From Candidatus Roizmanbacteria bacterium RIFCSPLOWO2_01_FULL_37_16 (GTDB taxonomy: Bacteria > Patescibacteriota > Microgenomatia > UBA1406 > GWC2-37-13), in the NCBI GenBank assembly GCA_001789695.1, contig MGAI01000034.1, positions 1-33,590 on the forward strand: 33,590 bases of DNA, in the 5' to 3' direction. Under the pieces are notes generated by a model. It saw only the letters and a list, made by a program, of their open reading frames with translations. It was not told the DNA's origin and searched no databases. Below, in pieces: positions 1 through 33,590 of this stretch (positions are counted from its first letter, which is position 1; each line of letters starts with the position of its first letter). The translations under genes were made by a program, and so were the position numbers.

Positions 1-93
1 ATTACCAGCTCTTATAGCTGCTTCTATAGCAGTTTTATAGGCAAGTTCTTTAATATACGCATCATTTTCAGCCCGTTGTGATGTTTCAAACAT
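1..93 (-). CDS. 5' end of an unidentified protein (partial, runs off the window)
   Basis: Only the first 31 codons are inside the window, read leftward from an ATG at 91-93. The peptide begins MFETSQRAEN and continues with an alanine-rich helical stretch ending AIEAAIRAGN. That kind of start is seen in inositol-monophosphatase-type proteins among others, but 31 residues do not support an assignment. The frame is open to the window edge. Confidence concerns its being coding, not its function. Confidence 0.45.
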   Translation of the reverse strand, partial: MFETSQRAENDAYIKELAYKTAIEAAIRAGN

Positions 94-214
94 GACTCAC
101 ATTATAGATTATTGTTTAGCTTTTTTTTAAGGATTATCAGTGACGCGCAATACTGAAGACATTCTTGTTCGTTCCATACCTGGTTCTGCGTCCGAAAGTA
201 CTTATCTAAACTTA

Positions 215-682
215 TTAAATCCACCTTGGGATTTTATGTAGATAGTCTTTATAGTCTTTACCGAAACGTTTTTTTAAAATAGGCTCTTCGTAAAACGCGA
301 CTATCAAATTTATCCCGATTATTGATAAAACAAAATAGACTAACAAAGTCAAATGACCAAAAAAGAAAAAATAGCCAAGAAAAATCAAAAAATAAGATAG
401 ATAAATTGGATTTCTAGAGTATTTATAAACACCGTTAACTACTAACTTTTTCGGTGGTTCAATCGGGACTGGTGTACCCTTGCCCAAGATGAAAAAAAGT
501 TTGGTGGAGTAAATAATTAATAATACTCCAGCAAGAAATAAAATCAGCCCAAATGCTTTAAAAACTGGATATGAAATAACAGGTAAAACAAAAAAATCAT
601 TAATTTTGATAGATGCAAAAGGCAGCAAAACAAAAAATACCAAACCTACAAAAGCTGCCAATAAAACTGAAGTTGGTTTCAT
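215..682 (-). CDS. isoprenylcysteine carboxyl methyltransferase / phospholipid methyltransferase-like membrane protein
   Basis: A 155-residue integral membrane protein with about four hydrophobic segments (roughly residues 5-25, 35-60, 95-112 and 112-130). The segment around residues 88-95 reads YSRNPIYLSY, the RNP-x-Y signature of the ICMT/PEMT/NnrU superfamily, which binds S-adenosylmethionine at the membrane face. The C-terminus has the usual EEP...L..FG..Y..Y pattern. Family members methylate prenylcysteine, phosphatidylethanolamine or other lipid-like substrates. The substrate here cannot be read from the sequence. Its ATG overlaps the TGA stop of the upstream nucleosidase gene (ATGA, 679-682), so the two are probably co-translated. 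A link between a SAM-dependent enzyme and an SAH-removing enzyme would make sense, but this is inference. Confidence 0.8.
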   Translation of the reverse strand: MKPTSVLLAAFVGLVFFVLLPFASIKINDFFVLPVISYPVFKAFGLILFLAGVLLIIYSTKLFFILGKGTPVPIEPPKKLVVNGVYKYSRNPIYLSYFLIFLGYFFFFGHLTLLVYFVLSIIGINLIVAFYEEPILKKRFGKDYKDYLHKIPRWI

Positions 683-1470
683 AACAAAAATCTTAGAAAT
701 TTATCTATTAATGAAATGAGTCTAAAATCAAATAATTTTGCTACATTTTCTGGCTGGTAGGGTTCGTTATAATAATCGCTATTCGAGATACGGTAAAAGC
801 CTAGAAAAGGAATGGCAAAAACATTACATACCTGTGCGATTGAATATGATTCCATATCTGCTCCCCACGGTTGAAGTTTATTATTTCCGGGAATTTGCAT
901 CTCGGCAACATTTTCCATAAACTTTAGATCAAAAAACCAGATATTTCCGCCACCAATGTAACAAGGTTTTAGTTTAACTTTTTGTTGTGTGAAATATTGC
1001 TTGAATTTATTTGCTAGTCTTTGATCTGGCTTTAAAAAATAAGGCCGGTTTCCAAGATTATCCTTACTTATCTGGTAGGGTTTCTCACCAAATACCGATT
1101 GCCATAAAGAAGCATCAGATGTAGGAGAATTATCTATATTTGAGCGCGTGATCCACGATCCGCTGTGAAAAAAACCCAGAGGCAATAAAATATCTCCGGT
1201 ATGTAATCCTTTTGAATTCCCTCCAACACAGCCGATTTTGAAAACAAAATCTGGCCGAAATTTTTGGATTGTCAGCGCTGCTGATATACATGCATTTGTA
1301 TCGCCAACAAAGGATTGAACTACCGCTAATTCTAAGAGATTATTTTTTTTACTTAACCAAAAAGGGTAGATTCCTTTTATTTTGTCTTTTTTAATACATT
1401 GAAAGTATTGAAGTAGTTGACGGATCTCCCGATCCATCGCACCAATAAAAAGTATTTTACTTTTTGCCAC
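679..1470 (-). CDS. MTA/SAH nucleosidase-like protein (phosphorylase superfamily)
   Basis: About 263 residues from a GTG at 1468-1470; a TTG five codons upstream (1485) is the alternative start. The GTG is preferred because a TACAAT box lies 5 nt before it. The N-terminus ILFIGAMDREI matches the first strand of 5'-methylthioadenosine/S-adenosylhomocysteine nucleosidases. Near the C-terminus GADMESYSIAQVC matches the ME(A/S) ribose-binding motif, followed by the SNSD stretch that usually holds the catalytic Asp. The family hydrolyses the N-glycosidic bond of MTA or SAH, recycling methylation by-products. The protein is somewhat longer than the usual 230 residues, with an insertion in the middle. 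It is the first gene of a two-gene operon with the membrane methyltransferase. Confidence 0.75.
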   Translation of the reverse strand: MAKSKILFIGAMDREIRQLLQYFQCIKKDKIKGIYPFWLSKKNNLLELAVVQSFVGDTNACISAALTIQKFRPDFVFKIGCVGGNSKGLHTGDILLPLGFFHSGSWITRSNIDNSPTSDASLWQSVFGEKPYQISKDNLGNRPYFLKPDQRLANKFKQYFTQQKVKLKPCYIGGGNIWFFDLKFMENVAEMQIPGNNKLQPWGADMESYSIAQVCNVFAIPFLGFYRISNSDYYNEPYQPENVAKLFDFRLISLIDKFLRFLL

Positions 1471-1481
1471 GAGATATTGTA
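1468..1481 (-). promoter_or_regulatory. -10 box of the nucleosidase gene, leaderless arrangement
   Basis: On the minus strand TACAAT (1476-1481) is followed by ATCTC and then GTG (1468-1470). This spacing would put the transcription start at or next to the start codon. There is no clear -35 and no Shine-Dalgarno sequence. It supports the GTG start over the upstream TTG. Confidence 0.45.
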
Positions 1482-1551
1482 GCAAAATAATTTAAGATTT
1501 TTTAAAAGCCCAATAATTAAAGTTAATCTGTTAAAATATCTTTTACTGATT

Positions 1552-1623
1552 GCTCCCGTAGTTCAACGGATAGAATAAGGGCTTGCGGAGCCTTTGATGG
1601 CAGTTCAATTCTGCCCGGGAGTA
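1552..1623 (+). tRNA. tRNA-Arg (anticodon GCG)
   Basis: A complete cloverleaf can be folded by hand. The acceptor stem is GCTCCCG with CGGGAGT (one G-T pair), the D stem GTTC/GAAT, the anticodon stem AGGGC/GCCTT with loop TTGCGGA, and the T stem GGCAG/CTGCC with loop TTCAATT. The discriminator is A and no CCA is encoded. Anticodon GCG reads CGC and CGU. Bacteria normally use an ACG (inosine) tRNA for these codons, so the G34 form is noteworthy. It is followed 5 nt later by tRNA-Trp in the same orientation, and both probably share a transcript. Confidence 0.93.
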
Positions 1624-1628
1624 CAAAT

Positions 1629-1699
1629 GGGGACGTGGTGAAATGGTATCATAAGGGTCTCCAAAACCTTTGTTCTCCGTTCAACTCGGAGCGTCCCTG
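1629..1699 (+). tRNA. tRNA-Trp (anticodon CCA)
   Basis: Cloverleaf with acceptor GGGGACG/CGTCCCT (G-T terminal pair), D stem GTGA/TCAT, anticodon stem AGGGT/ACCTT with loop CTCCAAA, and T stem CTCCG/CGGAG with loop TTCAACT. The discriminator is G, as expected for bacterial tRNA-Trp. CCA is not encoded. It lies directly after tRNA-Arg. Confidence 0.93.
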
Positions 1700-1902
1700 C
1701 AAGAAGCGTCCACAAAACGGTGGGTTTTAATTCGATCGGTCAGCTGATGAGTAAGATTAGAAATTTTTATACCCATCCTAAGTTATTTTTCATCATAATA
1801 ACGAAGGAGTACAAAACCTCCTAATTTTAACAATTTTCGTGCCTGTCCACCCTGCGGGTGGACTTTTTCTGCGGATGAATTCTAATAAAGATTAAGAAAT
1901 AT
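1700..1902. other. intergenic stretch after the tRNA pair
   Basis: No convincing gene. A 25-codon reading frame starts at the ATG at 1747-1749 and ends at 1824, without a ribosome binding site. A small hairpin, AGGAG (1805-1809) with CTCCT (1818-1822), overlaps its end. The stretch finishes with the terminator at 1845-1868. Confidence 0.4.
1845..1868 (+). terminator. intrinsic terminator of the tRNA-Arg/tRNA-Trp transcript
   Basis: GTCCACC and GGTGGAC form a perfect 7-bp stem around a five-base loop, followed immediately by five T. The orientation suits transcripts from the tRNA pair. The gene that ends nearby at 1903 reads the other way. Confidence 0.8.
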
Positions 1903-2577
1903 TTATACAGTGGAATTGAATTCAAGTGGAATAGGATATTTTAATCCTAATTTCCCTAAAATAGGAAAATTGTCTCTGAAGATTATTTTATTAGGATTTC
2001 TTGTCAATTTAGCCATCAGTGGTGTTACCATCCCCGCTGACCAATCAACCGTTGATTTAACTATTTCAGGATTACTTAAAAAACTTGGAGGCTGTTCTTC
2101 CTTTCGCAAACCATAACTAAATAATTCTAAAGAATATGTATCAGCCGTTTCTTCTGCTTCGTACCTTGCAGTAATCAAGCGACTATTACTTTTACCGGAA
2201 AAACAAAGCATCTTTCTACCCTCTCCGCTATTAAACGATAATGCTTTTGTTGCTTTAGTGTAAGTATTCACAGCTCCGCGCCATAGAGGATAGCGCATAT
2301 TTAACATCAATAATTCAGGACTGTCGACTGAAATATAAACCTGAAGTTCATCCATTTTTAGATCAAAAACTTGAAAAAGTCTTAACAAAAGTTCTTCATC
2401 AAACTCATTAAATCTTTTCTCTATTATTAAAAAATTAATTATCTCGTCTTGACGATATAAACATCTGTATATGAGAGCAAACATTTCAGGGTTATTTAGT
2501 CTACCATTTAAAAAATTTTCAACTCGTGAAAGAAATCCATGAGTTAGGTTATGGGGTATTACGGTTTCGTTAGGCAT
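1903..2577 (-). CDS. uncharacterised protein, 224 residues
   Basis: Not recognised. The protein is soluble-looking, with no signal peptide or membrane segment, and mixed alpha/beta in character. The N-terminal half is leucine/phenylalanine-rich and probably helical (about residues 15-95). The C-terminal half contains charged strands and a proline-rich end. The start is well supported: a TATAAT box on the minus strand (2584-2589) lies exactly 6 nt upstream of the ATG. Downstream are the tRNA terminator and tRNA genes in the opposite orientation. It is separated by about 110 bp from the hydrolase-like gene at 2687, so it is probably transcribed alone. Confidence 0.7.
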   Translation of the reverse strand: MPNETVIPHNLTHGFLSRVENFLNGRLNNPEMFALIYRCLYRQDEIINFLIIEKRFNEFDEELLLRLFQVFDLKMDELQVYISVDSPELLMLNMRYPLWRGAVNTYTKATKALSFNSGEGRKMLCFSGKSNSRLITARYEAEETADTYSLELFSYGLRKEEQPPSFLSNPEIVKSTVDWSAGMVTPLMAKLTRNPNKIIFRDNFPILGKLGLKYPIPLEFNSTV

Positions 2578-2583
2578 TTTTAG

Positions 2584-2589
2584 ATTATA
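2584..2589 (-). promoter_or_regulatory. -10 box (TATAAT), leaderless start
   Basis: TATAAT read on the minus strand, then six bases (CTAAAA), then ATG at 2577-2575. The start site would coincide with the A of the ATG. No clear -35 hexamer. Confidence 0.5.
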
Positions 2590-2635
2590 CTAAAGATCCG
2601 TATGAAAATGAAACAGGTTTACGCCTATTGCCTGG

Positions 2636-2650
2636 ACACCTGACAGGTGT
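2636..2650. repeat. 15-bp palindrome (ACACCTG-A-CAGGTGT)
   Basis: Perfect inverted repeat with a single central base, in the spacer between two minus-strand genes. It has no T-run on the minus strand, so it is not a clear terminator for the hydrolase-like gene. An operator is possible, since it sits about 45 bp upstream of the -10 box at 2584. Confidence 0.35.
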
Positions 2651-2686
2651 ACTTTTAAGCGACCATTACTTTTACCGCTAGTTAAC

Positions 2687-3805
2687 CTATCTTTCCAACT
2701 TTTTAAGCATCAGCTTAAATAAAAATAACATCAGCTTCCCCAACAGTTTATTTTTGTTTTGGTTTAAATTCTGTCGGTTGTCAACAATAAATTCATTAGG
2801 AAGTTCAGATAGTAGATCGCCTCGGAGTTCTTTTTTTGCTAAAATCTCGATCACTTCCCCAACATAAGAGTAAGGCGCTCCTATATGAAGATTTCCTAGG
2901 CGCTTCATTTCAATCCGTCTACCCTTTGGCCATAAATTTTTAATGGTTCCCTCCTTGCACATTCCATCATTACCGTTTGGATCAAGCTCAAATTCTGCCT
3001 CAATCTCAGCTTCAATTCCAAGTTTTTTAGCTACAGGGTCAAAATCCGCTCTCGCAACTGCGGCAAAAGGACAAGCCACGTAACCCTCACCCGCCTGACC
3101 GTTTAGGATAATCGTCAAGGGTAAATCGTCGCTTACTTCCTCAATTAATCTGCTCAAATCGTCAAGAAAATGAGAACCCACAAACATATCTTCAAGGCCG
3201 GGAACAGTTTCTAAGGGAAAAAGTTGTCTGATTAGATCTAAATATGTTTGCGCTACAATAGTTAAACCGTCAAAAATAGGGTCGATAAAAATTAATAATT
3301 TTGGCAGGCGGTAATTGGGAGGCGACTTCAAATCATAAGGATCGTAGCCTGCGTTTCTTGTTCTTTTTATCCTCATCCCAACAGCCCACATCACAGCTGA
3401 AGTTCCGGCGCTGTTACCGATGACTACCTCCAACTCACCCAGCCTGGCTAGTTTAGTTAATTCCTCATCAACTAGCTTGCCATAATGGCCTATCTTAAAA
3501 TCAGGCTGCAGATACTCATCAAACATATCTAAGCCACTAACACTAAAACCAGCTTTTTCAATTTCTTCTAAAAAAGAGTCAATGCTTCGTTTAAAAATAT
3601 TGCGGTTAGTCGGAAATCCCGTCTGTTCTCTTGGTTGACTTCTTAAAACTTGAGTCAAGCGAAAAAATTGGCTTGTAACTGGCTCCAGAAGCGTAGCTCC
3701 TTCAAAAAAAGCTACGTGGGAAAATCGACTCCCTCCCTCCATCACTCGTGTTAAAGAGGGGTTAGTATGGGCAGAGTGCTCAAATTGTTTTAAACTTTCG
3801 TTCAT
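2687..3805 (-). CDS. putative alpha/beta-hydrolase-fold serine hydrolase
   Basis: 372 residues, not closely recognised. Residues 127-134 read VVIGNSAG, a strand followed by a G-x-S-x-G nucleophile elbow (Ser132), as in alpha/beta hydrolases. Asp175 or Asp179 in the FIDPIFD segment and His307 in NLHIGAP are in the right order for the acid and base of a triad. The C-terminal 30 residues are lysine- and leucine-rich (KLMLFLFKLMLKKLER) and amphipathic, which could attach the protein peripherally to a membrane. There is no signal peptide. It lies 15 bp downstream of the DUF2207 gene on the same strand, so the two are probably co-transcribed. Substrate unknown. Confidence 0.55.
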   Translation of the reverse strand: MNESLKQFEHSAHTNPSLTRVMEGGSRFSHVAFFEGATLLEPVTSQFFRLTQVLRSQPREQTGFPTNRNIFKRSIDSFLEEIEKAGFSVSGLDMFDEYLQPDFKIGHYGKLVDEELTKLARLGELEVVIGNSAGTSAVMWAVGMRIKRTRNAGYDPYDLKSPPNYRLPKLLIFIDPIFDGLTIVAQTYLDLIRQLFPLETVPGLEDMFVGSHFLDDLSRLIEEVSDDLPLTIILNGQAGEGYVACPFAAVARADFDPVAKKLGIEAEIEAEFELDPNGNDGMCKEGTIKNLWPKGRRIEMKRLGNLHIGAPYSYVGEVIEILAKKELRGDLLSELPNEFIVDNRQNLNQNKNKLLGKLMLFLFKLMLKKLER

Positions 3806-3820
3806 CTTAAAGAGGACAAA

Positions 3821-5524
3821 CTACCATGATCCTCCACCACCACCGCCGCCGCCCCCTCCTGAAGATCCACCACTAAAACCACTGCTGAAGCCTGAGGAAC
3901 TGGTTGTAGGAGTTGCAGCAGACTGAAAACTGGAAAATGAGGAATTTAGACTATTTGTTAATGCTATGCTATTGAATCGGCCAGTCGAATAGCCTTCATA
4001 CCAGTCTGGTGGTCTCATCTCGATATCTTTAAACCGGTCTGCCCAAATTTTCTCAACTCCAAAAGCGATCGCATAGGGTAGAAGTTTCTCAAAAAACATC
4101 TGGTTTTTAGCCTGAAATTCAAGCTGGCGCTCTTGGCTGACTAAAAATTTTCTAAGCGATTTGGCAATACTGCTTGCTTCAACACCCAACAAAGTTTTTT
4201 TTGGCATATTGCGGCCGAATAAAAACGCTGAGAACGCCAAAGCGAAATTGATTGTAGTCAGCGCCAAACTACCGATAACAGTATAAAAAGTCCTGATCTT
4301 ATTTGGATTTTCAGGGAAAAATCCTTCTTGGACGAGTTTCTCGTAAATGCTTTTTTTCGATTCCTCAACCACCGTATTCAAGCTTGGCTTTTTATTCTTA
4401 AGTGAGATTGTCTCACCGCCTTGGAAAATCTCGTCTAAAAACTTTTTCTCAAATGTTAACAATCTAGAGTCGGAGGAATCTTTCTTTTTTACCAAGTAAA
4501 AGTTATTCTTTTCCCTCTCCTCTATCTTCATGAATCCTTTTTGAGCCAGAGACACTATCATCGCGGATAAGTCATCAATATCTACTCGCTCGTCAACCAA
4601 TGCTCCTGTCTCCTGGGGGGTAAGAGGTCTTCCCGTTTTTGTCTTGGGCGGGTCAAACCAAGCGCTTACTTCTCCAGGAACTTGTCCTGAGCGAGCGGAG
4701 CGAGTCGAAGGATCGCGACCTTCTCTTAGCCATTTAACAGGAATATAGATTGGATAGACAATATACCAAAAAATAGCAACAAGAATGATCATCCCTAGTA
4801 TTGCTTTGCCAACAAAACTCTGCCAAAAAGACACATATGGCTTTGGTTCCAAAAGCAAAGCAATGTTTTTTGGAAATCCAAATACCAGCGTCAACCCCTG
4901 ATTTGGTTCAAGTATCCCAATGGTTTTGAATGTCGCCGAAATATCAGTCTTGTTGATCTGGCAATCTTGATCTTTACTTCCTAGATAACCTGTATAACAG
5001 CTGGCAGAAATTTCTCTTTGGGCTACTCCAACAGGTAATCTAACTTCCGAGGTTAAAGATAGTATCGGAATTGTCCATTCGTTGCCATTGGAATTCCAAT
5101 ACAGCTCATCATGATCGGAAAAATAGGTAAGCGCACCGGAAACTTTATATTTAATAAGATAAATATTGACGCCTGTAATTGTTCTATTTGGGTCACCGAT
5201 TTTTAGATTAATATTTTCGTTAGAGACGGATTTCTTATACTGGTATTTTTTCCCATTCTCATCGGTTACGGAAAAATTTTCAAATTCAAGCTCAAATTTT
5301 TTTCCTGCTTTATTGGTTTTAATATATGGGGTATTTCTATAAATCCCGTGCCTTTGCAGATTGCCAAAATCATAAACAATTTTCTCCTCAACCTCTATTG
5401 TTCCGTCTTTATTGATGTTAATCTTCGAGTCAAAATTTTGGATCTGCTCCTTAGCATCAACTGCCGACCCAAGCTGAAGAAAAATAGCCAAAAAAACTAG
5501 GATTGTTAAAAACCTTTTTATCAC
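3821..5524 (-). CDS. DUF2207 family membrane protein with glycine-rich C-terminus
   Basis: 567 residues starting at GTG (5522-5524). Residues 1-24 are a signal peptide. Residues 27-225 form the extracytoplasmic DUF2207 domain, with the typical start of strands around INKDGTIEVEE and RHGIYRNTPY. A membrane helix spans about 238-260 and a second about 410-432. The cytoplasmic part contains winged-helix-like segments. The protein ends in a serine/glycine tract with ten consecutive Gly and a final Ser-Trp, usual for this family. Its function is unknown, though it is widespread in bacteria and archaea. Oddity: residues 271-281 (DPSTRSARSGQ) are encoded by a short dispersed DNA element (about 4685-4712) inserted in frame just after the first membrane helix. 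Confidence 0.85.
   Translation of the reverse strand: MIKRFLTILVFLAIFLQLGSAVDAKEQIQNFDSKININKDGTIEVEEKIVYDFGNLQRHGIYRNTPYIKTNKAGKKFELEFENFSVTDENGKKYQYKKSVSNENINLKIGDPNRTITGVNIYLIKYKVSGALTYFSDHDELYWNSNGNEWTIPILSLTSEVRLPVGVAQREISASCYTGYLGSKDQDCQINKTDISATFKTIGILEPNQGLTLVFGFPKNIALLLEPKPYVSFWQSFVGKAILGMIILVAIFWYIVYPIYIPVKWLREGRDPSTRSARSGQVPGEVSAWFDPPKTKTGRPLTPQETGALVDERVDIDDLSAMIVSLAQKGFMKIEEREKNNFYLVKKKDSSDSRLLTFEKKFLDEIFQGGETISLKNKKPSLNTVVEESKKSIYEKLVQEGFFPENPNKIRTFYTVIGSLALTTINFALAFSAFLFGRNMPKKTLLGVEASSIAKSLRKFLVSQERQLEFQAKNQMFFEKLLPYAIAFGVEKIWADRFKDIEMRPPDWYEGYSTGRFNSIALTNSLNSSFSSFQSAATPTTSSSGFSSGFSGGSSGGGGGGGGGGSW
4685..4712. repeat. short dispersed repeat (TCCTGAGCGA...GTCGAAGGA type) inside a gene
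   Basis: A GC-rich 28-bp word between TCCTGAGCGA and GTCGAAGGA, unlike the surrounding AT-rich coding sequence. Related words occur at 28061-28080 (also inside a gene) and, degenerate, at 29758-29784 between genes. It preserves the frame of the DUF2207 gene. Confidence 0.6.
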
Positions 5525-5530
5525 TCCCCT

Positions 5531-5536
5531 AATATA
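5531..5536 (-). promoter_or_regulatory. -10 box (TATATT) of the DUF2207 gene, leaderless GTG
   Basis: TATATT on the minus strand, six bases (AGGGGA), then GTG. The AGGGGA touches the GTG, too close to act as a Shine-Dalgarno sequence. The spacing fits a leaderless mRNA. Confidence 0.45.
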
Positions 5537-5708
5537 CCGATTTTATTTTCCAATATCAACAAATATATCCTTAAATATATGCTTGCCAAAGTATGACACG
5601 ATCGTTACAAGATTTGTCAACCTTTATCTAGAGGCTTCGGTGATCAACCGCTTAGGGCTCAGTTCGATGTGGCGTAGGGATAAACCATTCCTCCTATCGG
5701 TAGACTTT

Positions 5709-5739
5709 TTTACAAAATCAAACCAGAGTAGTATATAAT
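5709..5739 (+). promoter_or_regulatory. promoter of the purine-salvage cluster
   Basis: TTTACA (5709-5714), a 19-nt spacer, and TATAAT (5734-5739). The ATG of the phosphorylase starts 6 nt after the -10 box, so the transcript is predicted to be leaderless. The spacer is slightly long. Confidence 0.6.
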
Positions 5740-5745
5740 TGATAA

Positions 5746-6471
5746 ATGAATTCAGCAATTGGCTTAATACTTGGCAGCGGTTGGGGCGGGATAATTGACC
5801 AAGTAAAAAATAAAAAAGAAAAAGACTTCAAATCAGTTTTTGGCCATAAAACAAGTGTAAAAGGTCATGCGGGTAAAGTCATAACTGGTTCGCTTCTTAC
5901 TAATAAAGTAATTGTTCTTTCGGGTAGATTTCACACCTATGAAGGTTATAGCTCTTATGAAGCAACAAAAACTATACGTTATTTACATGAACAGGGTGTA
6001 AAAAAAATAATAATAACTTCGGCTGTCGGAGCATTAAATCCAAAATTTCAGGTAGGTGATTTGGTAATTTTGAGCGATATTATTTCTATTTTTTGCCAAA
6101 GCCCTCTAACCGGATCACAATTTCAAAACCTTTCCCAACCGTTTAGCGGGAATTTAATTGAGTTGGCTCTAAAGGCTGCAGGTCAAAGCGGTCTCACTTC
6201 CCAAAAAGGTGTTTATGTCTATATGAGGGGCCCTCACTTCGAATCCTACAGCGACAAAATGGCACTGCGCTTTTTAGGCGCTGATGTCGTCGGTATGAGC
6301 ACGGTACCAGAAGTAATAATGGCAAATCACTTGAAGATGGAAGTTTTGGGATTGTCGCTGGTGACGAATTTGGCTTTGGTTAAACATCAACATCAGGAAG
6401 TTCTCCAAGCTGTCAAAAATCAGGAAAAAAAATTAAAAAATTTCTTTTTGAATCTAATCAATTTATTATGA
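5746..6471 (+). CDS. punA: purine nucleoside phosphorylase
   Basis: 241 residues. The enzyme phosphorolyses inosine/guanosine-type nucleosides to the free base and ribose-1-phosphate. The motifs of the trimeric PNP class appear in order: LGSGWG near residue 9 (phosphate loop), GRFHTYEGY near 65 (phosphate/ribose contacts), SAVGALN...VGDLV (usually NAAGGLN), GPHFES (usually GPxFET), and VGMSTVPEVIMA (purine/ribose site). The final VTNLA replaces the usual S-x-ITN. Several signature positions are therefore drifted, and the protein is about 30 residues shorter than typical PNPs. It is the first gene of a cluster overlapping the phosphoribosyltransferase by ATGA at 6468-6471, which together would convert nucleosides to bases and then to nucleotides. 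Confidence 0.88.
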   Translation: MNSAIGLILGSGWGGIIDQVKNKKEKDFKSVFGHKTSVKGHAGKVITGSLLTNKVIVLSGRFHTYEGYSSYEATKTIRYLHEQGVKKIIITSAVGALNPKFQVGDLVILSDIISIFCQSPLTGSQFQNLSQPFSGNLIELALKAAGQSGLTSQKGVYVYMRGPHFESYSDKMALRFLGADVVGMSTVPEVIMANHLKMEVLGLSLVTNLALVKHQHQEVLQAVKNQEKKLKNFFLNLINLL

Positions 6472-7013
6472 AATTTTATAAACTTTCCTGGCAAGAGCTG
6501 CAAGCAGATTGCTACAAACTGGCTAAAAAATTAAAAAAGCAAAAATTCGATCGGATTTTATGCATTTCAAGAGGCGGATTAGTCTGGGCAAGAATGTTTT
6601 CCGATTTATTAAATCTGCCTGTCTCGCATCTGACTGTTGTCTCCTACCAGGATCTAAAACAGCAAAAAGAAACCAAAATAACCGAAGTTCCCGCAACTCT
6701 GGAAAATCAAAATATGCTAGTTGTTGACGAAATCGCCGATAGCGGCAAAACTTTGAAAATAGTTATCGATTATTTACATTCGATTAATATTTACAAATTT
6801 AAAACCTTAGCTCCTATTATTCGAAAATTCACCAAACCAAAACCCGATATTTATCTGAAGATCATCAATGAATGGGTTATCTTTCCTTACGAAATCCGGG
6901 AAACAGCCCAAGCTTTTATAAAATTATTTACAACTAAAGCTAAAGCCAAAAAAAAATTATTAGAAGTTGGCTTCGAAAATTGGGAAATAGATGAAATATT
7001 CCAAAGCTCCTGA
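6468..7013 (+). CDS. purine-type phosphoribosyltransferase
   Basis: 181 residues of the type I phosphoribosyltransferase fold. The hood contains ILCISRGGLVWAR (about 30-42), the pyrophosphate-binding loop with the conserved Arg-Gly. The PRPP motif is MLVVDEIADSGKTL (83-96), where the standard pattern is two acidic residues followed by (D/A)xxG(K/R)T. This size and order resemble xanthine/hypoxanthine phosphoribosyltransferases, which make IMP, XMP or GMP from base plus PRPP. The start codon overlaps the stop of the phosphorylase gene, implying coupled translation and a common salvage role. The last 60 residues are a less conserved lysine-rich extension. The exact base specificity cannot be read. 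Confidence 0.8.
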   Translation: MKFYKLSWQELQADCYKLAKKLKKQKFDRILCISRGGLVWARMFSDLLNLPVSHLTVVSYQDLKQQKETKITEVPATLENQNMLVVDEIADSGKTLKIVIDYLHSINIYKFKTLAPIIRKFTKPKPDIYLKIINEWVIFPYEIRETAQAFIKLFTTKAKAKKKLLEVGFENWEIDEIFQSS

Positions 7014-7362
7014 CATCCAGCAAAAAATAGATCAATTAATCGATCAATTAAATCTTGATTATATTCAAGGAAAAAATATCCACTGCATCCGCAGTTTTGA
7101 TGCAAAAACGAGGGCCTATGCTAGAATCTGGGGCATGGCAAAGCTTTTTAAAGAAGTTGCCGGACTAGAACCCCACTATATCATCGAAGTAAACGCTAAG
7201 CGCTTTGACAAATTGAATCCGCGTGAACAGTTAAAAACCTTGATTCACGAATTAATGCACATCCCAAAGACCTTTTCAGGAGCGCTTCTCCCCCATCGAG
7301 GTAGATACCATCGTATCAATGACCAAGAGATTGAAAAAATAATCAAAAGTTTAGAAATTTAG
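6991..7362 (+). CDS. small zinc metallopeptidase-like protein (HExxH)
   Basis: 123 residues. HELMH at 86-90 is a zinc-binding HExxH motif on a helix, followed by IPKTFSG and a downstream PHRGRYHRIN segment with two more histidines (102 and 107), one of which may be the third ligand. The same arrangement is found in small proteins annotated as putative phage or archaeal metallopeptidases. No signal peptide, so probably cytoplasmic. The gene starts inside the end of the phosphoribosyltransferase gene (23-bp overlap in another frame) and is thus the third member of the operon. Why a peptidase should go with purine salvage is unclear. Confidence 0.7.
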   Translation: MKYSKAPDIQQKIDQLIDQLNLDYIQGKNIHCIRSFDAKTRAYARIWGMAKLFKEVAGLEPHYIIEVNAKRFDKLNPREQLKTLIHELMHIPKTFSGALLPHRGRYHRINDQEIEKIIKSLEI

Positions 7363-7480
7363 AACTCTGCAGTAACCCGAAAACCAATCTGGCAGGTTGA
7401 CTTAGGATCGGCATTTGCTACTGCATTTAAAAAACAAGAGCGAAATAAAACTTGCCGTAGTAAAATATAAGCTTAAAACT

Positions 7481-8692
7481 ATGAAGAAATTTCTTCTCGC
7501 TTTAGCTGGTATAACTACGGCTGCTGTGCTATTTTACTTTTTAAAGTTAAACCAATTTTATCAGCGCATCTATACTCCAATCGCCAATAAACAGAAAAAC
7601 AACAAAGTAAAACTAGATAAAACTCAATTCTCTATTCTCCTTTTGGGCTATGCCGGAAGCAATTATGCTGGTACCTATCTGACTGATACGATGATAGTTA
7701 TGCACTTTGATTCAAAAAAAAAGCAGGCTCTCATGATCTCTCTTCCCCGCGACCTCTGGCTAAAACTCCCAACCAAATCAGGCGCTGATTTTCATGCTAA
7801 AGCCAATACCATCTACGAAACAGAGCTTTTCCCCAACACCTTTCCCGATTTAGACACGAAAATTGCTGGTTCCATAAGCGACGCCGAACTAACTAAGTAC
7901 ATTTTAAGTCAAATCACAGGACTTGAAATTGATAATTATATTACTATTGATTTTGCCAGCTTTACCAAAGCGGTTGATATCATAGGAGGAGTTGATATAA
8001 ACGTCCTTAAGACTTTTACTGATGAAAAGTATCCAAGCGAAGGCAAAGAAAATGACCTCTGCGGTAAAGAGGAAGATTTTAAAAAAATAGAACCATATTT
8101 AAATGGAATTGATGCAACCGGTTCTGCCGAAAAAGAAAAATTATTGCAAGAGCAACCGGCCTTAGAGGAATTCTTACGCAATGCAACCGAATCACCACAT
8201 CTGGCGTTCCCTTGCCGTTATGAAAGAATACACTTTGCCTCCGGACAGCAACATATGGATGGAGCTACAGCCCTAAAATTTTCCCGCTCACGTCAATCTC
8301 TCCAGGATGGTGGAGATTTCGCCAGGGCCAGAAGACAACAACAACTTCTTGAGGCGGTGAAAGAAAAAGTTTTTTCGGTTGGTTTTATTGCAAAATTACC
8401 AGCTCTTTTAGATGAAATGGAAAAATATGTCAAGACAGATATTGCGCCAGATCAAATACAAAGATTTCTCAAAGAAGCATCCTCGGCTAAAGAATACTCG
8501 TTGACTTCATTAGTATTGAGCGATCAGAACGTTCTCAAAGCCACAAGGTCGGAAAACGGCCAGTTCATATTAATTCCAGATAAAGGAATGGATGACTGGA
8601 TACCTGTACAACGGTTTATCAAAAACACAATTGACGGAAGTACTCCAACGCCGACTCCTACTCCTGGCAAAAAATCCATACCCGCAAACTAA
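7481..8692 (+). CDS. LytR-CpsA-Psr (LCP) family protein
   Basis: 403 residues from the ATG at 7481. An upstream in-frame extension is rejected because the signal anchor begins here. Residues 4-22 are a membrane anchor with the rest outside. The LCP domain starts at SILLLGYAG and shows LTDTMIVMHFD and SLPRD (Arg90, Asp91), then DIIGGVDI, an acidic insertion of about 60 residues, and ALKFSRSR...DFARARRQQ, the arginine-rich pyrophosphate-binding helix. LCP enzymes transfer lipid-linked glycopolymers such as teichoic acids onto peptidoglycan or proteins. The protein ends in a Thr-Pro repeat (TPTPTPTPG). It fits with the sortase and TagA/WecG genes elsewhere in the window. Confidence 0.88.
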   Translation: MKKFLLALAGITTAAVLFYFLKLNQFYQRIYTPIANKQKNNKVKLDKTQFSILLLGYAGSNYAGTYLTDTMIVMHFDSKKKQALMISLPRDLWLKLPTKSGADFHAKANTIYETELFPNTFPDLDTKIAGSISDAELTKYILSQITGLEIDNYITIDFASFTKAVDIIGGVDINVLKTFTDEKYPSEGKENDLCGKEEDFKKIEPYLNGIDATGSAEKEKLLQEQPALEEFLRNATESPHLAFPCRYERIHFASGQQHMDGATALKFSRSRQSLQDGGDFARARRQQQLLEAVKEKVFSVGFIAKLPALLDEMEKYVKTDIAPDQIQRFLKEASSAKEYSLTSLVLSDQNVLKATRSENGQFILIPDKGMDDWIPVQRFIKNTIDGSTPTPTPTPGKKSIPAN

Positions 8693-8705
8693 TTCTTACT
8701 TTACT

Positions 8706-8800
8706 AGTATACCCATCTTACTCCAGTTTGCAGCTCGCAAGAGCGAAAAAGTGGATTAGATGGGTATATACTGAATAACTCAGTTGCAAACCTGAGTTAT
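8706..8800. other. two consecutive hairpins in a convergent intergenic region
   Basis: A long imperfect hairpin pairs AGTATACCCATCT (from 8706) with AGATGGGTATA (to about 8769), with the next bases CTCCA/TGGA also pairing across a loop of about 26 nt. It is followed by ATAACTCAG (8775-8783) with CTGAGTTAT (8792-8800), a perfect 9-bp stem. Neither is followed by a T-run, so these are not standard terminators. The position between two converging genes suggests a 3'-end or barrier structure. Confidence 0.55.
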
Positions 8801-8817
8801 CGAAGTATACCAATACT

Positions 8818-8842
8818 ACCACGGCCGTTGCCAAATTGGTAA
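8818..8842. repeat. 25-bp dispersed repeat, copy 1 (contains ACGGCCGT)
   Basis: Starts ACCACGGCCGTTG and ends ATTGGTAA. The second copy at 21076-21100 matches at 23 of 25 positions in the same orientation. The core ACGGCCGT is palindromic and unusually GC-rich for this genome. Function unknown. Confidence 0.6.
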
Positions 8843-8851
8843 AAGAGAGTT

Positions 8852-8879
8852 TTTACAGTTTTGTTTTTGGTGCTATAAT
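8852..8879 (+). promoter_or_regulatory. orphan promoter pointing into the LOG gene antisense
   Basis: TTTACA (8852-8857), 16-nt spacer, TATAAT (8874-8879). No plus-strand gene follows. Transcription would run antisense through the 3' end of the LOG-family gene. Confidence 0.4.
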
Positions 8880-8931
8880 CTGGCAACTGTGGTTTTTCTG
8901 GTTAAATCTTCGTTTTAAATAACACAATTCA

Positions 8932-9477
8932 TTATCCCTTTTTCTTCCTTGATGAATTGATGTATTGGATTGCCTGTTTTGGAGTTTCTGCAAAATAAAT
9001 TAATTCCTTTAATTCTTTGGTTAAAAAACCGTCTTTTTCCATACGCTGAAGTTGGGCTTTTAGACCTGCGTAAAAATTATCGGTATTCAAAACTACCACC
9101 GGATGATTATGAAAATTATGTTTTTTAAGCTCCAACAACTCTGATACTTCATCTAGAGATCCAATACCACCAACCAATAATATAATTGCGTTGGATCGGT
9201 TAAAAAATAGCGATTTCCTGTCTGAAATATCTTTTGTTATTATCATTTCGTCAGCGTTCATTCTTCTACCTTGTTTTAAAAACTCTACAGTTATACCGAT
9301 TACTTTCCCACCCTTATGTTGTACCTCATCGGCAATTACTTTCATCAGTCCCTTGTTCGTTCCACCCCAAACCAAGTCATAACCATTCTCAACTATCAAT
9401 TTAGCTAATTTGACTGTGGCGTTAACGTATTTTTTGTCAACCTCGTTAGCCGAGCAAAAAACTCCGATTGTCTTCAT
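8932..9477 (-). CDS. LOG family protein (lysine-decarboxylase-like Rossmann fold, TIGR00730 type)
   Basis: 181 residues. The N-terminus IGVFCSANEV, the loop VWGGTNKGLMKVIADE (about 35-50) and VGGIGSLDEVSELLELKKHN (about 101-120) correspond to the LOG fold's GGGxxGLMG and PGGxGTxxE nucleotide-binding motifs. Both are altered, most visibly with Val for Pro and Ser-Leu for Thr-x. The conserved arginine region lies near FNRSN. Characterised members release free base from cytokinin-type or purine riboside 5'-monophosphates. With the altered motif the activity is uncertain. A TAAAAT box 6 nt upstream of the ATG suggests a leaderless monocistronic transcript. Confidence 0.82.
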   Translation of the reverse strand: MKTIGVFCSANEVDKKYVNATVKLAKLIVENGYDLVWGGTNKGLMKVIADEVQHKGGKVIGITVEFLKQGRRMNADEMIITKDISDRKSLFFNRSNAIILLVGGIGSLDEVSELLELKKHNFHNHPVVVLNTDNFYAGLKAQLQRMEKDGFLTKELKELIYFAETPKQAIQYINSSRKKKG

Positions 9478-9483
9478 TTTGCT

Positions 9484-9489
9484 ATTTTA
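9484..9489 (-). promoter_or_regulatory. -10 box (TAAAAT) of the LOG gene, leaderless
   Basis: TAAAAT on the minus strand, then AGCAAA, then ATG at 9477-9475. The 6-nt spacing is identical to that before the genes starting at 2577, 5524 and 5746. Confidence 0.45.
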
Positions 9490-9542
9490 TCATTTTGTAT
9501 AAATTCTAAAAATATTGTTTTGTAAAATATATATTAGCATTT

Positions 9543-10601
9543 TTAACCAAAAAGTCGTGTCATTCCTTCTGGCTTGAGTAATAGAATAGGCATGTGTTGC
9601 TTAGGATTTAAACCGTAGGGGCCGCTTCTTAGAAAATTAAACCAATCCTCAGCAGATTCTCCCTCAAATCCAAGTTCTTCTACTAAACTCTTTTCATTTA
9701 CTCTCCTCCACTTATGATCGTCAACAATAGGATAAAGAGAGGCTTTTTCCTTTAAGACTTTAAAAAGCTCTTCCTCTCTTCTGGCTTCACCTGTTGCTAT
9801 AGACATGCAGTCTGTGCCAAAACCGCTCACCATACACATTCCCCTCGGATGCAGTAATAGCTCAATCGTATCAATAAACCTTTCTAACTCAACTCTTGTT
9901 ATATGCGGATGAACATCAGAAGTGTAGATAAGATGAAACTCTCCTGCCTTAACTGGCCGAAAGTCTTCCATTGACCCCAGATGGAATCGTACTTTTCCAG
10001 TCTTAACCATTGAGACCAAAGATTCCGCCAGCTCATCTAGTAAGAGAAAATAGTAGCGAAAATTGTCTGTATTAAAAGTAAACCAATCATCACATTCCTC
10101 AGGTTTCATATCTGCTGCATCTGCGCAAACAAATTTATGCGCAAGAAGAGAAAAGAGATCAGCTGGTAAAAATGTAAAATAGTCCTCGAGATCAGGAAAA
10201 AGCTCAAACATTCTGCCTGAAAATATTTCTCGGATTTCTGGCGGTCTAGTCGCTATGATCCTATCTCGTACAGCTTCACCTGTTTCTTGTGCAATCACTG
10301 CTTGAGTAAGTAGGTATGCAACAAAGATATTTTGACTTGGGTTATAATCGACAAGACCGAGCGACTTAATCGCGCCACTTCTCTCAAGAAGGGCAGCGTA
10401 GTCTAGTATCTGCCCAGAGCCTGTGATTGATAAAATGCGCGCAGATTTTATTTCAAGTCTTTTAAGTCCCTCAACTGTTGGCAAATTTAGAATCGGAAGA
10501 CTTTGAGATTCGGTAGTACTAAAAAAAGGCCTCTCGGGTTTATATCGTGTTGTATAATGATCGCCGCTTACTGTTAAATTTAGACCTTCGGAGTTAAGCA
10601 T
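9543..10601 (-). CDS. putative SAM-binding Rossmann-fold protein
   Basis: 352 residues, not confidently assigned. Residues 55-87 contain ILSITGSGQ followed by LGLVDYNPSQ, the motif I / acidic-loop pattern of class I S-adenosylmethionine-binding enzymes. The D-x-NP-x-Q form resembles the DUF3419/BtaA-like aminocarboxypropyl- or methyltransferases. Later, FHLGSMEDF and EFHLIYTSDVHPH resemble motifs II-III and the strand that follows. The protein has no membrane segment or signal. The start is the ATG at 10601, with TATAAT about 16 nt upstream on the minus strand. It lies alone between the LOG gene and the divergent histidine kinase. Substrate unknown. Confidence 0.6.
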   Translation of the reverse strand: MLNSEGLNLTVSGDHYTTRYKPERPFFSTTESQSLPILNLPTVEGLKRLEIKSARILSITGSGQILDYAALLERSGAIKSLGLVDYNPSQNIFVAYLLTQAVIAQETGEAVRDRIIATRPPEIREIFSGRMFELFPDLEDYFTFLPADLFSLLAHKFVCADAADMKPEECDDWFTFNTDNFRYYFLLLDELAESLVSMVKTGKVRFHLGSMEDFRPVKAGEFHLIYTSDVHPHITRVELERFIDTIELLLHPRGMCMVSGFGTDCMSIATGEARREEELFKVLKEKASLYPIVDDHKWRRVNEKSLVEELGFEGESAEDWFNFLRSGPYGLNPKQHMPILLLKPEGMTRLFG

Positions 10602-10686
10602 AAGCTTAAATCCAGTTATTATACAGATTGAAGCGAGAAAAGTTTAACCTTGGAAAGTGAAATTGGTAGTAAAAAAATTGATTGGG

Positions 10687-10692
10687 TTGACA
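10687..10692 (+). promoter_or_regulatory. possible -35 (TTGACA) of the histidine kinase gene
   Basis: TTGACA lies 32 nt before the kinase ATG. The best -10-like sequence, TAAAAT, is 22 nt further on, longer than optimal, so the promoter is only tentative. Confidence 0.3.
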
Positions 10693-10723
10693 AGTTATCC
10701 AAAAGATGTGAAGATAAAATATT

Positions 10724-11947
10724 ATGGAAACTCTTTTTATCCTGATAATTTTATTTATTGCCTTCGCTGTACTTCTTATCATTCTTCTTGACGTTCATGT
10801 CATTTTGAAAAATGAAAGAAAACTTCAGGAAGAACTACGGGAAGAGCGCGATATTGCCAAAGCAATCGTTTCTTCCATGGGTGAAGGACTCTTAGTTTTA
10901 GATACAGACTACAAAATTAAGCTCATAAATCCGGCGGCTGAAAAATTTCTAGAAACAAATTCCAAAGAAGCCGTAGGTCAAAAATGGGCAGAGTTTGGCA
11001 AAGCCTATATAGGCGATAAACCAATTCCTTTTGATAAACGTTCTGCTGTAATTTCACTAAAAAAGGGCATTGTCAAGATCACCACGATAACAGACGACCA
11101 CTATTATGTCACCCGTTCAGGTAGAAAATTCCCGGTTGTAGCCATAACTGCACCGCTTATTCATAACAATCAGGTCATAGGCATTGTCAAAGTCTTTCGA
11201 GACGCCTCAAAAGAAAAAGACATCGACCGTATGAAAACAGAGTTCATCTCGCTTGCTTCCCATCAGCTAAGAACTCCCCTATCCGCGATCAAGTGGTTCG
11301 TCGAGCTAATAACTGACCCAAAATCTGGCCCGATGACCGAAGAACAAAAAGAATATACCAAAAACATCAGCATCTCGACCGAACGGATGATCGATCTAGT
11401 CAACTCTCTTTTGAATATCTCAAGAATTGAATCCGGCAGAATAATGATTGAGCCGAAGCCGACTGATCTTTTAAACCTTGTTAAAGAGGTCGAAGCTGAA
11501 CTAGCTAAAAAAATCGACCTAAAAAAAATTAAATTGATTGTCAGCACACATCAAAAACTCCCCAAAATTAACATCGATCCGAAGCTCATAAGTCATGTCT
11601 ATACGAATCTTATCGATAATGCTTTAAAATACACACCTGAATCTGGAGAGATCGTCGTTATCATTTCCAAAAAAGATCAGGAGATTATCTCCCAAGTAAC
11701 AGATAGCGGTTATGGTATTCCCCAACCTGAACAGACAAAACTCTTCCAGAAATTTTTTAGAGCCAGCAATGTCGTAAGACATGTGACTGAGGGAACTGGA
11801 CTCGGATTATACCTCGTCAAGGCCATTGTTGAATCGTCAGGCGGAAAAATTTGGTTTAAAAGCGAAGAAAATAAAGGCACGACATTTTGGTTTAGTTTGC
11901 CCCTTGCCGGCATGAGAGCTAGAAAAGGTGAAGTATCGCTTGACTAA
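10724..11947 (+). CDS. membrane-anchored PAS sensor histidine kinase
   Basis: 407 residues. One N-terminal membrane helix (about 3-26) is followed by a short coiled coil (29-45) and a PAS domain (about 45-160) with the usual MGEGLLVLDTDYKI beginning. HisKA has the phosphoacceptor His180 in SLASHQLRTPLSAIKW. The HATPase domain carries the N box NLIDNALKY, the G1 box DSGYGIP, an F box (FQKFFRAS) and the G2 box GTGLGLYLVK. All catalytic boxes are intact. There is almost no extracytoplasmic domain, so the signal is probably intracellular, sensed by PAS. Two stand-alone receivers follow and are the likely partners. Confidence 0.93.
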   Translation: METLFILIILFIAFAVLLIILLDVHVILKNERKLQEELREERDIAKAIVSSMGEGLLVLDTDYKIKLINPAAEKFLETNSKEAVGQKWAEFGKAYIGDKPIPFDKRSAVISLKKGIVKITTITDDHYYVTRSGRKFPVVAITAPLIHNNQVIGIVKVFRDASKEKDIDRMKTEFISLASHQLRTPLSAIKWFVELITDPKSGPMTEEQKEYTKNISISTERMIDLVNSLLNISRIESGRIMIEPKPTDLLNLVKEVEAELAKKIDLKKIKLIVSTHQKLPKINIDPKLISHVYTNLIDNALKYTPESGEIVVIISKKDQEIISQVTDSGYGIPQPEQTKLFQKFFRASNVVRHVTEGTGLGLYLVKAIVESSGGKIWFKSEENKGTTFWFSLPLAGMRARKGEVSLD

Positions 11948-11996
11948 CGTTTGATTAGAAAGTATAAATAATATAAGCAAAATTACAATAACCAAT

Positions 11997-12094
11997 CCAC
12001 AAGAAACAAACAATATTTAAATTTCAATTAAACAAATTTCAAACAATTTAATAATTTGTAATTTGGAAATTTGTTTGGAACACTTGTTTCTTGG
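11997..12094. repeat. nested imperfect inverted repeat between kinase and receiver genes
   Basis: The outer arms pair around AAGAAACAA (11997-12009) and TTGTTTCTTGG (12084-12094). The inner arms are AAACAAATTTCAAA (12030-12043) and TTTGGAAATTTGTTT (12062-12076). The whole spacer (11948-12114) is AT-rich and built from variations of words such as caaatt and ttggaa. It could form a long hairpin in RNA or a cruciform in DNA. Confidence 0.6.
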
Positions 12095-12114
12095 AATTTG
12101 GAATTTTTTAAATT

Positions 12115-12522
12115 ATGGATAATCAGGATCTCAAAATAATGGTAGTCGAGGATGAACCGCTTCTTTTGGAAGCTATTGGTAAAAAATTGGAAAGGGAAGG
12201 AATCACTACCATACTTTGTTCTGACGGCAAACAAGCAATTGACCAACTTATCCAAAGCAACGACTTGCCTGATGCTGTCTGGCTTGACTATTACCTTAAA
12301 GATATGGATGGGCTTTCTTTTATGAGTGAGATTAAACAGAATTCCAAATTACAGAGTATACCTGTCATCGTTGTCTCAAACTCTGCTAGCACGCAAAAAG
12401 TAAATACTATGTTGGCGCTTGGAGCAAAAAAATATTTGTTAAAAGCCCAATATAAGTTAGATGATGTTATTAGCATTATTCGACAGTTGATAGCGCAGGT
12501 AAATACAAACAATAGCGGATAA
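12115..12522 (+). CDS. stand-alone response regulator receiver protein
   Basis: 135 residues, a single CheY-like receiver with no output domain. The acidic pocket is in MVVEDEP. The phospho-acceptor is the Asp in VWLDYYLKDMDG (about residue 59), the switch residue is Ser in VVSNSA, and the conserved Lys is in KYLLKAQ. It probably acts by protein-protein interaction or as a phosphotransfer intermediate of the upstream kinase. It lies 167 bp downstream of the kinase across a strong inverted repeat, which may reduce read-through. Confidence 0.9.
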   Translation: MDNQDLKIMVVEDEPLLLEAIGKKLEREGITTILCSDGKQAIDQLIQSNDLPDAVWLDYYLKDMDGLSFMSEIKQNSKLQSIPVIVVSNSASTQKVNTMLALGAKKYLLKAQYKLDDVISIIRQLIAQVNTNNSG

Positions 12523-12550
12523 ACGGAAGAGAAATTCAATCGAACAAATT

Positions 12551-12928
12551 ATGGAAGAAAAGTCGCAAAAAAAAGTCCTGATCATCGAGGACGATCAGTC
12601 CTTAGCCGCAGCTTACAGAATAAAGCTTTCTCCTCACTTTGCTACACAAAATGCCATAACCGGAAACGAAGGGATTAAATATGCCAACGACTGGCAACCA
12701 GACCTCATAGTATTGGATCTTTTTCTTCCCGGACTTAGCGGTCAAGAGGTTCTCAAACGCCTCAAAAAAGACCATAAAACTAAAAAGATTCCGATCTTGG
12801 TTCTTACCAACCTTGAGGGTCAATGCGAACAGATGCTCGCGGTCGGCGCTTCAGACTGCATGATCAAAACCGAAATGAGCATGGATCAAATCCTAAAAAA
12901 AATCAGAGACTCTCTCGATATAGATTGA
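12551..12928 (+). CDS. second stand-alone response regulator receiver protein
   Basis: 125 residues, receiver domain only. The acidic pair is in IIEDDQS, the phospho-acceptor Asp in IVLDLFLPGLSG (about residue 56), Thr in LVLTNLEG, and the conserved Lys in DCMIKTEMS. It starts 28 bp after the first receiver and is probably co-transcribed with it. Two receivers behind one kinase suggest branching or a phosphate sink. Confidence 0.9.
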   Translation: MEEKSQKKVLIIEDDQSLAAAYRIKLSPHFATQNAITGNEGIKYANDWQPDLIVLDLFLPGLSGQEVLKRLKKDHKTKKIPILVLTNLEGQCEQMLAVGASDCMIKTEMSMDQILKKIRDSLDID

Positions 12929-13001
12929 ACTTTCCTTTTTCTATTTTCTTAATCACTCTTAGCCTCTTTAATAATATTTTTATGTTACAATCTAGTAACT
13001 T

Positions 13002-13541
13002 ATGACAGCCGAAGGACAGCCTATCAGGCTAAAAAACATCCTGAAAATTGCTGTACCGGTTGGCTTAGCTATCTGTGGTCTTATTGCCTACTTCGGATTT
13101 GATCAGCAAAAGATCGAAAAATGGTTTAAGTCTACTGAAGGAGCCGGAGCAACCCCTACGCCGTCATTGACCTCACCTGCCGGAAATATATTTTTAGCTG
13201 AAACCCCGATGCCAACGTCTATGCTACCAGCTCCAGAAGTTAAAAAAACGCCTATGGCTAAAAAACCAAAAAGATGTGCAACTGTTGATTCCAAAGTTTT
13301 TAAACGAAAGAATGCCTTCAGAATTTGGCTTCACTTAGGTAAACCGGAGGAGCTTATTTTTGAGAATGTTGCCGGGCCGGACGCGACCGATAAAAAAGTT
13401 AGAGTATCAAGAGGTAATTTACCTGGGTTGGTTAATAACGGCGATAGATTCTGCCTACCCAAGGACGTAAAAGTTAATCCAAAGTTCCGAAGAAGCGTAC
13501 CAGTACCGCAGTCGTTCCCCGGCTTCATAACTAGAAGATAA
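13002..13541 (+). CDS. uncharacterised membrane-anchored protein with Thr/Pro-rich linker
   Basis: 179 residues, not recognised. One membrane helix (about 14-30) is followed by a proline/threonine/serine-rich linker (about 48-85) typical of cell-wall-spanning segments, then a basic globular region of about 95 residues ending in RR. Two Cys (about 92 and 153) could form a disulfide outside the cell. TACAAT lies 10 nt upstream of the ATG, so it may have its own promoter despite following the receivers. It converges on the minus-strand Cys-rich gene, with only 12 bp between the two stops. Confidence 0.7.
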   Translation: MTAEGQPIRLKNILKIAVPVGLAICGLIAYFGFDQQKIEKWFKSTEGAGATPTPSLTSPAGNIFLAETPMPTSMLPAPEVKKTPMAKKPKRCATVDSKVFKRKNAFRIWLHLGKPEELIFENVAGPDATDKKVRVSRGNLPGLVNNGDRFCLPKDVKVNPKFRRSVPVPQSFPGFITRR

Positions 13542-13553
13542 AAAATATCAAAG

Positions 13554-13862
13554 CTAATCACAATAGACGTATTTTATAGGAAAACTGCAGCCGACCGCTG
13601 CGCATTGTTCTGGAGTTAACTTTTTATCTTGTTCAATCTTTTCTTCTATGCTTTCGCCTTTTAATTTGTATAAGCACTCAACCTTGGCTATTTCTGCAAG
13701 CGGTTTGTCAAATCCACAACAGCCACAACCGCAAGATATGTATGATTGGGCCTCCTGAGTTACTTTTTTAAAATTTTCAGCCTTATTGAACAATGATCTT
13801 AAAAAATTTGCTGTAAAGACCGCAGTCGCAATAATTCCTAGAAATATGATTGTTTTCCACAT
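13554..13862 (-). CDS. small Cys-rich membrane-anchored protein
   Basis: 102 residues, function unknown. Residues 1-20 are a membrane anchor or signal. A CGCGCCGF cluster near residues 44-51 and further Cys in VECLY, EQCAAVGC and VYCD give eight cysteines in the last 60 residues. They suggest metal binding or disulfide pairing outside the membrane. This gene has one of the clearest Shine-Dalgarno sequences in the window: AAAGGAG 8 nt before the ATG, with TATAAA further upstream. Confidence 0.7.
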   Translation of the reverse strand: MWKTIIFLGIIATAVFTANFLRSLFNKAENFKKVTQEAQSYISCGCGCCGFDKPLAEIAKVECLYKLKGESIEEKIEQDKKLTPEQCAAVGCSFPIKYVYCD

Positions 13863-13930
13863 ATAATTGACTCCTTTAATAAATATTTATACTAGTTTTG
13901 CTTGAAAGTCAACCCAATTCAATCTGATAA

Positions 13931-13965
13931 CTAAAACTTGAACATCGGGGGTTAAAGATATTGTC
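13931..13965 (+). repeat. 35-bp direct repeat R1, copy 1
   Basis: Contains the core TCGGGGGTTAAAGATATTG. Other copies lie at 15137-15171 (about 30/35 identical) and 15916-15950 (33/35), all in the same orientation and all between genes. Here it lies in the divergent spacer before the HExxH lipoprotein gene. Confidence 0.8.
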
Positions 13966-14037
13966 AATTAAGCCATTAAGTTGAAATTATTATTATAGGC
14001 TACAAAAATCACCGCTGAGATGATAAAATAAAGACTT

Positions 14038-15096
14038 ATGCCTGAATCGCCCTCAAATCGACAGTCTTATAAGGAGTTCCGCTCGCCACGATTCTACACA
14101 AGAATTATGGGTTTAATGGTTTTAGCGTACCTTGTTATTTTGTCGTGTAATGCTGGAGCCATTCCAACCGCTTCCGTTTCTCCAGCTCAATCAACGACAC
14201 CTTACGCTGAAGTCACCGAAGAAGCTCAATTTCCTCCTCTTGAAGAAAATACTCCAGCGAATATTTTTCTTGTACCTTCGGTTGATGACCTCGTAAATTT
14301 TGGTCAATCAATATATAATCCTACGAGTATTGAAATTACTAAGGAAATTAATACCCGTGATCGTCAGGTAGTTGAAATCCAAGCAGCGCCAGTATATTCG
14401 CCTGAAGATTGCTATGATAATCAAGATACATATAGAGATGAAATCTGCAGAGCAGCAACTGCTTTTGCCGAAAGCACAGGTCTTGATCCGAATCGGATTA
14501 TTGAAACCATTTATCCAAATTCTTTTCTCATCCCCCATGAGAATATATCTGATGCTTGTCTTTCTCCAAATCCTCAAGCCTGCACTTGGTCCGATGGAAT
14601 TTTTGTTGAACAAGGTTACGCTATCCACCCGGGAGTGATCGCACATGAAATCACTCATTTTCTTCTACCACCAGAAGCTTACCAGTCAGATGGTCAGATG
14701 TGTACCGCAGCTAATCCTGATTATAGTTATAGTCTCTATCTCCCAACAGAACAATATCCCCCTGATCTTCTACCTGAAGGATTTGAAGTGTCAACAGCAT
14801 ATTTTGAGATAACTATCAGTAAAGAGCTGTTTCCAACTTTTTTTGAAACGCTGACAGAACCGGATTATACTCCAGGTAATTTGCTTGGTCAACCCCCTGA
14901 TAAAATCCTACCTATCAATGATTTTGCCAAGAGAGTCAATAAAAACTCTACCTTATTTGAAGGCAGGTCTTTGAGTTTTATCCAAGATGGAGGGATTGAG
15001 CTTTTTTTAAGAGCTAATCACGCGTTTAATTCAATAATGAATTTGCCCGACTTTTCTCAACAACTTGACGCCTTGCCCGAATTCTGCCAACCATAA
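14038..15096 (+). CDS. putative lipoprotein with HExxH metallopeptidase-like motif
   Basis: 352 residues. A hydrophobic segment (about 23-36) ends in VILSC, a lipobox with Cys37, so the mature protein is probably a lipid-anchored surface protein. It is preceded by an unusually long polar N-terminus of about 22 residues. A Pro/Thr/Ser-rich linker follows. At 199-210 GVIAHEITHFLL is a zinc HExxH motif (His203, Glu204, His207) with hydrophobic flanks like real metallopeptidases. Four Cys around 125-182 may form disulfides. The family is not recognised. TAAAAT lies 8 nt before the ATG. The gene is enclosed by R1 repeat copies 1 and 2, which makes it look like a separable cassette. Confidence 0.72.
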   Translation: MPESPSNRQSYKEFRSPRFYTRIMGLMVLAYLVILSCNAGAIPTASVSPAQSTTPYAEVTEEAQFPPLEENTPANIFLVPSVDDLVNFGQSIYNPTSIEITKEINTRDRQVVEIQAAPVYSPEDCYDNQDTYRDEICRAATAFAESTGLDPNRIIETIYPNSFLIPHENISDACLSPNPQACTWSDGIFVEQGYAIHPGVIAHEITHFLLPPEAYQSDGQMCTAANPDYSYSLYLPTEQYPPDLLPEGFEVSTAYFEITISKELFPTFFETLTEPDYTPGNLLGQPPDKILPINDFAKRVNKNSTLFEGRSLSFIQDGGIELFLRANHAFNSIMNLPDFSQQLDALPEFCQP

Positions 15097-15136
15097 CAAC
15101 AAACAACACTCCACTCAACTAAAAATTGATTGAGTC

Positions 15137-15171
15137 TCGAAAATTGAACCTCGGGGGTTAAAGATGTTGTC
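15137..15171 (+). repeat. 35-bp direct repeat R1, copy 2
   Basis: The most divergent of the three copies (five differences from copy 1 or 3), but the central GGGGGTTAAAGAT is intact. It lies between two converging genes, 3 bp before the stop codon of the gene at 15175. Confidence 0.78.
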
Positions 15172-15174
15172 GAT

Positions 15175-15804
15175 TTACTTTCTGGAAGGAAGTCTTATCG
15201 CTTTAACTTGAGCTCTAAGCAGCTGGCCGGAATTTATCCTTGCATATACCGGAATATAGCCTCTTATCTGTTCCCTTATGTTGTCATTCATCACCTGAAA
15301 ACTTGAAACTCCCGGCAGTTCGTTTGCCGATTGAGAAAAAGCCATAACTAAGGAATTAACTATGTTCGGATAGACTGTTCCTCTCTCAACTTGGAAATCA
15401 TATGATTTTAAGGTTCGGAAAATACCGTTTAGGAAAGGTTGATAATCACCGTAGACCCTTGCTTCACCGGGTTTTACGGGAAATTTGACCGCGTCCTCAA
15501 CCGCAAGAGAAAAAGCTCTGACTAATACTCTTTGGTTGAGGGGATCATGAAAAAAACCGTCGTTGAGAAAAGTGAAAATCTCATCGTACTCCATAAGACA
15601 TACCAGCGAAGCGAAAATGTCCGATAATCTGTTGTAAGTTAAAAAAATTAAAGTACCTTGGTTATTAACTGTTATTTTCTCGCCGATTTTTGTCTTAGGA
15701 AAACCTATCGCTTCCCTTATTCTTAATATTGCTTGGCTTTGTCTTAGCCAAAATGGGTCGATAAATTCGGCCCTGGACGGCTCGTCATAAAAAATATCTG
15801 ACAT
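15175..15804 (-). CDS. uncharacterised protein, 209 residues
   Basis: Not recognised. The protein is soluble, without signal or membrane segments, and has a mostly helical pattern with an aromatic-rich N-terminus (IFYDEPSRAEFIDPFW). The start is the ATG at 15804; no clear promoter or Shine-Dalgarno sequence was found beyond an A-rich stretch. It is bounded on both sides by R1 repeats (copies 2 and 3), like the preceding lipoprotein gene but in the opposite orientation. Confidence 0.65.
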   Translation of the reverse strand: MSDIFYDEPSRAEFIDPFWLRQSQAILRIREAIGFPKTKIGEKITVNNQGTLIFLTYNRLSDIFASLVCLMEYDEIFTFLNDGFFHDPLNQRVLVRAFSLAVEDAVKFPVKPGEARVYGDYQPFLNGIFRTLKSYDFQVERGTVYPNIVNSLVMAFSQSANELPGVSSFQVMNDNIREQIRGYIPVYARINSGQLLRAQVKAIRLPSRK

Positions 15805-15915
15805 AGTTTTTTTTGATTATTTATTTTGGATATTTCCTAATGTATAACCATTAAGCTTTTCTCTTAATAAATAAATTTTGAATAGATTAATTATATTTTA
15901 ATATAGCGATTGAAC

Positions 15916-15950
15916 CTAAAACTTCAACCTCGGGGGTTAAAGATATTGTC
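15916..15950 (+). repeat. 35-bp direct repeat R1, copy 3
   Basis: 33 of 35 positions match copy 1, including the leading CTAAAACTT. It lies upstream of the unknown gene at 15175-15804 and downstream of brnA. Confidence 0.8.
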
Positions 15951-16063
15951 ATTGTTGTTGAAGTAGAACAAACAAACTATAAAATAAGGAGAAAATAAAA
16001 GCTAAACCAATATTTTGAGTCACTTAATTTATTTTATAATATTATAAATAAGGTCATGACACT

Positions 16064-16093
16064 CTATTCCACTCCGGAGGTGGAGATAGGATT
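16064..16093 (+). repeat. 30-bp repeat R2, copy 1
   Basis: Starts CTATTCCACTCCGGAG and ends GGATT. It aligns without gaps to 17286-17315 (24/30) and 18231-18260 (26/30), and all differences are transitions. CCAC and GTGG within it can form a small hairpin. It lies just downstream of brnA; the other copies border the purA 3' ends. Confidence 0.65.
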
Positions 16094-16108
16094 ATTGAAC
16101 GAGTCGGA

Positions 16109-16384
16109 TTAAGAATTTAATTCTTTTTGCACTCTTTCGGCTAAAAAGATTTTTATCAGCGATTGGTAAGCTACGTCGCGAGAATTGGCAAGCTGTTTGA
16201 TCCTTGCCAAAAGCCACTCCGGTAAGCGGATCGAGATAGTTTCTGTTGAAGGTTTTAGATTCGGAAAGATAACCTCCTCGGCTTTATCCCAATCAAAATA
16301 CTCAGAAGTGTCAGCTTTTGCCCAAAACTTCCGCTCCTCGTCTTCATTCTTAAACTTTGGTATTGCTTTGAATTTTTTTTTCAT
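16109..16384 (-). CDS. brnA: BrnA-type antitoxin
   Basis: 91 residues. The N-terminal half carries the acidic, aromatic pattern of BrnA/CopG-type antitoxins (EERKFWAKADTSEYFDW), and the C-terminal half is a ribbon-helix-helix domain (ETISIRLPEWLLARIKQLA) that binds operator DNA. It overlaps the end of the toxin gene by 35 bp in another frame. AAAGGAGGG lies a few bases before its ATG inside brnT, so it should be translated more strongly than the leaderless toxin. BrnA neutralises BrnT and represses the shared promoter in characterised systems. Confidence 0.85.
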   Translation of the reverse strand: MKKKFKAIPKFKNEDEERKFWAKADTSEYFDWDKAEEVIFPNLKPSTETISIRLPEWLLARIKQLANSRDVAYQSLIKIFLAERVQKELNS

Positions 16385-16664
16385 AAGCCCTCCTTTCTTT
16401 TCGACTCATATCTCGAACCGAAATAATCCTTACCTTTTCTGCTCTTAAGGTAAAGAAAACTGCTAACTTTCTGTTTCTTTTTGTCACTCCCCAGACCATA
16501 TATCGATCTTCAAGCAAAGAATGCTTTTCGTCTTTAAATATATATTTTTTAGGACTTTCAAAAGCCTCTTCTGCCTCTTTATCAGATACTCCGTGTTCTT
16601 TTAGATTTTTTTCGATATTGCCTTTATCCCACTCAAACTCCAGCGGCTCCTGCAAAATCTTCAT
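16350..16664 (-). CDS. brnT: BrnT-type toxin (ribonuclease)
   Basis: 104 residues with the BrnT pattern throughout: FEWDKGNIEKNLKEHGVS at the start, EAEEAF, DRYMVWGVTKRNRKLAVFFT, and RIISVRDMSRKERRAYE at the end, which includes the conserved Arg and the final Arg-x-x-Tyr. BrnT is a RelE-fold endoribonuclease. The toxin precedes the antitoxin, the normal BrnTA order. A textbook promoter (TTGACA, 17 nt, TATACT) ends 7 nt before the ATG, implying a leaderless message. Confidence 0.88.
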   Translation of the reverse strand: MKILQEPLEFEWDKGNIEKNLKEHGVSDKEAEEAFESPKKYIFKDEKHSLLEDRYMVWGVTKRNRKLAVFFTLRAEKVRIISVRDMSRKERRAYEKKIQSNTKV

Positions 16665-16671
16665 TTATTTT

Positions 16672-16700
16672 AGTATATATGAGCAATATACATTTGTCAA
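16672..16700 (-). promoter_or_regulatory. sigma-70-type promoter of brnTA
   Basis: On the minus strand TTGACA (16695-16700), a 17-nt spacer and TATACT (16672-16677), then 7 nt to the brnT ATG. One of the best promoters in the window. The alternating TATA-rich spacer may contain the BrnA operator. Confidence 0.75.
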
Positions 16701-17215
16701 GTATGTAACATTTTACCTGCGGTGGAAAAATAATTTTTCATCTTTGCTATTGCTTCATCGACTTTATGCAAATTTGCCTTTGTCTTTAGATTACCTCTAG
16801 CATACTCCATTATCGGACGGACCGATTCAATTTTTCTGCCAAATTTTTCCGCCATCCAAGTATATCTAGGAAAAATCCAAACATGAAAATGGTGTGACGT
16901 ATCTTCTTCTTGGATCAAATAAACCGTCTGGATGTCTAATACCTACCTCATCATTTTTCGCAATCCCGTCAAAAATTCAATGAAATCAGCTCTTTCTTCT
17001 GCCGTAAATTCATCCACACTCTGTAAATGCCTTTTTGCTGCAACTATGACAAAACCTGGAATAGGAATCTCATAATCTTGATTTGCGACAAAAAATTTTG
17101 TCGAATCTATAAAGATACTTGTACTCTCTACTTCACCTGATTGAATTGCACAACCAAGACAACCCACTTTTCTCTTATTTCCCTTTATCCTAACGATTTC
17201 TCTTTTTCGATACAT
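16697..17215 (-). pseudogene. HIT family protein gene interrupted by one in-frame TAG
   Basis: The two halves (17215-16943 and 16942-16697) are in the same frame and separated by a single TAG at 16943-16945. Read through, the product is about 172 residues. The first half has a Cys pair (GCLGC) and the strand pattern of HIT hydrolases, with PIPGFVIVAAKRH. The second continues directly with DIQTVYLIQEEDTSHHFHVWIFPRY, containing the HIT motif (His-x-His-x-Trp, with Trp in place of the third His). The family hydrolyses nucleotide-phosphoester or Ap4A-type substrates. TAAAAT lies 7 nt upstream of the ATG. This could be a fresh nonsense mutation, a sequencing error or read-through. The flanking codons look unrelaxed, which favours a recent event. 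Confidence 0.8.
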
Positions 17216-17222
17216 AGTTTTA

Positions 17223-17228
17223 ATTTTA
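17223..17228 (-). promoter_or_regulatory. -10 box (TAAAAT) of the HIT gene, leaderless
   Basis: TAAAAT on the minus strand followed by seven bases and ATG at 17215-17213. Confidence 0.4.
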
Positions 17229-17285
17229 CCAATTTTTTTCGGCGTCAGCTGAAAGCCTACTCCAATTAATCGATTAATCGAAGTG

Positions 17286-17419
17286 CTATTTCGCTCCGGA
17301 AATGGAGGTGGGATTAAATTTTAATAAATTGACTTCGTTCGGGGCCGGTGCCGATGTAGAAGATAGGAATTTGTAGGAAATCCTGGATGAATTTTAGGTA
17401 ATATCGGCAGTTTCTTGGC
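17286..17419. repeat. 134-bp direct repeat, left copy (duplicated 3' end of purA)
   Basis: It matches 18231-18364 without gaps at about 127 of 134 positions. On the minus strand it still encodes the last 35 or so residues of PurA with its TAA stop and only two amino-acid changes (Lys to Arg, Glu to Gln). Nothing of the rest of purA is attached. The first 30 bp are repeat R2. Between the copies lie 811 bp carrying a lipoprotein-like gene and a short reading frame. Confidence 0.9.
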
Positions 17420-17445
17420 TTTGTACCTGTATACCCTCAGGGTGT

Positions 17446-17616
17446 ATGATTAACCACGAAAGTATTTTGACCAGAAAATATGGAGGCTCAAAATATTATC
17501 TGCCTGCACTTCTCCAATCAGTTTATGAAGAAATAACTAGACCGATCAATCCTTGTGATAATTGTCTTATAGCAACAACTGATGCCCTGAATCTTGTTCA
17601 CGAAGCAATTTATTAA
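17446..17616 (+). CDS. possible small protein, 56 residues
   Basis: A short open frame from ATG at 17446 to TAA at 17614-17616, beginning MINHESILTRKYGG and containing CDNCLIATTDALN. Its amino-acid mix looks protein-like and it ends 25 bp before the lipoprotein gene in the same orientation. There is no good ribosome binding site, only AGGGTG too close to the ATG. It may be a real small gene or a remnant. Function unknown. Confidence 0.4.
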   Translation: MINHESILTRKYGGSKYYLPALLQSVYEEITRPINPCDNCLIATTDALNLVHEAIY

Positions 17617-17630
17617 ATTTAGGCAGTATA

Positions 17631-18229
17631 ATTAATCTCGTATGAAAGAAGGTTTGTATATACCAGCTCCGGAAATGGGGGTTTTGCTGCCAGATCCGGA
17701 AAATATATTTGGGAAAGGGTGTATTCAGGAAAGAATACCTGCTGGAGTTCTAAATCTCCTAGTTGCGGTTAGTTATGTATTGTCTTCTTGTGCTGGTGGA
17801 GCCTTCGATAGCCACACGCAAAATGAATTTGATAAGTTACAGGTTAAACCGACTGCAACCAAAACGTCAAATGGTACAGCTGAAAAAATTTATATTCCTC
17901 CTAGTCCATCTAGCGAACTACAACCTGAATGTGGTGAGTATGAACCAAGACAGGTTATGATTAGCCCCTTAGGTGAGAACCCAATTTTTAATCCGATAGA
18001 TCCAGAAACTGGCAATATTTTTAAATGCACTGCAGTTCAACCTAAAAGCACTAGGAGTGTTGAAGTCAGCTGCGAAACGCAAGGAATAGGAGAACAAACA
18101 CCCGTTAATCTTGAAGATATTAAAGGAGTTAAAACTTTTAATACAACTGTAAAAGATACAAGCTTATCACGTACTCCTATAGATCAGGTTATGGCTTTAA
18201 TTGTTAAATATTGTGGTTTGCAAAAATAA
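17631..18229 (+). CDS. putative small lipoprotein
   Basis: 195 residues from the ATG at 17642; the entry also includes the upstream -10 box. A hydrophobic helix (about 35-48) ends in VLSSC, a lipobox with Cys50, so a lipid-anchored exported protein is likely. It is preceded by a 34-residue polar extension, longer than normal for a signal peptide. The mature part has four or more Cys and a Pro/Ser-rich beginning, and no recognised domain. TATAAT lies 9 nt before the ATG. The gene fills most of the insert between the two purA 3'-end copies, so it appears to have arrived with the event that created the duplication. Confidence 0.68.
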
Positions 18230-18230
18230 T

Positions 18231-18364
18231 CTATTCCACTCCGGAGATAGAGGTGGGATTAGATTTTAATAAATTGACTTCGTTCGGGGCCGGTGCCGAT
18301 GTAGAAGATAGGAATTTGTAGGAAATCCTCGATGAATTTTAGGTAATATCGGCAGTTTTTTGGC
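18231..18364. repeat. 134-bp direct repeat, right copy (true 3' end of purA)
   Basis: The in-place copy of the repeat described at 17286-17419. It covers the last 35 codons and stop of purA and 28 bp downstream of the stop, which include repeat R2. Confidence 0.9.
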
Positions 18365-19527
18365 AGTCGGCTGAACTTTTTAATTTTATCGATTGGTTCT
18401 GTCCAACCGGGAAAACTTTTATAAATCGGTGTTAATTTGGCAAGTTCGCGATAACCTGATTCAACATAGGATATTTTCTTGCCGTTTAGCTTATAACTAA
18501 TACAGACTTTAATTTCTTTTACGCTTGTTAGAATGTCAATTTTTGTAATTGCCAAACGGTTTGCTTCGGCAAGACTGGTTGTGAATTTAACCGCTTCAAG
18601 ATCGAGCCAGCCGATCCGGCGGGGCCTGCCTGTAGTTGTGCCAAACTCCTTACCTCGCTCCCTGATCTGATCTGCTGTTTTTCCAAAAAATTCGCTTGGC
18701 AAAGGTCCTCCACCCACACGTGAGAGATACGCTTTCACCACTGCCCAAGAGCGATTAATTCTGCTTACCGGAAGGCCCGCGCCGGTATTTATGGCTCCTC
18801 TGATGATGTTACTGCCGGTAGAATAGGGATAAGGACTCCAGTCAATATCCAACATCACTCCATGGGCTCCCTCGAGAAGAATTTTTTTGTTGTCATTTTG
18901 GGCTTTTTGAAGAACCGGATAAACTTCTCGGACATAAGGCAAAATCGTTTTCCTATGCTCTGCCAATTTCACCAGCTCTTTCTTGACAGATATTGGTTTA
19001 ACGCCAAACAATTTTAAAATCTTATTTTTTATTTTGGCCTGAAAAGTAAATTTCTCAACAAAACCTTTCCAGTCTAAAAGTTCATACATTCTCAAGCCGT
19101 TGTAGCTGACTTTATCGGCAAAGGTCGGACCTATCCCCCGACGGGTGGTGCCAAGTTTATTTTTCCCTCTGGCATTTTCATAGGCTTCATCCAGCGCCTT
19201 GTGATAGGGCATAATCAAATGACAGCGGGGAGAAATTAGAAGTTTATTTTTGAGCAAGTAACCGTCTTTGGCTAAGTTATTAATTTCTTCGAGTAAAACC
19301 TCAAGATCGACGATGACGCCGTTGGCGATCACTCCGATTGCTTTGGGATTAAGAATTCCAGAAGGCAGCAAATGAAAAGGATAGCGTTTCTCTCCAACGA
19401 TAACAGTATGACCGGCATTGTTGCCGCCGTGAAAGCGGACAACATAGTCGGCGTCTGCCGCCAAATAATCAACCAGCTTGCCTTTGCCTTCGTCACCCCA
19501 TTGGGAACCAAAAACAAACTGTATCAT
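18259..19527 (-). CDS. purA: adenylosuccinate synthetase
   Basis: 422 residues, full length. The enzyme joins IMP and aspartate using GTP, the first committed step to AMP. Diagnostic segments: GSQWGDEGKGKLVD at 7-20 (P-loop), HGGNNAGHTV near 34-43, GTTRRGIGPTFADK (IMP site), the VEGAHG-type segment LLEGAHGVMLDIDWSPYPYST, and TTTGRPRRIGW. All catalytic elements are intact. purB lies upstream on the same strand, 123 bp away, with a foldable leader between them. Its last 35 codons are duplicated about 0.95 kb downstream (17286-17419). Confidence 0.97.
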   Translation of the reverse strand: MIQFVFGSQWGDEGKGKLVDYLAADADYVVRFHGGNNAGHTVIVGEKRYPFHLLPSGILNPKAIGVIANGVIVDLEVLLEEINNLAKDGYLLKNKLLISPRCHLIMPYHKALDEAYENARGKNKLGTTRRGIGPTFADKVSYNGLRMYELLDWKGFVEKFTFQAKIKNKILKLFGVKPISVKKELVKLAEHRKTILPYVREVYPVLQKAQNDNKKILLEGAHGVMLDIDWSPYPYSTGSNIIRGAINTGAGLPVSRINRSWAVVKAYLSRVGGGPLPSEFFGKTADQIRERGKEFGTTTGRPRRIGWLDLEAVKFTTSLAEANRLAITKIDILTSVKEIKVCISYKLNGKKISYVESGYRELAKLTPIYKSFPGWTEPIDKIKKFSRLPKNCRYYLKFIEDFLQIPIFYIGTGPERSQFIKI

Positions 19528-19536
19528 ATTGGTTTT

Positions 19537-19643
19537 TTGTTAGATTCTGCCATGAGTTTCCCTCCCGTCAGTGCTCGAACCAGCGACAGGCTGGAAAAAT
19601 TCTGCGCGCTGCCGGGAGCCCTTCCTCTCATGTCACCTAACAA
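19537..19643 (-). ncRNA. structured leader between purB and purA (candidate cis-regulatory RNA)
   Basis: On the minus strand four helices nest symmetrically: TTGTTAG/CTAACAA (19637-19643 with 19537-19543), CATGAG/CTCATG (19627-19632 with 19551-19556), CTCCCG/CGGGAG (19613-19618 with 19562-19567) and CCAGC/GCTGG (19590-19594 with 19580-19584). The inner part is far more GC-rich than the rest of the window. It ends about 10 nt before the purA ATG, a position suited to control of translation. It does not match any riboswitch consensus I can recall. Confidence 0.5.
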
Positions 19644-19650
19644 TAATTAT

Positions 19651-20997
19651 TTATTTTATAAGCCCTACTAGTTTTTTGGCTAAACCCAAATAATTTTCCG
19701 GCTTAAGTTTAACTAATTTCTCTTCGTTTGCCAATCCCAATTGCTTTAACAATTCCAAATAATCTTCTTTATTCAACTGTTTTCCCCTGACCAGGTCTTT
19801 AACCTTATCATAGCCTTTTGAATCTTTTTTCAATCGTAAAAATGTCTGCACTGCCTCGGTTAAAACCTCCCAATGGTTATTGAGCGTTTCATTAGATTTT
19901 TGTCTATTTACATCGATCTTGGCCAAACCCAGCTGCAAACTTTTCCAAGCAACAATGGTATAACCTAAAGCCGAACCCATACTGCGCTTCACGGGTGAAT
20001 CGGATAAATCGCGCTGCAGTCGGGAAACTGATAATTTGTTTTGAAAAAACTGGAAAAGTGAATTGGCTATTTGCAGATTACCCTCGGCGTTTTCAAAATT
20101 GATCGGATTGACTTTTTGCGGCATGGTCGAGGATCCGACCTCTTTTTCTACAACCTTTAGTTTCAGATCCTCAAGCATGATGTAGATCCAAACATCCTGA
20201 CTTAAGTTCATCAAAATCTGGTTTACCAGAGCCAAAGTTTGAAAAAACTCGATCCAGTTATCATACGGCAAAATCTGGGTTGTATAAAGGTTTGGCTGCA
20301 AACCTAGACTAGATACAAATTTTTTACTTTTTTGTAACCAGTCGACAGTGGGAAAAACAAATGCCATAGCATTGAAGTTGCCGACTGCGCCGGAAAGTTT
20401 TCCTTCAAAAGTAAATCTGGATAATTTCTCCTCTTGTTTTTTAAGTCTTTGGTAGAAATTTGCCAGCTCTTTGCCAAAAGTCGTCGGCACTGCCGGCTGA
20501 CCGTGTGTTCGACCAAGCATAGCTGAATCCGCATAAATCTTAATTAAAATTTTAAGTTGCTCCATGATCTTTTTCAGTTCGGGAAGAATGATTTCTTTTT
20601 TGCTTTGTAAAAGCATCAGGCTGTAGGCGAGGTTATTGACGTCGTCTGAAGTCAGGCAAAGATGAAGATATGATGCGAATACCGACAAATTTTTTTTAGC
20701 AAATTTTTCCTGCAAAAAATACTCTATCGCTTTAACATCATGTTTTATCTTGTCCTCGATAGTTTTAATTCTTTTGGCGTCAGCATGACTAAACTCGCGC
20801 CAGAGGCGATTGATTTTATCAGCCTGTTTTTTTGTTATTGGTTCGATTATTTTTTCTGATGAGAGAAAAAGAAGATATTTGATCTCGACCAGCAGGCGAT
20901 ATTTAAAATAGGCAAAGTCGGAAAAAAATTTATTTAATTCAGTCAGTTGAGAAGCATAGCGGCCATCAAGAGGACTGATTCTAGTGAGGGGGTCCAT
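19651..20997 (-). CDS. purB: adenylosuccinate lyase
   Basis: 448 residues, fumarase/aspartase superfamily, of the longer E. coli-like type (start DPLTRISPLDGRY). It releases fumarate from adenylosuccinate to give AMP and also acts on SAICAR. Signature parts are present: TSDDVNN (116-122), GRTHGQPAVPTTFGKE (about 162-177, with the catalytic His), and the flexible loop SSTMPQKVNPINFENAEGN (289 onward, with catalytic Ser290). It is upstream of purA on the same strand, so both steps from IMP to AMP are together. No other de novo purine gene is in the window. Confidence 0.97.
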   Translation of the reverse strand: MDPLTRISPLDGRYASQLTELNKFFSDFAYFKYRLLVEIKYLLFLSSEKIIEPITKKQADKINRLWREFSHADAKRIKTIEDKIKHDVKAIEYFLQEKFAKKNLSVFASYLHLCLTSDDVNNLAYSLMLLQSKKEIILPELKKIMEQLKILIKIYADSAMLGRTHGQPAVPTTFGKELANFYQRLKKQEEKLSRFTFEGKLSGAVGNFNAMAFVFPTVDWLQKSKKFVSSLGLQPNLYTTQILPYDNWIEFFQTLALVNQILMNLSQDVWIYIMLEDLKLKVVEKEVGSSTMPQKVNPINFENAEGNLQIANSLFQFFQNKLSVSRLQRDLSDSPVKRSMGSALGYTIVAWKSLQLGLAKIDVNRQKSNETLNNHWEVLTEAVQTFLRLKKDSKGYDKVKDLVRGKQLNKEDYLELLKQLGLANEEKLVKLKPENYLGLAKKLVGLIK

Positions 20998-21075
20998 ATT
21001 TTACGGCTTATTTGTACCAAATTTAGTCTTTTTCGTCAATGGTTATATCTACACTTGTCGAAAGTAACCTATCTG

Positions 21076-21100
21076 ACCACGGCCGTTGTCATATTGGTAA
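21076..21100. repeat. 25-bp dispersed repeat, copy 2 (contains ACGGCCGT)
   Basis: Same orientation as the copy at 8818-8842, differing at two positions. It lies in the 178-bp spacer upstream of purB, downstream of the unknown gene at 21176. Confidence 0.6.
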
Positions 21101-21175
21101 CTATTGAATCGGAGTAGAAAATACTAAAAAAGAGGGCATTGTGTCTATGAAATGAAGTGGAAATAACCAAATAAC

Positions 21176-21649
21176 CTATTTTTTTAACTGCAAATAACCG
21201 GAATATCCAGCCATAGCCAATAAAGGATATCCGACTGCTCGGGCTAATTGACGTCTCTGAGCCCAATTTAAAACTTCACGAGTAGTATCAGTAATATCTT
21301 TATCTTTTGACACTAGCGCCCGAGCCGGTGCAACCGCAATTTCACCAACGGTAATTATAGCTAAAGCACCTAAGCCCAAGGCAACAGCATCAACCTCTCT
21401 AGCAAGTCCGATGGCCAATTCGTATCCTCCTTTAAAGATATTGCCAGCTCCTCTTAAAGTAAGCTTTGTTCCTTTTGAAATATTTTTCCTAAGAGTAGAT
21501 AAGGTGGTTCTAACTTCAGTCTTTTCAGGTATTTGTTCTTCAGCTCGTCTTTCTCGGCTAATACTACTTTTAAAATTAGCTATAACTTTCCGCCATCCGG
21601 AGGTCTCTGGTTGCTCACCCTCATTTTGTGATCCAGTCCTATTTTCCAT
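21176..21649 (-). CDS. uncharacterised protein, 157 residues
   Basis: Not recognised. The first 65 residues are polar and charged (Glu/Arg/Lys-rich, probably disordered or coiled). They are followed by a glycine/alanine-rich hydrophobic stretch (about 80-115) that could be one or two membrane helices, and a shorter hydrophobic segment near the C-terminus (YPLLAMAGYSGYLQL). Probably a small membrane-associated protein. It is flanked by spacers on both sides and is probably monocistronic. Confidence 0.6.
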   Translation of the reverse strand: MENRTGSQNEGEQPETSGWRKVIANFKSSISRERRAEEQIPEKTEVRTTLSTLRKNISKGTKLTLRGAGNIFKGGYELAIGLAREVDAVALGLGALAIITVGEIAVAPARALVSKDKDITDTTREVLNWAQRRQLARAVGYPLLAMAGYSGYLQLKK

Positions 21650-21813
21650 ATTTTTTAAAATATCAAATTATTTCGTATAATATAGGATAAATATTAAAAA
21701 ATCAAATGTATTTAGTTCTCTTTATATAACAAGTCCTTTTTAATCTTTAAACTTAACCTAAATTGTTTTATATTCAAACCTATAATTAAATAAAATCAGA
21801 TTCTAGATTAAAT

Positions 21814-22254
21814 CTATCTTAGACTTGAGGGCCAACTTCCTTGGCTGCGAAACTCTGCAAAAACTTCTCTGGCTTTTCTCAACATAACTTTTCCTGCTTT
21901 AGTAATTTTATAGCTTGTTTCTCCGTCATCAACTCGCCTTAGCATTTTTTTTCTTGATAAATGATCAAGTAAAAGTGTCAACTTTTGACAAGCAAATTTA
22001 TTTTTTTGACTTTGTACGGGAACGAATTGTCCTTCAGGTGACGTCAACGTCACCATATCATCTAAAATTCCTTCAAAAGTTCTTTGGACTGGTGGCAGAG
22101 TTCGTAGACTGATTAAAACATCAAGCGCCTCTATTGTGATAGGCAAGCCGGCATTAAGTAAGGATTGATTTTGAGCTTTTCTGTCAAAAAATAATACAAT
22201 ATTTTTCCCAAGATAGTGGTCCCGAAAAGTAAATTCACTAGCTCTTTCTATCAT
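21814..22254 (-). CDS. probable winged-helix DNA-binding protein
   Basis: 146 residues, no close family recognised. The C-terminal half reads LTLLLDHLSRKKMLRRVDDGETSYKIT followed by KAGKVMLRKAREVF. This is the helix, recognition helix, wing and dimerisation helix pattern of PadR/MarR-like winged-helix proteins, where YxxT(xx)G is typical of the wing. The N-terminal half may be a further HTH part or ligand domain. Possible transcription regulator; target unknown. The start is the ATG at 22254, near the sequence TATACA. Confidence 0.55.
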   Translation of the reverse strand: MIERASEFTFRDHYLGKNIVLFFDRKAQNQSLLNAGLPITIEALDVLISLRTLPPVQRTFEGILDDMVTLTSPEGQFVPVQSQKNKFACQKLTLLLDHLSRKKMLRRVDDGETSYKITKAGKVMLRKAREVFAEFRSQGSWPSSLR

Positions 22255-22340
22255 CGATGTATAAAAAAAGATGCTGCAAAAGATTTACTTGTTTGATTAA
22301 GACTTGGATTATTGTATTTTATCTTTACAAAACTCTTAAT

Positions 22341-23063
22341 CTAATTGACTATTTCGATCAATTCTAATCTCTCACCGCTTGTTAAATCTACCTCAAGCAC
22401 TAAGCCGGCCACCTCGGGACAATAATATTTGTGTTCCTTTGCGCCTGGCTCAAGTGGGCTGTAATCAAGAGTCTGCAGACAATTCTGATAGGTTGCTTTT
22501 TTAGTTACGACTGTTTCTGCTACCGATACAACATCTGCCATATCCTCTGCTCTGTCTGGGTAGTACTCTTGACGGTAGGAATCGCCTGGTTTTGCATTTG
22601 CTTTCAACCAAATACCTGGTTCTGCGCCATCAATCCCGGCTATCCATGCACCTGCGTGATTTTTTAATTTGCCATCTTCGTAATTATCGACATCTTCGCC
22701 AAAGTACCAAACATTGTCTTCCTTATCCTGAGCTAGATAATCACGCGTGTATTCGACAAGTTCTCCATCCTGATAAACTTTATCGACATATACCAGTGTT
22801 TTAATGCCCATTATCTCTTTTGTCTCACCGGGAATCTCGATCTCCACCCGCTCAATACCATCATCTTTTTCAGCTTCATAAACAAATTTTCTGCCAACGG
22901 GAAGGGCAAAATATTTATTAGTAATCGTGGCAGAAAAATCAGACGGATTAAACTGAGGGCTCGATCTTTGACTAGCTGGCTTTTCGCTTTGGAGAAAATA
23001 ATACACTACCGCAATGCTGATGAAAATAATGACAATGCCTACGATTAGATTTTTGTTTCTCAT
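22341..23063 (-). CDS. exported membrane-anchored protein of unknown function
   Basis: 240 residues from the ATG at 23061-23063. An upstream in-frame extension would run into the tRNA-Ser gene and is rejected. Residues 4-24 form a signal anchor. The extracellular part is acidic and beta-rich (FALPVGRKFVYEAE, VWYFGEDVDNYEDGKL, YYCPEVAGLVLEVDL), a pattern seen in uncharacterised secreted proteins of many bacteria. I cannot name the family. Two Cys (in YQNCLQ and YYCPEV) may pair. The ATG is only 5 nt beyond the 3' end of tRNA-Ser on the same strand, so 3'-processing of that tRNA would leave an almost leaderless mRNA. Confidence 0.75.
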   Translation of the reverse strand: MRNKNLIVGIVIIFISIAVVYYFLQSEKPASQRSSPQFNPSDFSATITNKYFALPVGRKFVYEAEKDDGIERVEIEIPGETKEIMGIKTLVYVDKVYQDGELVEYTRDYLAQDKEDNVWYFGEDVDNYEDGKLKNHAGAWIAGIDGAEPGIWLKANAKPGDSYRQEYYPDRAEDMADVVSVAETVVTKKATYQNCLQTLDYSPLEPGAKEHKYYCPEVAGLVLEVDLTSGERLELIEIVN

Positions 23064-23068
23064 AAAAG

Positions 23069-23159
23069 CGGAGAGGGTGGGATTCGAACCCACGCGAGGC
23101 TTTTTAGACCTCAGAGGTTTAGCAAACCTCCGCCATGGACCAGACTAGGCGACCTCTCC
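23069..23159 (-). tRNA. tRNA-Ser (anticodon GCT)
   Basis: 91 nt. The acceptor is GGAGAGG with CCTCTCC, and the anticodon stem GAGGT/ACCTC has loop TTGCTAA, anticodon GCT (reads AGC/AGU). A long variable arm, as expected for Ser, and a T arm with GTTCGAATC follow. The discriminator is G, the serine identity base. CCA is not encoded. Confidence 0.95.
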
Positions 23160-23250
23160 AAAGTTACTTAAATTTTATCATATATTTTAAAAGATGAATC
23201 TATTCAGGTTGAGACAACTACTAATAATTCTGTATAAACCCAAGAGCGTC

Positions 23251-23279
23251 TTGACAAAAAGGCACAAAAGCCTTATTAT
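23251..23279 (+). promoter_or_regulatory. sigma-70-type promoter of the DUF202 gene
   Basis: TTGACA (23251-23256), exactly 17 nt, TATTAT (23274-23279). The predicted leader is about 25 nt and contains GAGGAAC. A second box, TATAAT, lies 10 nt before the ATG. Confidence 0.7.
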
Positions 23280-23311
23280 CAAGATAGAGGAACTATATAA
23301 TAGAGTCAAAT

Positions 23312-23728
23312 ATGGATAAAAATGAAGAGCAATTTATAAAACAAGAGCTTTTACTTCGAGATTATCTTGCAAGTGAAAGGACGATGATGTCAGTTGATAG
23401 AACCTTCTTGGCATACATTCGTACTTCTTTGACACTTTTTATAGCTGGAATATCTTTTATCAAATTCTTTGATAGTTATATTATTCAGGTTCTTGGCTGG
23501 CTTCTGATTCCGGTTGCAATCTTTACCTTCGTATTGGGAGTTCATCGATCAATGGAGATGACGACCATAATCAACGAGAGAGCAAAAGAAAATGGATATA
23601 GAGTGGATTCTCCTTCAAGTATTGTCCGACAGCCGTTATATACTTTGACCAATTTTTTAAGAGATACTCTAAGAGCAATTTATCGGTCATTTCTACCCGC
23701 TACTCATCACCACGAGCGAAGAAGCTAA
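23312..23728 (+). CDS. DUF202 family small membrane protein
   Basis: 138 residues. The motif LASERTMMSVDRTFLAYIRTSLTLF (about 19-43) is the DUF202 signature: conserved Glu-Arg, Arg-Thr-Xaa-Leu-Ala-Tyr-x-Arg-Thr. It is followed by two membrane helices (about 36-56 and 62-83) and a cytoplasmic basic tail ending in histidines and arginines. These proteins are common and uncharacterised (YidH-like). Single gene with its own strong promoter. Confidence 0.85.
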   Translation: MDKNEEQFIKQELLLRDYLASERTMMSVDRTFLAYIRTSLTLFIAGISFIKFFDSYIIQVLGWLLIPVAIFTFVLGVHRSMEMTTIINERAKENGYRVDSPSSIVRQPLYTLTNFLRDTLRAIYRSFLPATHHHERRS

Positions 23729-23809
23729 TTCCACTTCGTACCAAATTGTGGGCGAGGAGGGAGTTGAATACGTTCGCTTCGCTCAGTACTATAACCCTCA
23801 CTTTATAAG

Positions 23810-23892
23810 TGCCAGAGGGGAGAGTTGAACTCCCACGCCCTTGCGAGCACATGGTTCTGAACCATGCTTGTCTGCCATTCCAACACTCTGGC
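23810..23892 (-). tRNA. tRNA-Leu (anticodon CAG)
   Basis: 83 nt. The acceptor is GCCAGAG/CTCTGGC. D-arm starting TTG and closing CAA. The anticodon stem CATGG/CCATG has loop TTCAGAA, anticodon CAG (reads CUG). A variable arm (GCTCG...) and the T arm GGGAG/CTCCC with TTCAACT follow. The discriminator is A, as in leucine tRNAs, and no CCA is encoded. Confidence 0.94.
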
Positions 23893-23957
23893 TAATACGA
23901 GCTTGCCTTGAACCGTACTTGTTCTGGTTCAGGATATGCCAGTTCCGCCACTCACCC
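23893..23957 (-). pseudogene. tRNA-Leu-like remnant directly upstream of tRNA-Leu
   Basis: On the minus strand GGTGAGTGGCGGAACTGG (within 23935-23957) looks like the acceptor end and D arm of a leucine tRNA. It is followed by a stem-loop CCTGAACC...GGTTCAAGG (23906-23933) whose 11-nt loop is too long for an anticodon loop. No matching 3' acceptor strand or T arm is present. Probably a decayed or rearranged Leu-tRNA copy. Confidence 0.4.
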
Positions 23958-24166
23958 ATCGCAAATAGTACAGAGTAAATCCTCTGGCTCATCCTTGAGC
24001 GTCCACCGACTACTGGTAACATAAGTTTTTCGCTGCTTTGGTTAAAACAAAATTATTATAACATTTTTCCAGTCCCTCTCGCTCAGTTCTCATACTATTC
24101 CTGTATCGCGCGTGACAAGAATGATTTTTGCTAAAATATTTATAAATATAAATTGATAATTTGTTG

Positions 24167-24838
24167 ATGAAACGACATAATACGCCTACAATTACATATA
24201 CTCCAATCAAATCAAAAAGTAACAGATATTGCACCCTATACATAGTCCGGCATGGGGAAACGGATTGGAATATCAAAGGTCTTCTTCAGGGTCACACCGA
24301 TATTCCTCTAAATAGAGCTGGTGAAATTCAAGCTAAAAAATTAGCCAGAAAATTGCGAGACTTAGAGTTTGCCATGATTTTTTCATCTGATTTACTGCGA
24401 GCCAAAAGAACGGCCGAGATCATAGCTTTGGAGAAAAAAATCGCAGTTCGAAGCACCAAAGCTTTAAGGGAGCGCAGTTTTGGTAAATATGAAGGTAAAC
24501 CCTGGAGAGAGATAGAATATCAAGATTTATTAGTCAAGTTTTTTAAATTATCTAGCCGGGAAAGGTTCAAAAAAACTCCCTACCGCGGATTCGAAAGCGA
24601 TGAAAAACTTATGGTCAGATTCATACCGCTTTTGCGTGAGGTCTCTATCGCAAATCTGGGGAAAAATGTCTTGGTTGTTACCCACGGTGGAATACTAAGA
24701 GCTTTTTTAAATCATCTGGACTTTAATCAAGGTAAAGAGCTCCCTCCGGGTTCAATAGATAATACTGCATATATTATAATTCAAAGTGATGGTGTGGATT
24801 TTTTCATCAGGGAAACATCTGGTTTACATAACATATAG
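24167..24838 (+). CDS. histidine phosphatase superfamily protein (phosphoglycerate-mutase-like)
   Basis: 223 residues from the ATG at 24167; two TTG codons just upstream are alternatives. LYIVRHGETDWN at 24-35 holds the catalytic RHG (His29). SSDLLRAKRTAEI holds the second Arg, RSFGKYEGKPW is the typical middle motif with Glu, and VVTHGGILRAF is the second catalytic His. It belongs to the cofactor-independent branch with GpmB/CobC-like enzymes acting on phosphomonoesters. The substrate cannot be inferred. An N-terminal extension of about 20 basic/polar residues precedes the domain. Confidence 0.85.
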   Translation: MKRHNTPTITYTPIKSKSNRYCTLYIVRHGETDWNIKGLLQGHTDIPLNRAGEIQAKKLARKLRDLEFAMIFSSDLLRAKRTAEIIALEKKIAVRSTKALRERSFGKYEGKPWREIEYQDLLVKFFKLSSRERFKKTPYRGFESDEKLMVRFIPLLREVSIANLGKNVLVVTHGGILRAFLNHLDFNQGKELPPGSIDNTAYIIIQSDGVDFFIRETSGLHNI

Positions 24839-24865
24839 GATTTTATTTAAGCTTATGTCAAATCT

Positions 24866-25933
24866 CTATCTTCGTAGTCTTTGTGCTATTTTTTCTCTAA
24901 AACCCAAACGTGGGGCTTCTAGATGCCATTGAATAATTCCTGCGGCGTAGGTAAATCCGCCTCCGAAGGAAACTAAAAGTAGGGTATCATCTTTGTGAAT
25001 TCTTCCCTGATGATAGGCGTCATACATTGCAATCAGAATTGAAGCAGCTGAAGTGTTACCGTACTCTTCAATATTTGAAAACAACTTATCCTTCGGAATT
25101 CCCAACCTTCTGCCGACCATATCCATAATTCTTTGATTCGCCTGATGGGGAATCACCAGATTAATTCTCCTCGGATCGACTTCGCCTTGAGCATTAGTCA
25201 TACCTGCTCTTTGGAGAAGCTCGACTGAAACTTCTGTCATCCTCTCAACCGCCTCTTTAAAAACATCATGACCCCGCATCTGGACGTGATGCATCCCGGT
25301 TGCTATCGTTTCTTTTGAAGCCGGGAATCTGCTTCCTCCAGCAGGCAACATCAAAAGGTCTCCTTTACTCCCATCAGCCTTAAGAAGAAAATGGGAAGGT
25401 TCGGCATCTTGAACGTTTTGCACCACAACGGCGCCAGCACCGTCCCCAAAAAGAATAGCAGTACCTCGATCGTCAGGATCAACTATTCTTGATAAGGTTT
25501 CGGCGCCAATGACTAAAGAGTTGTCCTGCATTCCAGCTCTATGCATTCCATACGTATAGGCTAAGGCATAAAGAGAACCACTACAGGCGGCTGACAGATC
25601 AAATGCTCCAGAGTGAACCGCTTGCAGGTTTGCTTGAACTTTACAGGCTGTTGAGGGGAAAATCATATCTGGTGTAGCAGTTGCCACAACGATTTGACCA
25701 ATTTTGTCTGGATCAAGATCTGCCATTGCCAAGGCTTCCTCAGCAGCCTTTGTGGCAAGATCTGATGTTGCCTCTGCAAAAGATGCAATGTGACGACGTT
25801 TTATGCCTGTATTCCTTCTAATCCACTCATCTGACGTATTCATTCCTCTTTGTTCGAAATGTTTATTCTCCCTTATTAATTCTGGAGCATACATTCCAAT
25901 CCCTGTTATTGCTGGACCGAGTTCTTTAGTCAT
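24866..25933 (-). CDS. fabH: 3-oxoacyl-ACP synthase III (KAS III)
   Basis: 355 residues. The thiolase-fold condensing enzyme has its full triad: Cys117 in DLSAACSG, His263 in VIPHQANQR, Asn293 in EYGNTSAAS. TSDEWIRRNTGIKRR near the N-terminus is typical of FabH, which condenses acetyl-CoA or another acyl-CoA with malonyl-ACP. It is slightly longer than classic FabH, and the C-terminus carries a basic amphipathic tail (LGFREKIAQRLRR). The ATG is preceded by TATAAT at 9 nt. It is divergent from a second KAS-III-fold gene, with only 67 bp between start codons. No fabD, fabG, acpP or fabF is in the window. Confidence 0.9.
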   Translation of the reverse strand: MTKELGPAITGIGMYAPELIRENKHFEQRGMNTSDEWIRRNTGIKRRHIASFAEATSDLATKAAEEALAMADLDPDKIGQIVVATATPDMIFPSTACKVQANLQAVHSGAFDLSAACSGSLYALAYTYGMHRAGMQDNSLVIGAETLSRIVDPDDRGTAILFGDGAGAVVVQNVQDAEPSHFLLKADGSKGDLLMLPAGGSRFPASKETIATGMHHVQMRGHDVFKEAVERMTEVSVELLQRAGMTNAQGEVDPRRINLVIPHQANQRIMDMVGRRLGIPKDKLFSNIEEYGNTSAASILIAMYDAYHQGRIHKDDTLLLVSFGGGFTYAAGIIQWHLEAPRLGFREKIAQRLRR

Positions 25934-26000
25934 AGATAAAAAATTATAACAGACGAATTCTCTATGATTATGATATTATTGATAGGATTTAAACCACCAT

Positions 26001-27215
26001 ATGGTAAACGTTGGAGAAATTCTAAAATTTCCAATAGATGAGGTTAAGCCAATAATCGTTGAGGCGCCAAGAGGAAATAAAATTTCCACAGAATTTAGAG
26101 AAAATAGAGAGTTGGCGATTTACGGCGCATCTTCATATTGGGGATTGCGAATACCAACTTTGGAAATCTTGTCAAAGCTGAATGGATTGCTTCAACCCCT
26201 TAGTCCCTTTGTTCCTCAAGGCTTCGAGGCGATTTATACCTATCCGGAGGGATTGAGTGAAGCAGATGCAGAACTATGGGAAGTCCAAGCAGCGGTAAAT
26301 ACCTTGCGTACTTTATCAGAAAGAAGCGGCATTGGACTTGACGAAATAGGTCTTTTTGCCTTTGCATGCGGAACTCCAATAGGTGATCAGTATGCTGAAA
26401 GGATAGCACATGAAGCAGGAATTCCACCAGAGTGTCCTAGATTTGAAGTCAGCACCGCCTGCAATAGCGGCGCCCGCGCCCATGCAAAAATCTATGAAAT
26501 GGTAGAACAGCATCCCGAGCTTGCCAAAGAAAATGTCCTTCTTATGGCCCATGAAGGTATGCGTCGTCTAATTCCTTCAGCCTATGATACCACGAAAGGT
26601 GACCCTTTTTCTCTCTCAAACTTTGGCAATGCCACTGCGGCTATGATTTTTCGCCCAGAAAATATGAGGAGAATTGTTAGTATAACAGAAGAACTTGAAG
26701 ATGGTAAAGGAGCTCTTGCAGGAACCGAAACCTACACGATTGACAAAAACCCAGACACTCCTCTAGTCCAAATTTTTGATGACGGAATGACTGAAAGAAT
26801 TCGGCTTCCTACACCGCCTCCTGGAATGAGAGTGAGTTTAAAACCTATACATACTACCTTTGCCTTGGGAATGCTAGGCGGAAAAGGAGGTCGCAATGTA
26901 ATTGATTTGCACGACAAAACTGTCTCTGACCCAACTTCAGGTTTCGAACCTAATCCCCTAGTTCTTATAATTGCTCACCAGCCTTCAGATGGAATGTTGG
27001 AAAAAATTCGACGAGTTGCAGGCATAGATTCAGGCCTCATGCCCTTTTTAGGAAAATATGGTATTTATGGTAACTCAAGCGGCGCAACCTCGCTTCTAGC
27101 CTTTACTAAATTCATACCGGAATTTAAGCCGGGTATGCACATCGCACATCTTGGTCTAGGCGCTGGCTTCCAGCTTTCCGCCACGGCTTTAGAAATTGGC
27201 CAGGTTAGTAGTTAA
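26001..27215 (+). CDS. divergent KAS III/thiolase-fold condensing enzyme
   Basis: 404 residues. It shares the fold and triad but not the overall sequence of its neighbour: Cys154 in VSTACNSGARAH, His326 in LIIAHQPSD, Asn358 in GIYGNSSGATS. It ends in the GLGAGFQLSA strand pattern of thiolase-like enzymes. Its N-terminus is extended by about 35 residues, and an insertion of about 50 residues lies before the His. The family could be 3-oxoacyl-ACP synthase III-like, or an OleA- or HMG-CoA-synthase-like condensing enzyme. The sequence does not decide which. The tight divergent arrangement with fabH suggests shared regulation and related function. Confidence 0.78.
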   Translation: MVNVGEILKFPIDEVKPIIVEAPRGNKISTEFRENRELAIYGASSYWGLRIPTLEILSKLNGLLQPLSPFVPQGFEAIYTYPEGLSEADAELWEVQAAVNTLRTLSERSGIGLDEIGLFAFACGTPIGDQYAERIAHEAGIPPECPRFEVSTACNSGARAHAKIYEMVEQHPELAKENVLLMAHEGMRRLIPSAYDTTKGDPFSLSNFGNATAAMIFRPENMRRIVSITEELEDGKGALAGTETYTIDKNPDTPLVQIFDDGMTERIRLPTPPPGMRVSLKPIHTTFALGMLGGKGGRNVIDLHDKTVSDPTSGFEPNPLVLIIAHQPSDGMLEKIRRVAGIDSGLMPFLGKYGIYGNSSGATSLLAFTKFIPEFKPGMHIAHLGLGAGFQLSATALEIGQVSS

Positions 27216-28336
27216 TATTTAAGCATATTTTTTATCTTCTTGCCGAAGTCGTCCGGGTGAAACCAGAGCTGGGTATCGGTTACGATCTCGGTAGTTTGAT
27301 GTTTTTTAATAAAGTGAAGCTGCAAACTTTTAAGCAATTGTTCTATTTTATCGGCAAGAGTATTAAGTATTAAGTATTTAGTATTAAGTATTTTTTTTCT
27401 TGATACTTGATACTTTATACTCGATACTGATCTTGCGTTGGGAAATATATCAAATACCCACTTATTTGCATCAATAAATCTCAAATAAATACCGTTTTTT
27501 TGTCTAAGCGGTTTCATCTGGAGGACTTCGTGGGCGACATAATCTGTCTGCTTTAATTTAGGGACTTTTAGATTGTTGGCGTCGAAGAAGAGGTTGAGAC
27601 AAACGGTATCCCTGAATTGTTGATTGTTAATTGTTAATTGATTTGGAGACGAGGCAAAAGCAATTTTTTCACTTTCGAGGGGACCAGGTACCGTCTGGTA
27701 CCTGGTGAGACTCTCGTGTGATAAAAATTGCGTTGCTGAGTCTCTCTTTCTCCGTATACTAAGCAATTGTGCAAGAAATAGTGCAATAAATCTCCCGGTC
27801 CAGAGGCGGTCTTTACCAGTGATGATGAAAAGATCAATATCATGGTCTTCTCCGGCATTTAACATAGCTACAGAGCCAGACAGACCGACAAGTTTGATTT
27901 GGGGGAAAAGGGAGAGAAGTTTAGTGTAAAGTTTAAATCTCCACGAGTTAAGTTTGTTTATTGATATTTTTTGACGATTGTTCCATTGATTCATTGCTTC
28001 ATTAGTTTTTTTATACTGGGTGAGAGTATATCTGGGAAGAGCGTTGGAAGTTGGAGGCCTGTCTTGAGCGAAGTCGAAAGATTGGAAGTTGGAGGAAATA
28101 AAATTCGAATATTTACTTCCAACTTCTAACTTCTTACTTCTAACTGATGTATTTTGTCTTGTTATGAGGCTCTCTTTCTCCATCTTTTCTAAAATGCTCA
28201 TAATTCGCCGTTTTGAGGTCTTTTTTTTCAGGAAGGTATATATCTCCTCTAGAGTTAGAGGGTAATTAAAGAAAAAGAAATAGCGGAGAACATCTTTTAC
28301 TAACTGCTCAATTGTTAAATTGTTAAATTGTTCCAT
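27212..28336 (-). CDS. nucleotidyltransferase-domain protein with winged-helix N-terminus
   Basis: 374 residues from the ATG at 28336; the frame is open further upstream but that region overlaps the promoter of a plus-strand gene. Residues 5-60 look like a winged helix (YPLTLEEIYTFLKKKTSKRRI). At 151-170 GLSGSVAMLNAGEDHDIDLFII carries the G-S and D-x-D of the polymerase-beta-type nucleotidyltransferase fold. The last 60 residues are basic. The gene is interrupted in frame by several short repeat words (27359-27429, 27683-27706, 28043-28144). The repeats give unusual peptides such as SFDFAQDRPPTS and SIKYQVS. Its end overlaps the stop of the condensing-enzyme gene by 4 bp on the other strand. 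Confidence 0.72.
   Translation of the reverse strand: MEQFNNLTIEQLVKDVLRYFFFFNYPLTLEEIYTFLKKKTSKRRIMSILEKMEKESLITRQNTSVRSKKLEVGSKYSNFISSNFQSFDFAQDRPPTSNALPRYTLTQYKKTNEAMNQWNNRQKISINKLNSWRFKLYTKLLSLFPQIKLVGLSGSVAMLNAGEDHDIDLFIITGKDRLWTGRFIALFLAQLLSIRRKRDSATQFLSHESLTRYQTVPGPLESEKIAFASSPNQLTINNQQFRDTVCLNLFFDANNLKVPKLKQTDYVAHEVLQMKPLRQKNGIYLRFIDANKWVFDIFPNARSVSSIKYQVSRKKILNTKYLILNTLADKIEQLLKSLQLHFIKKHQTTEIVTDTQLWFHPDDFGKKIKNMLKY
27359..27429. repeat. AAGTAT-word inverted repeat inside a gene
   Basis: About four AGTATTA/AAGTAT units on the left (to 27391) face four ATACTTG/ATACT units on the right (27402-27427) around a T-rich loop. The whole block keeps the nucleotidyltransferase frame open. Confidence 0.65.
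27683..27706. repeat. perfect 10-bp inverted repeat inside a gene
   Basis: ACCAGGTACC and GGTACCTGGT around GTCT, inside the nucleotidyltransferase gene. A stem this stable and GC-rich is unusual in coding DNA of this base composition. Confidence 0.7.
28043..28144. repeat. TTGGAAGTT-word repeat block with an inserted GAGCGAAGTCGAAAG element
   Basis: GTTGGAAGTTGGAGG occurs twice (from 28043 and from 28082), separated by CTTGAGCGAAGTCGAAAG (about 28063-28080). It is followed by the inverted words ACTTCCAACTTCTAACTTC (to about 28144). All of it lies in frame within the nucleotidyltransferase gene. Confidence 0.65.
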
Positions 28337-28366
28337 TGCTCCTAATTCTCTCACTTTCTTCTCTAG

Positions 28367-28395
28367 TTGACAAGTAAAAGAGAAAAAGGTAAAAT
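28367..28395 (+). promoter_or_regulatory. sigma-70-type promoter of the broken small gene
   Basis: TTGACA (28367-28372), 17 nt, TAAAAT (28390-28395), then 10 nt to an ATG. It lies just upstream of the nucleotidyltransferase start in the opposite direction. Confidence 0.65.
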
Positions 28396-28405
28396 AGGCT
28401 TTGTT

Positions 28406-28612
28406 ATGGCTGAAAAACCACTTCCCATTTGCGTCAATACGGCAGAAACTGTCAGGTAAGGTTTCGCTCAACATCTTATAAGATTTGGCCGTTTATCGCC
28501 TCATATTGTAAGTCAAATACGACAAGCTATTCATGTAGACAGGGAATATCATCAAGCTTTTGGTTTCGATCTCTCCGTTGGTGGTCCCTTCAGAGGTAAT
28601 AAACTAAGATAA
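28406..28612 (+). pseudogene. small gene interrupted by an in-frame TAA
   Basis: From ATG 28406 the frame reads 17 codons (MAEKPLPICVNTAETVR), meets TAA at 28457-28459, and continues open in the same frame for 50 codons (GFAQHLIRFGRL... to GGPFRGNKLR) up to TAA at 28610. The composition on both sides of the stop looks like normal protein, and the promoter is strong. The 68-codon product is not recognised. It could be a nonsense-mutated small gene, a decayed remnant, or a short leader peptide followed by chance open frame. Confidence 0.45.
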
Positions 28613-28773
28613 ACTTCTCCATTTACAAACTACATAAAGCTAAAAATATTGCCAAAAAATGAAACGATCGTTTCAAAATTTGACAAGATTGAAGAAACTT
28701 TCAGTACAAATAAGAGATGAAAAAAAATCGAATGATTGCTTTTGATTGAAGTCCTGTGGTCGATAAAGATTAT
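28613..28773. other. intergenic stretch with a GAAACGATCGTTTC palindrome
   Basis: No gene seen. A perfect 14-bp palindrome (about 28662-28675) precedes TTGACA by a few bases. ACGATCGT recurs near 5600 in the spacer between the DUF2207 and phosphorylase genes. Confidence 0.35.
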
Positions 28774-29523
28774 TTATAAAGTTGATGGACTGAGTCTCTG
28801 CTTTAGCACCAGATAGCTAAATTTCAAAAGTCGCAATTGCCTTACTAATCTCCAGGGCTGAATAATAAGCCGAAATAACCACTCAAAACCTAACTTTTGA
28901 AAAAATCTTGGCGCGCGAGGAACCACCTCACCCAGGTAATCAAAAGCTCCTCCTACTCCCATACAGACAATTCCCTTTAATTTCCTTTTGTGGCGATCTA
29001 GCCATAATTCCTGCTCCGGTGAACCAAAAGAAGTAAATAAGAGATGGGGCTTAAAACTAGTGACTATAGAGAAAATCTTTTCTTCCTCAACCTTAAGTGG
29101 CTTTTTAATATTTATTATCCCTTCGAGGCCAAGAAATTTAGCCTTACTATATACGTGGTTATAGCAATCAGCTAACATGAGTGCTAAATTTGGCTTGCCT
29201 CCAATTAGTATAACTCTTAAGCGTAACTCGGCTGCCAGTTTGACTAACGCCTGCATAAGTTCGACGCCCGTCAATCTTTCCACTTCAAAATTAAGCGTTT
29301 TTGCAGCTAAAATAATGCCAACTCCGTCTGCGAGTTGAATTTGGGCTTCTTCAATAACCTTTTTAAATTCTTTATTCTCTTGAGCTATTATTATGTTTTC
29401 AGGATTAATCGAAACAATATGCAAGTTTCCATCTGGGTGAAAAATGTACTTTTTAATTTGCTCTAGGGTTATCACTTTACTATTAAGTTTTAGCTTGATT
29501 CCTAGAAGGGTTAAAGATGTCAT
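28774..29523 (-). CDS. WecG/TagA/CpsF family glycosyltransferase
   Basis: 249 residues, full length for the family (GT26). Motifs: INPENIIIAQ near the start, LADGVGIILAAK (about 68-79), ERLTGVELMQAL (about 86-97), LLFTSFGSPEQELWLDRH, and GVGGAFDYLGEVVPRAPRF, with WLFRLIIQPWR at the membrane-associating C-terminus. TagA transfers N-acetylmannosamine and WecG ManNAcA onto undecaprenyl-PP-linked GlcNAc in teichoic-acid or enterobacterial antigen synthesis. The activity here presumably feeds a wall or capsule polymer that the LCP enzyme then attaches. It lies downstream of mreB on the same strand. Confidence 0.92.
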   Translation of the reverse strand: MTSLTLLGIKLKLNSKVITLEQIKKYIFHPDGNLHIVSINPENIIIAQENKEFKKVIEEAQIQLADGVGIILAAKTLNFEVERLTGVELMQALVKLAAELRLRVILIGGKPNLALMLADCYNHVYSKAKFLGLEGIINIKKPLKVEEEKIFSIVTSFKPHLLFTSFGSPEQELWLDRHKRKLKGIVCMGVGGAFDYLGEVVPRAPRFFQKLGFEWLFRLIIQPWRLVRQLRLLKFSYLVLKQRLSPSTL

Positions 29524-29802
29524 AATTTTATGAATTACTACAGGAATATTTAGTAGTTAGTAGCTCGTAGTTAGGAGCTATTTTTGTACAAATTTTTTTA
29601 GATTAATCAATTTGTCTAACGGGTCTAATCAGTCTTATCTAATAAATATATCAGGTAGATAGTAAATTTTACTATAAGTAATGAATAATTAATACTGTAT
29701 CTCCCCTTACTACTTACTAATAACTACTAGCTACTCTTTGGTTTATTACTATAAGATCCTTCGCTTCGGTCGTTTCACTCCCTCGTTCAGGATGACGGGG
29801 GG
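29524..29802. other. repeat-rich spacer between mreB and the glycosyltransferase gene
   Basis: TAGTAGTTAGTAG words (29551-29580) face inverted TACTTACTAATAACTACTAG words (29707-29735). A 17-bp palindrome ATAGTAAATTTTACTAT lies in between (about 29660-29676). A degenerate copy of the CCTTCG...TCAGGA element lies at 29758-29784. No gene. Confidence 0.55.
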
Positions 29803-30870
29803 TCAACGGATAGCTTCTTTATAGTTATCAAGATTTTCAATTGCCATACCTACACCACGGATGACACAAAACAATGGGTCTTCGACCACAAACGAAGAAA
29901 CACCTGTATAATAGGTTAGGTATTTGTCGATATTGGTCAAGGAGGCAGTGCCACCAGATAAGACTATGCCTTTATCGACTATGTCAGCGGCTAGCTCTGG
30001 AGGTGTTTTAGCAAATACTTGCTTTATTCCTTCCAGAATTTGTTTGAGCGGTTTATGAAAAGCTGAAGTTATCGTATGCTCGCCAATCTCAAGAATCTTT
30101 GGCATACCTGACTGAAAATCTCTTCCTTTAACTTCCATAGTGCGTTCATTACTTGTCTTTTTAATCGAGGCAGTTTCCCCGATTCTCTCCTTTACCGCTT
30201 CGGTTCTATTACTGATTTCTTCTACTATAAAAGCGTTCCCGATCTTAAATTTTATTTCCTCAGCGGTACGCTCGCCAATGATTAGGTTGTGTTCACGGCG
30301 CAGTACCTGCATAATCGCTTCGTCAAGCTTGTTTCCGGCCACCCTCACAGTGCTATAAACCACCAGCTGGCCAAGTGAGATTATTGCCATTTCACTTGTC
30401 CCGCCGCCTAAGTTTACGATCATGTGGCCAGACGCATGCGATATTGGAATTTTTGCTCCAATTGCTGCTGCCAACGGCTCATCAATTAGGTAAACATCCG
30501 AAGCACCAGCTTGTTTGCAAGCAGCAACCACGGCTCTTTTTTCAACCTGACTGGCGCCGACCGGTATTGCAATCATCACTTGTGGCCAGAGAACGCGGCC
30601 CTTGAGAGCTTTTTTTAAAAAAAAAGTAATCATTGCCGAGGTAGTTCTATAATCTGCAATCACACCTTCCCTCATTGGTCTAGAGGCGACTATAGAGCCT
30701 GGAGTTCGACCTAGCATTTCTCTTGCGTCATTGCCAACTGCAAGGATTTTTTTATCTTCCAAAGAATAAGCCACAACTGTTGGTTCATTCAAAACAATAC
30801 CCTCTCCTGCAACATACACAAGCGTATTTGCGGTTCCAAGATCGACTCCGACTTTTTTGCTAAAAAACAT
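29803..30870 (-). CDS. mreB: MreB/Mbl family actin-like rod-shape protein
   Basis: 355 residues. The actin/HSP70-type ATPase fold shows VGVDLGTANTLVYV at 8-20 (phosphate 1), PVGASQVEKRAV, LIDEPLAAAIGA at 128-139, NLGGGTSEMAIIS at 153-165 (phosphate 2) and IVLSGGTASLTNID (adenosine). MreB filaments guide cell-wall synthesis. The phosphate-2 motif normally begins with Asp (DIGGGT); here it is Asn153, which may change ATP hydrolysis. The rest is well conserved. No mreC or mreD follows; instead a wall glycosyltransferase lies downstream after a repeat-rich spacer. Confidence 0.95.
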   Translation of the reverse strand: MFFSKKVGVDLGTANTLVYVAGEGIVLNEPTVVAYSLEDKKILAVGNDAREMLGRTPGSIVASRPMREGVIADYRTTSAMITFFLKKALKGRVLWPQVMIAIPVGASQVEKRAVVAACKQAGASDVYLIDEPLAAAIGAKIPISHASGHMIVNLGGGTSEMAIISLGQLVVYSTVRVAGNKLDEAIMQVLRREHNLIIGERTAEEIKFKIGNAFIVEEISNRTEAVKERIGETASIKKTSNERTMEVKGRDFQSGMPKILEIGEHTITSAFHKPLKQILEGIKQVFAKTPPELAADIVDKGIVLSGGTASLTNIDKYLTYYTGVSSFVVEDPLFCVIRGVGMAIENLDNYKEAIR

Positions 30871-30879
30871 AGTCTTTTT

Positions 30880-31007
30880 GACGGTAGATGATTGATGATG
30901 GATGGTAGATATTTGAAGTTAGAAGATTGAGAGTTGATATTTTTGATTTTCTAGCTTCTATCCTCCATCTTCTTTATCAATTTTCTATCTTCCATCTTCT
31001 ATCGTCT
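30880..31007. repeat. large imperfect inverted repeat of purine/pyrimidine words
   Basis: Left part with GACGGTAGATGATTGATGATGG (30880 on) and right part ending CCATCTTCTATCGTC (to about 31006) are imperfect reverse complements over about 50 bp per arm. Each is built from GATGG/TAGAAG-like words. It fills the divergent spacer between mreB and the PEGA gene. Confidence 0.6.
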
Positions 31008-31024
31008 AATTCTATCTTTTATTG

Positions 31025-31030
31025 TATAAT
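31025..31030 (+). promoter_or_regulatory. -10 box (TATAAT) of the PEGA gene
   Basis: TATAAT 43 nt before the ATG, with GAGAGGG between them. No good -35 hexamer, as the region is filled by the repeat words. Confidence 0.45.
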
Positions 31031-31073
31031 ATTTTGCTCATATTTAGAGAGGGATCCATTCTATCTAAAAAAT

Positions 31074-32357
31074 ATGAAAATTGCCTATCGTGTCTTGCTT
31101 ACTATAACTTTTTTAGTTATTTTAGCACTCATCATCAGTTTTGCTCGCGGATATAGGCTAGATTTCGATAAACAGAGCCTTACGTCGACCGGAATAATAT
31201 CAGTTAGCGCCTTCCCAAAAGCAGCCAAAGTCTATGTTAATGAGATATTGAAAGGGGCAACTGATATAAATCTAACTCTTCCTGCGGGCGATTACCAAAT
31301 CGAGGTTAAAAAAGACGGTTACACAAGCTGGAAAAAGCAGGTCAAGCTTTTAGGAGAGCTCGTCCTCACTCTTGATGTACTTTTATATCCTTTGAATCCG
31401 TCGTTATCACCTTTAACTAATCTTGGCGTAAGCCATATAGTTCCTGTAGCGCAATCTAACAAAGTTCTACTCTTTTCCGAGACCGGCGATGATGAAAAAG
31501 ACGGCATCTATATCTATGAAAGCGGGCAAAATCCTCTATCCTTCTTTACACCCTTAAAACTAGTCGTGCTCAAAAAAAATCTCACTAACGCGATTGGAAA
31601 TTTAGATCTTAAAGAAACAACTGTTGAGATAGCGCCTGATGCCAAAGAGGGAATCTTCAGCTTCGAGACTTTCACTGGACCCAAGTCGTATCTTTTATCA
31701 CTCGATCCGCCAGCTGGGGCTACGTCTGATCTGGCTGGTGCGGAAAAAGTGATTTTTTTTGACATTTCGTCATCGAAGGATGCCATAATACAGGCCTGGA
31801 CAGGACTAAAACAAGAAGCAAACCAAAAAATATTGGAAGCGTATCCTAAAGAAATTGCCAAAGTTGCTACCGATTCGTTTCATGTGGTCGAATTTTCACC
31901 GGATGAAACAAAACTGCTATATCTGGCGAAAAAAACAGTAACTTTACCCATTGCTATAAAACCTCGAATTATTGGGATAAACCAAACACCTGAATCTCGA
32001 AATATTAAGGAGAATGAACTTTATGTTTATGATAGAAAAGAAGACAGAAACTATGAAATCAGTTGGAAGTCTAATGTTGGAAGTTTGATGATAAATAATC
32101 AGTCTTCACTTCAAACTTCTAACTTCGAACCTCAAACTTCAATTTCATGGTATTCAGACTCAAAACATCTGGTCATAAATGAAGGAAATAAAATATCATT
32201 TATAGATTTTGATAATCTAAATAAACAAACTGTATATTCAGGTTCGTTTGAAAATAACTTTTATAAAGTTGCTAGCGATGGAAAAATACTTATCCTGACT
32301 AACCTTAATCCAGAAGCAAATAGGTTACCCGATTTGTATGCTGTGGGAATACGTTAA
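31074..32357 (+). CDS. PEGA-domain membrane-anchored protein
   Basis: 427 residues from ATG 31074. A longer open frame upstream lies in the repeat spacer and is rejected. A membrane anchor spans about 5-25. A PEGA domain follows (about 44-98: ISVSAFPKAAKVYVNE...LPAGDYQIEVKKDGYTSW), a small surface beta domain often next to wall or S-layer proteins. The remaining 320 residues look like a beta-propeller-like or WD/TolB-type domain (repeated short strands such as VVEFSPDETKLLYLA and ISWYSDSKHLVINEG). A repeat-word insertion (SSLQTSNFEPQTS, DNA about 32100-32140) lies in the last third. Function unknown, probably at the cell surface. Confidence 0.82.
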   Translation: MKIAYRVLLTITFLVILALIISFARGYRLDFDKQSLTSTGIISVSAFPKAAKVYVNEILKGATDINLTLPAGDYQIEVKKDGYTSWKKQVKLLGELVLTLDVLLYPLNPSLSPLTNLGVSHIVPVAQSNKVLLFSETGDDEKDGIYIYESGQNPLSFFTPLKLVVLKKNLTNAIGNLDLKETTVEIAPDAKEGIFSFETFTGPKSYLLSLDPPAGATSDLAGAEKVIFFDISSSKDAIIQAWTGLKQEANQKILEAYPKEIAKVATDSFHVVEFSPDETKLLYLAKKTVTLPIAIKPRIIGINQTPESRNIKENELYVYDRKEDRNYEISWKSNVGSLMINNQSSLQTSNFEPQTSISWYSDSKHLVINEGNKISFIDFDNLNKQTVYSGSFENNFYKVASDGKILILTNLNPEANRLPDLYAVGIR

Positions 32358-32455
32358 TAATTCAGAATTTATAATTCTTAATTCTAGATTCTGAACTCTA
32401 CATTATAGTCCTATAGTTGATAGGCACGAAATATATAAATAATAAACGTGATTAA

Positions 32456-32484
32456 AATAATTTAATTAAATTAATTGAATTATT
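32456..32484. terminator. AT-rich hairpin between converging genes
   Basis: AATAATTTAATT (32456-32467) pairs with AATTGAATTATT (32473-32484) with one G-T pair around a 5-nt loop. It lies between the PEGA gene and the sortase gene, which converge. No GC-rich stem, so terminator strength is doubtful. A second weak inverted repeat (TTCAGAAT/ATTCTGAA, about 32364-32395) precedes it. Confidence 0.35.
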
Positions 32485-32569
32485 ATAAAGCCAATAATAC
32501 TGATTTAACTTCTTAATTAAACTTGTAAATAAGGATATGTTGAAAAATAACCGATAGTTAAATATTAAA

Positions 32570-33307
32570 TCACTCTACTACCCTTGTGGCAAAAACTAAC
32601 AGACGTTTAAAAGTAGTACCTGGGGGCCAACAGGTCTGCAGAGTCAGAAATTCCTTATTGCTTTTTCTGGTTAAATACTCAACTTGAGAAGGATCTGCTA
32701 TCACTCTATCAACTACTCTATAAACATATCTTTGGCCTTGGTAAAAAATGTCTACTTCATCACCTTTGGATAGTTTATTTAATAGATAAAATATCGCATT
32801 ATACGTTCCTACATTCCAAAAATAATCGGTCGAGTGGGCAAAGAGAAAGATGTGGCCGCTTTCGCCCGGGAATTTTGTTCCCGAAGCGTGGGCTACTCCT
32901 TTATTTAGAGCGTCTAAATAGACTTTTTCATTAGAAGCATCAATATTAGAAAGAATTCTTGCGTTTGCGCCTATTTTAGGTATTACCAGACTGAAGTTCG
33001 GATCTTGTGGTAGTAAAAACTCAACATCTTTAAGATTTAAGGCTTTAGCTAAGAGGCCTTTTGGTCTATTACCATCTCTGTCCCACGTAGTATCAAGATG
33101 GTAAGGTTGATCAACAACAATATATTTTTTTTGGATTGTTCTGTCAATAAAATATCTGATTTCTTCACGTACGGGAAGATAAAATGTTTTACCAATCAAA
33201 AACAGGCTCGAAAGAACGAGAAAATTACCGATCGTGCGAAGTGTGAGAATTTTAGTGTATTCGGGGGTTTTAAGTTTGGCTTTGATTTTCTGGATTTGCT
33301 TCTTCAT
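32570..33307 (-). CDS. sortase family transpeptidase
   Basis: 245 residues. A basic N-terminus and a membrane anchor (about 27-45) place the catalytic domain outside. The catalytic triad is His158 in IFLFAHST, Cys226 in FLTLQTCWPP, and Arg235 in TTFKRLLVF, the order and spacing of sortases. Sortases cleave a C-terminal sorting signal and attach the protein to the wall or to another protein. The class cannot be set with confidence; the TLQTC motif and single N-terminal anchor resemble class D/E or CPR-specific forms. TACAAT lies 5 nt before the ATG. No LPxTG-type substrate is evident in the window. Confidence 0.9.
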   Translation of the reverse strand: MKKQIQKIKAKLKTPEYTKILTLRTIGNFLVLSSLFLIGKTFYLPVREEIRYFIDRTIQKKYIVVDQPYHLDTTWDRDGNRPKGLLAKALNLKDVEFLLPQDPNFSLVIPKIGANARILSNIDASNEKVYLDALNKGVAHASGTKFPGESGHIFLFAHSTDYFWNVGTYNAIFYLLNKLSKGDEVDIFYQGQRYVYRVVDRVIADPSQVEYLTRKSNKEFLTLQTCWPPGTTFKRLLVFATRVVE

Positions 33308-33312
33308 AGCTT

Positions 33313-33318
33313 ATTGTA
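33313..33318 (-). promoter_or_regulatory. -10 box (TACAAT) of the sortase gene, leaderless
   Basis: TACAAT on the minus strand, AAGCT, then ATG at 33307-33305. The same 5-nt arrangement precedes the nucleosidase gene at 1470. Confidence 0.4.
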
Positions 33319-33431
33319 TGAAACTTTTCCTAGGTTTACAATAATTAACAAAGTTAAGGGTAATTTAAAAGAATTTAAGGGTATTAAACGATATTAAAGT
33401 AACTCAGAGGAGATTAAATTACATTAGTAAT

Positions 33432-33590
33432 TCAGACACTATTTTCTGAAATTATTGTTAGTTTTCTTTTACTGTCTATCTGAAGATTAAATTTGTTTTC
33501 AAAGATATCTTTTCTACCCAGTAAAAGCGGAGTTGAATCATCTTTAGTTTCTACTGCAGAAGCTGCAACTTTAATAATTTTTGCTCCAAT
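33432..33590 (-). CDS. C-terminal end of a retropepsin-like aspartyl-protease-fold protein (partial)
   Basis: 52 codons and a TGA stop, open to the right edge. The segment TPLLLGRKDIFENKFNLQID resembles the (I/L)LGR(D/K)xFxxxFxxxID end of retropepsin-like domains, where this strand precedes the C-terminus. The catalytic Asp-Thr/Ser-Gly would lie outside the window. It is upstream of the sortase gene on the same strand, 124 bp away. Confidence 0.5.
   Translation of the reverse strand: MGAKIIKVAASAVETKDDSTPLLLGRKDIFENKFNLQIDSKRKLTIISENSV

Follow-up and report, generated by a model that had tools for sequence, protein, structure and literature searches.

A displaced second end of purA beside REP-like hairpins in a Candidatus Roizmanbacteria genome: a possible scar of single-gene capture

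Integrative elements that insert at the 3′ ends of conserved genes leave the target gene intact, and a second copy of the gene end marks their far junction. In natural transformation, homology-facilitated illegitimate recombination combines a homologous arm with a joint formed without homology, which leads to an insertion with duplication. In integrons, single gene cassettes are separated by directly repeated hairpin sites. The repeats of RAYT/TnpAREP transposases (REP, BIME, REPtron) are short hairpins with a conserved flank, which occur in many intergenic copies and as inverted pairs around Y1 (PF01797) genes, with some of them adjoining stop codons. Atypical RAYT repeats exist, and Patescibacteria are unmentioned in the main text of Quentin et al. 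(PMC6006769). TnpAREP is able to cut and join single-stranded DNA beside its repeats in vitro (PMC8266576).

The window is the whole stretch of DNA analysed here, 33,590 nucleotides of contig MGAI01000034.1 from Candidatus Roizmanbacteria bacterium RIFCSPLOWO2_01_FULL_37_16. The initial annotation of the window described a direct repeat of 134 bp formed by the end of purA, an outer copy coding for the last 35 residues and the stop of PurA, and a 56-codon frame with a lipoprotein-like gene between the copies. The coordinates of the repeat proved exact, with 127 of 134 positions identical and no gaps (self-blastn E = 5e-55). The outer copy keeps the frame and the stop, and both open frames were located between the copies. 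The features of the purA locus are the following:

17286-17419, minus strand: repeat copy A1, a displaced second purA 3′ end plus the degenerate hairpin H1
17286-17316, minus strand: hairpin H1, a degenerate RAYT-type repeat with a poor fold, under the reporting threshold with model R1
17420-18230, plus strand: insert between the copies, 811 bp, with no further copy in its own genome beyond chance short matches
17446-17616, plus strand: 56-codon open frame, candidate coding, from the frame list
17642-18229, plus strand: cassette gene for a lipoprotein-like protein of 195 aa, with an LSSC lipobox-like motif after a hydrophobic stretch, convergent with purA
18231-18364, minus strand: repeat copy A2, the working final 35 codons and stop of purA, in frame with the gene, plus the degenerate hairpin H2
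18231-18261, minus strand: hairpin H2, degenerate, overlapping the purA stop and one nucleotide away from the stop of the lipoprotein gene (model R1, 18.4 bits, E 0.29)
18259-19527, minus strand: purA, the target gene, from the frame list and purA comparison

As in integrative elements, the intact gene end lies on one side of the insert and the displaced end on the other. The insert and one repeat copy together make a unit of 945 bp. The GC content of the insert is 0.374, that of the window 0.381. A -10-like TATAAT lies about 10 bp ahead of the ATG of the cassette lipoprotein gene, whose product has no relative in Pfam, NCBIfam, the PDB, viral contigs or 72 family genomes. On its left side the repeat ends at the base of the degenerate hairpin immediately behind the purA stop, and the outer edge of H1 coincides with the edge of the 134-bp repeat. 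The seven mismatches between the copies are unevenly spread: five fall within about 31 bp around the stop and the hairpin, and two in the other 103 bp (Fisher p = 0.007). The shared coding part holds three differences, one synonymous and two replacements. In A1, R replaces the K of LPKNC and Q the E of FIE, at two well conserved PurA positions, so that A1 looks like a copy freed from selection. In the sister genomes compared, the closest purA homolog shares 71% identity, too little to reveal an empty site, and unrelated genes follow it. A purA scan of genome contigs gave only distant purA genes among the matches listed, the best being 48% identical (a Levyibacteriota record). The closest tRNA gene, as a conceivable insertion target, is several kb away. 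The same genome encodes a second purA, which is 44% identical and adjoins a guaB-like gene (C36 1483-2748, L029).

Several smaller observations concern the surroundings of the repeat. The segment GCTCCGGAAATGGGGGT at 17666-17682, at the start of the cassette lipoprotein frame, is identical to the core of H1 at 16 of 17 positions and is a possible further hairpin remnant. A palindromic TTAATCGATTAATCG element occupies 17256-17285, directly left of A1; similar copies are found on C35, C24 and C4, and in G002:C37. The HIT-family gene at 16697-17215 (minus strand) is interrupted by an in-frame TAG at 16943-16945, after which the frame continues. This may mark a pseudogene, or a variant that stems from sequencing or from the strain.

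Three of the hairpins in the window, H0, H1 and H2, are of one type. They all lie within 2.2 kb and are the sole copies of this type in their own genome. The best preserved is H0, of which the part 16063-16094 forms a 32-nt direct repeat with H2. Further hairpins and genes are found to the left of the purA locus:

13937-13965, plus strand: hairpin of the same family as H0 (R1 41.8 bits), enclosing one lipoprotein-like gene together with the hairpin at 15143
14038-15096, plus strand: lipoprotein-like gene of 352 aa with a HEITH motif and without a Pfam match, between the two directly repeated hairpins
15143-15171, plus strand: hairpin of the same family as H0 (R1 42.2 bits)
15922-15950, plus strand: hairpin of the same family, in the orientation opposite to H0 (R1 43.1 bits)
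16058-16094, minus strand: hairpin H0, behind the BrnTA pair (R1 35.1 bits, E 7e-5)
16109-16384, minus strand: BrnA-like CopG antitoxin gene (PF12441, E 1e-32)
16350-16664, minus strand: BrnT toxin gene (PF04365, E 2e-22)

The hairpins at 13937, 15143 and 15922 enclose the lipoprotein-like gene and a 209-aa frame. On opposite strands, they and the H0-type hairpins fit one gapless motif of 29 nt, consisting of an 8-nt stem, a 5-nt loop, an 8-nt stem and an 8-nt tail ending in TTGTC. In this family 85% of the cells are paired, the covariation score is 0.361 versus 0.133 in shuffles, and compensatory double changes occur in five of the eight pairs. Searches with a covariance model of the family gave, for each of six genomes of the genus, 11-25 matches at E<=1. 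H1 and H2 fold no better than shuffled sequences. An Rfam search of 13500-19600 gave no match, and the H0-type pattern was not found in viral contigs. A role of the hairpins solely as transcription terminators was rejected, since several occupy upstream regions without a T run.

In congeners, hairpins of this family flank RAYT genes in inverted orientation. Four genes for Y1 transposases of the RAYT kind are placed between such inverted hairpins:

L223, 2850-3491: RAYT-kind Y1 transposase gene
L229, 1936-2619: RAYT-kind Y1 transposase gene
L231, 1932-2690: RAYT-kind Y1 transposase gene
L224, 5687-6397: RAYT-kind Y1 transposase gene

RAYTs also adjoin hairpin copies in L180 and L230. Three RAYTs were tested against PF01797, and two scored above the cut-off and one just below it. 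The window's own contig carries no Y1 gene. Because they flank these transposase genes in inverted orientation, the hairpins are REP-like. They share with the described RAYT repeats a conserved flank, many intergenic copies and, for some copies, a place next to a stop codon. An assignment to the canonical GTAG REP was rejected: the GT[AG]G foot is absent, and the conserved 3′ tail TTGTC takes its place. The hairpins differ from the described RAYT repeats also in what lies between them, namely single passenger genes and copied gene ends.

The layout of the purA locus recurs at other genes. Three further loci in two congeners contain an extra copy of a gene 3′ end beside hairpins with a cassette gene between, and these cassette genes are mostly lipoprotein-like. 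Every cassette gene enclosed in this way, at all four loci, is convergent with the gene whose end is copied. G003:C174 (L221) holds three extra copies of the end of the gene at 6358-7233 (minus strand): one, at 3664-3784, is 98% identical over 121 bp, and two diverged ones lie near 4778-4873 and 6040-6115. All three extra copies begin at the same nucleotide, abutting a hairpin tail, and between the copies lie a 260-aa frame and the lipoprotein-like gene 3862-4446. The two diverged copies appear to have decayed, because pN is about equal to pS. In G004:C31 (L179), an 82-bp repeat that contains a hairpin along with the final 24 bp of the gene 2649-3170 (minus strand) brackets a gene for a lipoprotein-like protein of 374 aa. 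A 1295-bp unit with this bracketed gene is present there in two near-identical tandem copies (1-2672), and the contig begins inside the repeat. In G004:C27 (L180), the gene 2651-4345 (minus strand), which encodes Metallophos and CBM96 domains, has a second version of its end at about 838-982. This second end comprises 46 codons, is complete to the stop and lies 5 to 7 nt from a hairpin; one gene of 359 aa separates it from the intact gene.

For the locus in G004:C27 a probable empty site was identified in the sister species G005. In G005:C1 (L284), 34 bp separate the end of the gene's ortholog from the convergent neighbour that in G004 follows beyond the cassette, and no hairpin of the RAYT-type family is present at this site. 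The displaced end, the spacer and the neighbour in G004:C27 share 89-92% identity with G005, against 76% for the intact gene; most of the other ortholog pairs compared range from 68 to 78%, with one block at 88%. The two gene ends of G004:C27 differ with a pS of 0.65 above a pN of 0.20, a divergence as between functional sequences. Taken with the 89-92% versus 76% identity to G005, this means that the second end did not arise as a local duplicate that then decayed: a stretch of DNA with a gene end on it passed between lineages, and its joint formed near a hairpin.

Nine control loci (about 138 kb) contained some direct repeats of other kinds and no copied gene end; the enrichment of four loci versus none is not significant, the numbers being too small. 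Two other repeats were noted in congeners. In G003:C9 (L285, 1854-2948), a toxin-antitoxin pair of two genes, presumably AbiE-like, stands between 82-bp direct repeats of 94% identity, and no gene end is copied. The direct repeats in G001:C6 (L238) were set aside as another dispersed repeat.

We tentatively prefer to read the purA repeat as the scar of one single-gene capture, based on homology in the gene end and a joint near a RAYT hairpin; we give this somewhat less than an even chance. The DNA that joined the chromosome behind purA would have carried a 3′ end of purA with the hairpin trailing it, and a lipoprotein gene in convergent orientation. One side would have been anchored by homology in the gene end, which would leave purA intact. 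The other side would have been joined without homology, placing the second purA end, A1, at the outer junction. Breaks or stalled forks at the RAYT-family hairpins may favour such joints, and a RAYT enzyme may take part in the capture. An intact gene with a hairpin, a convergent lipoprotein gene and a second end follow one another at purA as at the other loci, which by analogy suggests one-sided homologous recombination and a common mode of origin. The initial annotation had proposed an insertion at the 3′ end of purA that left the gene end on both sides. An insertion is supported by analogy with the three congener loci, one of them with its probable empty site. An integrase-type island is unsupported, as the 945-bp unit contains no recombinase, no crossover is shared and the edges vary. 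The preferred reading shares one homologous arm and one joint without homology with homology-facilitated illegitimate recombination. It differs in that microhomology at the joint is usual in that process, whereas here several joints lie at or near hairpins and show little or no microhomology. This scarcity of microhomology speaks against the preferred reading, as do the degeneration of H1 and H2 beyond good folding and the want of a significant hairpin at the joint at 17419. The association with hairpins is also partly ascertained, since three of the four loci came to light through hairpin searches. The common start nucleotide of the copies in G003:C174 would better suit a site-specific step or later copying.

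An alternative that we consider unlikely, while deserving attention, is movement driven by a RAYT. A Y1 transposase acting in trans would excise and insert hairpin-bounded single-gene DNA and stack cassettes at gene ends, with the copies of gene ends carried along. All four loci indeed have RAYT-family hairpins within or at their repeats or joints. Single genes are framed by directly repeated hairpins both in the window and in G004:C27, and a site-specific RAYT step is conceivable because the joints in G003:C174 fall at one nucleotide. The in vitro cleavage and joining of single-stranded DNA beside repeats by TnpAREP (PMC8266576) also speaks for this reading. Against this, the orientation of the hairpin relative to the gene copy varies between loci, no target sequence is shared, and a hairpin is lacking at the gene-side joint of G004:C31, with no significant one at that of purA (17419). 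Moreover, RAYTs are not known to move passenger genes.

A purely local event is distinctly unlikely. The end of purA would have been duplicated in tandem, through slippage or a fork template switch at a hairpin, and later split by insertion of the lipoprotein gene, with no foreign gene ends involved. The 95% identity of A1 and A2, the appearance of A1 as a decaying copy and the clustering of the H0/H1/H2-type hairpins suit such an event. It would, however, leave unexplained the divergent functional gene end and the exchanged block in G004:C27, and the recurrence of convergent cassettes.

We regard as improbable, more so than a local duplication, that a tyrosine recombinase in trans placed a 945-bp circle into an att site at the purA 3′ end, as in a classical non-autonomous integrative element. 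A1 and A2 are positioned as attL and attR would be, the intact gene end is on the element side, and the genome encodes two tyrosine recombinases (PF00589). However, both are located on other contigs, and they are probably housekeeping enzymes because both kinds recur in four of five congeners. The absence of an integrase, already noted in the initial annotation, holds for all frames of the 945-bp unit, which also has no recognised core site. The distance of the gene-internal repeat edge from the stop differs at each of the four loci, the identity segments differ in length, and their edges are unrelated, with no common crossover or target sequence. The exchanged block in G004:C27 runs through the neighbour gene. 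A classical integrase element is thus disfavoured by the missing integrase and the variable, unrelated edges. In contrast to the known elements at conserved-gene 3′ ends, the unit is under 2 kb and shares no attachment core with the other loci.

The fusion of two strain variants in a metagenome-type assembly, suggested by the draft state of the genome (60 contigs) and by the start of G004:C31 exactly in its repeat, is very improbable, because A1 and A2 differ by seven mismatches and three assemblies show the same layout, each time at another gene or genes.

The four loci point to a repeated capture of single genes at gene ends beside hairpins. A wider proposal, which we hold to be unlikely as it stands, is that Patescibacteria-like bacteria possess a gene-capture system built on RAYT hairpins. 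It would stack single genes, for lipoproteins or toxin-antitoxin modules, behind conserved genes in an integron-like manner, and would use single-strand Y1 chemistry without an integrase. As in integrons, single genes are separated by directly repeated hairpins, but here each gene seems to be served by a promoter of its own, and integrons include no copied gene ends. The attC sites are also longer than the 29-nt hairpins. If such gene capture is real, bacteria with very small genomes would have a recurrent means of gaining and stacking surface-protein and toxin-antitoxin genes that needs no integrase and leaves the adjoining essential genes unbroken. The RAYT transposases, whose role beyond moving their own repeats is unproven, would obtain a testable passenger, and the four loci offer concrete joints for testing.

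A further structured element lies between purB and purA. It is about 125 nt long (window 19532-19655, minus strand), is absent from Rfam 15 and has 46 matches in the six genomes of the genus (2 to 22 each). Its consensus fold comprises 36 pairs, 24 of them with compensatory double changes. This element is a candidate for an undescribed structured RNA or a structured mobile element. Some of its copies lie inside long open frames, for example a topoisomerase-like (L312) and an asparagine-synthase-like (L321) frame.
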